Part shown: piece after piece, positions 1-64,000 of the stretch
Layout: the number at the start of each line of letters is the position of its first letter
Position numbering within the stretch: position 1 is the first letter of the stretch
Assembly: GCF_006539945.1 (NCBI RefSeq)
Contig: NZ_BJNZ01000007.1
Span: 124,001 to 188,000, forward strand
Direction of reading: 5' to 3'
Source of the DNA: Cellulosimicrobium cellulans
GTDB taxonomy: Bacteria; Actinomycetota; Actinomycetes; Actinomycetales; Cellulomonadaceae
DNA: 64,000 nt
Position numbers and translations under genes: made by a program
The notes under the pieces: generated by a model
Told to the model about the DNA's origin: nothing
Database searches by the model: none
Seen by the model: the letters and a program-made list of their open reading frames with translations, nothing else

Positions 1-1775
1 CCGCCGGGTCGCGCCTGCACCTGCTGCCGACGGTCGACGTGCCCTCGTCGAGCCTGCGGGTGGGCGACGTCGTCGTGGTCGTCGCGGGGGAGACCATCCC
101 GGGCGACGGTGACGTGATCGAGGGCGTCGCGTCGGTCGACGAGTCGGCGATCACGGGCGAGTCCGCCCCGGTCATCCGCGAGTCGGGCGGCGACCGCTCG
201 GCGGTGACGGGCGGGACGGTCGTCCTGTCCGACCGCATCGTCGTGCGGGTCACCGCCCCGGCCGGCCAGACGTTCGTCGACCGGATGATCGCGCTCGTCG
301 AGGGCAGCGAGCGCCAGCGCACGCCCAACGAGATCGCGCTCAACGTGCTGCTCACGTCGCTGACGATCGTGTTCGTCCTCGCCGTCGCGACGCTCCAGCC
401 GTTCGCCGTGTACTCGGGGGCGCGGCAGTCGCTCGTGGTGCTCGTCGCGCTCCTCGTGTGCCTCATCCCGACGACGATCGGCGCGCTGCTGTCGGCGATC
501 GGCATCGCGGGCATGGACCGCCTGGTCCGGCGCAACGTGCTCGCGATGTCGGGCCGCGCGGTCGAGGCGGCGGGCGACGTGGACGTGCTGCTGCTCGACA
601 AGACCGGGACCATCACGCACGGCAACCGGTTCGCGACCGAGGTGCTGCCGGTGGGCCACGTGAGCGCGGCCGAGCTCGCCGACGCGGCGCGCCTGGCCTC
701 GCTGTCCGACGAGACGCCGGAGGGGCGGAGCATCGTCGACCTCGTGACGTCGCTGGACGGGCGCCTCGCGAGCGACCTGGCGCGCGAGACCGTGGGCGCG
801 GAGTTCATCCCCTTCACGGCCCAGACGCGGATGTCCGGCGTGGACCTGCCGGTGCCCGACGGCGGGGTGCGGCGCGTGCGCAAGGGCGCGGGCTCCGCGG
901 TGCAGCGCTGGGTGCACTCCACGGGCGGGAGCGTGACGGGGCCGCAGACGGACGAGCTCGCGGCCCACGTGGAGACGGTCAGCGGGCAGGGCGGCACGCC
1001 GCTGGTGGTCGCCGAGCAGGTGGGCGACGGCCCGGCGCGCGTGCTCGGCGTCGTCCGGCTCAAGGACGTCGTCAAGGACGGGCTGCGCGAGCGGTTCGAC
1101 CAGCTCCGGGCGATGGGCATCCGGAGCGTCATGGTCACGGGCGACAACGCGATCACCGCGCGGGCCATCGGGGCCGAGGCGGGCGTGGACGACGTGCTCG
1201 CCGAGGCCACCCCCGAGGACAAGCTCGCGCTCATCCGGCGCGAGCAGGAGGGCGGGCGCCTCGTCGCGATGGCAGGCGACGGGACCAACGACGCGCCCGC
1301 GCTCGCGCAGTCCGACGTCGGCGTCGCGATGAACACGGGCACGACCGCCGCGAAGGAGGCGGGGAACATGGTCGACCTCGACTCGAACCCCACGAAGCTC
1401 CTGGAGATCGTCGAGATCGGCAAGCAGCTCCTCATCACGCGCGGCGCGCTGACCACGTTCTCCGTCGCGAACGACGTCGCCAAGTACTTCGCGATCCTGC
1501 CTGCGATGTTCCTCGGCGCGTTCCCCGCGCTCGAGGTGCTCAACGTCATGCGCCTGTCCAGCCCGCAGTCCGCGATCCTCTCCGCGGTGATCTTCAACGC
1601 GCTGATCATCGTGGCCCTCGTCCCGTTGGCGCTGCGCGGGGTGCGGTACCGCCCGGCGTCCGCGTCGGCCCTGCTCCGGCGCAACCTGCTGGTCTACGGG
1701 CTCGGCGGCCTCGTGGCGCCGTTCGTCGGGATCAAGCTCGTCGACCTCCTCGTCTCCCTCCTCCCGGGCTTCTGA
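1..1775 (+). CDS. kdpB: Potassium-transporting ATPase subunit B (KdpB), 5' end outside window
   Basis: Catalytic P-type ATPase subunit of the KdpFABC high-affinity K+ pump in the cytoplasmic membrane. The frame is open from the first bases, so the N-terminus and first membrane helices lie upstream. Visible: the actuator-domain motif TGES, the phosphorylation motif DKTGT (Asp codon at 597-599), the P-domain motifs MVTGDN and [10 protein letters not shown], and C-terminal membrane helices ending in LLVSLLPGF. kdpC follows after 23 nt with its own ribosome site, as in kdpFABC operons; kdpA is expected upstream of the window. Only the truncation by the window edge is unusual. Confidence 0.97.
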
Positions 1776-1798
1776 GCCTGGTGCCGAAAGGAACTCCC

Positions 1799-2506
1799 GT
1801 GCCCAGCTCCTCGCAGGTCCCGTCCGGCTCCCGTCCGTCGACCGCCGGCGGCGCCGTCTCCTTCGTCCGCCAGTCGTGGGCAGGGCTGCGCGTCCTGCTC
1901 CTGATGACCGTCCTGCTCGGCGGGCTCTACCCCTTGGCCGTGACGGGGGTCGGTCAGGCCGCCTTCGGCTGGCAGGCGAACGGCTCGCTCGTCCGCGCGG
2001 ACGGCACCCGGGCTTCGTCGCCCGACGACGCGGGGGCCGACGGTGCCCCGGTCGTCGGGTCGGCCCTCGTCGGACAGGCGTTCGGCGAGCCGGGGACGGC
2101 GCCCGAGTGGTTCCACGGCCGCCCGTCCGCGGCCGGCGACGGCTACGACACGCTCGCGTCCGGGGGGTCGAACCTCGGTCCGAACAACCCCGAGCTCGTC
2201 GCCGCGATCGAGGCGCGCCGGGCGGCCGTCGCCGCGGAGGACGGCGTCGACCCGGCGACCGTCCCGCCGGACGCAGTGACGGCGTCGGCCTCGGGCCTCG
2301 ACCCGCACGTCTCGCCCGCGTACGCCGACCAGCAGGTCGAGCGTGTCGCCGCGGCGCGCGGGCTCGACCCCGCGGAGGTGCGCGCGCTGGTCGACGACGC
2401 CGCGGCCGGGCGCGTGGCCGGCGTGCTGGGCGACCCGCGCGTGAACGTGCTCGCGCTCAACCTCGGGCTCGAGAACCTCGCGCCCGCCGGCTCGGACGCG
2501 CCCTGA
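1799..2506 (+). CDS. kdpC: Potassium-transporting ATPase subunit C (KdpC)
   Basis: KdpC is the single-span accessory subunit of the Kdp pump and supports K+ affinity and complex assembly. The 235-residue product has one N-terminal membrane helix (about residues 29-51, AGLRVLLLMTVLLGGLYPLA), then an extracytoplasmic domain with the family motifs FHGRPS, ASGGSNLGP, SASGLDPHVSPAYA and VNVLALNLGL. The GTG start is preceded by GAAAGGAA at 1786-1793. Length fits actinobacterial KdpC, slightly long because of a Pro/Ser-rich N-terminus and an Ala/Asp-rich insertion. It sits between kdpB and kdpD and is very probably cotranscribed with them. Confidence 0.96.
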   Translation: MPSSSQVPSGSRPSTAGGAVSFVRQSWAGLRVLLLMTVLLGGLYPLAVTGVGQAAFGWQANGSLVRADGTRASSPDDAGADGAPVVGSALVGQAFGEPGTAPEWFHGRPSAAGDGYDTLASGGSNLGPNNPELVAAIEARRAAVAAEDGVDPATVPPDAVTASASGLDPHVSPAYADQQVERVAAARGLDPAEVRALVDDAAAGRVAGVLGDPRVNVLALNLGLENLAPAGSDAP

Positions 2507-2530
2507 CGTGCGGCGTGATGGACTGCGCAC

Positions 2531-5127
2531 ATGAGTGCCGACACGCCTGACGGGCGGCGCCGGGGGAGGCTGACGGTCTACCTCGGCGCCGCGCCGGGCG
2601 TCGGCAAGACGTTCGCGATGCTCGACGAGGCGCTGCGCCGCCGGTCCCGCGGGACGGACGTCGTGGTGGGCCTCGTCGAGTCGCACGGGCGCCCGGCCAC
2701 GGCGGCGAAGATCGGCGACCTCGAGGTCGTGCCGCGCCGCGCCGTCGGGCACCGGGGCGTCGAGCTCACCGAGCTCGACGTCGACGCCGTCGTCGCGCGC
2801 GACCCCGACGTCGCGCTCGTCGACGAGCTGGCGCACACGAACGCGCCCGGCTCGCGCCACGCCAAGCGGTGGCAGGACGTGCACGACCTGCTGGCGGCCG
2901 GGATCGACGTGGTGACCACGGTGAACGTGCAGCACCTGGAGTCGCTCACCGAGGACGTCGAGGCGATCACGGGCGTCCGCCAGCGCGAGACCGTCCCCGA
3001 CCACGTGGTGCGCGAAGCCGACCAGATCCAGCTCGTCGACCTCTCGCCCCAGGCGCTACGACGACGGCTCGCCCACGGCAACGTCTACCGCGCCGAGCAG
3101 ATCGACGCGTCCCTCTCCGCCTACTTCCGCGAGGGCAACCTCACGGCGCTCCGCGAGCTCGCGCTCCTGTGGCTCGCCGACCGGGTCGACGACGCCCTCA
3201 CGCGCTACCGCGCCGACCACGCGATCTCCGGGACGTGGCCTGCCCGCGAGCGCGTCGTCGTCGCGGTGACGGGCGGGCCCGAGAGCGCGACGCTGCTGCG
3301 TCGCGGCGCCCGCATCGCCGAGCGGGCCGCGGGGTCGGAGCTGCTCGCGGTGCACGTCCTCGCGACCGACGGCCTGCCCACCGCCTCGCCCGCGGCGATC
3401 GCGGCCGACCGCGCGCTCGTCGAGTCGCTCGGCGGCACCTTCCACACCGTCGTCGGGGAGGACGTCGCGTCAGCCGTCGTCGACTTCGCGCACGGCGCCA
3501 ACGCGACGATGGTGGTCGTCGGCGTCTCGCGGCGCTCGCGGTGGCGCGAGGCGTTCCTCGGCTCGACGAGCGCAGAGATCGCCCGGCTCTCGGGCTCGCT
3601 CGACGTGCATCTCGTCACCCACGAGCGCGCGCGGTCGGGGCGGGTCGCGCGGCGCGGCTGGAGCCCGTTGTCCGCCCGGCGGCGCGTCGCGGGGTTCGTG
3701 CTCGCCGTCGCCGGCCCGGCGGGTCTCACCGCCCTGCTCGACGCCGGCCGGGAGGCCGTCGGGCTGTCGACGCAGGTCATGCTCTTCCTCGCGCTGTCGG
3801 TCGGCGTCGCGCTCGTCGGGGGGATGTGGCCCGCGCTGGCCTGCGCCGTCGTGTCCTTCCTGTGCCTCAACTGGTTCTTCACGCCGCCCACCGGCCTGCT
3901 CACCGTCGCCGACCCGGAGAACCTGCTCGCGCTGCTCGTGTTCGTGCTCGTCGCGGCCGCCGTCGCGTCGGTCGTCGACCTCTCCGCGCGGCGCACCGTG
4001 CAGGCCTACCGTGCGCGGGCCGAGGCGTCGACGCTCGCCGCCCTCTCCCGGTCCGTGCTGTCCGGGGAGGACACGGCCGAGGCCGTCGTCGCGCGCCTCG
4101 CCCAGACCTTCCAGCTCCGCCGCGTCGCGCTCGAGGAGCGGGCGCGCACGGACGGGCGGGCACAGGCGTGGACGACCATCGCGGTCTCGGACCGCGCCGC
4201 CGACACGGTGGCCCCGACACGTGCCCGACCTCGCCGCGCGCCGGGGGGCGGTGACGAGACCCGGACCGTGGTGAGCGTCGGCGACGACCTCCGGCTCGTG
4301 CTCGACGGCCGCCCCCTGCCCGCGGGCGACCGTCAGGTGCTCGAGGCGTTCGGGGCCCAGGCAGGCATCGTGCTGGAGTACCGCCGGCTGCGCGAGGAGG
4401 CGGCCCGCGCCGCGGTCCTGGCCGAGGCGGACGCCACCCGCACGGCCCTGCTCGCCGCGGTCTCGCACGACCTGCGCACGCCGCTCGCGGCGATCCGCGC
4501 CGCCGTCGACGGGCTGCGCTCGCCGGAGGCCGTCCTGGAGCCGCAGGACCGGACCGCGCTCGTCGAGACCGCGGCCTCCGAGACCGAGCGGCTCGAGCAG
4601 CTCATCGACAACCTGCTCGACCTCTCGCGTCTCCAGACGGGGTCCGTCGCCCCGGTCCTGCGGGACGTGTCGCTCGAGGAGATCGTGCCGGTCGCCGTCG
4701 AGCCGCACGGCCCGCGCGTCGCGCTCGACGTGCCCGAGGACCTGCCCCTCGTGCGCACGGACCCCGGCCTCCTCGAGCGCGTCGTCGCGAACGTCGTCGC
4801 GAACGCCGTGCGGTTCGCGCCCCCGGACGAGCCCGTCCGCGTCCGGGCCTCCGCCTCGGGCGGGATCGTCGAGGTGCGGGTCGTCGACCTCGGGCCGGGG
4901 GTGCCCGACGACGCCAAGGAGCGGATGTTCGAGTCCTTCCAGCGGCTGGGCGACGCCGGCGGGCACGGCGTCGGGCTCGGGCTCGCCGTCGCGCGCGGCT
5001 TCTCCCGCGCCGTCGGCGCGACCCTCGTCCCCGAGGACACGCCGGGCGGAGGCCTCACCATGGTCCTGACCGTCCCCGTCGCGCCGCCGCGCGAGCCGGG
5101 GGCACGCACCGAGCAGGAGGAGCGCGC

Positions 5128-5131
<4 letters not shown>
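2531..5131 (+). CDS. kdpD: Sensor histidine kinase KdpD
   Basis: Membrane sensor kinase for K+ limitation or turgor that phosphorylates KdpE and so controls kdpFABC. Order of parts in the 866 residues: KdpD N-terminal domain with a Walker-A-like GAAPGVGKT (residues 19-27) and DELAHTNAPGSRH; a universal-stress-like domain (about 235-365); four close membrane helices (about 385-495); a GAF-like segment; a dimerisation/phosphoacceptor region with SHDLRTPLAAIR (His646); and a C-terminal ATPase with NVVANAVRFAP and GVGLGLAVARG. It starts 24 nt after kdpC and its stop overlaps the kdpE start as GTGA. All domains look intact. Confidence 0.97.
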
Positions 5132-5807
<676 letters not shown>

Positions 5808-5826
<19 letters not shown>

Positions 5827-6650
5827 CCTGTCGCATCGTCCACGAGGCGCGCAAGCTCGCGCACGACGGCGCCCGGCAGCGCGGGCGGGAACAGCAGCGC
5901 GCGCTGGAGCTCGCCCGCGCGCCAGCCGTCGCACGCGAGCGCGGCGAGCACGAGCGACGACGGCGCGCCCTCCTCGCGCCACGCGCGCAGCACGAGCGCG
6001 TGCACCGCGTGCTGCCCCTCGGGGACGTCGTCGCGCGCGACGCCGCCCAGCGCGTACAGGCGCAGGAGCGCCGCGGCCTTGCGCGAGTCGTCGAGCGCCG
6101 CGACCGACGCCGCGACCGCCGCGCGCGACGGGTCGAGGCGCAGCGGCGACAGGTCGTCGAACCCGGACTGGAGGACCTCGAGCGCGACGTCGTCGACGAG
6201 CGTCTCCGCGTCGCCGAACATCGAGCGCAGCGTCGACTCGCTGCGCTCGCAGCGGCGGGCGACCGCGGCGAGCGTGACGTTCTCGACCCCCTCCTCGAGC
6301 GCGACCCGCAGGACGGCGTCCACGAGCGGGCGCTCGTCGTCGCGGAACGGGTCCTCGTCGAGGTCCACGTCGCGGAAGACGACGGCGCTCGCGGGCGACC
6401 GCACGTCGGCGTACCGGGAGAGGTCACCGATCAGGTCGTCCCACTCGGCCTCGGTGAGGTCGTACGCGTCCTGGTAGAGACCGAGCCACGTCCCCTCGAG
6501 CGCGAGCGCCGCGACCCACGTGCGCGGGTCGGGGACGCCCGGGGCGCCGTCCGGCCCCCGGCTCGGCTCCTGCGTGGGGATCGCGGCGACCCACTCGTGC
6601 AGGGTGGCCCTGGCCGAGCGCGTCGCGTCGCTCCGGTCGGGCGTGGACAT
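5808..6650 (-). CDS. TetR-like regulator with long N-terminal extension
   Basis: Probable transcription regulator of unknown target. A TetR-type helix-turn-helix is seen at about residues 108-155 (LVDAVLRVALEEGVENVTLAAVARRC...STLRSMFGDAETLVDDV), but about 105 residues precede it. That part (HEWVAAIPTQ, WLGLYQDAYDLTEAEWDDLIGDLSRYADV) is acidic and matches nothing I recognise. The C-terminal helical part would be the ligand/dimer domain. The ATG at 6650 is chosen because GGAG lies about 9 nt upstream; a GTG 9 nt further up is possible. The gene ends inside kdpE (19-bp convergent overlap). Function is inferred only from the helix-turn-helix. Confidence 0.75.
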
Positions 6651-6714
6651 GACCGTCACCTCCGTGGTCGGGCACAGTGGATCGAGCCTAGCCGGAGGCC
6701 GCGACGGTCTCGCG

Positions 6715-8394
6715 TCAGGGACGCGGGACGTCGCGGCGGCGGAAGCCCGCCAGACCCAGCGCGACGAGCGCGACGGCGAGGAGCGTGAGCCAGACGAACG
6801 GCCACGGCTCGACGTCGGCCCCCGGGAGCTGGGGGACGTGCCAGAACGGCGACACGCCGCTGGCCCCGGACGGGAGGTCGAGCAGGGCGCCGAACATCGT
6901 CACGACGAACGAGTAGGCGAGGAGCGCCCAGGCGAGCGCCGCGAGGCCCGGCCGCCAGCCGAACGCGGCGACGGCGACGCCTGTGACGACCGCGATCGCC
7001 GGGAGGTAGGCGAACGACGCGGCGAGGTAGCCCCCGAACCCGAAGGTGTCCTCCCCGACGCTCAGCGCGCCGAGCCACAGCCCGACCGCGCTCACGGCGA
7101 GCAGCACCGACGTCCCGAGCAGTGTCACGACGAGCTGGGCCCCGAGCCAGCGCACGCGCCCGACCCCGGTCGCGAGCACGGGCTCGAGCCGACCCGCCGT
7201 CTCCTCGCCGCGGGCGCGCTGCGCCGACGCGACCGCGAAGCCGCCCGCGCCGAGCCCGAGGAAGAGGGCCATGACCGCGACGAACCCGCCCACGAGGTCG
7301 GAGGCGTCGCCGAGCATCTGCGCGATCTCGGGGTTGTCCGCGACCATGTCGCCCACCGACTCGACGAACGTCCCGCACGCGAGCGCGGTGACGCCGACTC
7401 CGACGCCCCACGCGAGCACGGACGCGCGCTGCTGGCGCCACGCGAGGGCGAGCGGGCTCGCGAGCCACCCGGCGGCGTCGGGCCGGCCCGCGCGCGGCGG
7501 CACGAGGCCCGCGCCGAGGTCGCGACGTGCGGCGAGCGCCGCGCCCAGCGCGAGGAGCAGCACGACGAGCGCGACCGACAGGCCGAGGGGCCACCAGCGC
7601 AGGTCGACGAAGGCCCGGATCTGCTGCGCCCAGCCGATGGGGGAGAGCCACGAGACCCAGCTCCCGTGCTCCTCCTGGACGTCGCCGACGGCGCGCAGCA
7701 GGAACGCGACGCCGAGCACGGCGAGCGCGAGGCCGCTCGCGGCGCGCGCGTGCTCGGTGACCTGGCTCGTCACGACCGCGACGGCGGCGAACACGAGGCC
7801 CGTGACGCCCACCGCGGCGCCGAGCGCGAACGCGTCGACGGCGTCGAGGCCGGTCGCGACGAGGACGGCTCCGGTCGCGAGCGCTATGGCCGCGTTCGCG
7901 ACGAGCGCCGCGACGAACGCCGCCGTCGCGGGGGCGTGGCGCCCGACGACGCCGGCTCGCACGAGCTCGGCCCGGCCCGTCTCCTCCTCGGCGCGCGTGT
8001 GCCGCACGACGAGCGAGATGCTCATGATCGCGACGGCGACCATGACGGTGAGCGCCATCTCGTTCGCGATCATCGCGCCGAGCGTGTAGTCCTCGATCCC
8101 GTACTGGGGCCCGGACAGCATGATGCCCGCGGGGCTGGACACGAGCGCGGCACGCGCCTGGCGGTCGGCCGCGGTGGGGTAGAGCGTGTCGAGCGCGACG
8201 GCGGCGTAGCCGAAGAGGAGCGCGATCGACGCCGTCCACACGGGGATGCGGACGCGGTCGCGGCGCAGGACGAAGCGCAGCAGCGTCGTCCAGCCCGTCG
8301 CCGCGCGCCCGCGCCGGTGCGGCTCGGGCGCGACGGCGCCGGCGCGCGGCCCGCGCGGTGGCGCCGCCGTGCGGGCGGTCCCGGGGGCGCTCAC
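6715..8394 (-). CDS. ABC exporter permease, antibiotic/polyketide-exporter type
   Basis: Large integral membrane subunit of an ABC exporter. The 559-residue protein has about twelve hydrophobic segments in two six-helix halves, like actinobacterial 'exporter of polyketide antibiotics' permeases. The cytoplasmic N-terminus is Arg/Pro-rich, and a loop [22 protein letters not shown] recurs in the second half as [21 protein letters not shown]; this duplicated loop is typical of the family. The GTG start overlaps the ATPase stop by 4 nt (GTGA). It forms an operon with the ATPase and a TetR regulator, so it is probably induced by a toxic compound. Substrate cannot be inferred. Confidence 0.85.
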
Positions 8395-9326
8395 AGCGCG
8401 CCCGCCCCGTCGAGCACGGCGAGCTCGTCGCCGTAGTGGCGCAGGAACAGCTCCTCGAGCGAGGGAGGGTTGACCGCGACGGAGCGCAGGCCCAGGTCGG
8501 TGAGCGCGCGCAGGACGGCCTCGACGTGGTCGTTGTCGACGTCGAACCGCGCGCGCGTCCCGTCGCTCCCGGGCTCGACGACGAGGTCGTGCACGCCGTC
8601 GAGCGTGTCGAGCGCCGAGGGGTCGCGCTCGGTCACGGCGGTGACGGACGAGCGCGTGAGGTGCCGCAGCTCGGCGAGCGTCCCCGACTGGACCGTGCGG
8701 CCCGCCCGGATGATCGTCACGGTGTCGCACAGCTTCTCGACCTCGGCCAGGATGTGGCTCGAGAGCAGGACGGACCGGCCCTCGGCCGTCACCTCGCGCA
8801 CGCACTGCGTGAACACCGACTCCATGAGGGGGTCGAGGCCCGACGTCGGCTCGTCGAGGACGAGCAGCTCGACGTCGGACGCGAACGCCGCGACGAGCGC
8901 CACCTTCTGCCGGTTCCCCTTGGAGTAGGTGCGGGCCTTCTTCGACGGGTCGAGCTCGAAGCGGTCGAGCAGCAGCTTCTTGCGCTGCGGGTCGACGCTC
9001 CCACGCAGACGGGTGAGCAGGTCGATCGCCTCGCCGCCGGTGAGGTTGGGCCACAGGTTGACGTCGCCGGGCACGTAGGCGAGACGCCGGTGCAGGTCGA
9101 CCGCGTCGTGCCAGGGGTCGCCGCCGAGCAGCCGGGCGCTGCCGGAGTCGGGCCGCAGCAGCCCGAGCAGCACGCGGATGGTGGTCGACTTGCCCGCGCC
9201 GTTCGGTCCGAGGAACCCGGCGACCTCGCCGGCGCGGACGGTGAGGTCGAGACCGTCGAGCGCCTGCACGTGGCCGAAGGCCTTGCGCAGGTCGTGCACC
9301 TCGACGGCGGGGGTCGTGCTCGTCAT
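8391..9326 (-). CDS. ABC exporter ATPase subunit
   Basis: Energises the downstream permease. In 311 residues: Walker [10 protein letters not shown]-loop region, a signature region reading [17 protein letters not shown], Walker [13 protein letters not shown] and the H-loop LLSSHIL, followed by a C-terminal accessory domain ending in [12 protein letters not shown]. The ATG at 9326 is preceded by AGGAGGAG and overlaps the TetR stop as ATGA. Gene order regulator-ATPase-permease with overlapping codons indicates one transcript. The signature SKGNRQ, rather than LSGGQ, is usual in this DrrA-like exporter group. Confidence 0.92.
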
Positions 9327-10036
9327 CGCGTCTCCTCCTGGTGGGTGGTGTGCTGCACGTAGGCGTCGAGCAGCGTGGGCTCGACGAAGAGTCCTTCGGT
9401 GAAGACCTCGAGCGCGGGGAGCATCACGCGCTCGACGTACTCGCGGAGGTCCGCCTCGGGGTCGCGCGGCTCGCTCCGCTCGCGCAGCGCGCCGTCGACC
9501 AGGAGCGAGCCGAGCGAGAGCGAGACGAGGTAGCGCGCGCGGGCGGCCTCGTCGCGACTGGGGCGGATCACGCCGGCGGCGACGCCGGACTCCATGTACT
9601 CGAGCGTGACCTGCGTGAGGTGCTCGACGAACGACCGCGCGAGGTCCCCGCCCGCCTGGAGGCTGCGCAGCGTGTACTCGAACACGGGCGCGTAGTCCTC
9701 GATCCCGGCGAGCTGGGTGAACAGCGCCATCGGGCCGGCGGCCGGGTCCTGGGGCGAGATCGCGTCCGTCTTGGCGGCGCGCACGGCGTCGAACACGTGG
9801 TCGTCGCACGCGCGGCGCAGCCCGTCCTTGGAGCCGAAGTGGTGCACGACGAGCGCCGCGCTCACCCCGGCGTCGGCGGCGATGGTGCGCAGCGGGGCGC
9901 CGAACCCGTCGCGCGCGAAGCGCGAGATCGCGGCGTCGCGGATGCGCGCGCGGGTCGTGAGGTCGTCGGTGGCCGACGGCGCGGGGCGGGCGGTCGCGGA
10001 GGGCTTGCCTGAACGCACGTTCAACAGACTAAACAC
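9323..10036 (-). CDS. TetR-family repressor of the ABC exporter operon
   Basis: Likely local repressor. An N-terminal TetR helix-turn-helix ([45 protein letters not shown]) is followed by an alpha-helical ligand domain. It is the first gene of the exporter operon and overlaps the ATPase start. The start is uncertain: GTG at 10036 gives 237 residues, GTG at 10018 would remove six; neither has a strong ribosome site. The start region itself contains symmetrical sequence (see the regulatory entry), which suggests autoregulation. Inducer unknown. Confidence 0.85.
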
Positions 10037-10045
10037 TTGTTCAAC
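10019..10045 (-). promoter_or_regulatory. Candidate operator of the TetR/ABC exporter operon
   Basis: Two GTTCAAC direct repeats lie at 10019-10025 and 10039-10045, exactly 20 bp (two helical turns) apart, with the symmetrical AACACTTGTT at 10032-10041 between them. The block covers the 5' end of the tetR gene, where an autorepressor would bind. Assignment to this TetR protein is inferred from position. Confidence 0.4.
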
Positions 10046-10086
10046 GCCTGTCCACCCCCGGGGAGCGCTCTGCCGCGGCGCACCCC

Positions 10087-10115
10087 TTGACGCCGGTGGC
10101 CGGGGCCGGTTGAGT
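10087..10115 (+). promoter_or_regulatory. Candidate promoter of the GH6 cellulase gene
   Basis: TTGACG (10087-10092), 17-bp spacer, TTGAGT (10110-10115). Transcription would start near 10122, just upstream of the CelR-like operator. Housekeeping sigma-factor consensus is only partly matched. Confidence 0.45.
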
Positions 10116-10131
10116 GGAGGTCACGGCGGGA

Positions 10132-10145
10132 TGGGAGCGCTTCCA
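10132..10145 (+). promoter_or_regulatory. CelR-type operator (LacI family) before the cellulase
   Basis: TGGGAGCGCTTCCA differs by one base from the 14-bp palindrome TGGGAGCGCTCCCA bound by CelR, the cellobiose-responsive repressor of cellulase genes in Thermobifida and related actinobacteria. It lies just after the predicted transcription start and 40 bp before the start codon. A weaker look-alike, GGGAGCGCTC, sits at 10061-10070. No celR gene is in this window. Confidence 0.8.
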
Positions 10146-10185
10146 TCCGTCGTCCCGCACCCCGTGTCGATCGAAGGAGATCCGC

Positions 10186-11793
10186 ATGAGACGTCGTGCC
10201 GTCCTGTCCGCCGCAGCCGGGCTCGCGCTCGCGACCCCGCTGCTCGTCGTCGGCGGGAGCGCCGGCGCCGCACCCGTCCCCACCTCCGCCGCGCCCCCGG
10301 CGACGGCCGCCCCCGCGGCGGACGACGTCGTCGGGCCGGAGACCCGCCTCTACGTGGATCCCTTCTCCACGACCCTCCAGGCCGCCGCCTCGCTCACGGG
10401 ACAGGCCCGCGCGGACGCCCAGCTCCTCGGGTCGTTCCCGTCGGCCTCGTGGTTCACCGGCGGCACGCCCGACGAGGTGCGCGACGACGTCGCGTCCGTC
10501 GTGCAGGCGGCCGCGACGGACGGCGCGGTGCCCACCGTCGTCGTCTACAACCTGCCGTTCCGCGACTGCGCGCAGTACTCCGCAGGCGGCGCCGCGGACA
10601 CGGCCGCCTACACGGCGTGGGTGGACGCCGTCGCCGCGGGGATCGGCGACGACCCCGCGATCGTGATCCTCGAGCCGGACGGGCTCGGCATCATCCCCTG
10701 GTACACCGACATCAACGGGAACCCCGAGTGGTGCCGCCCCGCCGAGCTCGACCCGGAGACCGCCGCGGCGGACCGGTTCGTCCAGCTCAACCACGCCGTC
10801 GACGCGCTCACGGCGCTCCCGGCCACGTCCGTGTACCTCGACGGGACGCACAGCGGGTGGCTCGGGGTCGGTGACATCACCGACCGCCTGATCAAGGCGG
10901 GCGTCGAGCGTGCGGACGGCGTGTTCGTCAACGCGTCGAACTACGTCGAGACCGAGCGCCTCGTGAAGTACGGCACGTGGATCAGCGACTGCGTCAACCT
11001 GTCGGTCAACAGCTGGTGGGAGCCCGCGTGGTGCGCGAGCCAGTACTACCCGGCGAACCCCGACGACTTCTCCACCTGGGGCCTCACCGACGCCGCGTAC
11101 GAGCAGGCGTACGCCGACACGGGCGTCGTGCGCGACCCGGTGGCGCAGAAGCACGTCGTCATCGACACGAGCCGCAACGGCCAGGGCCCGTGGACCGCTC
11201 CGCCCGGCGCGTTCCCCGACCCGGAGGTGTGGTGCAACCCGCCCGACCGCGGCCTCGGCGAGCGGCCGACGACGGACACCGGCGACCCGTTCGTGGACGC
11301 CTACCTGTGGATCAAGGTGCCGGGGGAGTCCGACGGCAAGTGCTACCGGGGCACCGGCGGCCCGCTCGACCCCGCCCGCGGTATCGAGGACCCCGCCGCG
11401 GGGCAGTGGTTCGTCGAGCAGGCCGCCGAGCTCCTCGCGCTCGCCGTGCCGGCCGTCGAGCGCCCGACCTGCGAGGTCGCGTACACCGTCCACGGGACGT
11501 GGCAGGGCAAGAAGGGCAGCGGCTTCATCGCCCAGGTCGAGCTCCGCAACACCGGCACGGCGCCGCTGGACGGGTGGGAGCTGCGCTGGACCCCCGACGG
11601 GGACCAGCGGCTCACCGACGTGTGGGGCGCGCGAGCCGGCCGCGACGGTGACGCGGTCACCGCGCACAGCCTGTCGTGGAACGCGACCGTACGGCCAGGC
11701 GCGACCGCGACGTTCGGCTTCGTCGCGTCGGGCACGCCGGGTGCCGACCCGCAGCTCGTGACCCTCGGGGGGCGCCCGTGCCACGTCCTCTGA
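10186..11793 (+). CDS. Secreted GH6 cellulase (endoglucanase/cellobiohydrolase) with CBM2
   Basis: Inverting glycoside hydrolase family 6 enzyme acting on cellulose outside the cell. The 535 residues hold a signal peptide (MRRRAVLSAAAGLALATPLL, cleavage near AGAA), a short Ala/Pro linker, the GH6 barrel from about residue 50 with the catalytic-acid motif FRDCAQ (Asp127) and ILEPDGLG (Asp165), then a C-terminal CBM2 (about 429-535) bounded by Cys429 and Cys532 with the conserved Trp residues of a cellulose-binding face. Start ATG follows GAAGGAGA at 10173-10180. Endo versus exo action depends on active-site loops I cannot judge. The CelR-like operator upstream implies induction by cello-oligosaccharides. 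Confidence 0.95.
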   Translation: MRRRAVLSAAAGLALATPLLVVGGSAGAAPVPTSAAPPATAAPAADDVVGPETRLYVDPFSTTLQAAASLTGQARADAQLLGSFPSASWFTGGTPDEVRDDVASVVQAAATDGAVPTVVVYNLPFRDCAQYSAGGAADTAAYTAWVDAVAAGIGDDPAIVILEPDGLGIIPWYTDINGNPEWCRPAELDPETAAADRFVQLNHAVDALTALPATSVYLDGTHSGWLGVGDITDRLIKAGVERADGVFVNASNYVETERLVKYGTWISDCVNLSVNSWWEPAWCASQYYPANPDDFSTWGLTDAAYEQAYADTGVVRDPVAQKHVVIDTSRNGQGPWTAPPGAFPDPEVWCNPPDRGLGERPTTDTGDPFVDAYLWIKVPGESDGKCYRGTGGPLDPARGIEDPAAGQWFVEQAAELLALAVPAVERPTCEVAYTVHGTWQGKKGSGFIAQVELRNTGTAPLDGWELRWTPDGDQRLTDVWGARAGRDGDAVTAHSLSWNATVRPGATATFGFVASGTPGADPQLVTLGGRPCHVL

Positions 11794-11894
11794 TCTCTCG
11801 CCAGGGGGCCCGGGCGGCCCCGGTCGCGCAGATCACGGCCACTCGGGGCGAGAGACCCCTGCCGTTCCGGGCCAGACACCCGTAGGCTGGGGGT

Positions 11895-11984
11895 AGCCGT
11901 CGGCGGCACCGCCGGCGCCACGTCCCGGCGCGTCGGACCGTCGGGACGTCGAGAGGCCCGTCGCACTCGTGCGACGGGCCTTTT
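11895..11984 (+). ncRNA. Candidate small RNA of about 90 nt
   Basis: A -10-like TAGGCT at 11883-11888 is followed by three successive hairpins: CGGCGG/CCGCCG (11901-11914), ACGTCCCG/CGGGACGT (11920-11949) and a 12-bp GC-rich stem (11955-11980) ending in TTTT. No coding frame with a ribosome site fits. It could equally be the 3' terminator region of the cellulase mRNA. I do not recognise the family. Confidence 0.3.
11955..11984 (+). terminator. Rho-independent terminator
   Basis: Perfect inverted repeat GGCCCGTCGCAC (11955-11966) and GTGCGACGGGCC (11969-11980) followed by TTTT. One of few terminators here with a T run. It ends the cellulase transcript or the candidate small RNA. Confidence 0.8.
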
Positions 11985-12023
11985 CGGTGCCGTCGCGCCG
12001 AGGTGGTGCACCGGGCGACGACG

Positions 12024-12053
12024 AAGGGCCCGCCGCGGGTGCGGCGGGCCCTT
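12024..12053 (-). terminator. Hairpin terminator downstream of tRNA-Ser
   Basis: Perfect 13-bp arms AAGGGCCCGCCGC (12024-12036) and GCGGCGGGCCCTT (12041-12053) with a 4-nt loop, 7 bp beyond the 3' end of the tRNA. The stem reads on both strands and may also back up the upstream terminator. No clear U run. Confidence 0.65.
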
Positions 12054-12060
12054 CGGTCTG

Positions 12061-12146
12061 CGGAGGATGGGGGATTCGAACCCCCGAGGGCTGTTAACCC
12101 AACACGCTTTCCAAGCGTGCGCCATAGGCCACTAGGCGAATCCTCC
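12061..12146 (-). tRNA. tRNA-Ser (anticodon GGA)
   Basis: 86 nt on the minus strand. Acceptor stem GGAGGAT (5', 12146-12140) pairs with ATCCTCC (3'). The anticodon arm reads CACGC-TTGGAAA-GCGTG with anticodon GGA (12112-12110), decoding UCC/UCU. A long variable arm, as expected for serine, and a T arm with GGTTCGAATCC are present. The CCA end is not encoded. Confidence 0.97.
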
Positions 12147-12281
12147 TGGTGCGACGGCCGACGCGCACGGGGCGCACCGACGGCAGCGCAACGAGGATAC
12201 CGGACCGCGGCGCCCGGGCCGAATCGCCTCGCACCCGACCGGGTTTCGGGTGGGGCGCCGACCTGGGCTAGGGTGGGCGCA

Positions 12282-12369
12282 GACCCCTCGTGCGGCATCA
12301 TCTCGCCGAACTCCCCCAGGGCCGGAAGGCAGCAAGGGTAGGTGAGCTCTGGTGGGTGTGCGGGGGGTC
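12282..12369 (+). ncRNA. ffs: Signal recognition particle RNA (4.5S type)
   Basis: Small bacterial SRP RNA that binds Ffh and targets ribosomes to the membrane. The diagnostic apical hairpin with GGCCGGAAGGCAGCAAGGGT is seen at 12321-12340, and the ends GACCCC...GGGGTC pair to close the long stem. A -10 box TAGGGT lies at 12269-12274, placing the transcription start at about 12281. Exact ends are inferred from the stem. Confidence 0.9.
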
Positions 12370-12589
12370 CTTCACGTCTCCAGGCGGACGCCGGCCGTCG
12401 CAGGGCCGGCGGGTGTGGCGCAGATCTCTCCCATCGCGAGCGAGACGGGCGACCCCAAGGCACTTGGTGCCCGGTATGCCCCGGTTCACCCGCCCGAGTT
12501 CCCGACATGCGACCAGTTTTGCGTCCACATGATGGACGATCCGGCTCGGGGATTGGCGCGCGCGGTGTCGCCGTGCTCATGATGTCGGC

Positions 12590-12691
12590 ATGACCCGGAA
12601 CCACGTCGCCACCACGACCCCGCGCGCAGCGTCCTGCGCCGGCACGTCGTGCTGTCGCGGCGTGCGCACCGGGCGAATGTGCGGCTGCTGA
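12590..12691 (+). CDS. Cysteine-rich leader peptide upstream of metQNI
   Basis: A 33-codon frame with Cys at positions 16, 21, 22, 31 and 33; it ends Met-Cys-Gly-Cys-stop. The ATG lies 6 nt after a CATGAT -10 box (12578-12583), the leaderless arrangement used by many genes here. Two hairpins follow its stop before metQ. Known precedent: cysteine-rich, leaderless upstream peptides in mycobacteria act as cysteine-responsive attenuators of sulfur genes. Inference: ribosome stalling on Cys codons reports low cysteine and opens expression of the downstream importer. It is not annotated by ordinary gene-length cutoffs. Confidence 0.65.
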   Translation: MTRNHVATTTPRAASCAGTSCCRGVRTGRMCGC

Positions 12692-12704
12692 CGCCGTCGT
12701 GACC

Positions 12705-12749
12705 CGCAGGGAGACCTGCGCCGCACCTGCCGCGTCGTCCTGACGACGC
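12705..12749 (+). promoter_or_regulatory. Two hairpins between leader peptide and metQ
   Basis: CGCAGG-GAGA-CCTGCG (12705-12720, a GNRA-type loop), 14 nt after the leader stop, and GCGTCGTC/GACGACGC (12732-12749, 2-nt gap). Neither is followed by T residues, so translational control or Rho access is more likely than intrinsic termination. The 12750-12881 leader holds nothing else I recognise except the GGAAGGAA ribosome site of metQ. Confidence 0.5.
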
Positions 12750-12881
12750 CGCCCCCGCTCGCCGCGTGGCTGATGGCCCGCCGGAAGCACCCCGAACCCC
12801 ACCCCTCGCAGGGCCGTCCCTGCGCCCCGGCCCGCCGGTCGCCACCCGTGACCGACGCCGCCGTCACCGGAAGGAACCCCC

Positions 12882-13784
12882 ATGTCTTTCTCGACCACCC
12901 GCAAGCGTCTGACCTGGACCGCGATCGCCGCGACGGCGGCCCTCACCCTCACCGCCTGCGGCGGCGACGACACCGCGGGCGGTGCCGCGAGCGGTGACGC
13001 GGCGGACCCGATCCGCGTCGGCGTCGTCGGCGCGTCCGACGACAAGTGGGCCGTGTTCCAGGAGCAGGCCGAGGCCGAGGGCATCGAGATCGAGCTCGTC
13101 GACCTCCAGGACTACACGCAGGCGAACCCGGCCCTGTCCCAGGGCGAGCTCGACGTGAACCAGTTCCAGCACCTCCAGTTCCTCGCGGGCTACAACGTGG
13201 ACGCGGGTGACGACCTCCAGCCGATCGGCGCGACCGCCGTCTACCCGCTCGGCCTGTACTCGTCCAAGCACACGTCGCTCGAGGAGATCCCCGACGGCGG
13301 CCAGGTCGCCGTGCCGAACGACCCGACCAACCTCGCCCGCGCGCTCCTCGTGCTCCAGGAGGCCGGCCTGGTCGAGCTCAAGGACGGCGGGAGCTCCATC
13401 TCCACCGAGGCCGACGTGCTGCCCAGCTCCACGGTGACGGTCACGCCGGTCGACGCCGCGCAGACCCCGATCCAGCTCCAGTCCGTCGACGCGTCGATCA
13501 TCAACAACGACTTCGTCGAGGACGCGGGCCTCGAGCCCGAGGACGCGCTCTTCCAGGACGACCCCGACTCCGACGCCGCCAAGCCCTACATCAACGTGTG
13601 GGTCGCGCGGGCCGAGGACTCCGACGACGAGACGCTGCTCAAGCTCGCCGAGATCTCCCACTCGCCGGAGGTCGTCGAGGCCGAGAAGAAGGCGTCGGGC
13701 GGCACCGCCGTCATCAAGGAGAACTCGCCCGCCGAGCTCCAGGAGATCCTCGCCGGCATCGAGGACGACATCCGCAGCTCCTGA
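12882..13784 (+). CDS. metQ: MetQ/NlpA-family substrate-binding lipoprotein
   Basis: Membrane-anchored binding protein of a MetNIQ-type importer for methionine or related sulfur amino acids. The 300-residue product has a lipoprotein signal with lipobox LTAC (Cys26) and family motifs FQHLQFL, PNDPTNLARALLVLQEAGLV and YINVWVARAEDSDD. GGAAGGAA precedes the ATG. It is followed by a strong hairpin and then metN and metI, so the binding protein may be made in excess of the membrane part. The cysteine-rich leader peptide upstream suggests control by cysteine, and the ligand might therefore be cystine or methionine; sequence alone does not decide. Confidence 0.9.
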   Translation: MSFSTTRKRLTWTAIAATAALTLTACGGDDTAGGAASGDAADPIRVGVVGASDDKWAVFQEQAEAEGIEIELVDLQDYTQANPALSQGELDVNQFQHLQFLAGYNVDAGDDLQPIGATAVYPLGLYSSKHTSLEEIPDGGQVAVPNDPTNLARALLVLQEAGLVELKDGGSSISTEADVLPSSTVTVTPVDAAQTPIQLQSVDASIINNDFVEDAGLEPEDALFQDDPDSDAAKPYINVWVARAEDSDDETLLKLAEISHSPEVVEAEKKASGGTAVIKENSPAELQEILAGIEDDIRSS

Positions 13785-13793
13785 TCCCGTCCC

Positions 13794-13830
13794 CGCGAGG
13801 GCGGGCGCGCGCGTCGCGTCCGCCCTCGCG
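13794..13830 (+). terminator. Intercistronic hairpin after metQ
   Basis: CGCGAGGGCGG (13794-13804) and CCGCCCTCGCG (13820-13830) form an 11-bp perfect stem 9 nt after the metQ stop, without a T run. It probably stabilises the metQ message or causes partial termination before metN. The remaining 135 nt to metN contain a second short stem (GGAGGCCCGGCCTCC) next to the metN ribosome site. Confidence 0.55.
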
Positions 13831-13966
13831 CGCCGTCGTGCCCGGGGGAGGACGATGGCAGGCGAGCGGCACACCCCGACAGGCGGCCTGACGACACACC
13901 TGGTGATCCCAGGCGACCCAGCCGGCCCCGGCCCGGAGGCCCGGCCTCCGACGAGAGGAACCCGAC

Positions 13967-15178
13967 GTGACCGACGTCCCCCGCGGCGAGGGCGATGACG
14001 AGCAGCCCGCGATCGAGCTGCGCCACGTGAGCAAGACGTTCGGCGAGGGCGACGGTGCCGTGCACGCCGTCGACGACGTCTCGCTGAGCATCCGTCGCGG
14101 CGAGATCTTCGGCGTCATCGGCTACTCCGGCGCCGGCAAGTCGACGCTCGTGCGGCTCGTCAACGCGCTCGAGACCGTGACGAGCGGCGAGGTCGTCGTC
14201 GACGGCCAGGTGATCACCGGGCTGCCCGAGCGCCGCGTGCGCGAGGTGCGCTCGCGCATCGGCATGGTCTTCCAGCAGTTCAACCTGCTGTCGTCGCGGA
14301 CGGTCGCGGGGAACGTCGCCTACCCGCTCAAGGTGGCGGGCTGGCCGCGCGAGAAGCGCGCCGCGCGTGTCGCGGAGCTCCTCGCGTTCGTCGGCCTCGC
14401 GGACAAGGCGAAGGCGTACCCGCGCCAGCTCTCGGGCGGGCAGAAGCAGCGCGTCGGCATCGCCCGCGCGCTCGCCGCGCAGCCCACGATCCTCCTGGCC
14501 GACGAGGCGACGTCCGCGCTCGACCCCGAGACGACGCGCGAGGTGCTCGCGCTCCTGCGGCGCGTCAACGCCGAGCTCGGCATCACGATCGTCGTCATCA
14601 CGCACGAGATGGAGGTCGTGCGCTCGACGTGCCACCGCGTCGCCGTGATGGAGCACGGCAAGGTCGTGGAGACGGGCGACGTGTACGACGTCTTCTCCGC
14701 GCCCGGCGCGGACGCCGCGCAGCGGTTCGTCGGGACGGCGCTGCACGACCGCCCGTCGCGCGACACCCTCGCCCGGCTGCGCGAGCGGCACCCCGGTCGG
14801 CTCGTCACGGTCGGCGTGCGGGAGGGCGCGCACACCGGGTCGGACCTGTTCCGCCTGCTGCGGGAGCACGACGTCGACGGGTCCGTCGTCTACGGCGGCA
14901 TCTCCGAGGTGGGGGAGCGCCCGTTCGGGTCGCTGACCGTCGAGCTCGACGCGCCCGAGGACCGCATCGCGCCGTTCCTCGTCGCGCTCGCCGAGCGCGC
15001 CGACGTCGTGGACCTGGGGACCGCGGCCCAGCCGCTCGACGACCCGCGGGTCGCGCGCCTCGACGCCGACCCGGGCGGCGCGGACGCGCCCGACGACGCC
15101 GGCGGCGACCCGGGCGACCCGTACGGGACCGCGCGCGAGACCCTCTTCCGCCACGGCAACCTCGGAGGCCAGCGATGA
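13967..15178 (+). CDS. metN: Methionine-type ABC importer ATPase (MetN)
   Basis: ATPase of the MetNIQ importer. In 403 residues: Walker A GYSGAGKS, the Q-loop FQQFNLLSSRTV, signature LSGGQKQRVGIARAL, Walker B ILLADEATSALD, H-loop ITHEMEVV, then a linker and a C-terminal NIL domain (about 290-375), which in MetN binds methionine and inhibits transport when the cell is replete. An acidic Gly/Asp-rich tail follows. GTG start preceded by GAGAGGAA; the stop overlaps metI as ATGA. Confidence 0.94.
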   Translation: MTDVPRGEGDDEQPAIELRHVSKTFGEGDGAVHAVDDVSLSIRRGEIFGVIGYSGAGKSTLVRLVNALETVTSGEVVVDGQVITGLPERRVREVRSRIGMVFQQFNLLSSRTVAGNVAYPLKVAGWPREKRAARVAELLAFVGLADKAKAYPRQLSGGQKQRVGIARALAAQPTILLADEATSALDPETTREVLALLRRVNAELGITIVVITHEMEVVRSTCHRVAVMEHGKVVETGDVYDVFSAPGADAAQRFVGTALHDRPSRDTLARLRERHPGRLVTVGVREGAHTGSDLFRLLREHDVDGSVVYGGISEVGERPFGSLTVELDAPEDRIAPFLVALAERADVVDLGTAAQPLDDPRVARLDADPGGADAPDDAGGDPGDPYGTARETLFRHGNLGGQR

Positions 15179-15837
15179 ACGGCGACTGGTCGCGGCTGTG
15201 GCCGATCCTCGTCGAGTCCTTCGGCCAGACCCTCCAGATGGTGTCGGTCGCGCTGCTCACGGGCGGGCTCGCGGGCCTCGCGCTCGGCATCGCGCTCTAC
15301 GTGACACGGCGGGGCAACCTGCTGGAGAACCGCTGGGTGTTCGGCGTGCTCAACGTGCTCGTCAACATCGTCCGGCCCATCCCGTTCATCATCTTCGTGA
15401 CGCTGCTGGGGCCGGTGACGCTCCAGGTGGTCGGGACGACGCTGGGCACCGAGGCGTTCATCTTCCCGCTGTCCGTCATGACGGCGTTCGGCACGAGCCG
15501 CATCGTCGAGCAGAACCTCGTCGGCATCGACCCGGGCGTCATCGAGGCGGCGCGGGCCATGGGCGCGTCGTCGTGGCGCATCATCACGACCGTCCTCGTC
15601 CCCGAGGCGCTCGCGCCGCTCATCCTCGGCTACACGTTCCTCTTCATCGCGGTCCTCGACATGTCGGCGATCGCCGGCATCATCGGCGGCGGCGGTCTCG
15701 GAAACTTCGCGATCGTCTACGGCTACCAGCGCTACAACTGGGGCGTCGTGGTCGTGACGGTGCTCGTCATCATCGGGATCGTGCAGGTCGCGCAGCTCCT
15801 CGGCAACTGGCTCGCGCGCAAGGCGCTGCACCGCTGA
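15175..15837 (+). CDS. metI: Methionine-type ABC importer permease (MetI)
   Basis: Membrane subunit of the MetNIQ importer, 220 residues with five to six helices. The family motifs IVRPIPFIIFVTLLGP and the EAA-loop region EAARAMGASSWRIITTVLVPEA (contact with MetN) are clear. It is translationally coupled to metN by a 4-nt overlap and is the last gene of the operon; dnaX begins 45 bp later from its own promoter. Confidence 0.95.
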   Translation: MNGDWSRLWPILVESFGQTLQMVSVALLTGGLAGLALGIALYVTRRGNLLENRWVFGVLNVLVNIVRPIPFIIFVTLLGPVTLQVVGTTLGTEAFIFPLSVMTAFGTSRIVEQNLVGIDPGVIEAARAMGASSWRIITTVLVPEALAPLILGYTFLFIAVLDMSAIAGIIGGGGLGNFAIVYGYQRYNWGVVVVTVLVIIGIVQVAQLLGNWLARKALHR

Positions 15838-15882
15838 GGACCGACCTCGTGCGTGTGGGTCACGACGTCTAGAGTGACGGGG

Positions 15883-18771
15883 GTGAGCACCGCCCTGTAC
15901 CGCCGCTACCGGCCCGAGACCTTCGCCGAGGTGATCGGTCAGGACCACGTGACCGCGCCGCTCATGCAGGCGCTGCGCAGCGGTCGGGTGAACCACGCCT
16001 ACCTGTTCTCCGGCCCGCGCGGGTGCGGCAAGACGACGAGCGCGCGCATCCTCGCGCGCACGCTCAACTGCGAGCGCAACACCCCCGAGACGCCGATCGA
16101 CACGCCCTGCGGCGAGTGCCCGTCGTGCGTCGACCTCGCGCGCGGCGGCCCGGGCAGCCTCGACGTCGTCGAGATCGACGCGGCGTCGCACGGCGGCGTC
16201 GACGACGCGCGCGACCTGCGCGAGCGCGCGACGTTCGCCCCCACGCGCGACCGCTTCAAGATCTTCATCATCGACGAGGCCCACATGGTCTCGCCCGCGG
16301 GGTTCAACGCGCTGCTCAAGATCGTCGAGGAGCCGCCGGAGCACGTGAAGTTCGTCTTCGCGACGACGGAGCCGGACAAGGTCATCGGGACCATCCGCTC
16401 GCGCACGCACCACTACCCGTTCCGCCTCGTCCCCCCGGACGTGCTCGGCCCGTACCTCGAGCAGCTGTGCGCCGCCGAGGCGGTCTCGGTGGGGTCGGGC
16501 GTGCTGCCGCTCGTCACCCGCGCGGGCGGCGGTTCGGTCCGCGACTCGCTCTCGGTCATGGACCAGCTCATCGCGGGCGCGGAGGGCGGCGCGGTCGGCT
16601 ACGAGCGCTCGGTCGCGCTGCTCGGCTTCACGCACGCGACCCTGCTCGACGACGTCGTGGACGCCCTCGCCGCGCGCGACGGCGCGAGCATCTTCCGCGT
16701 CGTGGACCACGTCATCGCGACGGGGCACGAGCCCCGGCGCTTCGTCGAGGACGTGCTCGAGCGACTGCGCGACCTCATCGTCATCGCCGTCTCCGGCGAG
16801 GAGGCGCAGGCCGTGCTGCGCGACCAGCCCGCCGACCAGCTCGCGCGCATGCGCGCACAGGCGCAGAACCTCGGCGTGGCCGAGCTCTCGCGCGCGGCCG
16901 ACCTCGTCAACGCGGCCCTGACGGAGATGACGGGCGCCACCTCGCCACGGCTGCACCTCGAGCTCCTCATGGCACGCCTGCTCCTGCCCGGCGCCGACGA
17001 CGGCGCGGCCGGATTCGCGGCGCGCCTCGACCGGCTCGAGCGCGGGGGGCTGGGCGCGGTCGCCCTCGCACCGGCAGCCGTCGCGCCGGGGTCCGAGGCG
17101 TCGCCCGCCCCGGGTGCCCCGGTGCCCGACGGCGCGGGGCGGGCCCCGGCCACGACCTCACCGGCGTCCGGGCTCACCGGTGCTGCCGCCGTGCGCGCCG
17201 CGCTGCGGCCCAACCGGTCCACCCCGCCTGCCCCCGCCGCACAGCCGCCGGGTGCCGCCGCACCGACGGACGCGCGGCCCTCCGCCGAGGCGGCCGAGCC
17301 CAGCCCCGCCGTGGCTGCTCCGACAGGGACCGTCGCGGACGAGCCGGCCTCGGCGCCGGCGTCCGGCGCGTCGTCGGCACCCGACCAGGGGACCTCGTCC
17401 GCTCCGGGCGAGGGCGCTGTCCCGTCGAGCGTCACGGGGCCCGCGCGCGAGGACTCCGCGGCGCCCGCCGCGCCCGTGCCGCCCTCTCCCGTGACCGCCA
17501 CGGTCGAGCAGGCCGAGCCGACCGATCCTGTCACGCAGGCCGGCCCGACCCCGCAGGACGGCGCGGTGTCGCCGGCGCACGAGGCCGCGGCACCTCCCGC
17601 GCGAGCCGAGGTACCTCGCGCGGAGCCGGTGGCGAGCGCTCCGTCCGGCGACGCGAGCCCGGCCCTCACGACCGAGGAGCTGCGGCGGCGCTGGCCGGAG
17701 GTCCTCGAGAACCTGCGCGCCAACCCCGTGACGTGGTCCCTCGTCAGCGCGAACGCGCAGGTGGCGGAGCTCGGCCCCGACGTCCTCTACCTTGCGTTCC
17801 CGTCGCCCGGACTCGCACGGACCTTCTCGTCCTCGCGGCACACGAGCGCCGTCCAGGACGTCGTCTACCAGACGCTCGGGCTCCAGGTGCGGGTCGAGCC
17901 GCGCCTCGACGAGGGCGGTGCGGGCGGCGGCGGTCGGGGCCCGGCCCAGGGGCCCGCCGACCCGGCACCGGGGTCCGCCGCCCCGGCCCCCGTGGCACCC
18001 GACCCGGGCGGATCGCGTCCCGAGCCGGGCCCGGGGGAGAGCGGCCAGGACGTCCCCCTTACGTCGGTCAGCGCACCGGGTCGTGTCGTGGCGTCGGGCG
18101 CGGGCACGGCTCCGACCGCGCTCGCGGCGGGAGCGGCGGCACCGCGCGGCGCCGTCGCGTTGCAGGAGCGACCCGTCGCGGCCGTGGCCACCGCGGGCGA
18201 CGACGGCGCCGTGCCGGTCGTCGACGACGCGGACGAGGCCTGGCTCGCCGGAGCCTCGGCATCAGCGTCGGCACCCGCGCCTCGCATCGACGCGGCGGAC
18301 GAGGCGTGGCTCGCGGGGGCGCCCGCCGAGCCGCCGGCCGACCTCGACGACGGCCCCGAGCCGGAGCCCGTCCTCGAGAGCGCACCCGGGCGCACGACGT
18401 CCGCAGCGTCGGCACCGGTCTCCCCGGCACCGGTCACGTCCGCGCACCCCGGCCCGGCCACGCCCGCGACCCCGCCACGCCAGGAGCCTTCTGCCCGTGC
18501 GGGCGCTCCCGTCGCGCCGACGGACGCGCCGGGAGCACCGTTGCGCGGGGTCTCCGCGGCGCGCGCGGCGATCGCGGCGGCCACGACGGCCCGCGTCTCC
18601 CGACCAGCCGAGGCACCCGCCCGACGGGACGCGTCGTCCGCGGTCGACCCGATGGACGACCTCCCGTCCGCGGACGACCCCGACATCGTCTCGACGGGCC
18701 TCGTCGGGACGGCGCTCGTCGTGAGCCTGCTCGACGGCAAGATCATCGAGGAGATCCAGGACCAGGTCTGA
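15883..18771 (+). CDS. dnaX: DNA polymerase III subunit gamma/tau
   Basis: Clamp-loader ATPase of the replicative polymerase. The 962-residue product starts VSTALYRRYRPETFAEVIGQ, with Walker A GPRGCGKT, zinc-binding cysteines (CGECPSC), the DEAH-type Walker B IIDEAHM and the sensor region. After about residue 370 comes a very long Pro/Ala-rich linker, interrupted by a tau-type domain (LTTEELRRRWPEVLENLRAN...TSAVQDVV). The linker near residues 780-820 has two DEAWLAG motifs. Start GTG at 15883 lies 7 nt after TAGAGT (15870-15875), a leaderless arrangement. The low-complexity tail makes it longer than most family members. Confidence 0.96.
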   Translation: MSTALYRRYRPETFAEVIGQDHVTAPLMQALRSGRVNHAYLFSGPRGCGKTTSARILARTLNCERNTPETPIDTPCGECPSCVDLARGGPGSLDVVEIDAASHGGVDDARDLRERATFAPTRDRFKIFIIDEAHMVSPAGFNALLKIVEEPPEHVKFVFATTEPDKVIGTIRSRTHHYPFRLVPPDVLGPYLEQLCAAEAVSVGSGVLPLVTRAGGGSVRDSLSVMDQLIAGAEGGAVGYERSVALLGFTHATLLDDVVDALAARDGASIFRVVDHVIATGHEPRRFVEDVLERLRDLIVIAVSGEEAQAVLRDQPADQLARMRAQAQNLGVAELSRAADLVNAALTEMTGATSPRLHLELLMARLLLPGADDGAAGFAARLDRLERGGLGAVALAPAAVAPGSEASPAPGAPVPDGAGRAPATTSPASGLTGAAAVRAALRPNRSTPPAPAAQPPGAAAPTDARPSAEAAEPSPAVAAPTGTVADEPASAPASGASSAPDQGTSSAPGEGAVPSSVTGPAREDSAAPAAPVPPSPVTATVEQAEPTDPVTQAGPTPQDGAVSPAHEAAAPPARAEVPRAEPVASAPSGDASPALTTEELRRRWPEVLENLRANPVTWSLVSANAQVAELGPDVLYLAFPSPGLARTFSSSRHTSAVQDVVYQTLGLQVRVEPRLDEGGAGGGGRGPAQGPADPAPGSAAPAPVAPDPGGSRPEPGPGESGQDVPLTSVSAPGRVVASGAGTAPTALAAGAAAPRGAVALQERPVAAVATAGDDGAVPVVDDADEAWLAGASASASAPAPRIDAADEAWLAGAPAEPPADLDDGPEPEPVLESAPGRTTSAASAPVSPAPVTSAHPGPATPATPPRQEPSARAGAPVAPTDAPGAPLRGVSAARAAIAAATTARVSRPAEAPARRDASSAVDPMDDLPSADDPDIVSTGLVGTALVVSLLDGKIIEEIQDQV

Positions 18772-18851
18772 TCGTCGCGAGCGGCGCGTGACAAGGGCTG
18801 CCGACGGCGGGCCGGGCCCGGCGTGTGGGCCGCGCCCCGTAGGCTGGGGGC

Positions 18852-19451
18852 GTGTACGAAGGCGCTGTCCAGGACCTGATCGACGAGCTCGGCCGACTCC
18901 CCGGCGTCGGGCCCAAGAGTGCGCAGCGCATCGCGTTCCACCTGCTCGCCGCGGACGCCGCGGACGTGCGTCGGCTCGCCGACGCGCTCACCGAGGTGAA
19001 GGCCCGCGTGCGCTTCTGCGAGACGTGCGGCAACGTCGCGGAGTCCGAGCAGTGCCGCATCTGCGCGGACCCGCGCCGGTCGCCCGAGGTGATCTGCGTC
19101 GTCGAGGAGCCCAAGGACGTCGTCGCGATCGAGCGCACGCGCGAGTTCCGGGGGCGGTACCACGTGCTCGGCGGCGCCATCAACCCGATCGAGAACGTCG
19201 GGCCCGGCGACCTGCGGATCGCCGAGCTCATGGCCCGGCTCGCCGACGGGCAGGTCACCGAGGTGATCCTCGCGACCGACCCCAACGTCGAGGGCGAGGC
19301 CACGGCCACGTACCTCGCGCGCATGCTCGGGCCCATGGGCCTGCGCGTGACCCGCCTCGCGTCCGGCCTGCCGGTCGGGGGAGACTTGGAGTACGCGGAC
19401 GAGGTGACGCTCGGCCGGGCGTTCGAGGGCCGACGTCTCGTCGGCGGCTGA
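18852..19451 (+). CDS. recR: Recombination mediator RecR
   Basis: RecR loads RecA in the RecFOR gap-repair pathway. In 199 residues: N-terminal helix-hairpin-helix ([19 protein letters not shown]), zinc finger [22 protein letters not shown] domain with [13 protein letters not shown], then the C-terminal [19 protein letters not shown] and the Walker-B-like tail. The GTG start lies 6 nt after TAGGCT (18840-18845), hence probably leaderless. dnaX-recR order is conserved in bacteria; here recR has its own promoter. Confidence 0.97.
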
Positions 19452-19466
19452 CGAGAGGTGACGAGC

Positions 19467-20036
19467 ATGGGGGAGATCGAGAACGACCCCGACCTGCGGG
19501 AGATCGCCGAGGGCGTGGCCGCGCAGGCGCGCGCGTTCCTCACGACGGCGACCCAGGTCGCGTCGGGGGCCGCGCCCGGGGCCGTGCTGCCCCTGCTGCT
19601 GCTCGCGCTGTCCGACGCGCTCGCCGCCGGCGCGCGGCTCGGGGCGATGGGCGACGTCGTCCCGGTCGAGCGCTTCGAGCCCGACGCCGGCCGCGACACC
19701 GACGTGGACCCGCTGCGGACCGCTCTCTCCCAGCTCTTCGACGGGTTCGACGACTACGCCGAGATCACGGACCCGCTCGTGGGCGCCGAGGTCGGGGCCG
19801 CGTCCCTCTCGGGTGATCTCGCGTGCGTCGCCGAGTGCCTCGCGAAGGGCCTTCAGCACTACGACGGCGGCCGCGAGCTCGAGGGCCTGTGGTGGTGGCA
19901 GTTCTCCTACGTCTCGCTCTGGGGGGAGCGCGCCGCGAGCGCGCTGCGCGTGCTCCAGCTCGCGCTCGCGCACCTGCGCCTCGACGTCGAGGACGACGTC
20001 GCGGCCGAGGCGGAGTACGACGCCCTCCAGTCCTGA
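19467..20036 (+). CDS. DUF5063 domain protein
   Basis: Function unknown. 189 residues, acidic, mostly alpha-helical, with a hydrophobic segment (AVLPLLLLALSDALAAGARL) and the motif GLWWWQFSYVSLWGERAASALRVLQ characteristic of the DUF5063 family, which in actinobacteria often follows recR. It begins 15 bp after recR and is probably cotranscribed. ATG at 19467 is preferred over a GTG at 19458 because GAGAGG lies 8 nt upstream of the ATG. The genomic link suggests, but does not show, a DNA-metabolism role. Confidence 0.8.
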   Translation: MGEIENDPDLREIAEGVAAQARAFLTTATQVASGAAPGAVLPLLLLALSDALAAGARLGAMGDVVPVERFEPDAGRDTDVDPLRTALSQLFDGFDDYAEITDPLVGAEVGAASLSGDLACVAECLAKGLQHYDGGRELEGLWWWQFSYVSLWGERAASALRVLQLALAHLRLDVEDDVAAEAEYDALQS

Positions 20037-20065
20037 GGCGCGCCCCGCGGGACCGTGCGCCGCGA

Positions 20066-20590
20066 TCAGGCAGGTGCGGTGGTCGAGCCGTAGTGCGCCG
20101 CGAGCGCGGGGTAGTAGCTGTCCCACACCACGGTCGCGGGGTCGCGCCCGGCGCGGGCGGCGGCCAGGCGGTCGAGGTAGTACTCCCAGCCCGGTCCGAT
20201 CGACCCGGCGTCCTCGTCCGGGCCCAGCGCCTGGCGGAACACGAGGGCGGTGGTGCCGCCGTCGTCGGCCAGGTCGATCTCCAGGTGCCACGACGTCTCG
20301 CCGACGGCGGTCTCGACCACGAGCCGGCGCGGTGGGTCGCAGCGCAGGACCCGGCACTCGTCGCCGTCCGTCGCGCCCTCGGCGGTCATGACGAAGCGGA
20401 CGCTCCCCGTGGTCGGGTCCCCGTCCCACGTGCCGATCCAGGGCTCGAGGCCCGCCGGCTCGGTGAGGCTCGCCCAGACGGCCGCGACGGGTGCGGCGAA
20501 GGTCCGGCGCAGCACGATCCACCGGCCGTCGTCCTCGCGCACGACGGAACCGGTCGCCTCGACCCCCGGGCTCTCGGTCGTCTCGGACAT
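20066..20590 (-). CDS. SRPBCC (AHSA1/START-like) domain protein
   Basis: A small ligand-binding-fold protein of 174 residues. Typical AHSA1 features: RRTFAAPVAAVWASLTEPAGLEPWIG near the N-terminus, SVRFVMTAEG, VLRCDPPRRLVVET, and the C-terminal helix GWEYYLDRLAAARAGR. Such proteins bind hydrophobic ligands or act as co-chaperones; no partner is evident. The start ATG shares one base with the stop of the upstream ferritin-like gene (TGATG), so the two are coupled. Confidence 0.85.
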   Translation of the reverse strand: MSETTESPGVEATGSVVREDDGRWIVLRRTFAAPVAAVWASLTEPAGLEPWIGTWDGDPTTGSVRFVMTAEGATDGDECRVLRCDPPRRLVVETAVGETSWHLEIDLADDGGTTALVFRQALGPDEDAGSIGPGWEYYLDRLAAARAGRDPATVVWDSYYPALAAHYGSTTAPA

Positions 20591-21450
20591 CACAGCAGCG
20601 TAGGCAGGTCCGCGTCCCCGGGGAAGGCCGGTGCGCTCCTCGCGACGTCGTCCGCCGACGCCGGGCCGAGCATCGTCGGCTCGCCGTCCCCCAGGACGAG
20701 CCGCGCGCTCGCCCGGAACCGTCGGACGGCGTCGACCCACGCCCGGGCGGGCCGCAGGCCGCACGCGCGCAGCGCCGCCGCATGGTCCACGACGAGGACG
20801 GTCGCCGCGCCCAGCGCCACGACGCCCCACGCGGCACCGACGACGGTGCGCACCGGTCGCGGGGTGCCGGCGAACCCCTGCCGGAGGCGGTCGATCTGGA
20901 AGCGGAGGTGGTGGACCTCGTCGGAGGCGATCCGCCGGCCGACGCCGCGGAGCACCGGGTCGGGCGCCGCGCTCGCCAGGGCCGTGAAGTAGCCCATCGC
21001 GACGGACTCGGCGACGAGGAACAGCGCGATCTCGGTCCGCAGGCCGAGCAGGCGTCGGAGCGCGGTGAACGCCGCATCCGACCAGTGGGCGTCGAGCGTC
21101 GGTGCCCCGAGGTGCTCGAGCCCGCGCCGGAACAGCGCCGAGTGGCGCTGCTCCTCGACGACGAGGCGCTCGAGAGCGTCCACGTACACCGGGTCCCCCG
21201 CACGCCGCGCCTTGGCGAGCAGCCGGGCGCCGTCGCCGTCCTCGCCGAGCTCGAAGCGCTGGAAGGACCGGACGAACGCGGACCGGACGTCCGGCGGGAG
21301 CGTGCACGGGGCGTCCCAGTCGATCGTGGCCTCCGTCGCGAGCTGGGTGGCGCGGTTCGAGACGTAGTGGTCGACCCAGACGGTGAACGCCGGGGGCGAG
21401 CCCTCTCCGGTGGCCGGGGCGGTGGCGGTACGTGCGTCGTCGCTCGTCAT
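20590..21450 (-). CDS. Ferritin-like diiron domain protein
   Basis: 286 residues, helical. Carboxylate/His pairs that could form a diiron site are seen: RLVVEEQRHSALF (ExxH) and ASDEVHHLRFQ (ExxH), with further Glu in FQRFELGED and AESVAMGYF. This pattern fits ferritin-like oxidases or hydroxylases such as the AurF/DUF455 group, but I cannot name the reaction. A hydrophobic segment follows (VRTVVGAAWGVVALGAATVLV). ATG 21450 lies 7 nt after a minus-strand TACGTT, so translation is probably leaderless. Cotranscribed with the SRPBCC gene; such a pair may act on a common hydrophobic substrate (speculative). Confidence 0.65.
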   Translation of the reverse strand: MTSDDARTATAPATGEGSPPAFTVWVDHYVSNRATQLATEATIDWDAPCTLPPDVRSAFVRSFQRFELGEDGDGARLLAKARRAGDPVYVDALERLVVEEQRHSALFRRGLEHLGAPTLDAHWSDAAFTALRRLLGLRTEIALFLVAESVAMGYFTALASAAPDPVLRGVGRRIASDEVHHLRFQIDRLRQGFAGTPRPVRTVVGAAWGVVALGAATVLVVDHAAALRACGLRPARAWVDAVRRFRASARLVLGDGEPTMLGPASADDVARSAPAFPGDADLPTLL

Positions 21451-21578
21451 GGCCGGAAACGTAGACCCGTGCCGGGGCCCGAGGGACGACCTGCGCGGAA
21501 CCTCCTGAACGTTCCACCGGATACGCACAGCCGGGACGCAGGACCGTCGCGACCGGGGCGCTGTGGTACCACTAGGGA

Positions 21579-22394
21579 GTGCTGCCCGCCTTCTCCCTCC
21601 CGGTCTCCGGCGGGCTCGAGATCGACGGCCTGACCGTCCTCCTGCTCGTCCTCGCCGCCCTGACGGCGGGGTGGATCGACGCCGTCGTCGGCGGCGGCGG
21701 TCTGGTCCAGCTCCCCGCGCTGCTCCTCGTGCCCGGCATCAGCCCGGTCCAGGCGCTCGCGACGAACAAGCTCGCGAGCATCATGGGCACGTCGGTGAGC
21801 GCCGCGACGTACTACCGCCGCGTCGGACCTGACCTGCGGACGGCCGGCCCGATGGCGCTCGCGGCGCTGGTCGGCGCGATCGGCGGCGCCGCCCTCGCGT
21901 CGCGCATCCCGGCCGAGCTGTTCAAGCCGATCATCCTCGTGGTGCTCGTCGGCGTCGCGGCCTACACGATCGCGAAGCCGAAGCTGGGGCACACGACGAA
22001 CCTGCGCTGGGAGGGCAACGGGCACCGCTGGGCCGCGGCGGGGATCGGCCTCGTCATCGGCACGTACGACGGCCTCCTCGGCCCGGGCACGGGCACGTTC
22101 TTCGTCATCGCCCTCGTGAGCATCCTCGGGTACGCGTTCCTGCCCGCGTCGGCGCTGGCGAAGATCGCGAACTTCGCGACGAACGCGGGGGCGCTGATCT
22201 TCTTCGTCCCGTACGGCGCGGTGCTCTGGGGTCTTGGCCTGCTCATGGGCGCGGCGAACCTGCTCGGCGCCTACGTCGGCGCGCGCATGGCGGTCGCCAA
22301 GGGCAGCGCGTTCGTCCGGGTCGTGTTCGTCGTCGTGGTCGGGGCGCTCATCCTCAAGCTCGGGTACGACGTCGTCGCCGACCTGACCGCCTGA
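21579..22394 (+). CDS. TSUP (TauE/SafE) family permease
   Basis: Inner-membrane transporter, 271 residues with seven to eight helices. The family repeats are visible: GWIDAVVGGGGLVQLPALL...ATNKLASIMGTSVSAATYYRR in the first half and GTYDGLLGPGTGTFFVIAL...ALAKIANFATNAGALIFF in the second. TSUP proteins export or take up sulfite, sulfonates or organic acids; the substrate is unknown here. GTG start 6 nt after TACCAC suggests leaderless expression. No terminator is visible before the operator region of the next cluster. Confidence 0.88.
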   Translation: MLPAFSLPVSGGLEIDGLTVLLLVLAALTAGWIDAVVGGGGLVQLPALLLVPGISPVQALATNKLASIMGTSVSAATYYRRVGPDLRTAGPMALAALVGAIGGAALASRIPAELFKPIILVVLVGVAAYTIAKPKLGHTTNLRWEGNGHRWAAAGIGLVIGTYDGLLGPGTGTFFVIALVSILGYAFLPASALAKIANFATNAGALIFFVPYGAVLWGLGLLMGAANLLGAYVGARMAVAKGSAFVRVVFVVVVGALILKLGYDVVADLTA

Positions 22395-22424
22395 CCGCGC
22401 CCTCCGCGACCCGCGATCACGGCC

Positions 22425-22491
22425 TGGTGTCACGTGGTGTCAAGAATGTTGTCGCCAGGGGTTGTAGTGACACCACAAGTGGTGCCATGAT
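22425..22491 (+). promoter_or_regulatory. Promoter and repeated operators of the RHH/DUF4097/ABC cluster
   Basis: TGGTGTCA occurs at 22425-22432 and 22435-22442 (10 bp apart, same helix face), TGACACCA at 22468-22475 and TGGTGCCA at 22480-22487; the last two form the symmetrical CACCAC-AA-GTGGTG. The promoter is TTGTAG (22463-22468), 17-bp spacer, CATGAT (22486-22491), then 6 nt to the start codon. The inner sites lie between -35 and -10, so a bound protein would block transcription. The ribbon-helix-helix protein encoded next is the obvious candidate. Confidence 0.75.
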
Positions 22492-22497
22492 GGCGTC

Positions 22498-23049
22498 ATG
22501 GACCTCACCCCGTATGTCGACGACCTCCAGAACCGCCTCGCCGCCGCCGCGGACGCCGCCGGGGACGACGGCCGTCGCCTCGCCGAGCGGCTGACCGCGC
22601 CGCTCGACGCGGCCGTGCGGCTCGTCCTGCTCGACGCGCTCTCGGACGCGGCGGGCGAGATCTCCGCGGAGCTCGCGCCCGGGTCGGTCGACGTGCGGCT
22701 GCGGGGCGGCGCCCCGGAGTTCGTCGTCGCCGCCCCGGCCACGGCGGCCCCGCCCGCGGCCCCCGGTGAAGCGGCGTACGGCGCCGCTCCGGCGTCGGCG
22801 ACGCCCCCCGCGTCGCTCGCGGCCGGGTCGGCCGACGTCGAGTCCGGCGCCACGACCCGCACCACCCTGCGCCTGCCCGACCACCTCAAGACGCAGGCCG
22901 AGACCGCCGCCGCTCGCGACGGCGTCTCCGTCAACACCTGGCTCGTGCGCGCGGTCGCCGCGGCGCTCGAGCAGTCCACCGGACGCCCGGCCGCCCAGGG
23001 CCGTCCGCAGCCGCGCGGCTCGGCCCGCGTCACCGGCTGGGTGCGCTGA
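22498..23049 (+). CDS. Ribbon-helix-helix (HicB-like) regulator
   Basis: 183 residues: an N-terminal alpha-helical region (about 1-75), an Ala/Pro linker, and a C-terminal ribbon-helix-helix motif TTRTTLRLPDHLKTQAETAA...VSVNTWLVRAVAAALEQ, followed by an Arg-rich tail. RHH proteins bind tandem short operators as dimers, matching the repeated TGGTGTCA/TGACACCA sites before this gene and before the DUF4097 gene. No HicA-type toxin is adjacent, so it is more likely a cluster regulator than an antitoxin. Expression is probably leaderless (ATG 6 nt after CATGAT). Confidence 0.75.
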   Translation: MDLTPYVDDLQNRLAAAADAAGDDGRRLAERLTAPLDAAVRLVLLDALSDAAGEISAELAPGSVDVRLRGGAPEFVVAAPATAAPPAAPGEAAYGAAPASATPPASLAAGSADVESGATTRTTLRLPDHLKTQAETAAARDGVSVNTWLVRAVAAALEQSTGRPAAQGRPQPRGSARVTGWVR

Positions 23050-23089
23050 CCGCTCCCGGTCCGCTCGCTCCGCCCCTCCCACCACCCGC

Positions 23090-23108
23090 TGACACCACAC
23101 CGACACCA
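23090..23108 (+). promoter_or_regulatory. Second operator pair before the DUF4097 gene
   Basis: TGACACCA (23090-23097) and CGACACCA (23101-23108), 11 bp apart, match the elements upstream of the RHH gene. They precede the GGAG ribosome site of the DUF4097 gene, implying a second control point for the same regulator. Confidence 0.6.
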
Positions 23109-23124
23109 CCGTTGGAGCTCCGTC

Positions 23125-23967
23125 ATGCCCACTTTCCCCGCGTCCCAGCCCGTCCCGGTCGTCGTGGACGTGCCCTTCGCCAACCTGCACGTCGTCGCCG
23201 GCGACCGTGACGACGTCGTCGTGACGGTCCTGCCGACGGACCCTTCGAAGTCCGGCAGCGTGCGCGCCGCGGAGGAGATCCGCGTCGACAGCGACGGCAG
23301 CACGGTGACCATCACCTACCCCGGCTCGTGGAAGCAGTTCGTGCTCCCGTTCGCCTCGGGCACCGCCGACATCACGGTCGAGCTGCCCACCGGCTCCGAC
23401 CTGAGCGGCAAGACCGGCTCGCTGTACACCGAGGGCTCCCTCGGCACCGTGGACATGACGCTCTCTGCCGGCGACGCGCGGCTGGAGGACGTCGACCGCC
23501 TCGACGTCAAGGCGTCCGCCGGCTCGGTCGCGGCACGGCGCGTGAGCGGCTCCGTGAACGTCCGGGTCAGCGCCGGGTCGGTCCGCATCGACGAGGTCGC
23601 CGGCGGCGGCACGGTCAAGGCGACCAACGGCACGACGACGGTCGGCGCCGTCACGGGCACCCTCGAGGTGCACGGCGCGCACGCCGACATCGCCGTGGGA
23701 CTCGTCACCGGGACGCTCACCGCCCGGTCCGCGCACGCCGGCATCCGGGTCGACAGCCTGGAGTCCGGCAGCGCCACCCTCACCACCTCCTACGGCTCGA
23801 TCGAGGTGGGCGTGCCCGAGGGCACGGCGGCCTTCCTCAACGCGAGCTCGGAGCACGGCAGCGTCCGCAACCACCTCACGCCCACGGAGGGTCCCGTCGA
23901 GGACGAGTCCACCGCGGAGATCCACGCCAGCACCGGCTACGGCGACGTCGTCGTCCGCCGGCCCTGA
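23125..23967 (+). CDS. DUF4097-family beta-helix protein
   Basis: 280 residues without a signal peptide or membrane helix. From about residue 85 it is a run of short beta-strand repeats (GDARLEDVDRLDVKASAGSVAARRVSGSVNVRVSAGSVRIDEV...), the right-handed helix pattern of DUF4097 / putative adhesin proteins. The repeats alternate ASAGSV, SAGSVRI and ASTGYGDVVVRR phrases. Function unknown; in other Gram-positives such proteins accompany envelope-stress systems. Here it lies between an RHH regulator and an ABC exporter, so it may sense or scaffold at the membrane (inference). Confidence 0.8.
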   Translation: MPTFPASQPVPVVVDVPFANLHVVAGDRDDVVVTVLPTDPSKSGSVRAAEEIRVDSDGSTVTITYPGSWKQFVLPFASGTADITVELPTGSDLSGKTGSLYTEGSLGTVDMTLSAGDARLEDVDRLDVKASAGSVAARRVSGSVNVRVSAGSVRIDEVAGGGTVKATNGTTTVGAVTGTLEVHGAHADIAVGLVTGTLTARSAHAGIRVDSLESGSATLTTSYGSIEVGVPEGTAAFLNASSEHGSVRNHLTPTEGPVEDESTAEIHASTGYGDVVVRRP

Positions 23968-23996
23968 CCCCACCTCAGAGAGACGGAGACCTGAAC

Positions 23997-24827
23997 ATGT
24001 CTGTCGACCAGTCCGTCGTGCCTGCCGTGCGGGTACGAGGCATCGAGAAGTCGTTCGGCGACCTGCGCGTGCTGCGCGGGGTCGACCTGGACGTGACCGC
24101 TGGCAGCATCTTCGCGCTGCTGGGGTCCAACGGGGCGGGCAAGACGACGCTCGTGCGGATCCTGTCGACGCTGCTCGCGCCGGACGCCGGGACCGCGAGC
24201 GTGCACGGCCACGACATCGTCGACCAGCCCGGGCAGGTCCGGGAGTCGATCTCCCTGACCGGGCAGTTCGCCGCCGTGGACGAGGTCCTCACGGGCCGGG
24301 AGAACCTCGTGCTCGTCGCACGCCTGCGCCACCTGAAGAACCCCGGCCAGGTCGCGGACGACCTGCTCGCCCGCTTCTCGCTGACCGACGCGGGCTCGCG
24401 CCGGGCGGGGACGTACTCCGGCGGCATGCGCCGTCGCCTCGACATCGCGATGAGCCTGATCGGCGACCCGCCGGTCATCTTCCTCGACGAGCCCACGACC
24501 GGCCTGGACCCGCAGGCCCGCATCGAGGTCTGGGCGACGGTGCGCCGGCTCGCCGAGGGCGGCACGACCGTCCTGCTCACGACGCAGTACCTCGACGAGG
24601 CCGAGCAGCTCGCGGACCGGATCGCGATCCTGCACCGGGGCACCATCATCCAGAACGGCACCCTGGCCGAGCTCAAGGCGCTCCTGCCGCCCGCGCAGGT
24701 CGAGTACGTCGAGAAGCAGCCGTCCCTGGAGGACGTGTTCCTCACCCTCGTCGGCGACACCGGCGAGGACCCCACGACCCCGACGACCGCCGAGGGCACC
24801 CAGCCCGCCGGAGAGGAGCTCCGATGA
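23997..24827 (+). CDS. DrrA-like ABC exporter ATPase
   Basis: 276 residues. Walker A GSNGAGKTT, signature YSGGMRRRLDIAMSL, Walker B VIFLDEPTTGLD, H-loop LLTTQYLDEAEQL. The LTGQFAAVDEVLTGRENLVLVARL segment and short C-terminus are typical of daunorubicin-resistance (DrrA) ATPases. The stop overlaps the permease start as ATGA. Probably exports a hydrophobic compound or lipid; substrate unknown. Third gene of the RHH-controlled cluster. Confidence 0.92.
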   Translation: MSVDQSVVPAVRVRGIEKSFGDLRVLRGVDLDVTAGSIFALLGSNGAGKTTLVRILSTLLAPDAGTASVHGHDIVDQPGQVRESISLTGQFAAVDEVLTGRENLVLVARLRHLKNPGQVADDLLARFSLTDAGSRRAGTYSGGMRRRLDIAMSLIGDPPVIFLDEPTTGLDPQARIEVWATVRRLAEGGTTVLLTTQYLDEAEQLADRIAILHRGTIIQNGTLAELKALLPPAQVEYVEKQPSLEDVFLTLVGDTGEDPTTPTTAEGTQPAGEELR

Positions 24828-25588
24828 CCACGCACGCCCTGGCCGACACCCGTGTCCTGACCGGCCGCTCGCTGCGCCACATCCTGCGCAGCCCGGACAC
24901 GATCATCACGACCGCGGTCACCCCGATCGCGCTCATGCTGCTGTTCGTCTACGTCCTCGGCGGTGCGATCGACACCGGAGCCGCCGGGTCGTACATCGAC
25001 TACATGCTGCCCGGCATCCTGCTCATCACCGTCGCGTCGGGCGTCGCGTACACGTCGTACCGGCTGTTCCTCGACCTCCAGGGCGGCATCTTCGAGCGGT
25101 TCCAGTCGATGCCCGTCGCGCGGTCCAGCGTCCTGTGGGCGCACGTGCTCACGTCGCTCGTCGCGAACGTCGTCTCGGTGACGATCGTCGTCGGCGTCGC
25201 GCTCCTCATGGGGTTCCGCACCGACGCGTCGGTAGGCGCCTGGCTCGCCGTGCTGGGGATCCTCGTGCTGTTCACGCTCGCCCTGACGTGGCTCGCGGTG
25301 GTCGCCGGCCTCTCGGCCAAGACGGTCGACGGCGCCTCGGCGTTCAGCTACCCGCTGATCTTCCTGCCGTTCATCAGCTCCGCGTTCGTGCCGACGGACA
25401 GCATGCCGACGCCGGTCGCCTGGTTCGCCGAGAACCAGCCGGTCACCGCGATCGTCGACACGCTGCGCGCGCTGTTCGGCGGGCAGCCCGTCGGCTCCGA
25501 CATCTGGGTCGCGCTCGCGTGGCTCCTCGGGATCCTCGCCGTCGCGTACGCGTGGGCCGTCGCGATCTACCGTCGCAAGATGCGCTGA
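24824..25588 (+). CDS. DrrB-like ABC-2 exporter permease
   Basis: 254 residues with six membrane helices and the ABC-2 signature FERFQSMPVARSSVLWAHVLTSLVANVVSVTIV in the central part. FISSAFVPTDSMPTPVAWFAENQPVTAIVDTLRAL near the end is the conserved extracytoplasmic loop of the DrrB family. Translationally coupled to the ATPase. Last gene of the cluster; two inverted repeats follow. Confidence 0.92.
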   Translation: MTTHALADTRVLTGRSLRHILRSPDTIITTAVTPIALMLLFVYVLGGAIDTGAAGSYIDYMLPGILLITVASGVAYTSYRLFLDLQGGIFERFQSMPVARSSVLWAHVLTSLVANVVSVTIVVGVALLMGFRTDASVGAWLAVLGILVLFTLALTWLAVVAGLSAKTVDGASAFSYPLIFLPFISSAFVPTDSMPTPVAWFAENQPVTAIVDTLRALFGGQPVGSDIWVALAWLLGILAVAYAWAVAIYRRKMR

Positions 25589-25602
25589 CCGGGGAGCGCG
25601 AA

Positions 25603-25708
25603 CGGTCCCGGCACGGTGGAGGTGCCGTCCGAGCCAGGGGCGTGGCGCGGGACGGCGTCCCGTGCCGGGACCGTCTGCCGGTGAGGGGCCGCCGTGCGGT
25701 CCCTCACC
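25603..25708. terminator. Bidirectional terminator region between convergent operons
   Basis: Long-range perfect inverted repeat CGGTCCCGGCACG (25603-25615) and CGTGCCGGGACCG (25661-25673) with 45 nt between, then a compact hairpin GGTGAGGG/CCCTCACC (25680-25708). No T run. Placed between two converging operons, so likely to stop transcription from both sides. Confidence 0.55.
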
Positions 25709-25726
25709 TGTCCGTGCGGCGACCCG

Positions 25727-26899
25727 CTAGGCGGAGCGCTCCGGCCGGCCGGCCGGGATCACGTCCGGGCCGCCGGTCGCCTGGTCGGCCTCCGTCACCG
25801 CGCCGATGTCGTCGCCGTGCACCGGTGCACCCGGGACGTCGACGTGCGGGGAGTCGGGCGGGGGCGGGGTGACGCTGCCCTCGAGCAGGTCGGGGCGGTC
25901 GGCGACGGTCGTGATGCCGCTCGACACCTTGTAGCCCTTCTTGCGCAGGGCGCGCGCCCGCTCGCCGGCCGACCGCAGGCGGGGGTTCACGTACTCGTCG
26001 ATCCCGAAGTTGATGAGCGACAGGGCCATGCCGAGCAGCGCGATGCACAGGCCGGCGGGGACGTACCACCACCAGTAGTCCGGGAACGCGCCGTTCTGCT
26101 GGGCCCAGAAGAGGATCGTGCCCCAGTTGAGGTTCGTGATGGGGATGACCCCGATGAAGGCGAGGGTCGTCAGGCCGAGGACCGCGGCGGTCACGGTGCC
26201 GACGAAGCTCGACGCGATGATCGCGGTGAGGTTCGGCAGCATCTCGACGGCGATGATGCGGTGGATCGGCTCGCCGTTCGCCCGTGCCGCCTGGATGAAG
26301 TCCCGGTTCCGGAGCGAGAGGGTCTGCGCCCGCAGGACGCGCGCGCCCCAGGCCCAGCCCGTGATCGCGAGCACCGTGGAGACGAGCAGGAGGCTCGGGT
26401 TCTCCTGCTGCGACGCGACGATGATCATGAGCGGCAGGCCCGGCAGGACGAGGAAGACGTTCGTCAGCGCCGACAGCGACTCGCTGCGCCACCCCGCGAT
26501 GTATCCGGCGGTCACCCCGACGATCACCGCGACGAGCGTCGCGATGATGCCGGAGACGAAGCCGACGACCAGCACGCCCCGCGTGCCGTAGACGATCTGG
26601 CTGAGGACGTCCTCGCCCATGTGCGTCGTGCCGAGCAGGTGCTGCGCGGACGGCGGCTGCTTGAGCGCGGTGAAGTCCTTCTCGAGCGGGCCGTAGGGCG
26701 CGAGGAGGTCGCCGAAGATCGCGACGAGCGTGAACACGGCGAGGATGATCAGACCCGTGAGCGACTTGGCGTTGCGGAACATCGCGAACGACGCCCCGGC
26801 GCGGCGCGCGAGGCCGCGTCCGGAGGAGCCGCCCGGGGCGGTGGTCGGGGTCGTGGGCGCCGCGGCCTCGGTCGTCGCGGTCGTGGTGGTGGACGTCAT
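25727..26899 (-). CDS. Opp/Dpp-type ABC importer permease (DppC-like)
   Basis: 390 residues: a Thr/Ala-rich cytoplasmic N-terminus, six membrane helices with the DppC landmarks YGPLEKDF...HLLGTTHMGEDVLSQIVYGTR and the EAA motif NRDFIQAARANGEPIHRIIAVEMLPN, then an unusual hydrophilic C-terminal tail of about 80 residues rich in Pro, Asp and Gly. Last gene of the GH3/Opp operon, 3 bp after the DppB-like gene. Together with the binding protein and two ATPases it forms a complete peptide/oligosaccharide importer; the beta-glucosidase in the operon favours oligosaccharides. Confidence 0.92.
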   Translation of the reverse strand: MTSTTTTATTEAAAPTTPTTAPGGSSGRGLARRAGASFAMFRNAKSLTGLIILAVFTLVAIFGDLLAPYGPLEKDFTALKQPPSAQHLLGTTHMGEDVLSQIVYGTRGVLVVGFVSGIIATLVAVIVGVTAGYIAGWRSESLSALTNVFLVLPGLPLMIIVASQQENPSLLLVSTVLAITGWAWGARVLRAQTLSLRNRDFIQAARANGEPIHRIIAVEMLPNLTAIIASSFVGTVTAAVLGLTTLAFIGVIPITNLNWGTILFWAQQNGAFPDYWWWYVPAGLCIALLGMALSLINFGIDEYVNPRLRSAGERARALRKKGYKVSSGITTVADRPDLLEGSVTPPPPDSPHVDVPGAPVHGDDIGAVTEADQATGGPDVIPAGRPERSA

Positions 26900-26902
26900 G
26901 GC

Positions 26903-27886
26903 TCAGGCCTCCGTCTGACGCGTGCGCGGGTCGAGGGCGGCGTAGGCGACGTCCGCCAGGATGTTCGCGACGAGGACCGAGAGCGTGATGACGAGGAAGA
27001 GTCCCTGCATCAGCGGGTAGTCCTTCGCGTTGGTGGCGTCGAGCAGCAGCTTGCCCACCCCGGGGTAGGAGAAGACGAGCTCCATGACGAGCGTGCCGCC
27101 CACGATGAAGCCGAGGGACAGGGCGAAGCTCGAGAGCTGCGGCAGCACCGCGTTGCGCGACGCGTAGCGCGTGAGCACCTTGCGGGGCGGGAGGCCCTTG
27201 GCCTGGGCCACCGTCACGTAGTCCTCGTCGAGGACGGTGATCATCATGTTCCGCATCCCGAGCACCCAGCCGCCCAGCGACGCGACGACGATGGTCAGGG
27301 CGGGCAGCGTGCCGTGCTGGATCACGTCCCAGGCGAACTCCCACGACCACTCGGGCGACGCGCCCTTGCTGTACGCGTGGGACGCCGGGAACCAGCCGAG
27401 CATGCTCGAGAAGACCGCGATGGCGATGAGGCCCATCCAGAAGTACGGGACGGTCGAGAAGAACGTCGAGATGGGCACGATCGCGTCGGCCTTGCTCCCG
27501 CGGCGCCAGCCGATGATCGCGCCGAGGCCGCTGCCGAGGAAGAAGCTGAGGATCGTCGCGATGCCGACGAGCCCGAGCGTCCACGGCAGGGCGGCCGCGA
27601 TCACGTCGCCCACGGGGGCGAGCCCCTTGGAGAACGAGCGACCGAGGTCGCCGCTGAGCATGAGGCCCCAGTAGTCGACGTACTGCTGGAAGAGCGACCG
27701 GCCGTCGTCGAGCCCGAAGAGGGTGCGCAGCGACTCGGCCGCCTCGGGGCTGATCTTCCCCTGGTTCTTCGCGAGGTACGCGGAGACCGGGTCGCCCTTC
27801 ATCATCCGGGGCAGGAAGAAGTTGATCGTGATCGCCGCCCAGGCGGTGAACAGGTAGAAGGCGGTGCGGCGGGCGAAGAATCGCAA
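26903..27886 (-). CDS. Opp/Dpp-type ABC importer permease (DppB-like)
   Basis: 327 residues, six helices. N-terminal FFARRTAFYLFTAWAAITINFFLPR is the standard DppB leader helix; the EAA motif DEDYVTVAQAKGLPPRKVLTRYASRNAVLPQ and MELVFSYPGVGKLLLDA are intact. The start is TTG, supported by GAGGAG about 9 nt upstream and by the family N-terminus; no in-frame ATG fits. It begins 5 nt after the ATPase stop. TTG start may lower translation relative to neighbours. Confidence 0.92.
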   Translation of the reverse strand: MRFFARRTAFYLFTAWAAITINFFLPRMMKGDPVSAYLAKNQGKISPEAAESLRTLFGLDDGRSLFQQYVDYWGLMLSGDLGRSFSKGLAPVGDVIAAALPWTLGLVGIATILSFFLGSGLGAIIGWRRGSKADAIVPISTFFSTVPYFWMGLIAIAVFSSMLGWFPASHAYSKGASPEWSWEFAWDVIQHGTLPALTIVVASLGGWVLGMRNMMITVLDEDYVTVAQAKGLPPRKVLTRYASRNAVLPQLSSFALSLGFIVGGTLVMELVFSYPGVGKLLLDATNAKDYPLMQGLFLVITLSVLVANILADVAYAALDPRTRQTEA

Positions 27887-27891
27887 CGGGA

Positions 27892-28695
27892 TCAGCTCCT
27901 CGACGATGCGGGGCCGGTGCCGGAGAAGTGGACCTCCGGGTTGGGCGAGGCATCGCGTAGCGCGCGGGTGTAGGGATGCTGGGGCTCGAGGATCACGTCG
28001 TCGGCCGGGCCGTGCTCCACGACCTTGCCGTGGTGCAGGACCATGATCTCGTCGCTGAAGTGGCGCGCGGTCGCCAGGTCGTGCGTGATGTAGAGGACCC
28101 CGAGGTTCGCCTCGCGCTGGAGCTCGGCGAGGAGGTTGAGGACGCCGAGGCGGATCGACACGTCGAGCATCGAGACCGGCTCGTCCGCGATGAGCAGCGA
28201 CGGTCGCGACGCGAGGGCGCGCGCGATCGCGACGCGCTGGCGCTGGCCGCCGGACAGCTCGTGCGGGCGCCGGTCCACGACCCCGCCGTCCAGGTGGACG
28301 CGGTCGAGGAGGCGGTGCACCTCGGCGTCGACCTCGTCCTTCGGGACCACGTGGTCGAGGCGCAGCGGGCGCTCGAGGTGGTGGCGGATCGTGTGGTACG
28401 GGTTGAGCGACGCGAACGGGTCCTGGAAGACCATGCGGATCTGCTGCCGGTAGGTGCGCAGAGCCCGTCCCCGGCGGGGGATGGGGGCGCCGTCGAGCAG
28501 GATCTCGCCGGACGTGGCGCGCTCGAGCTGCGTGAGGATCTTCGCGATCGTCGACTTGCCGCTGCCGCTCTGCCCGACGAGCGCGACGGTGCGCCCCGAG
28601 GTGAGCGTGAAGCTGACGTCGTCGAGCGCGAGCAGGTCGCCGGAGCCCCGGACCTTGTACTTCTTGCTGACGTGCGAGAACTCGAGGGTGGTCAT
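27892..28695 (-). CDS. Opp/Dpp-type ABC importer ATPase (second, DppF-like)
   Basis: 267 residues. Walker A GQSGSGKS, Q-loop MVFQDPFASLNP, signature LSGGQRQRVAIARAL, Walker B LLIADEPVSMLD, H-loop YITHDLATARHF. It ends soon after the family HPYTRALRDA motif, so the Fe-S cysteine motif found in many Opp ATPases is missing. The ATG overlaps the stop of the first ATPase by one base (TGATG). Confidence 0.93.
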   Translation of the reverse strand: MTTLEFSHVSKKYKVRGSGDLLALDDVSFTLTSGRTVALVGQSGSGKSTIAKILTQLERATSGEILLDGAPIPRRGRALRTYRQQIRMVFQDPFASLNPYHTIRHHLERPLRLDHVVPKDEVDAEVHRLLDRVHLDGGVVDRRPHELSGGQRQRVAIARALASRPSLLIADEPVSMLDVSIRLGVLNLLAELQREANLGVLYITHDLATARHFSDEIMVLHHGKVVEHGPADDVILEPQHPYTRALRDASPNPEVHFSGTGPASSRS

Positions 28696-29597
28696 CAGGC
28701 CTGGCCTCCTGCGCTGGTCGTGCCCGTGCCCGTGCCCGTGCTCGCGGCCGTGGCCGCGGGCTCCGACCGGCCCCGCACGAACCCGCCCCGCTCCCCGGTG
28801 AGGCTCGGGAACGAGCCGAGGAGCGTGCGGGTGTACTCGTGCCGGGCGTGGTGGTAGATGTTCGCCGCGGTGTCGAGCTCGACGATCCGGCCCTGCCGCA
28901 TGACCGCGATCCGGTCGGAGATCTCGAGGAGCAGCGGGAGGTCGTGCGTGATGAAGATGACCGAGAAGCCGAACTGCTTCCGCAGGTCGGAGATCTGCTG
29001 GAGGATCTCGCGCTGCACGAGGACGTCGAGCGCCGTCGTCGGCTCGTCCATGATCATGAGCTGGGGCTTGAGCGCCAGGGCCATCGCGATCATGACGCGC
29101 TGGCGCATGCCGCCGGAGAGCTCGTGCGGGTACGAGCGCAGCCGGTCGCGTCCGACGCCGACGAGGTCGAGGAGCTGGGCGCTCTCCTCGGTCCGCTCGG
29201 CCTTGCTCATCCGGGGACGGTGCGTCTCGAACACGTCGCCGAGCTGCTTGCCGACGGTGGCGACCGGGTTGAGCGCGTTCATCGCCCCCTGGAACACCAT
29301 CGACGCCTTGTCCCACCGGAACCGGCGCATCGCGTCGTCGTCCAGCGCGTTGAGGTCGACGTCCTCGCCCGACTCGTCGTGGAAGATCGCCGATCCCGAG
29401 GGGATGACGGCCGGCGGCTTGAGCAGCCGCTGGATGCCGTACGCCAGCGACGTCTTGCCGCAGCCGGACTCGCCGGCGAGGCCGAGGATCTCCCCGCGGT
29501 GCAGCGTGAGGGAGACGTCGCTGACGGCCTCGACGGGCGGGTCGACGTCGTAGACCACGCTGAAGTGCGAGACGGTCAGCAGGGGTTCGGTGTTCAC
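28695..29597 (-). CDS. Opp/Dpp-type ABC importer ATPase (first, DppD-like)
   Basis: 300 residues. Walker A GESGCGKT, Q-loop MVFQGAMNALNPVATVGKQL, signature LSGGMRQRVMIAMAL, Walker B LMIMDEPTTALD, H-loop FITHDLPLLLE. The C-terminus has HEYTRTLLGSFPSLTG and then a Thr/Gly-rich tail, without the cysteine cluster of canonical DppD. The GTG start is preceded by GGGAAG. A strong hairpin separates it from the upstream binding-protein gene. Confidence 0.93.
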   Translation of the reverse strand: MNTEPLLTVSHFSVVYDVDPPVEAVSDVSLTLHRGEILGLAGESGCGKTSLAYGIQRLLKPPAVIPSGSAIFHDESGEDVDLNALDDDAMRRFRWDKASMVFQGAMNALNPVATVGKQLGDVFETHRPRMSKAERTEESAQLLDLVGVGRDRLRSYPHELSGGMRQRVMIAMALALKPQLMIMDEPTTALDVLVQREILQQISDLRKQFGFSVIFITHDLPLLLEISDRIAVMRQGRIVELDTAANIYHHARHEYTRTLLGSFPSLTGERGGFVRGRSEPAATAASTGTGTGTTSAGGQA

Positions 29598-29632
29598 GGG
29601 TCTTCCCTTTTTCTGTGCTGGGGCCGGGCCGC

Positions 29633-29670
29633 ACCGGGGCTCGCGCAGCGCGCGCCGCGCGAGCCCCGGT
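29633..29670 (-). repeat. Intercistronic stem-loop after the binding-protein gene
   Basis: Perfect 14-bp arms ACCGGGGCTCGCGC (29633-29646) and GCGCGAGCCCCGGT (29657-29670), 4 nt beyond the stop of the solute-binding gene. No T run on either side. Such stems usually protect the upstream message, giving more binding protein than membrane subunits. Confidence 0.6.
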
Positions 29671-29674
29671 GACC

Positions 29675-31345
29675 TCACTCGGCCGGCTTGAGCTGGGTGA
29701 GGATCAGCACCGCGGTCGGCTGCGTCGGGTCCGCGTTGATGTACGGGTCGTCGTCGCTGGGCCAGCCCACGTAGTTGCGCGTGTTGAACTCCGTGATGAA
29801 CGGGCGCGTGCCGATCGGCATGACCGGGACCTGCTCCACGAAGATCTTCTGCGCCTCGGCGACGGCCGCCGCGCGGTCCTCGTCCGTCGTCGCCGCGAGG
29901 TACGCGTCGAGGGCGGCCGTGGCCTCCGGGCTGTCGAAGCGGCCGAAGTTGTAGTCCGCGGCCTCACCGACCGGCTTGAGCCAGCGGGCGTCCATCGTGT
30001 CGCTGTAGATGTCGTACGGCGTCGCGCCGGTCTCGGTCCAGTGCAGGATCGCGTCGAAGTCGCCGGTGCCCTTGGCGGCCCACCACGAGTCCGAGTCGGG
30101 CGTGTCGACCGTGGCCTCGACGCCGATCGCCTTGACCGACTCCGCGATGAGGCTGATGCCGGTGACGTAGTCGTTCCAGCCCTGCGGGACGCTGAGCTGG
30201 AAGGTGACGGGCTCGCCGTCGGGGTCGACCAGGGCGTCGCCCTCGAACGTGTACCCGGCGTCGGTGAGGACCTTCTTGGCACCGTCGACGTCGACCTCGT
30301 ACTCCTCGCCCGCGAACTCGTCCGAGATGAACGGGTCGCCGGCCGGGGTCGGCAGGCCCGTGACGGACGTGAGCAGCGGGACGCCGCTCTCGCGGGCGAT
30401 CTGCTGGTGCTGCTCGCGGTCGATGACCATGTTGACGGCCTGGCGGAACGCGACGTCGTCGAACGGCTTCTTGGTCGTGTTGACGAACATCGCGTCGATG
30501 CCGAGACCGGCGGGGGCCCAGTACACGTTGTGCTCCGGGTCCTTGTCGACGAACGCCGACTGCACGTTCGGCAGGAACGCCTGCGCCCAGTCCGCGTCAC
30601 CGTTGGCGAGCGCGGTCGTCAGGGCGCTGTTGTCGTTGTAGGAGACGTAGTACAGCGTCGGGACGGCGAGCTCTCCGCCCCAGTAGTCGTCGCGCGCGTC
30701 GAGCTGGACGCTCTCCGTGCTGAAGCTCGTCAGCGTGTACGGGCCCGTGCCGACCGGCTCGGGGTTGGTCTCCGTCGTGGGGTCGGCGACGCCCTCCCAC
30801 ACGTGCTTCGGGACGACGAACCGGTGCAGCACCTTGTCCTGCTTGGCGAACATCGGCGTGCCGAACGTGACGGTGACCTTGTCCCCGTCCACGGCGACGT
30901 CCTTGATGTCGAGCGCCGCGGTGTTGAGCTCGGGCGTGTCGACGAGGATCTGGTACGAGTACGCGATGTCGTCGGCCGTGAGGTCCTGGCCGTCGCTCCA
31001 CGTCACGCCCTCGCGGGTCGTGAGCGTCACCGACGTGTAGTCCTCCGACCAGGTGATCTCGGACGCGAGCCACGGGCGGACCTCGTCCGACGGGTCGACG
31101 ACGTTGACGATGCCCACGGGCTCGTAGATCGCGTTGACGTAGCCGAGCTTGAGCGCGGACGAGTCGCCGATCCAGGGGTTGTTCGACTCGGTCGCGATCG
31201 CCCCGTCCGGCTTGGCGATGGTGAGGGCGGCGCCCTCGCCGGAGGCGGTCGTGCTGTCGTCGTCGTTGCCGCCCGTCGACGAGCAGCCGGTCAGCACGAG
31301 TGCTGTCGCGATGCCGAGGGCGATCGCGGAGGCCTTCAACCTCAT
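29675..31345 (-). CDS. Solute-binding protein family 5 lipoprotein
   Basis: Extracellular binding protein of the Opp-type importer. 556 residues; lipoprotein signal with lipobox LTGC (Cys21). Family 5 landmarks: ALKLGYVNAIYEPV, WLASEITWSEDYTSVTLTTREGVTWSDG, FRQAVNMVIDREQHQQIA, and the C-terminal PVMPIGTRPFITEF. Preceded by AAGGAGAGA. The substrate is not readable from sequence; cluster 5 proteins bind peptides, nickel or beta-gluco-oligosaccharides, and the adjacent GH3 enzyme points to the last. 118 nt separate it from the GH3 gene and contain two short GC stems but no T run. Confidence 0.92.
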   Translation of the reverse strand: MRLKASAIALGIATALVLTGCSSTGGNDDDSTTASGEGAALTIAKPDGAIATESNNPWIGDSSALKLGYVNAIYEPVGIVNVVDPSDEVRPWLASEITWSEDYTSVTLTTREGVTWSDGQDLTADDIAYSYQILVDTPELNTAALDIKDVAVDGDKVTVTFGTPMFAKQDKVLHRFVVPKHVWEGVADPTTETNPEPVGTGPYTLTSFSTESVQLDARDDYWGGELAVPTLYYVSYNDNSALTTALANGDADWAQAFLPNVQSAFVDKDPEHNVYWAPAGLGIDAMFVNTTKKPFDDVAFRQAVNMVIDREQHQQIARESGVPLLTSVTGLPTPAGDPFISDEFAGEEYEVDVDGAKKVLTDAGYTFEGDALVDPDGEPVTFQLSVPQGWNDYVTGISLIAESVKAIGVEATVDTPDSDSWWAAKGTGDFDAILHWTETGATPYDIYSDTMDARWLKPVGEAADYNFGRFDSPEATAALDAYLAATTDEDRAAAVAEAQKIFVEQVPVMPIGTRPFITEFNTRNYVGWPSDDDPYINADPTQPTAVLILTQLKPAE

Positions 31346-31463
31346 GAGTCTCTCTCCTTCGAGGGAACATCGTCCCCGGCGCGGTGCCGGGGCGGTGGAG
31401 CGTACGGGTGAAACGGAAGGTGGCGTGGGGCGCTGGGTCGCCCCCCGCGGACCGCGGTCCGGG

Positions 31464-33989
31464 CTACTCCTGTTCGGTGGTGCTGCCCTGCACCCGGACC
31501 GCGGTGTCCAGGCGGAGGTCGTGGACGGAACGCCCCACCCGGAGCCGGTAGGTACCGGCCGGGAGGTGCCAGCGTCCGCTGTCGGTGTCCCACACCTCGA
31601 GCTGACGGCGGGGGACGGTCACGGTGACGTCGGCGGTGGCCCCCGCGGCGACGTCGACGACGGCGAACCCGCCGAGCCAACGGACCGGGCGGTCGCGCTC
31701 GGCGACCGGGGCCGACGCGGGCGCGACCGGGGGTTCGACGTAGACCTGGACGACCTCGCGGCCGTCGCGGGACCCGGTGTTGGTGACGCGGACCGTGAGG
31801 GTCACGTCGCCGTCGGGCGTGCGGGTGGGCAGGTTGTCCGGCTCGCCGGGCGTGTCGTACGACCACGTCGTCCAGCCCAGCCCGTGCCCGAAGGGTGCGG
31901 CGGGGACGGCGCCAGAGCGCTCCCACGCGCGGTAGCCGACGTGGACGCCGTCGGCGTACTCGACGACGCCCTGGTCGGGCACCGCGTGCGGGACGGGGAC
32001 GTCGGCCTCGGTGGCCGGGAGGGTCCAGGGGAGGCGGCCGGCCGCCTCGACGTCGCCCGCGAGCACGTCCGCGATCGAGTGCCCGGCCTCCTGGCCGGGG
32101 AACCAGACCCACAGCACCGTGCGCGCGCGCTCGAGCCAGGGGAGCAGCACGGGGGCGCCGGCGTTGACGACGACGACGGCGTCCGGGTCGACGTCGAGGA
32201 CGCGCTCGACGAGCTCGTCCTGGCGGCCGGGCAGCGCGAGCGACGTGCGGTCCCAGCCCTCGGACTCGACCTCCTCGTTCGTCCCGACGACGACGACGGT
32301 CAGGTCGGCCGCGCGGGCGGCCTCGACCGCGTCGGCGATCTCCTGCTCGGCGCTCGGCGCGGGGACGCGGTGCCGCAGCTCCGCGCGGACGAGGTTGCCG
32401 TAGCCCTGGGCGCGCGTGACGAGGAGCGCGGCACTGACCCGCACGCGTCGCGGCGCGTCGACGTGCACGGTCGCGGGGACGCCCGCCGGGTTGTTGATCG
32501 ACGAGTCGAGGATGACCTCGACGCCGGAGCGACGGTCGTCCTTCGCGACGACGACGCCGTCGATCTCGATCGTGTGGCCCGGGACCGTGCCGACCTCGAG
32601 CACGTGGTCGCCGGGCTCGTCGAGGAGGACGTCGACGTCGAGCACGACGGTGTCGACCTCGGCGGGCAGGTCGCGCAGGAACCCGTCCCAGCGGGGCAGG
32701 ACGGACGTGCGGAGCATCGCGCCCTCGGCGTCGAGCCACGTCACCGCGACCCCGGCGCCGTCGGCGCTGCGTCCCTCCACGTCGAGGCGGGGGGCGAACC
32801 GGCGCGCGTCACCGCCGCGGGCCACCGTGAGCGTGGCGTCGGGCCAGCGCGCGGCCAGGCCCTCGGCCGGGGTGACGACGTGCGCGGGGTTGACGGTCGA
32901 GCTGCCGCCGCCGAGCACGTGCGGGCGCACGGCGTTGGGGCCGAGGAGCGCGATCGACCGCGGCGCGGGCCGGTCCCAGACGGGGTTCTCGGCGTCCGAG
33001 CGCAGGACGACGGTGCCGGCGGCGGCGGTGCGGCGCACCAGGGCGCGCAGGTCGCCGTCGTGCGTGACGGGGCGGGCGGGCTCGTCGAGCGCGCCGACGC
33101 GGCGCGCGAGCAGGAGGATGCGCGCCACCTTGTCGTCGATCTCGCGCTCGGGCACACGGCCGTCCTCGACCGCGCGGACGAGGGCGTCCTCCCACGGGCC
33201 GCCCGGGCCGGGCATGACGACGTCGAGGCCGCCGTTCGCGGAGAGCTCGGTCGTGTGCGTCGCGACCCAGTCCGAGACCACGGCGCCGTCGAACCCGAGC
33301 TCGTCCTTGAGGACGTCGGTGAGCAGGTGCCGGTGCCCGGTCATGGGGCCCGACTCCACGCCGTCGTCCACCTGGTTGTACGCCGCCATGACGGACCACG
33401 CGCCCGCCGCGACCGCGTCCTCGAACGGGGCGAGGTAGACCTCGCGCAGCACGCGGGGGTCGACGTGCGAGACGTACGACGTGCGCTGGGTCTCGGAGTC
33501 GTTGGCGACGTAGTGCTTGACGCACGCCGCGACGCCCTGGTCCTGGAGGCCGCGCACGACGCCCGTGCCGATCTGGGCCGTGAGGTACGGGTCCTCGGAG
33601 TAGCACTCGAAGTGCCGGCCACCGACGGGCGTGCGCTGGATGTTGACCTGGGGGGCGAGGACGACGTCGACGCCGTGCGTGCGCGCCTCGCGGGCGAACG
33701 CCTGGCCGGTCTCGTGCGCGGCGGCTCGGTCCCACGTCGCGCCGATCGCGCTGGGGGAGGGGAAGAGGATCGAGGTCTCGCCCTCGACCTCGCTCGTGCC
33801 ACGGACCCCGACGGGCCCGTCGGACATGACGACGGGGCGCAGCCCGAGCTCGTCCAGGGCGTGCAGGCGCCACATGGACCGGCCGGTGAGGAGGCGGACC
33901 TTCTCGCGCAGCGGCAGCCTCCGCGCACGGGTGCGCAGGGCGTCGAGCTCCGCGGGGTCGCGCTCTCCCGCGAGGGACTGCGATGTCAC
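31464..33989 (-). CDS. GH3 beta-glucosidase, cytoplasmic
   Basis: Retaining glycoside hydrolase family 3 enzyme of 841 residues, without a signal peptide. N-terminal barrel with SDGPVGVRG, the signature CVKHYVANDSE (Lys158/His159) and the nucleophile motif AVVSDWVATH (Asp240). The second domain has IALLGPNA; a PA14-like insertion (about 390-520) and a C-terminal fibronectin-like domain (WLGGFAVVDVAAGATADVTVTV) follow. This layout is typical of intracellular beta-glucosidases cleaving short oligosaccharides. First gene of the operon with the Opp-type importer. GTG start behind GAGGAG. The promoter carries a TetR-type operator. Confidence 0.93.
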   Translation of the reverse strand: MTSQSLAGERDPAELDALRTRARRLPLREKVRLLTGRSMWRLHALDELGLRPVVMSDGPVGVRGTSEVEGETSILFPSPSAIGATWDRAAAHETGQAFAREARTHGVDVVLAPQVNIQRTPVGGRHFECYSEDPYLTAQIGTGVVRGLQDQGVAACVKHYVANDSETQRTSYVSHVDPRVLREVYLAPFEDAVAAGAWSVMAAYNQVDDGVESGPMTGHRHLLTDVLKDELGFDGAVVSDWVATHTTELSANGGLDVVMPGPGGPWEDALVRAVEDGRVPEREIDDKVARILLLARRVGALDEPARPVTHDGDLRALVRRTAAAGTVVLRSDAENPVWDRPAPRSIALLGPNAVRPHVLGGGSSTVNPAHVVTPAEGLAARWPDATLTVARGGDARRFAPRLDVEGRSADGAGVAVTWLDAEGAMLRTSVLPRWDGFLRDLPAEVDTVVLDVDVLLDEPGDHVLEVGTVPGHTIEIDGVVVAKDDRRSGVEVILDSSINNPAGVPATVHVDAPRRVRVSAALLVTRAQGYGNLVRAELRHRVPAPSAEQEIADAVEAARAADLTVVVVGTNEEVESEGWDRTSLALPGRQDELVERVLDVDPDAVVVVNAGAPVLLPWLERARTVLWVWFPGQEAGHSIADVLAGDVEAAGRLPWTLPATEADVPVPHAVPDQGVVEYADGVHVGYRAWERSGAVPAAPFGHGLGWTTWSYDTPGEPDNLPTRTPDGDVTLTVRVTNTGSRDGREVVQVYVEPPVAPASAPVAERDRPVRWLGGFAVVDVAAGATADVTVTVPRRQLEVWDTDSGRWHLPAGTYRLRVGRSVHDLRLDTAVRVQGSTTEQE

Positions 33990-34028
33990 GTACGTGCTCC
34001 TCGTCGTCGAGTCGGCTGTCGAGCGGAG

Positions 34029-34057
34029 AACTTACCGTGCAGTCAGTAAGTTGGCAA
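34029..34057 (-). promoter_or_regulatory. Promoter and TetR-type operator of the GH3/Opp operon
   Basis: Read on the minus strand: TTGCCA (-35, 34057-34052), 17-bp spacer, TAAGTT (-10, 34034-34029). The whole interval is an inverted repeat with outer arms AACTTAC (34029-34035) and GTAAGTT (34046-34052); inside it reads TTACTGACTGCACGGTAA, the style of many TetR operators. A repressor here would occlude RNA polymerase. The divergent TetR gene is the natural candidate. Confidence 0.75.
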
Positions 34058-34074
34058 GAATCTGCATTTGCGCA

Positions 34075-34094
34075 GGTCAGATCGATATCTGACC
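34075..34094. promoter_or_regulatory. Inverted repeat in the GH3/TetR divergent region
   Basis: Arms GGTCAGAT (34075-34082) and ATCTGACC (34087-34094) around CGAT. It lies between the GH3 promoter and the tetR promoter region, so it may be a second regulator site, for example for a sugar- or stress-responsive activator. Factor unknown. Confidence 0.5.
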
Positions 34095-34248
34095 GTGATC
34101 TTGACGAAGAAGGTGGCTCGCAGGGCGTTCCGCGTGCGTAGGATCACCCCCGGACGGCGGGGAACCGAGGACGTGCTCGGTGCCCGAGAGCCGGCGTCGG
34201 CGCCGACGGTGGCGCACCGGGCACCACGACCGAGGAAGTGACGAGGCG

Positions 34249-34965
34249 ATGACCACGATCAGGCGGCGCCCCCGCGTGCGGGAGGAGACCCTCCGGCGCC
34301 GCGAGGAGATCCTCAAGGCCGCCATGGCGACCTTCGGGAGCAAGGGCTACCACAACGGCCCCCTGGCGGAGATCGCGGAGCAGGTCGACATGACCCACGC
34401 CGGGATCCTGCACCACTTCGGGTCCAAGGACCACCTCCTCCTCGAGGTGCTGCGCTACCGCGACGAGAGCGACGTCGCCGGCCTCGACGGGCAGCACATC
34501 CCCGGCGGGATCGACATGTTCCGCCACCTGGTCCGCACGGCGTTCCTCAACGCGCAGCGCGCCGGGATCGTGCAGGCGTACGCCGTGCTCTCCGCGGAGT
34601 CCGTGACCGACGACCACCCCGCGCGCGCCTTCTTCGAGGGCCGGTACCGCACGCTGCGGAGCGAGGCCGTCGAGGCGTTCGAGGCGCTGTGCGCGGAGCG
34701 GGGCGTCGCCGTCCCCGCGAGCGTCCGGCACGCGTCGGCGTCGATCCTCGCCGTCATGGACGGGCTCCAGGTCCAGTGGCTCCTCGACCCCACGCAGGTG
34801 GACCTCGGCGAGGCGAGCCAGTTCGCGATCGAGGCGATCGTCGCCGCCGTGCTCGACCCTCGCCCCTCCCCGCTCGGCCTCGACGGCACGGGTGACGGCG
34901 AGCAGCCCGTGGCGCTCGACGCCGTCGTGACCGCCGAGGCGGCCCGGCAGCCCGTGGGGGCCTGA
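34249..34965 (+). CDS. TetR-family regulator, divergent from the GH3/Opp operon
   Basis: 238 residues. N-terminal helix-turn-helix: REEILKAAMATFGSKGYHNGPLAEIAEQVDMTHAGILHHFGSKDHLLLEVL; the C-terminal helical domain (VQAYAVLSAESVTDDHPARAFFEGRYR) is of the TetR_C_6/BetI-like type seen next to actinobacterial GH3 genes. ATG at 34249 follows GAGG; a -10-like TAGGAT lies at 34139-34144. Its position and the TetR-type palindrome in the GH3 promoter indicate local repression, relieved by a sugar or a phosphorylated or deglycosylated product (inference). Confidence 0.88.
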   Translation: MTTIRRRPRVREETLRRREEILKAAMATFGSKGYHNGPLAEIAEQVDMTHAGILHHFGSKDHLLLEVLRYRDESDVAGLDGQHIPGGIDMFRHLVRTAFLNAQRAGIVQAYAVLSAESVTDDHPARAFFEGRYRTLRSEAVEAFEALCAERGVAVPASVRHASASILAVMDGLQVQWLLDPTQVDLGEASQFAIEAIVAAVLDPRPSPLGLDGTGDGEQPVALDAVVTAEAARQPVGA

Positions 34966-35064
34966 CCCGGGGCGCGGCGCTCCGTCGCCCGCGGACCTTC
35001 GGTCCCGCGTGGTCACGACCACGGGCCCTGTCCAGGGCGTCCGGCGGCGGCGAGGATCGAGGTC

Positions 35065-35952
35065 GTGCAGACCCTCGCCCAGGCGTTGTCCACCCAGTCG
35101 GAGGCGGCCCGGAAGAAGGTCGCCTCGGCGAGACGCCCGGCGCGCTACCTCGTCGCCGCGATGCTCGCCGGCGCGTACATCGGCGTCGGGGTCGTGCTCA
35201 TGGTCGCGACGGCCGGGCCCTTCCTCGCGGCCGGGTCGCCGGGGGAGCGGCTGGTCGCCGGGGGCGTGTTCGCCGCGGCGTTGACCCTCGTCGTGTTCGC
35301 CGGGGCCGAGCTCGCGACCTCGGCCATGATGATCCTCGCCCAGGGCGTCGCGACGCGCGCCGTCCGGGTGCGCGACGCCGTCCTCACCCTCGGCCTGTGC
35401 CTCGTCGGCAACCTCGCCGGCTCGATGCTCTTCGCGTTCGCCGTCACCAGGGCCGGGGTGCTGCACTCCAACGCGGCAGCGGGGGAGATGGTCGCCTCGA
35501 TGCTGCGCGCGAAGGCGCACGAGACCGGCGGCGAGCTCTTCTTCCGCGGCGTCCTGTGCAACCTCCTCGTGTGCGCCGCGATCTGGGCGTGCGGTCGCCT
35601 GCGCTCCGAGGCGGGCAAGGCGATCGTCCTGTTCTGGGCGATCCTCGCGTTCATCGCCTCCGGCTTCGAGCACGTGGTCGCCAACATGACGACCTTCTCG
35701 CTCGGCCTCCTCGGCGACCTGGGCCCGACGACGTGGGCCGACTTCGCCCGCAACCTCACCTGGGTCGGCCTCGGCAACCTCGTCGGCGGCGCCCTCGTCG
35801 TCGGCCTCGCCTACGTCGTCGTCGCGGGCCCGGCGCAAGACGCCGGGCGGGGGGCGCCCTCGACGGACGCGACCTCGAGGCCGGTCGTGCTTCCCGTGCC
35901 GGCGATCCGGCGGGCGACCGCGCACCTCGACCGGAGCCACCGCGCGGGCTGA
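35065..35952 (+). CDS. Formate/nitrite transporter (FNT) family channel
   Basis: 295-residue membrane channel, six helices. FNT landmarks: N-terminal [31 protein letters not shown], the [12 protein letters not shown] loop of helix 2, [16 protein letters not shown], and [16 protein letters not shown] in helix 5 with the conserved pore His. FNT pentamers pass formate, nitrite or related anions with protons. The C-terminus has a hydrophilic tail. GTG start 7 nt after GAGGAT. Monocistronic; the substrate is not predictable, though NirC-like use is common in aerobic actinobacteria. Confidence 0.9.
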
Positions 35953-36051
35953 CGCCGCGCCGGCCGGGACCGCATGGCGGGACGGGCTTGGCCGGACCGC
36001 GGGACGCGTGCGTATCATCGATCGACCCACAAGCACCCGGCGGGCCGTTGA

Positions 36052-38611
<2,560 letters not shown>

Positions 38612-38681
38612 TTCGCCTTCGTGCCCGACGCCCGGGTGAAAATCGTCGGGCATCGCACCGTCTCGGCGCGACCGGTGGCAT

Positions 38682-39884
38682 CTACGTGGGGCGGCTCAGC
38701 ACCTGGAGCACGCGGGGAGCGAAGAATCGGCGCTTGTAGGCGTCGGGATCGACGACGTCGAGGATCCCCAGCTCGACCAGCTGGCCGACAAGCTTGTTCG
38801 CCCGGCCGTACGAGATGCCGAGCTCGGCCTCGACCTTGCGCACCGTGAACGTCGGGTTGGCCACTGCGAGATCCACGAGCGCGTGTGCGGAGTCGGCGCG
38901 CAGGGGCGACGCACGGATGACGTCCTTCAGTTCCGTCTGCACAGCGACGAGCGCGACCATCTCGTGCCGTGTCGTATCCGCCGCCTGCCGCAATCCTTCG
39001 GCGAAGAACCGGAGATAGGAGTCCCAGTCGTCGCGAGCGCTCACCCCGAGCAGGCGGTCGTAGTACTGACCGCGACGCGCCTCGAACCAGGGGGAGACGG
39101 TGAGGGTGGGTTCCACGAGGACGCCGGTGCTCTGGAGATGGAGGACGATCAGGAAGCGACCGACGCGTCCGTTACCGTCCCGGAACGGGTGGAGAGTCTC
39201 GAACTGGTAGTGCGACATGCCAGCCGCCACCACTGGATCGATCTGCCCACGGTGATCGATGCGCATCCAGTCCACGAGGTCACGCACACCGGCTTCGAGC
39301 TGGTGTCCACCGGGTGCGGGGACGAACCGCGCGGCTTCGACCGGGAATCGGACCGAGGCGGCGTCCTCGCGCCGCCCGATGACGACCTGCCCGTCGCGGA
39401 TCCGGCCGGACTGCGACTCGAGCGGCGTGCCCGCCATCAGGATTCCCTGTAGCTCGCTGAGCATGGTGACGGACACCGGCCAGCCGTCGGCGATGCGAGC
39501 AAACCCAGCGTTCGCCATGCGGACGTAGTTGAGGATCTCGACGAGCTCGGCGGAAGGGGGATCGTCGTCGTCCGCGGTGAACACCTCGGCGAGAGGGGCG
39601 TAGGTTCCCTCCAACGCGGAGGTGCTCTGCGCCTCACGGCGAAGTGTCGGCAGGCGGAGCAGCGTCGGCTCAGGGAGCTGGCGACCAGTGCTGTCGAGCG
39701 CAGCCAGAGCGGCGCGGGCATCCGCGACGGCCAGGTACGTCGGGGGCGCGAGATCCGGCATGGTCATCGACAGCGGTTCAGGGATGAACGCCTTGTGCTC
39801 CCACGAACCCAGCACAGGGTCACTCCCGCGGATCGTGACAAGTTCCCCCGGTGAGCTGTTCGAGAACATGGTGAGGTCCACCAT
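38682..39884 (-). CDS. Fic-domain protein (class II) with C-terminal winged helix
   Basis: Fic enzymes transfer AMP or other nucleotide parts to proteins. 400 residues: an N-terminal inhibitory helix STSALEGT (residues 87-94, T-x3-E92-G93) makes this a self-inhibited class II Fic; the catalytic motif HPFRDGNGRVGR is at 232-243; a winged-helix domain (TVRKVEAELGISYGRANKLVGQLVELGIL) ends the protein. Base composition is visibly less GC-rich than its neighbours and codon use differs, a sign of transfer. Start ATG at 39884, or GTG at 39881, which lies 6 nt after a TAGAGT. No antitoxin partner is needed or seen. Confidence 0.93.
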   Translation of the reverse strand: MVDLTMFSNSSPGELVTIRGSDPVLGSWEHKAFIPEPLSMTMPDLAPPTYLAVADARAALAALDSTGRQLPEPTLLRLPTLRREAQSTSALEGTYAPLAEVFTADDDDPPSAELVEILNYVRMANAGFARIADGWPVSVTMLSELQGILMAGTPLESQSGRIRDGQVVIGRREDAASVRFPVEAARFVPAPGGHQLEAGVRDLVDWMRIDHRGQIDPVVAAGMSHYQFETLHPFRDGNGRVGRFLIVLHLQSTGVLVEPTLTVSPWFEARRGQYYDRLLGVSARDDWDSYLRFFAEGLRQAADTTRHEMVALVAVQTELKDVIRASPLRADSAHALVDLAVANPTFTVRKVEAELGISYGRANKLVGQLVELGILDVVDPDAYKRRFFAPRVLQVLSRPT

Positions 39885-39911
39885 GTCACTCTAGAGCGCG
39901 ATGAGTGACAT
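39883..39911 (-). promoter_or_regulatory. Inverted repeat at the Fic gene start
   Basis: ATGTCACT (39883-39890) and AGTGACAT (39904-39911), 13 nt apart, flank the TAGAGT -10 element on the minus strand. It could be an autoregulatory site for the Fic protein's own winged helix. From 39912 to 40098 I see no gene, only the hexanucleotide repeat. Confidence 0.35.
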
Positions 39912-39965
39912 AGCGCGGGAGTTTGTGTTCCTGTGGATCACGCAAGAGAGCCTTCGACGCCAGCC

Positions 39966-39995
39966 TGGCGCTGGCGCTGGCGCTGGCGCTGGCGC
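39966..39995. repeat. Hexanucleotide repeat TGGCGC x5
   Basis: Five uninterrupted TGGCGC units in the 214-bp gap between the Fic and VOC genes. A simple sequence repeat prone to length change; in no evident coding frame with a partner gene. Confidence 0.95.
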
Positions 39996-40098
39996 TGGAC
40001 GTCGAGGTCGACAAGCCTGCGTCCGTCCCGTACTGCGCCATGTCGTGCAGACGCCGCCGGGGCCCTCCCGCGGCGGCGTCGTGCTGATCGGCCCGGGC

Positions 40099-40506
40099 TC
40101 AGCCCCCGACCAGGCGCGCCATGTTCTCGCCGTCGGCGAGGCCGACGATGTTGCCGGCGGGGTCGGTGAACCAGGCCCCGTCGCCGCCCTCCATGAACCC
40201 GCGCACGATGCCCTTCTCGTCCTGGTCGAACCCTTCGTAGCGCTCGAACGTCACGCCCTTCGCGGTGAGCTCGTCGACGACCTGGTCCACGTCGTCGACG
40301 GTGAGGTGCATGACCGTGAAGGCGGCCGGCCGATGGTCCTCCTTCGGGTAGACGAACACGTCCGAGCCGCCGCCCAGGTGGAGCACCAGACCGCCCCCGT
40401 CGTCGAGTGCGGTGACGGGGAGCCCGAGGGTGCCTCCGTAGAAATCGCGCGCCGCGTCGAGGTCGTCCGCCGAGAAGCTGGAGAACCCGCGCCGAATGGT
40501 GACCAT
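40099..40506 (-). CDS. VOC (glyoxalase/bleomycin-resistance) family protein
   Basis: 135 residues with two beta-alpha-beta-beta-beta modules: GFSSFSADDLDAARDFYGGTLGLPV at the start and FTVMHLTVDDVDQVVDELTAKGV in the second half, ending with GDGAWFTDPAGNIVGLAD. Potential metal ligands include His62-equivalent and Glu near the C-terminus but assignment is uncertain. Members are dioxygenases, isomerases or antibiotic-binding proteins; no substrate can be given. AAGGAG about 10 nt before the ATG. Lies inside the segment between the two 21-bp repeat arrays. Confidence 0.85.
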   Translation of the reverse strand: MVTIRRGFSSFSADDLDAARDFYGGTLGLPVTALDDGGGLVLHLGGGSDVFVYPKEDHRPAAFTVMHLTVDDVDQVVDELTAKGVTFERYEGFDQDEKGIVRGFMEGGDGAWFTDPAGNIVGLADGENMARLVGG

Positions 40507-40632
40507 CGTCGTCTCACTCCTTCGTGACCGCCGGCGGCCGGAGGGCGTGACCCGCCGCGGACGCCGGATCCTTCCAGGGTCCCACCGACGGGCCGCGAGG
40601 GATACCGCTCAGGGCGGGTGAACGGTCGGCGG

Positions 40633-41310
40633 TCAGGGTGCGGCGCGGCTCCCGAGCGTCGGGGCGAGCAGCCACAGCGCGGCCGCGGCGAGCACGTGCC
40701 AGACGGCGTGCCCCTGCAGCGTGACGCCGAGCGGACCGCCCGCGTCGCACAGCGGCCACCCGGGGCGGCTGAGCGTCCCGACCCCGCCGCCCACGGCGAG
40801 CAGCACGAGCGCGGTGACGGTGCGGCGTCGGACGGCGGGGCGACGCCACGCCCGCAGGGCGCTCGCGCCCACGGCCACGACGGCCGCGACCACCTGGGCC
40901 GTGGTCGACCACGGGGGCGCCACGGCGGCGAGCACCACCCCGAGCAGCGTCGGGGCGAGCCACCACCAGGTCCGCAGCCGACGGCCCGCGAGGTCCGCGA
41001 CGGCGTCGGCCGCGACGAGCGCGAGCGCGCCGAGCAGCGGCGGGTCGTGTGCGACGGGGTCCCACGTGGGCGACGGCCCGTGCTGGACCACGGACCCCGC
41101 CCCGATCAGGGCGACCAGGATCCCGAAGGCGACGCGCAGGCGCGTGGTCGCTACGGCGTCGGGCCGGGGCGTGCCCGACGACCGCCCTCGGCGGGGGCGC
41201 AGCGCCGCCACCACGACGGCCGCGCCCGCGACGACGAACGCGAGGCTCGTCCAGGTGCTCAGCGGCTCGGCCCACGGCGTCCCGCCCGCGAGCTCGCATG
41301 CTGCGTCCAC
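40633..41310 (-). CDS. Membrane protein with CREST/alkaline-ceramidase-like motifs
   Basis: 225 residues with about seven helices. N-terminal CELAGGTPWAEPLSTWTSLAFVVAG resembles the CE...P.NT.SNLAF entry of ceramidase-like proteins. SVVQHGPSPTWDPVAHD supplies the Ser, His and Asp, and the last helix has LQGHAVWHVLAAAALW with the paired His. This is the residue set of the CREST membrane-hydrolase superfamily (alkaline ceramidase, PAQR, Per1). Role here unknown; lipid amide hydrolysis is possible. GTG start behind GGGAGG. The upstream side borders the second 21-bp repeat array. Confidence 0.6.
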   Translation of the reverse strand: MDAACELAGGTPWAEPLSTWTSLAFVVAGAAVVVAALRPRRGRSSGTPRPDAVATTRLRVAFGILVALIGAGSVVQHGPSPTWDPVAHDPPLLGALALVAADAVADLAGRRLRTWWWLAPTLLGVVLAAVAPPWSTTAQVVAAVVAVGASALRAWRRPAVRRRTVTALVLLAVGGGVGTLSRPGWPLCDAGGPLGVTLQGHAVWHVLAAAALWLLAPTLGSRAAP

Positions 41311-41320
41311 ACCGCCTCCC

Positions 41321-41423
41321 GCGAGGTAGAGCCGTGGTCACTCCCCAGGGTGCCTCCTCACACGACCAGGCCTCTACCTCACGAGACCAGGGCTCTACCT
41401 CGGCGTACCAGGGTTCTCCCTCG
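41321..41423. repeat. Second 21-bp repeat array (one forward, three inverted units)
   Basis: One forward unit begins at 41321 (GCGAGGTAGAGCCGTGGT); inverted units lie at 41365, 41386 and 41407, again with exact 21-bp spacing and drifting sequence. Same family as 38530-38611. Sits between the divergent CREST-like and GntR genes. Confidence 0.88.
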
Positions 41424-41455
41424 CGCGAAGGGGTTGCGGGATCGGATGCATCTAT

Positions 41456-41479
41456 GGTTCATTAGTTGAGTAATGAACC
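41456..41479 (+). promoter_or_regulatory. Operator of the YtrA-type GntR regulator
   Basis: Perfect 9-bp arms GGTTCATTA (41456-41464) and TAATGAACC (41471-41479), 6 nt apart, 33 bp before the GntR start. It overlaps the probable -10 region downstream of TTGCGG (41434-41439). Position and symmetry fit autoregulation by the GntR protein. Confidence 0.7.
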
Positions 41480-41512
41480 GCAGAACGCGCGAGGCGGGAG
41501 AGGATGGGGCCC

Positions 41513-41932
41513 ATGTTCGACGGACCGGAGCCCATCTACCTCCAGATCGCGCAGATGATCCGGGCACAGGTGCTCGCGGGCGAGCTCGCGGAGGAGGAGC
41601 AGGTCATGTCGACGACGCAGTTCGCGACGACGTTCCGCATCAACCCGGCGACGGCCGCCAAGGCGTTCGCCGGCCTGGTCGACGAGGGCGTCCTCTACAA
41701 GCGCCGCGGGCTCGGCATGTTCGTCGCCCCGGGGGCGCGCGAGCAGCTCCTCGCCGACCACCGCGCCCGCTTCTTCGACGAGGTCCTCGCGCCCGCGCTC
41801 GCGCAGGCCGACCTCCTCGACATCCCGACGGCCGAGATCGTGGACCACGTCCTCGGCCGGTCGCGCCCCGCCGGTCCCGTCACCGGCGGCGCGCCCAGCA
41901 CCGGCCCGACCACCGACCCCACCCCGAGGTGA
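41513..41932 (+). CDS. GntR-family regulator, YtrA subfamily
   Basis: 139 residues. Winged helix at the N-terminus: PIYLQIAQMIRAQVLAGELAEEEQVMSTTQFATTFRINPATAAKAFAGLVDEGVLYKRRGLGMFV, followed by a short tail and no large ligand domain, the YtrA pattern. Such regulators repress the ABC genes beside them and often respond to cell-wall-active peptides. ATG 41513 preferred (GAGAGG 9 nt upstream); ATG 41504 is in frame. Directly precedes two ABC systems. Confidence 0.9.
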   Translation: MFDGPEPIYLQIAQMIRAQVLAGELAEEEQVMSTTQFATTFRINPATAAKAFAGLVDEGVLYKRRGLGMFVAPGAREQLLADHRARFFDEVLAPALAQADLLDIPTAEIVDHVLGRSRPAGPVTGGAPSTGPTTDPTPR

Positions 41933-41937
41933 GACCC

Positions 41938-42936
41938 GTGACCGCCCGGCCCGCCCGCCGCACCACCGCCGACCAGAAGCCGTCCGCCCGGACGTCGACC
42001 CCAGCCCCGGAGCCCTTCGCCGTCGAGGTGCGCGACGTCGTCGTGCGCTACCCGCGCAGCGACGACGTCCCCGCGCTGGACGGTGCGACGCTCACCGTCC
42101 GCCCCGGCGTCATCACCGGCCTCCTCGGCCGCAACGGCGCGGGGAAGACGACGCTCGCGGCCCTGCTCGCGGCGTTCCGCCGGCCCACGGCCGGGACGGT
42201 GCGTGTCGGCCCGGAAGGCGAGCTCGAGGACCCGTTCGAGAACGTGTGGGCGACCATGCACACGCAGCTCGTCCGCGAGAGCGGCGACGTGTGGGAGACG
42301 GACAAGGCGCGCGACACGCTCGAGTACTACGCCGACCTGCGCCCGCACTGGGACGCCGACCTCGCCGCACGCCTGCTCGACGAGCTCGAGGTGGACGTCC
42401 GCAAGAAGCCGACCGAGATGTCGCGCGGCAAGCGGTCGGCGCTCGGCGCGGTGATCGGGCTCGCGTCGCGCGCGCCGCTGACGATCTTCGACGAGGTCTA
42501 CCTCGGCATGGACGCGCCGAGCCGCTACGCGTTCTACGACGCGCTCGTCGCCGACTACGCCGAGCACCCGCGCACGATCCTGCTGTCGAGCCACCTCATC
42601 ACCGAGGTGGAGCGGCTCTTCGAGGACGTCGTGATCATCGACCGCGGGCGCGTCCTGCTCGCCGAGAACGCCGACGACGTCCGGGCCCGGGGCGTGAGCC
42701 TCACCGGCCCGGCCGAGGTGGTCGAGCGGCACGCGACCGGTCGCGAGGTGCTCGCGCGACAACGGCTCGGCGGCACGGCGCAGGTGACGCTCTTCGGCAC
42801 GTTCGCGGACGACGAGCGTGCTGCCGCGGTGGAGGCCGGGCTCGAGGTCGGCGCCGTGCCCGTGCAAGACCTGTTCGTCCACCTGACGCGCAACGGGCGC
42901 GCGGGTTCCGAGGCCGAGACGCAGGAGGCGCGATGA
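41938..42936 (+). CDS. ABC transporter ATPase, YtrB-like
   Basis: 332 residues. Walker A GRNGAGKTT, a divergent signature EMSRGKRSALGAVIGLAS, Walker B LTIFDEVYLGMD, H-loop LLSSHLITEVERL, then a C-terminal domain of about 100 residues. The degenerate signature and FDEVYLGMD match YtrB/BcrA-like ATPases under GntR control. Begins 5 nt after the regulator gene; the stop overlaps the permease as ATGA. Probably envelope-antibiotic related (inference). Confidence 0.88.
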   Translation: MTARPARRTTADQKPSARTSTPAPEPFAVEVRDVVVRYPRSDDVPALDGATLTVRPGVITGLLGRNGAGKTTLAALLAAFRRPTAGTVRVGPEGELEDPFENVWATMHTQLVRESGDVWETDKARDTLEYYADLRPHWDADLAARLLDELEVDVRKKPTEMSRGKRSALGAVIGLASRAPLTIFDEVYLGMDAPSRYAFYDALVADYAEHPRTILLSSHLITEVERLFEDVVIIDRGRVLLAENADDVRARGVSLTGPAEVVERHATGREVLARQRLGGTAQVTLFGTFADDERAAAVEAGLEVGAVPVQDLFVHLTRNGRAGSEAETQEAR

Positions 42937-43724
42937 CCGCCGCGACCGCGCGCCCCGCCGAGCGCCGCGCCCTCGAGTCCGCCGCCCACCGGCGCGGCGT
43001 CAACGCCGTCGCCTGGTACTTCATCGTCGGGACCTGGTACGTCGGGGTCTGGTTCTGGGCCATCGCGCTCGCCGTCGGAGCGCTGATCCTCTGGATCATG
43101 ATGCGCAACGACGAGGTGAACATCGAGGCCGTGGGCGGCGTCGCGGGCTCGGCGAAGTTCTTCCTCTTCGTGATGGGCATCATCCTGCCCCTCATGACGA
43201 TCGCCGTGCACGTCGCGTCGGGCGGCACGCGCCGCTCCTACACGCACGGGCTGTGGATCGGGGCGGCCGTGTCGGGCATGACGTTCGGCGTCGCGACGGC
43301 GCTCGTGAAGTGGGGCGAGTGGGCGCTGTTCCGCCGCGCAGGGTGGCCGGCCGAGCCCCAGCTCGGGCAGCTCTACGGCGACGGCTCGCAGGTCGGCCTC
43401 GTGCTGCTCGTCGAGGGGCTCTTCTGCGTCGTGTACTACCTCGCCGGGATGGTCGTCGCCGCCGGCTTCTACGGGTTCGGGTTCCTGCGCGGGGTGCTCC
43501 TCGTGCTCGCGTCGCTCGTGCCCGTGGTGGTCAGCGAGATCTTCCTGCGGTCCGGCTTCTTCGGCCACGCGCTCGCGCGCGTCGTCGGTCTCGACGGCAC
43601 CCCCGTCGCGCTCGCCGTCCTCGGCGGGGTCGTCGGGGTCGTGCTCGCCGCCCTGCTCCTCCGCCTCGTCCTGCGGGGCGTCGCGATCCAACCGGTCGAG
43701 TTCGCCGCCAGCGCGAGCGCCTGA
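42933..43724 (+). CDS. ABC transporter membrane subunit, poorly characterised
   Basis: 263 residues with six helices (WYFIVGTWYVGVWFWAIALAVGALILWIMM, FFLFVMGIILPLMTIAVHVASGG, and four more). No ABC-2 signature is obvious, but size and coupling to the YtrB-like ATPase by a 4-nt overlap identify it as its membrane partner. The C-terminal helix pair ends in RLVLRGVAIQPVEF. Followed by 87 nt before the next ABC pair, with no terminator visible. Confidence 0.75.
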   Translation: MTAATARPAERRALESAAHRRGVNAVAWYFIVGTWYVGVWFWAIALAVGALILWIMMRNDEVNIEAVGGVAGSAKFFLFVMGIILPLMTIAVHVASGGTRRSYTHGLWIGAAVSGMTFGVATALVKWGEWALFRRAGWPAEPQLGQLYGDGSQVGLVLLVEGLFCVVYYLAGMVVAAGFYGFGFLRGVLLVLASLVPVVVSEIFLRSGFFGHALARVVGLDGTPVALAVLGGVVGVVLAALLLRLVLRGVAIQPVEFAASASA

Positions 43725-43811
43725 CCGGCCCGCAGCACCTCCCACACCGAAGCCCTCCCGGGCGGCGCGCCGCGCCGTCCGTGGGTGGCGCACACCCTCC
43801 AGGAGGCCACC

Positions 43812-44867
43812 ATGAGCACCGCTCCACCGCCCACCGGCGCCGCGACCTCCGCGTCGCCCGCCCCGACCGCCGTCGCGCAGGCCCAGACCGCGCCGGTCGT
43901 CGAGGTCCGGAACCTGCGCAAGACCTACCCGGGGCCCCGTGGCTCCGACGCCCGCAAGGTCGCCGTCGAGGACGTGAGCCTCACCGTCGCGCCGGGCGAG
44001 ATCTTCGGCGTCCTCGGCCCGAACGGTGCGGGCAAGACCACGACGGTCGAGTGCCTCGCCGGCCTGCGCGAGGCGGACGGCGGCGTGATCCGTGTGCTGG
44101 GGGTCGACCCGCAGGCCGACCCGGCCGCGGTGCGCGACGCCGTCGGCGTCCAGCTCCAGGAGGCCGCGCTCCACGAGAAGATCACGGTCGAGGAGGCGTT
44201 GCGGCTCTTCGCGTCGTTCTACGAGGCGCCGTCGGACGTCGAGGAGCTGCTCGACCTCCTCGATCTCGCCGAGCACCGGCGCGTCGCGTTCGGCAAGCTC
44301 TCGGGCGGGCAGAAGCAGCGCCTGTCGATCGCCCTCGCGCTCGTCGGCAACCCGCGCGTCGCGGTCCTCGACGAGCTGACCACCGGCCTCGACCCGGCCG
44401 CCCGCCGGGCGACCTGGGAGCTCGTCGAGCGCGTGCGCGACCGGGGCGTGACGATCCTGCTCGTCACGCACTTCATGGAGGAGGCGGAGCGACTGTGCGA
44501 CCGTCTCGTCATCATCGACGGCGGCCGCGTCGTCGCGCAGGGCACGCCCGCGGAGCTCATCGAGTCGGTCGACACGTCGCGCACGGTGCGTCTGCGGGTG
44601 CCCCCGGCCGACCACGACCTGGCGCTCCACACGCTCGCCGGCCTGGCCGACGTCGAGCACGTCGAGGTGGACGGGCGCGAGATCGAGGTGACCGGGACGC
44701 GCCGGGTGCTGCTCGCCGTCGTGCTCGCGCTCGCCGAGCAGGAGGTCGTGCCCGACGACGTCCGGACCGTCACGCGGACGCTCGAGGACGTGTTCGTCGC
44801 CGTGACCGGCCGGACCTACGACCACGCCGCGGACTCCGCGGTCCCGCACGAGGGAGGCGCACGATGA
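43812..44867 (+). CDS. ABC exporter ATPase (ABC-2 type)
   Basis: 351 residues. Ala/Pro-rich N-terminus of about 35 residues, Walker A GPNGAGKTT, signature LSGGQKQRLSIALAL, Walker B VAVLDELTTGLD, H-loop LVTHFMEEAERL. The Walker B Glu is followed by Leu rather than Pro, common in this subgroup. AGGAGG lies 5 nt before the ATG. Stop overlaps the permease start as ATGA. Confidence 0.92.
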   Translation: MSTAPPPTGAATSASPAPTAVAQAQTAPVVEVRNLRKTYPGPRGSDARKVAVEDVSLTVAPGEIFGVLGPNGAGKTTTVECLAGLREADGGVIRVLGVDPQADPAAVRDAVGVQLQEAALHEKITVEEALRLFASFYEAPSDVEELLDLLDLAEHRRVAFGKLSGGQKQRLSIALALVGNPRVAVLDELTTGLDPAARRATWELVERVRDRGVTILLVTHFMEEAERLCDRLVIIDGGRVVAQGTPAELIESVDTSRTVRLRVPPADHDLALHTLAGLADVEHVEVDGREIEVTGTRRVLLAVVLALAEQEVVPDDVRTVTRTLEDVFVAVTGRTYDHAADSAVPHEGGAR

Positions 44868-45670
44868 CCGCCGCGACCACGACCCTGACCCGCGTCCCCA
44901 CCGCCCGCTCGGGGTGGCGGGGCTTCGGGACGCTCCTGAGGACCGAGGCCCGCCTGTTCCTGCGCGACGGCACGGCCGTGTTCTTCGCGCTCGTGTTCCC
45001 CACGGTCCTGCTCGTCGGCGTCGGGCTGGCGATCCCGGGCATGCGGGAGCCGATCACGGGGGCGGGCGCGCCCTGGGACGGTCTGACGGCGATCGCGACC
45101 TACGTGCCGATCGTCCTCGCCGCCGCGGTCGCGACGCCCGCGCTGACGACGATGCCCGTGACGTTCGCGACCGCCCGCGAGAAGGGGCTGCTCCGTCGGC
45201 TGTCGACGACGCCGATGCGCCCGCAGGGCGTCGTCGTCGCCCACCTGCTCATCAACCTCGGCGCGATCGCCGTGTCCGCGGTGCTCGCGCTCGTCGTGGG
45301 TCAGGTCGTGTTCGGCCTCGCCGTGCCCGTCAGCCCGCTGACGGTCGTGCTGGCCTTCGTGCTCACCGTCCTGTCCATGCTCTCGCTCGGCATGGTCGTC
45401 GCGGCGGTCGCCGCCAAGGGGAGCACCGCGTCGGCGATCGGGAACCTCGTCTACTTCCCGATGCTCTTCCTCTCGGGCATGTGGACGCCGGGGCCGATCA
45501 TGCCCGACGTCGTGCGGGACATCGCGCAGTTCTCCCCGCTCGGGGCCGCCGCCCAGGCGATGTCGGCGGGCTGGTTCGAGACGGAGGTCCCCACGCTCCA
45601 GCTCGTCGTGATGGTCGCGTGGACCGCCGTGCTCCTCCCGCTCGCGGTGAAGCTCTTCCGCTGGAGCTGA
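44864..45670 (+). CDS. ABC-2 type exporter permease
   Basis: 268 residues, six helices; the ABC-2 central motif EKGLLRRLSTTPMRPQGVVVAHLLINLGAIA and the late loop YFPMLFLSGMWTPGPIMPDVVRDIAQFSPLGAAAQAM are clear. Partner of the preceding ATPase. Substrate unknown. The GntR operon may extend to here; a long hairpin follows the stop. Confidence 0.92.
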   Translation: MTAATTTLTRVPTARSGWRGFGTLLRTEARLFLRDGTAVFFALVFPTVLLVGVGLAIPGMREPITGAGAPWDGLTAIATYVPIVLAAAVATPALTTMPVTFATAREKGLLRRLSTTPMRPQGVVVAHLLINLGAIAVSAVLALVVGQVVFGLAVPVSPLTVVLAFVLTVLSMLSLGMVVAAVAAKGSTASAIGNLVYFPMLFLSGMWTPGPIMPDVVRDIAQFSPLGAAAQAMSAGWFETEVPTLQLVVMVAWTAVLLPLAVKLFRWS

Positions 45671-45676
45671 GCCTCA

Positions 45677-45707
45677 GATCGCCCGCGAGCCCGGCTCGCG
45701 GGCGATC
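45677..45707 (+). terminator. Hairpin terminator after the ABC operon
   Basis: Perfect 15-bp arms GATCGCCCGCGAGCC (45677-45691) and GGCTCGCGGGCGATC (45693-45707) beginning 6 nt past the stop, without T run. The rest of the gap to 45844 shows only the promoter of the next gene. Confidence 0.65.
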
Positions 45708-45844
45708 TCGGCGAAGGCGCGGCACGGGGCGGGCGACGTCGCCGCCGCCCCGGTCGGCGGGCTCGACGACCGGGGAGGACGTCCTCGGCGCGGACCCGTC
45801 GCCACCGCGGGCGTGGTGGTGGCGGCGCACCTAGCGTGACGCGC

Positions 45845-46579
45845 ATGAGGCCGTTCCTGCTGCTCGCGTCGCGTGCGGAAGACCCTGCCGCCGACGGTGA
45901 GCACGCCGCCGTGCTCCGGTACTCCGGGCTCGGCGCGGACGCGCTCCACCGCGTCCGGATGGAGGCCGGGCCGCTGCCGGCGATCGACCTCGACGCGTAC
46001 TCCGGCGTGATCGTCGGCGGCAGCCCGTTCGACTCGTCGCTGCCCGAGGCGGACAAGTCGTCGACCCAGCGGAGGGTCGAGCGCGAGCTCGCGCCGCTCC
46101 TGGACGAGATCGTCGAGCGCGACGTCCCGTTCCTCGGCGCGTGCTACGGCGTCGGGACGCTCGGCCTGCACGAGGGCGCCGTGCTCGACGACACCTACGC
46201 CGAGCCAATCTCGCCCGTGACGATCCGGCTCACCGCCGAGGGGCGGGCCGACCCGCTGCTCACCGATCTGCCGGACGCGTTCGAGGCGTACGTCGGGCAC
46301 AAGGAGGCGGTGCGGGAGCTGCCGTCGCACGCGGTGCTGCTCGCGACGTCGGACGCGTGCCCGGTCCAGATGTTCCGGGTCAAGGAGAACCTCTACGCGA
46401 CGCAGTTCCACCCCGAGCTGGACCTGGAGGGGATCCTCACGCGCATCGGCGTCTACCGCGACTACGGGTACTTCCCGCCCGAGACGGCGGGCGACGTCGA
46501 GGCGACGGTCCGCCGCGGTGACGTCCGTGAGCCGCACCGCATCCTCGCGGCGTTCGTCCGCCGCTACGCGCGCGACTGA
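45845..46579 (+). CDS. Class I glutamine amidotransferase-like protein
   Basis: 244 residues with a complete class I amidotransferase triad: Cys100 in LGACYGVGTL, His189 and Glu191 in QFHPELD. IVGGSPFDSS marks the oxyanion strand. No synthetase domain is fused, and the closest-looking family is the GMP-synthase-like stand-alone group (annotated 'glutamine amidotransferase'), whose members act as gamma-glutamyl hydrolases. ATG 7 nt after TAGCGT (45832-45837), so leaderless. Substrate not known. Confidence 0.87.
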   Translation: MRPFLLLASRAEDPAADGEHAAVLRYSGLGADALHRVRMEAGPLPAIDLDAYSGVIVGGSPFDSSLPEADKSSTQRRVERELAPLLDEIVERDVPFLGACYGVGTLGLHEGAVLDDTYAEPISPVTIRLTAEGRADPLLTDLPDAFEAYVGHKEAVRELPSHAVLLATSDACPVQMFRVKENLYATQFHPELDLEGILTRIGVYRDYGYFPPETAGDVEATVRRGDVREPHRILAAFVRRYARD

Positions 46580-46609
46580 CGACCAGGCGGCCGTCGCTGC
46601 GCGGCGAGG

Positions 46610-46637
46610 GTCAGCAGTCAGCAGTCAGCGGTCAGCG
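46610..46637. repeat. Four 7-bp tandem repeats at the TSUP stop codon
   Basis: GTCAGCA, GTCAGCA, GTCAGCG, GTCAGCG in succession. On the minus strand this gives TGAC every 7 bp, hence stop codons in all three frames just at the end of the TSUP gene. Confidence 0.9.
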
Positions 46638-47573
46638 GGCGACGGGCTCCGGCTGCGGCGCGGGAGAGTCGGCCGGCGTGCCTGCCGCAGTCGTCGCCGC
46701 CTCGAGCGCGACGGCGCGGCGGTGGGCCCGGACGGACCACGCGACCGCTGCGGCCCACACGACCGCGACGAGCCCGAGCGCCACGCTCTGGACGGCGCCG
46801 CTCGCGTCGACCCAGTCGGAGCGCAGGAGCGTGCGGACGTTGGTGAGGACGATGACGCCACCGACCGCCGACCCGAGGATCCGGGGAGGCAGGAGCCGCA
46901 CGAGCCACGCCGCGATGGGCGCCGCGACGAGGCCGCCGAGCAGCAGCGCGCCCACCCACAGCAGGTCGATGCCCTGCGAGCCGAGCGAGACGAGGAAGCC
47001 GAGCGACGCGGCGATCGCGACGAGGAACTCGCTCGTGTCGATCGACCCGATGACCTTGCGCGGCTCGATGCGTCCCGACGCGAGCAGGGCCGGCGTCCCC
47101 ACCGGGCCCCAGCCGCCGCCGCCCGTGGCGTCGACGAAGCCCGCCACCAGACCGAGCGGAGCGAGGAACCGCTTGCGCAGCGGGAGGCCCTGCCGGCCCT
47201 TCGGCAGCCCGACGAACGTGAACCGCGACAGCACGTACACACCGAGCGCCAGGAGCAGCAGCGACATCACCGGCGCGGCGACCTCCGTCGACAGGTTCGA
47301 CAGGAACGTCGCGCCCGCGAACGCCCCGATCGCGCCCGGGACGCCGATCCGGAAGACGACCTTCCAGTCCACGTTGCCGAACCGCCAGTGCGCCGCTCCC
47401 GACGCCAGCGTCGTCCCGATCTCCGCCAGGTGGATCGTCGCCGACGCCGCCGCGGGGTTCGTCCCGATCGCGAGCAGGAGCGTCGTCGACGTCACGCCGT
47501 ACGCCATGCCGAGGCTGCCGTCGACGAGCTGCGCACCGAGGCCGACGAGGGCCAGCAGGATGAGGGTCCGCAC
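46632..47573 (-). CDS. TSUP (TauE/SafE) family sulfite/organic-acid permease
   Basis: 313 residues, eight helices. GLGAQLVDGSLGMAYGVTSTTLLLAIGTNPAAASATIHLAEIGTTLASG and GLVAGFVDATGGGGWGPVGTPALLASGRIEPRKVIGSIDTSEF are the two family repeats; the acidic/His residues in the first repeat match the group often found near cysteine-biosynthesis or Rrf2 genes and thought to handle sulfite or sulfide. GTG start at 47573 behind AAGGAGA. An Rrf2 regulator gene lies upstream on the same strand, separated by a long palindrome. Confidence 0.9.
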   Translation of the reverse strand: MRTLILLALVGLGAQLVDGSLGMAYGVTSTTLLLAIGTNPAAASATIHLAEIGTTLASGAAHWRFGNVDWKVVFRIGVPGAIGAFAGATFLSNLSTEVAAPVMSLLLLALGVYVLSRFTFVGLPKGRQGLPLRKRFLAPLGLVAGFVDATGGGGWGPVGTPALLASGRIEPRKVIGSIDTSEFLVAIAASLGFLVSLGSQGIDLLWVGALLLGGLVAAPIAAWLVRLLPPRILGSAVGGVIVLTNVRTLLRSDWVDASGAVQSVALGLVAVVWAAAVAWSVRAHRRAVALEAATTAAGTPADSPAPQPEPVAR

Positions 47574-47707
47574 CGCGTCTCCTTGCTCGGGTGGCCGGGG
47601 CTGCCCCGACGTGTCCTGACAAGGTTGACCGAACGAGTCCAGTATGTGAAGCGCCGACCACATCGTGGGCCAGTGTTAACGGGCTCGTCCCTCGCGTCCC
47701 GCGGACA

Positions 47708-47773
47708 GGGTCGAGAAGTGAGCCTCCGCCCCGAGATCGGCCGGATCAGGGGCGGAAGCTCACTTCTCGACCC
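47708..47773. repeat. 66-bp near-perfect palindrome
   Basis: Arms of 25 bp at 47708-47732 and 47749-47773 (outer bases GGGTCGAGAAGTGAGC / GCTCACTTCTCGACCC) match at 24 positions around a 16-nt centre. It sits 14 bp beyond the stop of the Rrf2 gene and upstream of the TSUP promoter region. Likely a terminator or a dispersed palindromic element; no T run. From 47574 to 47707 I see only promoter-like AT-richer sequence. Confidence 0.85.
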
Positions 47774-47787
47774 GGATCACGAGCAGG

Positions 47788-48246
47788 TCAGGGGTTTTCC
47801 CAGGCGTCGGCGCGGGCGGCCAGGGCGTGGACGTCGTCGGGGAGGTCGCGGCGCACGACGTCGTCGATCGTGACGCGGTCGAGCACGTCGCGGACGCTCG
47901 CGCGGAGCGCGACCCAGACCTCGAGGAGCGCCGCCGCGGAGCCCTCGTACTCGAGGCTCGGGGGACGCTCGTCGCGCACGGTGACGAGCGGTCCGTCGAC
48001 GGCGCGGAAGACGTCGGCCAGGGTCACCTCGGACGCGGGGCGGGCCAGGCGGTGGCCGCCGGAGCGACCGCGGACGCTGGCGACGATGCCGGCCCGGCGC
48101 AGGTCGCCGAGGATGCGCTCGAGGAAGCTCACGGGCAGGCCCTGGCCCGTCGCGAGGTCTTCCGCCCGCACGGGGTCGCCGTGGGGTGACGCCGCGAGCT
48201 CGGCGCACGCCCGCACGGCATAGTCAGCCTTCGCCGAGACACGCAT
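47788..48246 (-). CDS. Rrf2-family transcription regulator
   Basis: 152 residues: VSAKADYAVRACAELAASPHGDPVRAEDLATGQGLPVSFLERILGDLRRAGIVASVRGRSGGHRLARP is the Rrf2 winged helix. The three-cysteine Fe-S cluster motif of IscR/NsrR/RirA is absent (the only Cys is in helix 1), so it resembles CymR-type cysteine-metabolism or cluster-free regulators. The ATG lies 6 nt after a minus-strand CACAAT, so leaderless. Position upstream of a TSUP permease supports a sulfur-related target (inference). Confidence 0.9.
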   Translation of the reverse strand: MRVSAKADYAVRACAELAASPHGDPVRAEDLATGQGLPVSFLERILGDLRRAGIVASVRGRSGGHRLARPASEVTLADVFRAVDGPLVTVRDERPPSLEYEGSAAALLEVWVALRASVRDVLDRVTIDDVVRRDLPDDVHALAARADAWENP

Positions 48247-48360
48247 GAGGACATTGTGCCGTGCGCGGGGTGGCGGACCGCCGTGCCGGGCCCGGGCGCG
48301 AACGATCTCACCCGCTGTGGCCCTGCTCTCCCGTTCGGGTTCCCCTCTACGCTGTGACCC

Positions 48361-49161
48361 GTGGACGTGCGCGAACGCAACAACGTGCGTGTCGCGGGGC
48401 CGTCGGACGCACCGACGATGGTCTTCGCGCACGGCTTCGGTGGCGACCAGTCGATGTGGCGCTTCGTCGCGCCGGTCTTCGCGGCGGACCACCGGGTCGT
48501 GCTCTTCGACCACTCGGGGTGCGGTGCGTCCCACCCGGCCTCGTGGGACCCCGCGCGGCACGGAGAGCTCGCGGGGTACGTCGCGGACCTGGTCGAGATC
48601 GTGGAGGACGTCGCGGACGAGCCCGTGATCCTCGTCGGCCACTCGGTGAGCGCGGTGATCGCGCTCCTCGCCGCGGCGGACCGGCCCGACCTCGTCGACC
48701 GCCTGGTGCTCGTCGGGCCGAGCCCCCGGTACATCGACGACGAGGGATACCGCGGCGGGTTCTCCGCGGAGGAGATCGACGAGCTCCTCGAGACGATGGA
48801 CGCGAACTACCTGGGCTGGACGCAGGCGATGGCGCCGGTGATCGTCGGGAACCCCGACCGCCCGGCGCTGGGCGACGAGCTCGCGGAGGTCTTCCGCCGG
48901 AACGACCCGGCGATCGCCCGGCAGTTCGCGCGCGTGACGTTCCTCGGCGACAACCGGGCGGACCTGGCGCGCGTGCGGACGCCGAGCCTCGTCGTGCAGA
49001 GCCGCGAGGACGTCATCGCCCCGCAGGCGGTAGGTCGGTACGTGCACGAGCACCTGCCGGCGAGCGAGCTGGTCGTCATCGACTCGGTCGGGCACTGCCC
49101 CAACCTCTCGCACCCGGCGCTCCTCGTCGGGGCGATGCGGGACTGGCTCGGGGGCACCTGA
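48361..49161 (+). CDS. rsbQ: RsbQ-like alpha/beta hydrolase
   Basis: 266 residues. Triad Ser95 (VGHSVSA), Asp217 (SREDVIAP), His245 (VGHCPNLSHP), the same spacing as Bacillus subtilis RsbQ (96/219/247). FAHGFGGDQSMWRFVAP and DHSGCGAS give the oxyanion region. RsbQ is required for the energy-stress phosphatase RsbP; the family also includes plant KAI2/D14 receptors. The stop shares a base with the start of the RsbP-like gene, so the pair is coupled. GTG 7 nt after TACGCT: leaderless. Confidence 0.9.
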   Translation: MDVRERNNVRVAGPSDAPTMVFAHGFGGDQSMWRFVAPVFAADHRVVLFDHSGCGASHPASWDPARHGELAGYVADLVEIVEDVADEPVILVGHSVSAVIALLAAADRPDLVDRLVLVGPSPRYIDDEGYRGGFSAEEIDELLETMDANYLGWTQAMAPVIVGNPDRPALGDELAEVFRRNDPAIARQFARVTFLGDNRADLARVRTPSLVVQSREDVIAPQAVGRYVHEHLPASELVVIDSVGHCPNLSHPALLVGAMRDWLGGT

Positions 49162-50726
49162 TGGTGATGTCGCGCGGCGAGCGCTGGGTGCTCGCGCCCG
49201 TCGCGCTCCTGCTCCTCGACGCGGAGGGGCGGGTGCTCGACGCGAACGACGAGCTCCTGCGGATGCTGGACGTACCGGACGTGGAGGCGGTCGCCGGGCG
49301 GCGGCTCGCGGACCTGCTCACGGTGGGCGGCCGCATCTACTGGGAGACGCACCTGGGCCCGCGCCTGCACATCGAGGGCCGGGTCGACGAGGTCGCGGTC
49401 GAGCTGCGCACGCCGCGGGGGCGCGAGCCGGTGCTGCTCACCGCGATCGGGCGCGAGGTCCGGGGCGAGCGCCTCGTCGAGGTCGCGATGCTGGGCGCGC
49501 GCGAGCGGTCCCGGTTCGAGCAGGAGCTGGTGGGCGCGCGGCGCGCGGCGGAGGAGGCTGAGCGCCGCGTCCGGCTGCTGCACGGCATCGCTGCGGACCT
49601 CGCGAGCGTCGCCGGTCTCGACGGCGTCGCGTGGGTGCTGCTCCGGGCGGCGGTGACGATGCTCGGGGCGGGCGACGCGGCCCTGTGGACACCCCAGGAG
49701 GGCGGACCGCTCCGACGCTGGGGCGGTGCGGCGGGGGTGACCGCGCCCACGATCGACGAGCTGGCCGAGGCGGGCGTGCGCGCGGACGGGACCGTCGTCG
49801 TCCCGCTGCGCACGGCCGGGGCGCTGCTCGGCGTCCTCGCCCTGGAGCCGCGCCGGGCGGCGGGCTCGGAGCCGGTCGACCTCGGCACGGCCGCCGCGGC
49901 CGGGCAGCTCGCGGCGCTCGCCCTGGCCCGGGCGACGACCCACGAGCAGAGCGTGTCGGTCGCGAGCGAGCTCCAGGGCGCGATGCTGTCGGACGGGATC
50001 GTCGCCGACCCGCACGTGGAGATCGCCGCCTGCTACCGCCCTGGTGTGCACGACCTGCAGGTCGGCGGTGACTGGTACGACACGTTCCGCGTGGCACCGG
50101 ACATCGTCGCGCTCTCCGTCGGGGACGTGGTGGGGCGCGGGCTCAAGGCCGCGACCGCGATGGGGCAGCTGCGGACGGCGGTCCGCGCGGCGTCGGACAC
50201 GGGCCTGCCGCCCGAGGAGGTGGTGGAGCGGCTCGACCGGTTCGTCGACCGGACGGGGACGGGCTTCATGGCGAGCCTCGTGTACGGGGAGCTCGAGCTG
50301 CTCGAGGGGGTGCTGCGCTACACGTGCGCCGGTCACCTGCCGCCGCTGCTCGTCCGCGCGGACGGGTCGGCGGGCTACCTGTGGGAGGCGCGGTCCACAC
50401 CGTTGGGAGTCCGGGGCACGACGCCGCGCGTCGCCGACACCGTCACGCTCGCCCCGGGCGACCTGCTGCTGCTCTTCACCGACGGCGTCGTCGAGCGCCG
50501 CGACCGGCCGCTCGCGCTCGCGCTCGACGAGCTCGCGGAGATCGTCACGAACGCGCTCGGGGCCGGGCTGAGCGGCGCGGAGCTGCTGGAGGCGGTCGTC
50601 GCGCGCGCGCCCGAGGACGACGACGCGTGCCTGCTCGCGGTGCGCTGGCTCGGACCGGAGGCGTCGGGCGTGCCCGCGACGGAGACGTCGCGCGTGGCGT
50701 CAGCGGACGAAGAACGGGCCGGCTGA
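49161..50726 (+). CDS. rsbP: RsbP-like PP2C phosphatase with PAS and GAF regions
   Basis: 521 residues. An N-terminal PAS-like domain (PVALLLLDAEGRVLDANDELLRMLD...RIYWETHLGPRLH), a coiled coil (about 115-138), a GAF-like domain (about 140-270), then a SpoIIE/PP2C phosphatase with GGDWYD (from residue 302), VGDVVGRG, TCAGHLPPLL and FTDGVVERRD. By analogy it dephosphorylates an anti-sigma antagonist when its PAS domain and RsbQ signal. No RsbV/RsbW/sigma genes are adjacent. 3' end overlaps the convergent Nudix gene by 27 bp. Confidence 0.87.
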   Translation: MVMSRGERWVLAPVALLLLDAEGRVLDANDELLRMLDVPDVEAVAGRRLADLLTVGGRIYWETHLGPRLHIEGRVDEVAVELRTPRGREPVLLTAIGREVRGERLVEVAMLGARERSRFEQELVGARRAAEEAERRVRLLHGIAADLASVAGLDGVAWVLLRAAVTMLGAGDAALWTPQEGGPLRRWGGAAGVTAPTIDELAEAGVRADGTVVVPLRTAGALLGVLALEPRRAAGSEPVDLGTAAAAGQLAALALARATTHEQSVSVASELQGAMLSDGIVADPHVEIAACYRPGVHDLQVGGDWYDTFRVAPDIVALSVGDVVGRGLKAATAMGQLRTAVRAASDTGLPPEEVVERLDRFVDRTGTGFMASLVYGELELLEGVLRYTCAGHLPPLLVRADGSAGYLWEARSTPLGVRGTTPRVADTVTLAPGDLLLLFTDGVVERRDRPLALALDELAEIVTNALGAGLSGAELLEAVVARAPEDDDACLLAVRWLGPEASGVPATETSRVASADEERAG

Positions 50727-51197
50727 CGGGTCGGCGAGCCGGCCCAGCGCGTGGCCGAGGCGCTCGACGCTGGAGCGCGCGAGGTCGTCGGGCAGGTCGT
50801 CCGGGGCGAACCATGCGACCGCGAGCGACTCGTCGTCCGCGACGTGCGCCGCCGCCGCGGCGGCGGGGGACACGGGTCGGCACAGGAACGCGAGGTCGAG
50901 GTACTGCGACCGGTCGCCGTTGGGGTACTCGACCGGTTCCGTGACGGTCACGGCGACGAGCACGTCCACGACGACGTCGACCCCCGTCTCCTCGCGCACC
51001 TCGCGCACGAGCCCGACCGCGGGGTCCTCGCCGGGCTCGAGGATCCCGCTGATCACGGCCCACTGCCCGGTGTCGGCGCGCTGCCCGAGCAGCAGGCGGC
51101 CGTCGTCGTCCACCACGACCGCCGACACGCCCGGCATCCACAGGAGGTCGGTCCCGATGCGGGAGCGGAGCGTGGCGACGAACTCGGGGATCGGCAT
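50700..51197 (-). CDS. Nudix hydrolase
   Basis: 165 residues. The Nudix box G-x5-E-x7-REVREETG starts at GILEPGEDP; GVSAVVVDDDGRLLLGQRADTGQWAVISG precedes it and the DLAFLCRP strand follows, as in ADP-ribose/NADH-pyrophosphatase-like or MutT-like members. Substrate not predictable. ATG 7 nt after a minus-strand TAGGCT: leaderless. The 3' end overlaps the phosphatase gene by 27 bp. Confidence 0.93.
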   Translation of the reverse strand: MPIPEFVATLRSRIGTDLLWMPGVSAVVVDDDGRLLLGQRADTGQWAVISGILEPGEDPAVGLVREVREETGVDVVVDVLVAVTVTEPVEYPNGDRSQYLDLAFLCRPVSPAAAAAAHVADDESLAVAWFAPDDLPDDLARSSVERLGHALGRLADPSAGPFFVR

Positions 51198-51274
51198 GTC
51201 CCGAGCCTAGGTCGTCCGACCGGCAGGTGAGACGCGCCGTCCGACCCTCGGAGGGCCTGTGCTACGGTCACCTC

Positions 51275-51340
51275 GTGACTTCTCAGTGGTATTGGCGCTT
51301 TACGCAGGCTCCCGGTGGGGCCGTGCGGGCGCTCGCCTGA
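51275..51340 (+). CDS. Aromatic-amino-acid leader peptide of aroG
   Basis: 21-residue peptide beginning MTSQWYWRF: Trp, Tyr, Trp and Phe codons within five positions. GTG start 6 nt after TACGGT (51263-51268), so leaderless. It lies 173 nt upstream of the DAHP synthase gene with a terminator-like hairpin between. Inference: classic ribosome-mediated attenuation, stalling on Trp/Tyr/Phe codons when charged tRNA is scarce. Confidence 0.85.
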   Translation: MTSQWYWRFTQAPGGAVRALA

Positions 51341-51370
51341 CCACAGATCACCACCCGGAGCCAGCACAGG

Positions 51371-51400
51371 GCCTTGGACGCGGACCGCGTCCGGGCCCTT
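51371..51400 (+). promoter_or_regulatory. Attenuator hairpin before aroG
   Basis: GGGCC-TT-GGACGC pairs with GCGTCC-G-GGCCC (51371-51400), followed by TTCGTCG. It begins 30 nt after the leader-peptide stop. The leader's own 3' part (GGTGGGGCCGTGCGGGC) could pair with GGCCC-side bases as an alternative structure. The rest to 51513 shows only the AGGAG ribosome site. Confidence 0.7.
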
Positions 51401-51513
51401 CGTCGTGAGACGGGCCGCTCCGGGACCACGGGCGGCAGCAGGCCGGTGGAGCGCCGCTGGGCACCCGACTCACGGCGGTCCCAGACCCCCGCCGCACAGA
51501 CCAGGAGCCTCCC

Positions 51514-52674
51514 GTGACCAGCACGACCACCCCGCCCGAAGCCGCGGCGTCCGACGCGTCGACCGAGCGCGTGACGAGTACCGTCGACCCCGTGGACAGC
51601 CCCGAGCTCCAGGCCCGCACGAGCGACCTGCGGGTCCGCGCGCTCGACGCGCTCCCCGCCCCGCGCACGATGCTCGCCGACCTGCCGCTCGGCGCGACCC
51701 GCAGCGACCTCGTGACGACGTCGCGCCGCGAGGTCCGCGACGTCCTCGCGGGCGACGACGACCGCCTGCTCGTCATCGTCGGCCCGTGCTCGGTGCACGA
51801 CCCCGACGCCGCGCTCGAGTACGCGGGGCGCCTGGCCGCCGTCGCGCACGAGCTCGCGGACGACCTCATGATCGTCATGCGCGTGTACTTCGAGAAGCCG
51901 CGCACCACGGTCGGTTGGAAGGGCCTCATCAACGACCCGCACCTGGACGGGTCGCACGACGTACGCCACGGCCTGCGCCTCGCGCGCGAGGTGCTGCTCG
52001 GCGTCCTCGACGCCGGCGTCCCGGCCGCGTGCGAGTTCCTCGAGCCGACGAGCCCGCAGTACATCGCCGACGCCGTGTCGTGGGGCGCGATCGGCGCGCG
52101 CAACGCCGAGTCGCAGGTGCACCGCCAGCTCGCGTCGGGCCTGTCCATGCCCGTCGGGTTCAAGAACGCGACGGACGGCGACGTGCAGATCGCGGTCGAC
52201 GGCTGCATCACCGCCGCGAGCGAGCACACGTTCTTCGGCATGGACTCGCTCGGGCGCGCCGCCGCCGTCGAGACCGCGGGCAACCCGGACTGCCACGTCA
52301 TCCTGCGCGGTGGGCGCTCGGGCCCCAACTACGGGGCCGACGACGTCGCGGCGGCGCTCGCCGTCGCGCGCACCTCGGGCCGCGGCGGGGTCACGGAGCA
52401 CGGGCTCGTCGTGGACGCGTCGCACGGCAACTCGGGCAAGAGCCACGTGCGCCAGGCGGAGGTCGTGCGCGAGGTCTCCGCACGCCTGGCCGAGGGCGAG
52501 CAGGGCATCACGGGGCTCATGATGGAGAGCTTCCTCGTCGCCGGGGCCCAGAAGCCCGCGCCGAGCGGCCTCGTGTACGGGCAGTCGGTCACCGACGCGT
52601 GCATCGACTGGGAGACCACGGCCGACCTCCTGCGCGAGCTCGCGGGCGCGGTCCGCTCCCGGCGCGCGCTCTGA
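51514..52674 (+). CDS. aroG: 3-deoxy-7-phosphoheptulonate synthase, class I (AroG/F/H type)
   Basis: First step of the shikimate pathway: phosphoenolpyruvate plus erythrose 4-phosphate to DAHP. 386 residues: VGPCSVHDPDAALEYA, RVYFEKPRTTVGWKGLINDPHLDGS, GARNAESQVHRQLASGLSMPVGFKN, ILRGG, DASHGNSGKSHVRQ and MMESFLVAGAQ are the catalytic and metal-binding motifs. The class I type, not the class II common in actinobacteria, is notable. Control by the upstream aromatic leader peptide is likely. GTG start behind CAGGAG. Confidence 0.95.
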   Translation: MTSTTTPPEAAASDASTERVTSTVDPVDSPELQARTSDLRVRALDALPAPRTMLADLPLGATRSDLVTTSRREVRDVLAGDDDRLLVIVGPCSVHDPDAALEYAGRLAAVAHELADDLMIVMRVYFEKPRTTVGWKGLINDPHLDGSHDVRHGLRLAREVLLGVLDAGVPAACEFLEPTSPQYIADAVSWGAIGARNAESQVHRQLASGLSMPVGFKNATDGDVQIAVDGCITAASEHTFFGMDSLGRAAAVETAGNPDCHVILRGGRSGPNYGADDVAAALAVARTSGRGGVTEHGLVVDASHGNSGKSHVRQAEVVREVSARLAEGEQGITGLMMESFLVAGAQKPAPSGLVYGQSVTDACIDWETTADLLRELAGAVRSRRAL

Positions 52675-52696
52675 CCGGTGCCGACGGGACCGGCAC

Positions 52697-52723
52697 CCAT
52701 CCGTCCGCACGTCGGCGCCGAAC
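52697..52723 (+). promoter_or_regulatory. SigK-type promoter before sigK
   Basis: CCATCC (52697-52702), 15-nt spacer, CCGAAC (52718-52723). Identical in both boxes and spacing to sites before the fasciclin and dipZ genes. The mycobacterial SigK consensus is close to CCATCC-N-CCGAAT. Implies autoregulation. Confidence 0.85.
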
Positions 52724-52771
52724 CCAGGGTGTCCCGGACGGACCGGGACGGTGCCGGCGACGGGAGGTCGC

Positions 52772-53410
52772 GTGCCGAGAGCCGTGGTCGACGCGCCGCA
52801 GCGCGTGCGGGAGGCGCCCGTGCTGCACACTGACCGGGTGCCACCTCCCGTGACGACGAACCCGGCGGTCGACGCCGCCCTCGCGGCGTGCGCCGACGGC
52901 GACCCGTCGGCGTTCGCGCCCGTCTACGACGCGCTCGCGCCGGTCGCCTACGGCACGTGCCTGGGGATCCTGCGGGACCCGGACCACGCGGCGGAGGTCG
53001 TCCAGGAGGTGATGGTCGAGGTGTGGCAGACGGCGGAGCGGTACGACGCGACGCGCGGCTCGGCGCGCACGTGGGTCGCGACGCTCGCGCGGAGACGGGC
53101 CGTGGACCGCGTGCGCGCCGAGCAGGCGCGCCGCGACCGGGACCAGCGCGACGTGGACGCGTCGACGGCCGCGGCACCGCGGGACGTGGTCGTGGAGGAC
53201 GTCGAGCGGCGGCTGGAGGGCGCGGCCGTGCGGCGTTGCCTGGACTCGCTCACGGCGACGCAGCGGGAGGCGGTCGTGCAGGCGTACTACGGCGGTCTCA
53301 CGTACCGCGAGGTCGCCGAGCGGCTCGACGCGGCCCTCCCGACCGTGAAGTCGCGGATCCGGGACGGGCTCCTGCGTCTGCGTGACTGCCTGGGGGTGCG
53401 CCGTGGCTGA
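52772..53410 (+). CDS. sigK: ECF sigma factor SigK
   Basis: Group IV sigma factor. Region 2: DGDPSAFAPVYDALAPVAYGTCLGILRDPDHAAEVVQEVMVEVWQTAERYD; region 4: LDSLTATQREAVVQAYYGGLTYREVAERLDAALPTVKSRIRDGLLRLRDCLG, as in the SigK group (ECF19). The start is uncertain: GTG 52772 (GGGAGG, 4 nt), GTG 52820 (GGGAGG, 5 nt) or GTG 52838, 6 nt after CACACT, are in frame and all precede region 2. Overlaps rskA by 8 nt. Gene order sigK-rskA-fasciclin-dipZ matches the mycobacterial SigK regulon. Confidence 0.92.
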   Translation: MPRAVVDAPQRVREAPVLHTDRVPPPVTTNPAVDAALAACADGDPSAFAPVYDALAPVAYGTCLGILRDPDHAAEVVQEVMVEVWQTAERYDATRGSARTWVATLARRRAVDRVRAEQARRDRDQRDVDASTAAAPRDVVVEDVERRLEGAAVRRCLDSLTATQREAVVQAYYGGLTYREVAERLDAALPTVKSRIRDGLLRLRDCLGVRRG

Positions 53411-54197
53411 CGAGACCTCGCCGCGCGGGGCCGGTGCGGACGACCTGAGGGACGTCCGCGACCTGCTGCCCGCCTACGCGCTCGACGCCGTGGACGACGT
53501 CGAGCGGCGCGCCGTCGAGCGCCTGCTCGCGGCCGACCCCGACGCGCGTCGGGAGCTCGACGAGTACCGCGACGTCGTGGCGGCGTTCGCGGTGGAGAGC
53601 GCCCCGCCTCCCGGGCTGCGCGACGCGGTGCTGACCCGTGTGGCCGCGTCCGCCGGGACGGACGAGGCGCCGCGTACCGGGACGGACACGTCCGCCGGAG
53701 AGGGCACGGGGGACGGCGTCGTCGTCGACCTCGCGGCCGCACGCCGCGCACGCCGCCGACGCTGGACCGGGCTCGCGGCGGCGGTGGCCGCGGTGGTCGC
53801 GGTGGCCGTCCCGACGACGGTCGCGGTCCGCGCGACGCAGGAGCAGTCGCGCCTGGAGGCGCAGGCGGACGCGATCGAGCGCATGCTCTCCGACCCCGAC
53901 GCGACGATCCTGCACGGCGACGTGGCGGGCGGCGGGCAGGCGTCCGTCCTCGCCGCGGGTGACGACATGTTCTTCCGCGCGTCCGACCTGCCCGACGCGG
54001 GCGACGACCGCGACTACCAGCTCTGGGTGGTCGAGCCCGACGGCGCCGTCGTCTCGGCGGGCGTCCTCGACGTCCAGGACGGCAGCACGTCGCGGCTCGT
54101 CCAGGGCGAGCCGGGCGTCGGCATGGCCGTGACGGTCGAGCCGGCGGGCGGCTCGGAGCAGCCGACGGCGGACCCGGTGGTCGCGCTCGTCGGCTGA
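53403..54197 (+). CDS. rskA: Anti-sigma-K factor RskA
   Basis: 264 residues: a cytoplasmic N-terminal sigma-binding domain (VRDLLPAYALDAVDDVERRAVERLLAADPDARRELDEYRDVVAAFA), one membrane helix (about 121-142) after an Arg cluster, and an extracytoplasmic RskA domain (ATILHGDVAGGGQASVLAAGDDMFFRASDLPDAGDDRDYQLWVVEPDGAVVSAG). It holds SigK at the membrane; regulated cleavage releases it in mycobacteria. No zinc-binding HxxxCxxC is present, as expected for RskA. GTG start inside the sigK end. Confidence 0.93.
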   Translation: MADETSPRGAGADDLRDVRDLLPAYALDAVDDVERRAVERLLAADPDARRELDEYRDVVAAFAVESAPPPGLRDAVLTRVAASAGTDEAPRTGTDTSAGEGTGDGVVVDLAAARRARRRRWTGLAAAVAAVVAVAVPTTVAVRATQEQSRLEAQADAIERMLSDPDATILHGDVAGGGQASVLAAGDDMFFRASDLPDAGDDRDYQLWVVEPDGAVVSAGVLDVQDGSTSRLVQGEPGVGMAVTVEPAGGSEQPTADPVVALVG

Positions 54198-54253
54198 GCG
54201 ACACGGCCCGGAGGGGTCGGGACGCGCGCGAGAAAACTCGTGCCGATCCCGAC

Positions 54254-54280
54254 CCATCCGCCCGGGGTCGCGCTCCGAAC
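54254..54280 (+). promoter_or_regulatory. SigK-type promoter before the fasciclin gene
   Basis: CCATCC (54254-54259), 15-nt spacer, CCGAAC (54275-54280), 50 nt before the ATG. Same element as at 52697 and 55160. Confidence 0.85.
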
Positions 54281-54330
54281 CCTCGGCATGACGCCCCGCA
54301 CCGGCGGGGCGACGACCCGAGGAGAGTCCG

Positions 54331-55035
54331 ATGAACGTTCGCACCCGCACGTCGTACGCCGTCGCCGGCATCGCCACGCTCGCCGTGCTCGGCCTGTCCG
54401 CGTGCAGCTCCGACTCGGACACGGGGGCCGACTCGACGACGGCCGACTCCCAGGCCGAGGACACCATGACGGACGACTCGACGTCCGACGACATGACCGA
54501 CGACTCGACCGAGGGCTCGGACGACATGGCGGCCGACCCCGCCGCGAACCTCGTGGGCCCCGGCTGCGCCGCCTACGCGGAGCAGGTCCCCGACGGCGCC
54601 GGGTCGATCACCGGGATGTCGACGGACCCCGTCGCCGTGGCGGCGTCGAACAACCCGCTGCTGACCACGCTCACCGCGGCCGTCTCGGGTGAGCTCAACC
54701 CGGACGTCAACCTCGTCGACACGCTCAACGGCGACGAGTTCACCGTGTTCGCCCCCGTCGACGACGCGTTCGCGAAGATCGACGCCGCGACGCTCGACTC
54801 GCTGAAGACGGACTCCGACACGCTGACGAAGATCCTCACGTACCACGTGGTGCCCGGCCAGCTCACGCCCGACCAGGTCGTCGGGGAGCACGAGACCGTC
54901 GAGGGCGGCACGGTCGAGGTGACCGGCTCGGGCGACGAGCTCATGGTCAACGACGCGGCCGTCGTGTGCGGTGGCGTGATGACGCAGAACGCGACCGTGT
55001 ACCTCGTCGACTCGGTGCTCATGCCGACCATGTGA
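54331..55035 (+). CDS. Fasciclin-domain lipoprotein (MPT83/MPT70-like)
   Basis: 234 residues. Lipoprotein signal with lipobox LSAC (Cys25), an acidic Asp/Ser/Thr-rich spacer to about residue 70, then one fasciclin domain: [43 protein letters not shown]...[16 protein letters not shown]...[10 protein letters not shown]. It resembles mycobacterial MPT83/MPT70, the main SigK targets, and has the conserved paired Cys (CAAYAE and VVCGGV). Surface role unknown. GAGGAGAG precedes the ATG. SigK-type promoter upstream. Confidence 0.93.
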
Positions 55036-55159
55036 CCCTCCCGGCGCGTCCAGGAGTGGGCGCGCGGTGGACCCGTGACAGCCGGGTCCCGACGGCCCCG
55101 ACCGGACGGTCGGGGCCGTCGTCGTGCGTCCGGCGACGTCCCCTCGGCGCGCGGTGGAC

Positions 55160-55186
55160 CCATCCGCGACGGCCGCCGGTCCGAAC
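55160..55186 (+). promoter_or_regulatory. SigK-type promoter before dipZ
   Basis: CCATCC (55160-55165), 15-nt spacer, CCGAAC (55181-55186), 7 nt before the dipZ ATG; the transcript would be leaderless. Confidence 0.85.
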
Positions 55187-55193
55187 CCCGGGC

Positions 55194-57200
55194 ATGGAGA
55201 CGCTCATCGTCATCGGCCTGCTCGGGGGACTCATCACGGGGATCTCGCCGTGCATCCTGCCGATGCTCCCCGTCATCTTCTTCGCGGGCGGCGTGCAGGG
55301 CGCGCGCACGGGGCAGACGCCGTCGGCCGCCGCGGAGCCCGGGACGGGCGGCGTCTCCCCGGGGCTGTTCGCGGGCGTCCCTGACGCGGTCCGCGTCGGC
55401 GGCCGCCCCGCCGCGGGGCCGCGCGGCCGGGGCGGCGCGCGGGAGGCCGCCGGGGCGCGGGAGGTCACGGCCCGGCCGACGCGCGGCGGGACGCTCGCCC
55501 TCGACCTGTCGACGGGGGACGAGCCGCGGCCCGTCGCCCCGGCCGACGGCGGGACCGGGCGCCGCGCGTCCCGGCGACCGGCGCGCCCCGCGGGCCGCTC
55601 GTGGCGCCCCTATCTCGTCATCGCGGGCCTGGTCCTCAGCTTCAGCGTCTTCACGCTCCTCGGCTCCCTCCTGCTGACCGCGCTCGGGCTCCCGCAGGAC
55701 CTGCTGCGCTGGGCGGGCATCGTGCTCCTCGTCGCGATCGGCGTGGGGATGATCGTGCCGCGCGTCGAGGAGGTCCTGGAGCGGCCCTTCCGGCGGATCG
55801 CGGCGCTCGGGGCACGACGCGGCGCCGCCCGCCAGGACCGCGGGGCGTTCGTGCTCGGCCTCGGCCTCGGCGTGCTGTACGTGCCGTGCGCCGGGCCCGT
55901 CCTCGCGGCGATCACCGTGGCCGGGGCGACGGGGAACATCGGCCCGGGCACCGTCGCCCTCACGGTGTCGTTCGCGGTCGGGGCGGCGATCCCGCTCCTG
56001 GTCTTCGCGCTCGCGGGGCGACGCGTCGCGGAGCGGGTCCGCGGGTTCCAGCGGCACACGCGCGGCATCCGCGTCACGGGCGGCGTCGTGATGATCGCGC
56101 TCGCGGGCGCGCTCGCGCTCAACCTCCCCGCCGCCCTCCAGCGTGCCCTGCCCGACTACACGGGCGCGCTCCAGCAGCGGGTCGACGAGAACGACGCCGT
56201 GCGCGAGGCGCTCGACCTCGGCGGGCTCGTCACCGACGAGAACCGCGAGCTGTCGAACTGCTCGAACGGCGCGCCCGTGCTGGAGGACTGCGGCACCGCC
56301 CCGGAGCTGCGCGGGATCGACACGTGGCTCAACACCCCGGACGGCGAGGCGCTGACGCTCGACGGGCTGCGGGGCAAGGTCGTGCTCGTCGACTTCTGGA
56401 CCTACTCCTGCATCAACTGCCAGCGCGCGATCCCGCACGTCAACGCCTGGTACGACCGCTACCGCGACGTCGGCGCGGGGTTCGAGGTGATCGGGGTCCA
56501 CACGCCCGAGTTCGCGTTCGAGCGCGAGACGCGCAACGTCGTCGCGGGCGCGCAGGACCTCGGCGTCACCTACCCCGTGGCCCAGGACAACGCCTACGCG
56601 ACCTGGACCGCCTACCGGAACCGCTACTGGCCCGCGCAGTACCTCGTCGACGCCGACGGGACCGTGCGCCACATCCGGTTCGGCGAGGGCGGCTACGAGG
56701 ACACCGAGCGCCTCGTCCGCGAGCTCCTCGAGGACGCGAACCCGGGCGTCGAGCTGCCCGAGCCCACCGCCGTCGGCGACGCCACGCCACGGGACGAGAC
56801 GACGCCGGAGACCTACTTCTCCATCAAGCGCGTCGTCAACTACGCCGGCGAGCCGCGCTACGCCGCGGGGCAGCAGGACTTCACGCTCGCCGACGACCAG
56901 CGGCAGGACACGTTCTCGCTCGGCGGCACGTGGGACGTCGACTTCCAGGGCGCGACCGCGGTGTCCGACGACGCGCGCGTGCGCCTCGCGTACCGCTCGA
57001 CCGACGTCTTCGCGGTGCTCGGCGGCGAGGGCACGGTGACGGCCCGCGTCACGACCGACGGGCGGACCACGACCCGCAAGATCGACGTGTCGGGAAGCCC
57101 GACGCTCTACCCCGTCCTGGAGGGCGACGGCCCGACGGAAGGGCTCGTCGAGCTCGACGTCCCCGCCGGCGTGCAGGTGTTCACCGCGACGTTCGGCTGA
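55194..57200 (+). CDS. dipZ: DipZ: CcdA-like membrane domain fused to thioredoxin and C-terminal domain
   Basis: Moves reducing power across the membrane to extracytoplasmic thiols. 668 residues: CcdA-like helices with Cys20 (ISPCILP) and Cys232 (YVPCAGP), a thioredoxin domain (about 375-520) with CINC (Cys406/Cys409), and a C-terminal beta-rich domain ([25 protein letters not shown]...) as in mycobacterial DipZ. A hydrophilic insertion of about 100 residues, rich in Gly, Ala and Arg, lies between the first two helices. Its partner may be the disulfide-bearing fasciclin protein. SigK-type promoter directly upstream. Confidence 0.93.
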
Positions 57201-57206
57201 CGCGGG

Positions 57207-58685
57207 TCAGCTCGCGAGCTCCCGCGCGGGTGTCCACGACCCGATCGTCGCGGTCCCGCCGCCGAGCAGGTCGAGCCCGTCCCCGACGCCGGGGATCCCC
57301 ACGAGCCCGACGACGGACTCGGGGTCGCCCGGGTGCGGGGCCACGAGCAGCGTCGTGACGAGCGGCGGGTCGTCGGCCGTCGACCCGCCGCGCCACGAGA
57401 GCGCGGCCCAGGCGGTGGCGCCCGGAGCGAGCGTGAGCGGGGCGAGGCCGTCGTCGTCCGGTTCGAGGAGCACGTCCGTCTCCGCGCCGTCGTCGGCGAC
57501 GAAGCGGACGGCGGGCGCGCCCGCGAGGACGCACTCCGCGGCGCCGTCGTTGCGGGCAGTGACGGTGAGGAACCGGCGCCCCGCCGCGGCGTCGAACCCC
57601 AGCGCACCGAGCGCGAGGTCGTCGGGCGCGCACGCGCCCGCGGGGCGAGCCGCGGCCGTCGGCTCGACCCCCGCGACGAACCCGGAGCGCGTCGCGGACG
57701 CGCCGCCATCGGTCGAGCCGTGGACCTGGTACGCGAGCGCCGGGCCGGGGTAGGCCGCGCCGTCGAGCACGCGCGCGACCACGGCCGCGTCGCCCGAGGT
57801 GACCACCGTGAGCAGGGGGTCCTGCGGGAACGTGTCGCGCACGGCGTCGTGCACGACCTGCGTCACGCCGGGCTCCGCCGCGACGTCGACCAGGAGCGTG
57901 AGCAGGGCGTCGTCGGGGACGGTCAGCCCGTCGCCGTCGTAGGTGCCGACGCCGGAGCCGCCCACCCCGAGGCTCGTCAGCCCGCGGCCTTCGGCCCGAA
58001 CCAGCGCGGCGACGGGGACGAGGTCGTCGGCCGAGCGGACGTCGACCGAGGCGGCGCCGGGGGCGAGATACACGCGCCGCACGGAGTCGTGGGCGACGAG
58101 GCGCACCGCGTCGGCGACGGCGTCGGCCCCGAGGAGGTCGGGGCGCGGCTCCCCGGTGGCCGGGTCGACGCCGGGGACGGTGGCCGCTCCCGGGCCGTGC
58201 TCGACGGCGAGCGTCCCGCCGCCGGCGCCCGTGCCCTCGACCCGGACCGACCACGCGCCGCCGCCGGGCACCGCGGCGACGATCGCGCTCGCGTCCATGG
58301 CGGTGCGCTGCGCGACCTCGGGAGACGGGAGCGGAGTCACGAGCGTGATCTCGGCCGACGTGCCCACCCGCCCGTTCGTCTGCACGTCCTCGACGCCCGG
58401 GAGGGCGAGGAGGAGCGCGATCGTGGCCTCCGTCCCCTGTTCCGGATCGCCCGGCCCGGGCGACGTCGCCGTCGATCCGTCCGGTGGTGACGACGGGAGC
58501 GCGGCCGGGCCGTCCGCCACGGCGGCGTCGAGGACCGCGGGGGCGAGGAGCGCGGCGACGACCGCGAGGCCCACGCCGGCGACCGACGCGACGACGGCGA
58601 CCGCGCTCCGCGGGACCCGGCATGCGCTCGCGGGTCGAGGTCCGTCGGTGCTGTCCGCCGTCGGTACGGTGCGCTCGTCGTCCAC
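57207..58685 (-). CDS. Membrane-anchored DUF4232 domain protein
   Basis: 492 residues: a short cytoplasmic N-terminus, one membrane helix (about 30-57, SAVAVVASVAGVGLAVVAALLAPAVL), an extracytoplasmic region of about 300 residues with no family I recognise, and a C-terminal DUF4232 domain (CAPDDLALGALGFDAAAGRRFLTVTARNDGAAECVLAGAPAVRF) with its two Cys. DUF4232 proteins are actinobacterial envelope proteins of unknown role. GTG 7 nt after a minus-strand TAGCGT: leaderless. Converges on dipZ with 6 bp between the stops. Confidence 0.8.
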   Translation of the reverse strand: MDDERTVPTADSTDGPRPASACRVPRSAVAVVASVAGVGLAVVAALLAPAVLDAAVADGPAALPSSPPDGSTATSPGPGDPEQGTEATIALLLALPGVEDVQTNGRVGTSAEITLVTPLPSPEVAQRTAMDASAIVAAVPGGGAWSVRVEGTGAGGGTLAVEHGPGAATVPGVDPATGEPRPDLLGADAVADAVRLVAHDSVRRVYLAPGAASVDVRSADDLVPVAALVRAEGRGLTSLGVGGSGVGTYDGDGLTVPDDALLTLLVDVAAEPGVTQVVHDAVRDTFPQDPLLTVVTSGDAAVVARVLDGAAYPGPALAYQVHGSTDGGASATRSGFVAGVEPTAAARPAGACAPDDLALGALGFDAAAGRRFLTVTARNDGAAECVLAGAPAVRFVADDGAETDVLLEPDDDGLAPLTLAPGATAWAALSWRGGSTADDPPLVTTLLVAPHPGDPESVVGLVGIPGVGDGLDLLGGGTATIGSWTPARELAS

Positions 58686-58911
58686 GGCCGTGACGCTACC
58701 CACGGGGACGACCCGGGGTGACCGCGCCGACGTGGTCTGCGCGGGCTCGCCGCCGAGTCTTCACACCCAGACCGTGACGGCCAGGACGATCGGTGGCCGG
58801 TCGTGTCGCAGGAGCCCTTCCGAATCGGTCTTTCAGCCCATCGGGGGACCTGCCGGGCGCCGTTCTATAGCAGGACTCCTGGATGCCGGCAACATCTGGC
58901 ATGATCCGGCC

Positions 58912-59652
58912 ATGACAGTGAGGACGGCAGCGGAGCTGGCGGCGGTCGACGACCCCGCCTGGCCGACGCTCTCCCGCATGCTCGGGCGCGGAGGCGTGGC
59001 TGTCGTGCCGGCCCCGGCGTGGTCGCTCGAGGTCCTCTTCCGGCTCCAGGTCACCGTCCGCTCGACGCTGGGTGCGCTCGCGCTGCACACCGGCGGGGTG
59101 CTCGTCGACGGCGGGTGGCTACGGATCATCGGCGGGGGCGGGGCCGGGCTGCCCGACCTCGCGACCGTCAACGGGCTCGGCGAGCCGGGCGACGACAGCG
59201 TCGCGCCGTCGGTCCTCGTCGTCGCGTACGACGTGCTCGGCGGCACGTTCGCGATCAACGGCGGCGGCCTCCCGGGCCAGCTCGGCAACGTCAACTACTT
59301 CGCGCCCGACTCGCTCACGTGGGTGGACCTCGGGTTCGGCCAGGCCGCGTTCCTCGAGTGGGCGGTGAGCGGCGGGACGACGGAGTTCTACGCCTCCGTC
59401 CGGTGGCCCGGCTGGTACGACGAGATCGGGGCGGTCCGCCTCGACGAGGGGCTGAGCCTCTACCCGCCGCTGTGGTCGGAGGAGGGGCGCGACGTCGCGC
59501 GGTCGTCGCGCACCCCCGTCCCGCTCGGCGAGCTGGTCGACTGGCACTTCGAGATGGCCGAGCGCATGACGCCGGTGGACGACTACGTGCGCGACGCCGA
59601 CGAGCACCTCGACGGCTACGGCGCATGGCCCGCCGAGGACTACCGGCCGTAG
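58912..59652 (+). CDS. DUF2625 family protein
   Basis: 246 residues, soluble. The family pattern is seen: WPTLSRMLGRGGVAVVPAPAWSLEVLFRLQVTVRSTLGALALHTGGVLVDGGWLRIIGGG, then AYDVLGGTFAINGGGLPGQLGNVNYFAPDSLTWVDLGFGQAAFLEWAVSG and WPGWYDEI. Function unknown; many members occur near immunity-type (SUKH-like) proteins, but no toxin is adjacent. ATG 6 nt after CATGAT (58900-58905): leaderless. The 226-bp gap before it (58686-58911) holds the divergent promoters only. Confidence 0.82.
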   Translation: MTVRTAAELAAVDDPAWPTLSRMLGRGGVAVVPAPAWSLEVLFRLQVTVRSTLGALALHTGGVLVDGGWLRIIGGGGAGLPDLATVNGLGEPGDDSVAPSVLVVAYDVLGGTFAINGGGLPGQLGNVNYFAPDSLTWVDLGFGQAAFLEWAVSGGTTEFYASVRWPGWYDEIGAVRLDEGLSLYPPLWSEEGRDVARSSRTPVPLGELVDWHFEMAERMTPVDDYVRDADEHLDGYGAWPAEDYRP

Positions 59653-59656
59653 CCCG

Positions 59657-60601
59657 TCAGGGCCACCACGGACCGGGGTCGTCGAGCAGGCCCGGTGGCA
59701 CCGTGCCCAGCTTGTCGGGGTTCCGCACGATGTCGAGCGCCGCGATGCGGCCGTCGGCGAGCGTGAACGCCAGGACCGTGAGCACCCCCGAGCCGTCCAC
59801 GAGGGCGAGGCCGGGACTGCCGTTGACGTCGACGGCCCCCGCGCCGCGCGGCGGGTTGCGGAGGTAGGAGAGCAGGACCTCCCCGACGGTCTGCGCGCCC
59901 TGGACGGGGTGCCGCAGCGCGCGGACCTTGCCGCCGCCGTCGCCCCGGAGCATCACGTCGGGGTCGAGCAGCCCGAGCAGCGTCGGCAGGTCGTCGCCCG
60001 CGCACGCCGCGACGAACGCCTCGACGACGCGCTCCTGCTCGGCGCGCGACGTCCGCCCGCGCGGCCGTCCCGCCTCCACGTCCTTGCGGGCGCGCGACGC
60101 GAGCTGGCGCACCGCCGCGGGGGAGCGCCCGACGACGTCGCCCACCTCCTCGAACGGCAGCCCGAAGACGTCGTGCAGGACGAACGCGACGCGCTGCGCG
60201 GGGGAGAGCCGCTCGAGCACGACGAGCAGCGCCATGCTCACCTCCTCGTCGAGCGTGGCGCGGTCGGCGGGATCGGCGGCCCCCTCCGTCGTCGCGGCGG
60301 ACGACGCGACGGGGGACCGCGAACCGGGCGCGGTGACGACGGGTTCGGGCAGCCACGTCCCGACGTAGTGCTCGCGCCGCACGCGCGCGCTGCCGAGCAC
60401 GTCGAGCGCGAGGCGCCCGACCGTCGTCGTGAGCCACGCCGCGAGGTTGCGGATCGACGCCGGGTCCTGGGTGCGCAGGCGCAGCCACGCGTCCTGCACG
60501 CAGTCCTCGGCGTCCGACCACGAGCCCGTGGTCGCGTAGGCGAGGCGCAGGAGGCGCGGGCGCTCGGCCTCGAAGGCGTGCGCGAGGTCGTCGGTGCTCA
60601 T
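59657..60601 (-). CDS. ECF41-type sigma factor with SnoaL-like tail (SigJ-like)
   Basis: 314 residues. Region 2 (ERPRLLRLAYATTGSWSDAEDCVQDAWLRL), region 4 (LSPAQRVAFVLHDVFGLPFEEVGDVVGRSPAAVRQLASRARK), then a C-terminal SnoaL-like domain with DGGGKVRAL and the ECF41 motif NPDKL (VRNPDKLG). In ECF41 factors this tail replaces an anti-sigma factor and tunes activity. The ATG overlaps the stop of the upstream NAD(P)-binding gene by 4 nt. ECF41 genes are usually linked to oxidoreductase/epimerase genes, as here. Confidence 0.93.
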   Translation of the reverse strand: MSTDDLAHAFEAERPRLLRLAYATTGSWSDAEDCVQDAWLRLRTQDPASIRNLAAWLTTTVGRLALDVLGSARVRREHYVGTWLPEPVVTAPGSRSPVASSAATTEGAADPADRATLDEEVSMALLVVLERLSPAQRVAFVLHDVFGLPFEEVGDVVGRSPAAVRQLASRARKDVEAGRPRGRTSRAEQERVVEAFVAACAGDDLPTLLGLLDPDVMLRGDGGGKVRALRHPVQGAQTVGEVLLSYLRNPPRGAGAVDVNGSPGLALVDGSGVLTVLAFTLADGRIAALDIVRNPDKLGTVPPGLLDDPGPWWP

Positions 60602-61368
60602 CGCGCGGCCGTCGACGCGGCGGGCTGCGCGGCGAGCCAGCCGGCGAACGTCGTCGTGCCGCGCGCGTCCGGGTGCGGGTCCGTGAGGCCGCCCGCGCGC
60701 AGCGCACGCCCGAGCCGCCCGGGCAGCGGCACCCGCACGGGGAGCGCCCGCGAGCCGGTGGCCGCACGCCAGGCGCGCGCCGCGTCCCGCACGTCCAGAA
60801 CTTCCGGCCCGGCGACGGTCGTGGTCGAGCGGAGCGGCTCGCGCTCCGCGGCGTCGGCGACGGCAGAGGCCGCGTCCCGTGCCGCGACGGGCTGGACCGG
60901 CGCGCGCAGCAGCGGCACGACACCGCGCCGCGCGGCACCGGCGAGCGTCCCGGCGACGAACTCGTGGAACTGCGTCACCGCGACGACCGTCCACGGGACG
61001 TCGCCGACGGCGACCGCCCGCTCCTGCTCGACCTTCACGCCGTAGTAGGCCATCGGCACATCGTGGCACCCCACGATCGAGACGAGCACGTGGTGCCGCA
61101 CCCCGGCGTCGTGCTCGGCCGCCAGGAGCCGCCGCGTCCCGTCGACGAGCGTCGCCCGCGCGACCGCCGTGGACGACGACGCGTTGCTCGCGTCCACCAC
61201 GACGTCCACCCCGTCGAGCGCGGCGGTCAGACCGGCGCCCGTCGTGAGGTCGACCGGGTAGCGCTCCGCGTGCCGGCTCAGCGCGCGCACCTCGTGCCCG
61301 CGCGCGGTCAGCTCCGCGACGACGTGCCGGCCGATCGTCCCTGTCCCACCTGTCACTGCGATCCTCAT
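60598..61368 (-). CDS. NAD(P)-binding SDR/NmrA-like protein linked to the ECF41 factor
   Basis: 256 residues. N-terminal MRIAVTGGTGTIGRHVVAELTARGHEVRALSRH is an atypical short-chain dehydrogenase / NmrA-like Rossmann motif; YYGVKVEQERAV holds the Tyr-x3-Lys. This is the epimerase/oxidoreductase partner that usually accompanies ECF41 sigma factors and is often their target. Reaction unknown. Coupled to the sigma gene by ATGA. Start ATG 61368 chosen from the Rossmann N-terminus. Divergent from the GntR gene. Confidence 0.88.
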   Translation of the reverse strand: MRIAVTGGTGTIGRHVVAELTARGHEVRALSRHAERYPVDLTTGAGLTAALDGVDVVVDASNASSSTAVARATLVDGTRRLLAAEHDAGVRHHVLVSIVGCHDVPMAYYGVKVEQERAVAVGDVPWTVVAVTQFHEFVAGTLAGAARRGVVPLLRAPVQPVAARDAASAVADAAEREPLRSTTTVAGPEVLDVRDAARAWRAATGSRALPVRVPLPGRLGRALRAGGLTDPHPDARGTTTFAGWLAAQPAASTAAR

Positions 61369-61421
61369 GCCCGTACGACGCCGCAGCGGCCCGGGATGTG
61401 ACACGGTCACCCACGACCGAA

Positions 61422-61435
61422 ACTTGTATACAAGT
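61422..61435 (+). promoter_or_regulatory. GntR operator before the prp regulator gene
   Basis: Perfect 14-bp palindrome ACTTGTATACAAGT in the divergent region, centred 22 bp before the -10 CACGAT (61451-61456) and overlapping the -35 position. TTGTATACAA is the usual core for FCD-type GntR proteins. Confidence 0.75.
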
Positions 61436-61462
61436 GCGCAGTACGTGTGGCACGATGGCCGG

Positions 61463-62194
61463 GTGACGACGACGCCCGACCTGCGCGCCGCCGTCGGACA
61501 GGCCGCGACGGCCCCCGGCGACGCGGGGCTCGCGCGCCGTCAGTCCGGCGCCCGCGCGGTCTACGACCTCCTCCGCGGCCGCATCATCGACGGCTCGCTC
61601 GCACCCGACGGCCGCCTCACCGAGCCCGTGCTGTCCGCCGAGCTCGGCGTCTCCCGGACCCCGGTGCGCGAGGCGTTGCGCATGCTCCAGGCGGAGGCGC
61701 TCGTCGTCGAGCTGCCGACCGGGGGAGTGCGCGTCGCGCCGCTCGACGTCGCGGACGCCCGTCGCGTCTACGACGTGCGCGCCCGTCTCGAAGGGCTGCT
61801 CGCCCGGGACGCGTGCGAGCGCGCCACGCCCGACGACGTCGCCCGCCTCGCGCGCCTCGTGACGCTCATGGACGCGGTCCGCGACCACGAGGACGAGGTG
61901 CTGCGCGTCGGCGCCCAGTTCCACGGCGAGATCGAGACGCTCGCCGACAACCGCTGGGGGTCGGCGCTCCTGCGCCAGATCCGCGGCCACGTCGACCGGT
62001 ACCGCGCGCTCGCGGCGCGCCGCCGCGTCGGCACCACCGACCACGTCGACGAGCACCGCGCCGTCGCCGACGCGATCGCGAGCCGCGACCCCGCCGCGGC
62101 CGAGGCCGCGATGCGCACCCACATCGAGCGCAGCGCGGCCCTCGCCGAGCAGTCCCTGCGCGGCGTGGGGTCGGCGACCGACGACCTCCCCTGA
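61463..62194 (+). CDS. GntR-family regulator (FCD subfamily) of the prp genes
   Basis: 243 residues. Winged helix: [63 protein letters not shown]-terminal FCD effector domain with [25 protein letters not shown] and metal-site His residues ([19 protein letters not shown]). Begins 6 nt after a CACGAT -10 box: leaderless. It lies 29 bp before prpD, so it very likely controls propionate catabolism, possibly sensing 2-methylcitrate. Confidence 0.92.
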
Positions 62195-62223
62195 CCACCG
62201 CCCACCGCACGACGGAGACACCG

Positions 62224-63840
62224 ATGCCGTACACCCACCACCTGCGCGTCTACCCCAGCGCGGAGCCGCTCGACCGCACCGACCAGCTCGCGTGGAAGCT
62301 CGCCGAGCTCGCGACGGACCCGGTCGAGGTCACGCCCGAGGTCGTCGACATGGTGATCAACCGCGTCATCGACAACGCGGCCGTCGCCGCGGCCAGCCTC
62401 ACGCGCGGTCCGGCCGTCGCGGCGCGCGGCCAGGCGCTCGCGCACCCCTACACGCCGGGCGCGACAGTGTTCGGCTGCGGCCTCACCACCCGCACGAGCC
62501 CCGAGTGGGCGGCCTGGGCGAACGGCGTCGCGGTCCGCGAGCTCGACTTCCACGACACGTTCCTCGCCGCCGAGTACTCCCACCCGGGCGACAACATCCC
62601 GCCGATCCTCGCCGTCGCGCAGCACGCCGGGTCCGACGGCGCCGCGGTCGTGCGGGCGATCGCGACCGGCTACGAGGTCCAGGTCGACCTCGTCCGCGCG
62701 ATCAGCCTCCACCAGCACAAGATCGACCACGTCGCGCACCTCGGGCCGTCGGCCGCCGCGGGCATCGGGACGCTCCTCGGCCTCGACACCGAGACCGTGT
62801 TCCAGGCCATCGGCCAGGCCCTGCACACGACGACGGCCACGCGCCAGTCCCGCAAGGGCCAGATCTCCACGTGGAAGGCGCACGCCCCGGCGTTCGCGGG
62901 CAAGGTCGCGGTCGAGGCCGTCGACCGGGCGATGCGCGGGCAGACGTCGCCCGAGCCGATCTACGAGGGCGAGGACGGCGTCGTCGCGTGGCTGCTCGAC
63001 GGTCCGGACGCGGCGTACGACGTCGTGCTCCCGGCCCCGGGCGAGCCCAAGACCGCGATCCTCGACACGTACACCAAGGAGCACTCGGCCGAGTACCAGT
63101 CGCAGGCGCTCATCGACCTCGCCCGCGCGCTGCACGACGAGCACCCGTGGCTCGCCGACCCCGAGAACGTCACGTCGATCGTCATCCACACGAGCCACCA
63201 CACGCACTACGTCATCGGCTCCGGCGCGAACGACCCGCAGAAGTACGACCCGACCGCGTCGCGCGAGACGCTCGACCACTCGATCCCCTACATCTTCGCC
63301 GTCGCGCTCCAGGACGGCGGCTGGCACCACGTCGACTCGTACACGCCCGAGCGCGCGGGTCGCGAGGACACGGTCGCGCTGTGGGCCAAGGTCACCACGG
63401 CCGAGGACCCGGAGTGGACGCGCCGTTACCACTCGACCGACCCGGCCGAGAAGGCGTTCGGCGGTCGCGTCGAGATCGAGCTGGCCGACGGCGGCCGCCT
63501 CGTCCGCGAGATCGCCGTCGCCGACGCGCACCCGCTCGGCGCGCGGCCGTTCGGCCGCGAGCAGTACGTGAAGAAGTTCCGCACGCTCGCAGCCGGCGTC
63601 CTCGAGGACGCCGAGATCGAGCGCTTCCTCGACCTCGCGCAGCGGCTCCCGTCGCTCACGCCGGCCGAGGTCCGCGAGCTGACGATCGTCGGCCGCCCCG
63701 GCCTGCTCGACTCCGTGCCGACGCCGACCGGGCTCTTCGAGCTCGGGCGCGATGACGACGGCGCCGCGCCCGCGGAGTTCGAGGGTGACGGGTTCACCAT
63801 GCACGAGGCCGACGAGACGACCGAGGGAGAGGCGCGCTGA
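62224..63840 (+). CDS. prpD: 2-methylcitrate dehydratase (PrpD)
   Basis: Methylcitrate-cycle enzyme that dehydrates 2-methylcitrate during propionate use. 538 residues: [95 protein letters not shown] and [42 protein letters not shown] are the MmgE/PrpD family blocks. The stop overlaps the prpB start by one base (TGATG). A GntR gene upstream is the likely regulator. Confidence 0.96.
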
Positions 63841-64000
63841 TGCTGTACAGCCAGGTGACGCCGTCGGACAAGCGGCGCGCGTTCCGCGCGGCGCTCGACG
63901 CCGCGGCGACCACGGGGGAGCCGCTGCGGCTCCCGGGCGCGTTCAACCCGCTGTCCGCGCGACTCGTCCAGGACAAGGGGTTCGAGGGCGTGTACGTGTC
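63840..64000 (+). CDS. prpB: Methylisocitrate lyase (PrpB), 3' end outside window
   Basis: Only the first 53 residues are visible: [19 protein letters not shown]...LPGAFNPLSARLVQDKGFEGVYVS matches the N-terminus of PrpB, which splits 2-methylisocitrate to pyruvate and succinate. The ATG shares a base with the prpD stop. Truncated by the window edge. Confidence 0.93.
   Translation, partial: MLYSQVTPSDKRRAFRAALDAAATTGEPLRLPGAFNPLSARLVQDKGFEGVYV

Follow-up and report, generated by a model that had tools for sequence, protein, structure and literature searches.

A metL-like, cysteine-rich and probably leaderless leader peptide precedes the metQNI importer operon of Cellulosimicrobium cellulans

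Short leader ORFs have been described upstream of sulfur amino acid genes in several bacteria. The closest described system is metL (SLIV_29928) of Streptomyces lividans TK24, which lies before metNIQ and has a leaderless start by RNA-seq (PMC8079986). Its peptide ends CMCRRMCAF, and the authors propose methionine-dependent control; in the available excerpts of that paper they cite the Met and Thr of the peptide, and its three Cys go unmentioned (PMC8079986). In mycobacteria, polycysteine leaderless sORFs are attenuators (Canestrari et al., 2020, as cited in excerpts of PMC13236596 and PMC9094748). Candidate leaders with Cys runs were listed for the cys operons of Mycobacterium and P. acnes and for cbs of B. 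longum (PMC1262725), and the uORFC-8-2 motif is found before cysS in Rhodobacterales (PMC8632094).

The C. cellulans locus shares features with each of these systems, as far as the excerpts describe them. As with metL, a short ORF, here probably leaderless, stands immediately upstream of the operon for this importer and is followed by several hairpins and no Rho-independent terminator, and the C-terminal C-x-C-R-R-M-C of metL is a further point of likeness; metN comes first in S. lividans, whereas the order here is metQNI and Cys is the dominant residue. The preliminary description of this locus knew of no such arrangement before an NlpA/MetQ gene, a claim that metL before metNIQ contradicts (PMC8079986, in part). 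Among the literature matches listed, which include few subscription papers, no other leader before metQ or metNIQ appeared. The mycobacterial sORFs are leaderless, as the present ORF probably is, and likewise Cys-rich and placed before sulfur-metabolism genes, but these are cysteine biosynthesis genes, and here the downstream gene encodes a methionine importer component. The leaders of PMC1262725 also have Cys codons near the stop and no terminator, with Rho suggested by the authors; they differ in the genes controlled, and ahead of methionine operons that paper reports neither conserved RNA structures nor Cys leaders. The uORFC-8-2 motif shares Cys codons in a uORF and a proposed Cys-tRNA attenuation; unlike the present locus it has an intrinsic terminator, and it belongs to another phylum and another gene.

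The window, i.e., the whole 64-kb stretch of DNA that was analysed, carries a tRNA gene and a small SRP RNA upstream of the leader locus, and metQNI is followed by an ORF that resembles DnaX by eye. The features of the locus are given in Table 1. The 33-codon frame with five Cys, its CATGAT box and both hairpins named in the preliminary description are all present in the sequence. The leader ORF translates to MTRNHVATTTPRAASCAGTSCCRGVRTGRMCGC (33 aa, ending C-G-C-stop), and 190 bases lie between its stop codon and the metQ start. A simple promoter scan called no promoter at the leader; ATTGGCG is retained in most genus members whose alignment covers the -35 site (by eye). The motif (G)RM(C/R) is seen repeatedly among family leaders. 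On its position and conservation, the ORF is probably a conserved leader peptide, and a putative transcription start at its ATG would make it leaderless. Elsewhere in the window, positions 10114-11793 encode a secreted protein that resembles, by eye, a glycoside hydrolase of family 6 ending in a cellulose-binding domain.

Table 1. Features of the leader-metQNI locus (positions within the window)
Feature	Position	Strand	Remarks
-35-like TTGGCG	12553..12558	+	19 nt upstream of -10 box; sequence
-10 box CATGAT	12578..12583	+	6 nt between box and leader ATG
Leader peptide ORF, metL-like, probably leaderless	12590..12691	+	33 codons, five Cys, one internal Met
CGGGCGAATGTGCGGCTGCTGA stretch, G-R-M-C-G-C-stop	12670..12692	+	Near-invariant in 16 genus loci
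C-rich, G-poor gap, rut-like	12692..12869	+	49% C, 30% G
Hairpin 1, CGCAGG-GAGA-CCTGCG	12705..12720	+	Kept in genus, compensatory change
Hairpin 2 of the preliminary description, GCGTCGTC-CT-GACGACGC	12732..12749	+	Inverted repeat
GCUGAUGGC hairpin, invariant apical sequence	12757..12788	+	Core stem 12764-12781; covariation
Hairpin 3, CGCAGGG-CCGT-CCCTGCG	12807..12824	+	Stem identical to hairpin 1
metQ Shine-Dalgarno (SD) GGAAGGA	12869..12875	+	Sequence, genus alignment
metQ, NlpA/MetQ substrate-binding lipoprotein	12882..13784	+	PF03180, 7.7e-62
metN, ABC ATPase with NIL domain	13967..15178	+	TIGR02314, 1.8e-97 (below curated cut-off)
metI, permease	15175..15837	+	PF00528, 2.7e-14

Methionine importers sense methionine through the NIL domain of MetN. 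The MetN encoded here has this domain (PF09383, 3.9e-10, over the Pfam cut-off). MetQ, which is 98% identical to MetQ of C. funkei U11, matches both NCBIfam MetQ models at 1e-47 or better, yet below their curated cut-offs. Its closest solved structure is 4yah (3.4e-45), a D-methionine-binding MetQ from E. coli, and the two have VPNDPTNLxR in common. MetQ and MetN thus look like a methionine importer on family and structure matches, and these matches gave no pointer to cystine transport. The suggestion that the true ligand is cysteine or cystine runs against both the motif shared with 4yah and the NIL domain; the putative cysteine link of metQNI is regulatory.

Alignment of the metQ upstream region in relatives had been proposed as a check on the frame, and it showed the frame and its Cys codons to be retained in the genus. 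The genus set comprised 17 genomes, 16 of them with metQ (G001 gave a weak match only). The leader ORF is kept in 16/16 genomes with metQ, and its indels are multiples of three across the genus (by eye). Cys was retained in 78/80 alignment cells and Met in 16/16, compared with 267/318 for residues other than Cys and Met; both Cys losses fall in a single locus (L017, assigned to C. terreum through its named twin, L120). The -10 box reads CATGAT at 14 of the 16 loci and CATCAT at two. Dinucleotide shuffling of the focal upstream region yielded a comparable ORF (ATG-started, 12-60 aa, at least five Cys in the last 24 residues) in 4/2000 shuffles. In one genus genome, which is 83% complete, the metQ gene is split: its two matches overlap, and one in-frame stop is present (G013:C15, L018/L020).

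Enrichment of Cys extends across the GTDB family, where MetQ was detected (E up to 1e-40) in 108 of 150 genomes; a single upstream region was analysed for each of 91 genomes, and 17 genomes with weaker hits were set aside. Frames were required to start with ATG and span 12-60 aa, and Cys was counted in the last 24 residues. At least two tail Cys occur in 84/91 regions, compared with 12/91 on the reverse strand and 28% of shuffles (n=1820), and at least three occur in 58/91, compared with 6/91 and 8%. Cys-Cys pairs occur in 56/91 regions, against 4/91 on the reverse strand and 66/1820 shuffles (3.6%). A NANNNT box lies 5-7 nt upstream of an in-frame ATG in 73 of the 84 family leaders; equal numbers of random sites in the same regions gave a mean of 11.2/84, and 0/2000 draws reached 73. 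The 79 distinct leader tails contain 14.4% Cys and 9.1% Met, and the +1 frame contains 11.1% Cys and 0.1% Met, the former because ATG followed by TG reads TGT in that frame. Since the +1 frame is also Cys-rich, the argument for Cys enrichment rests on the shuffles and the reverse strand. The Met-Cys dipeptide occurs 3.4 times over expectation, and Cys is encoded by TGC 180 times and by TGT 91 times.

Absence of protein-level selection is usual for leader peptides. Leader-frame pN/pS in six clades was 1.31, 3.13, 0.77, 1.03, 0.52, and 1.10, with lower values in the +1 frame than in the leader frame in five of the six, and the test gave no sign of selection on the amino acid sequence in these clades. 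The peptide therefore appears to drift, a pattern that speaks against a working protein, and substitutions leave the frame itself unproven. Retention of Cys while the rest drifts, a trait of the polycysteine sORFs, is seen in the focal genus and not in two other clades: in one, Cys was kept less than other columns (25/33 vs. 208/231), and in the other, equally (14/21 vs. 92/138). Met was kept better than Cys in two clades (20/22 vs. 25/33 and 19/21 vs. 14/21) and less well in two (11/12 vs. 16/16 and 15/20 vs. 10/10). By their composition and conservation, the leaders look like sulfur amino acid sensors in which Cys is dominant in the focal genus. Met is conserved alongside Cys, so either amino acid may be the one sensed.

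Sibling leaders with Cys codons were found in the same genus. In the genome under study, 15 sulfur-related or PALP loci were scanned, and only cysK and sulfite reductase have a Cys leader before the gene; the other scanned loci have none or have frames that were not placed as leaders. The sulfite reductase leader MTTAARTLLVTSRHGMPACAHTCLSCCR (G000:C4, L258/L302) has TATCGT seven bases before its ATG and looks leaderless. It lies approximately 750 nt ahead of a PF01077 match, on which the sulfite reductase call is based, and this family alone does not exclude nitrite reductase. The cysK leader MTATIARPAPLHRAVSRVSCCRCLGCR (G000:C24, L271/L285) is preceded by a Shine-Dalgarno sequence. The cysK leader is conserved in 17/17 genus genomes with three to five Cys, and the sulfite reductase leader in 16/17, with one weak match (L318) left out. 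Of all the evidence, these siblings argue most strongly that cysteine is the signal, and metQNI, cysK and sulfite reductase look like members of one cysteine-starvation leader regulon. Of the cysteine attenuation proposed in the preliminary description, the cysteine component gains from the leaders before cysK and sulfite reductase; sensing of cysteine alone does not, as Met codons are conserved too. A cbs-cgl pair guessed on contig C8 was rejected: one gene is cystathionine gamma-synthase, and the other reads by eye as threonine ammonia-lyase. No cystathionine beta-synthase was identified among the proteins typed (L272 and L273 left out), so a methionine-to-cysteine route is hypothetical.

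Leaders of this type also occur in other lineages. A class-level scan covered 60 metQ upstream regions, in which frames had to start with ATG, contain two or more Cys, and reach a total of four or more for Cys plus Met (judged by eye). Met/Cys-rich leaders were seen in 5/6 regions of f36, 9/11 of f35, 3/9 of f33, and 1/1 of f52, compared with 0/10 of f19 and 0/11 of f41, and the remaining 12 regions had no clear leader (L226 is doubtful). One f35 leader, MTTTSSRTLATEATMTPGARCMCRMRAF, lies ahead of a metN-like frame. Because the f35 leaders are near-identical to published S. lividans metL, f35 was taken as Streptomyces. These leaders and metL have the same position and the same R-M-C core as the focal leader, the C-terminal core being GRMCGC in the focal leader, RRMCAF in S. 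lividans, and RMC or RMR at the f35 loci. A scan of named relatives covered 59/80 loci, with clear leaders in Oerskovia, Isoptericola, Promicromonospora, Sanguibacter, Cellulomonas, two Actinotalea, Jonesia, Timonella, Jiangella, and Phytoactinopolyspora. No clear leader was seen at the named loci of Serinibacter, two Georgenia, Ruania, two Microbacterium, two other Actinotalea, and two MAGs.

At L074 (G397, which shares the genus handle g99 with Promicromonospora-like loci), the GCUGAUGGC hairpin is retained and the usual leader ORF is apparently deleted, which is either natural leader loss or an assembly artefact. A record labelled Sphaerisporangium cinnabarinum ATCC 31213 (L117, QAPD01000045.1) has a Cellulosimicrobium-type metQ locus with MetQ 92% identical and a leader that matches the C. 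funkei JCM 14302 leader at all but one residue; it is probably a mislabelled genome. A search for the exact pattern GGNCGNATGTGYGGNTGYTGA in 297 genomes of the order returned its own site and one match in an unrelated region (L033), which was taken as chance.

The gap between the leader and metQ contains several hairpins (Table 1). Conservation of both hairpins of the preliminary description was upheld for the first, which shows compensatory change in the genus; the second is not kept in more distant genus members (by eye). In the five most distant members, the hairpin 1 arms read GCAGGG/CCCTGC, GCAGGC/GCCTGC, and GCGGGC/GCCTGC, in a count with fixed 6-nt arms that mis-set the focal hairpin 1. 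Hairpin 3 is retained in part of the genus (by eye). The GCUGAUGGC hairpin, missed in the preliminary description, is better conserved than hairpin 2. All 16 genus loci have it, and so do 27 loci of other genera, with an identical apical sequence; at these 27, one stem pair is A-T at 15, G-C at eight, C-G at three, and unpaired at one. Among 11 distinct arm pairs, 60/66 stem pairs form, compared with 55.1 when arms are shuffled; 16/5000 shuffles reached 60 (3/2000 in a more lenient version of the test). In 2/11 sequences of the genus, a G-C to A-U double change is seen at one pair. Many leader-bearing genera lack this hairpin, so that it is an add-on, and it has no Rfam match. A second uORF from its AUG was rejected, as the focal frame overruns the metQ start and some relatives have an early stop (by eye).

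C-rich, G-poor untranslated RNA is a hallmark of Rho loading, and the rho gene is present in the genome. The focal gap has a C minus G value of 0.19, which 0.33% of 6384 windows across the 64-kb sequence attain. Family gaps average 0.187, with 78/83 above 0.1, compared with 22/175 other intergenic upstream regions in named relatives (rough gene caller). Values were 0.15-0.19 at nine f35 loci, 0.04-0.28 at five f36 loci, and 0.16-0.26 after the sibling leaders; the cysK and sulfite reductase gaps gave 0.23 and 0.20. C-richness of the gap might be a general trait of transcribed leaders. One of 13 regions of the window (27805, minus strand) is as C-rich as the focal gap and precedes a permease-like frame with no Cys leader. 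A simple consensus scan of 12370-12900 found no intrinsic terminator with a U-run, and covariance models matched no riboswitch (SAM or other Rfam element) or T-box at the locus. Predicted mean SD accessibility at 77 loci was flat across ribosome positions (0.310, 0.307, 0.308, and 0.310). Attenuation by the two hairpins of the preliminary description therefore found no backing: there is no terminator, hairpin 2 is unconserved, and no ribosome-dependent change at the SD is predicted. With neither an intrinsic terminator nor a visible SD switch, a Rho-dependent off state is most likely; on gap composition, Rho-dependent attenuation is favoured, unproven as it is.

We consider it probable that a leaderless, metL-type leader peptide controls metQNI via translation-coupled attenuation with a most likely Rho-dependent off state, and the leader probably switches the importer on when sulfur amino acids run short. 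When Cys-tRNA, and probably also Met-tRNA, is plentiful, a translating ribosome would complete the leader and depart, and most transcripts would not be carried into metQ, most likely because Rho terminates them within the C-rich, G-poor gap of approximately 180 nt. When Cys- or Met-tRNA is scarce, ribosomes would halt at the Met and Cys codons clustered near the leader end, a stalled ribosome would keep Rho off, and expression would rise. In this genus, metQNI appears to be co-controlled with cysK and sulfite reductase. An alternative that is rather doubtful, although it has a precedent in the cysteine genes of M. smegmatis (PMC13236596, in part), is translation attenuation, in which RNA pairing would mask the metQ SD and a stalled ribosome would free it. 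The gap does contain several hairpins, two of them with identical stems; against this stand the flat predicted SD accessibility at the 77 loci and the rejection of the leader tail as an anti-structure to the GCUGAUGGC hairpin. Pairing with the leader's own partner was better in only 16/39 cases for the 5' arm and slightly more often, in 29/39, for the 3' arm, in a weak test whose positive control, the hairpin's own arms, won only 21/39.

Which amino acid is sensed bears on a second alternative, in which the leader senses methionine, as the Streptomyces authors proposed for metL, and the Cys codons are incidental. Its position before a methionine importer, the 9.1% Met of leader tails, the Met of R-M-C kept in nine f35 and 16/16 genus leaders, and the Met-rich leaders of Jiangella all agree with it. 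We nevertheless judge it unlikely, given a focal genus leader with five Cys and one internal Met and the Cys-coded sibling leaders of cysK and sulfite reductase; moreover, the position between the first two Cys holds M, L or T among the nine f35 leaders, whereas the second Cys is kept in 9/9. Similarly improbable is a reading in which the conserved unit is a binding element in RNA or DNA (the CGAATGTGCGGCTGCTGA stretch plus the GCUGAUGGC hairpin) for a protein or small molecule, with the ORF as a by-product. Nucleotide conservation without protein-level selection, the lower +1-frame pN/pS in five of six clades, and the covariation of the GCUGAUGGC hairpin are what such an element would predict, but both Cys codons are in use, the leaders MMCCRMLQRDAATA and MMCCRAGLMPGGCCR of other genera have codons in common and not sequence, and the hairpin is missing in many leader-bearing genera and belongs to no Rfam family. 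It is highly improbable that the ORF product is a small, Cys-rich protein with a function of its own; its Cys residues are conserved in the genus, but there is no protein-level purifying selection, length and sequence vary between genera, and no family match was found.

The preferred reading, sulfur amino acid attenuation through the leader, can be carried further in a tentative form that we regard as quite possible and still somewhat doubtful: Cellulosimicrobium and its relatives would run a methionine importer as a cysteine-supply operon, cysteine shortage opening methionine import; Streptomyces metL would be mislabelled, the real sensor being the R-M-C codons for Met and Cys; and Rho and the new GCUGAUGGC hairpin would take part in the switch. 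The finding ties the Streptomyces methionine leader metL to the actinobacterial cysteine leader peptides. In the dozens of genomes compared, metNIQ leaders hold conserved Cys plus Met codons, and in one genus three sulfur operons have Cys-codon leaders. Which amino acid gates methionine import is thereby made a question that is directly testable by codon swap.
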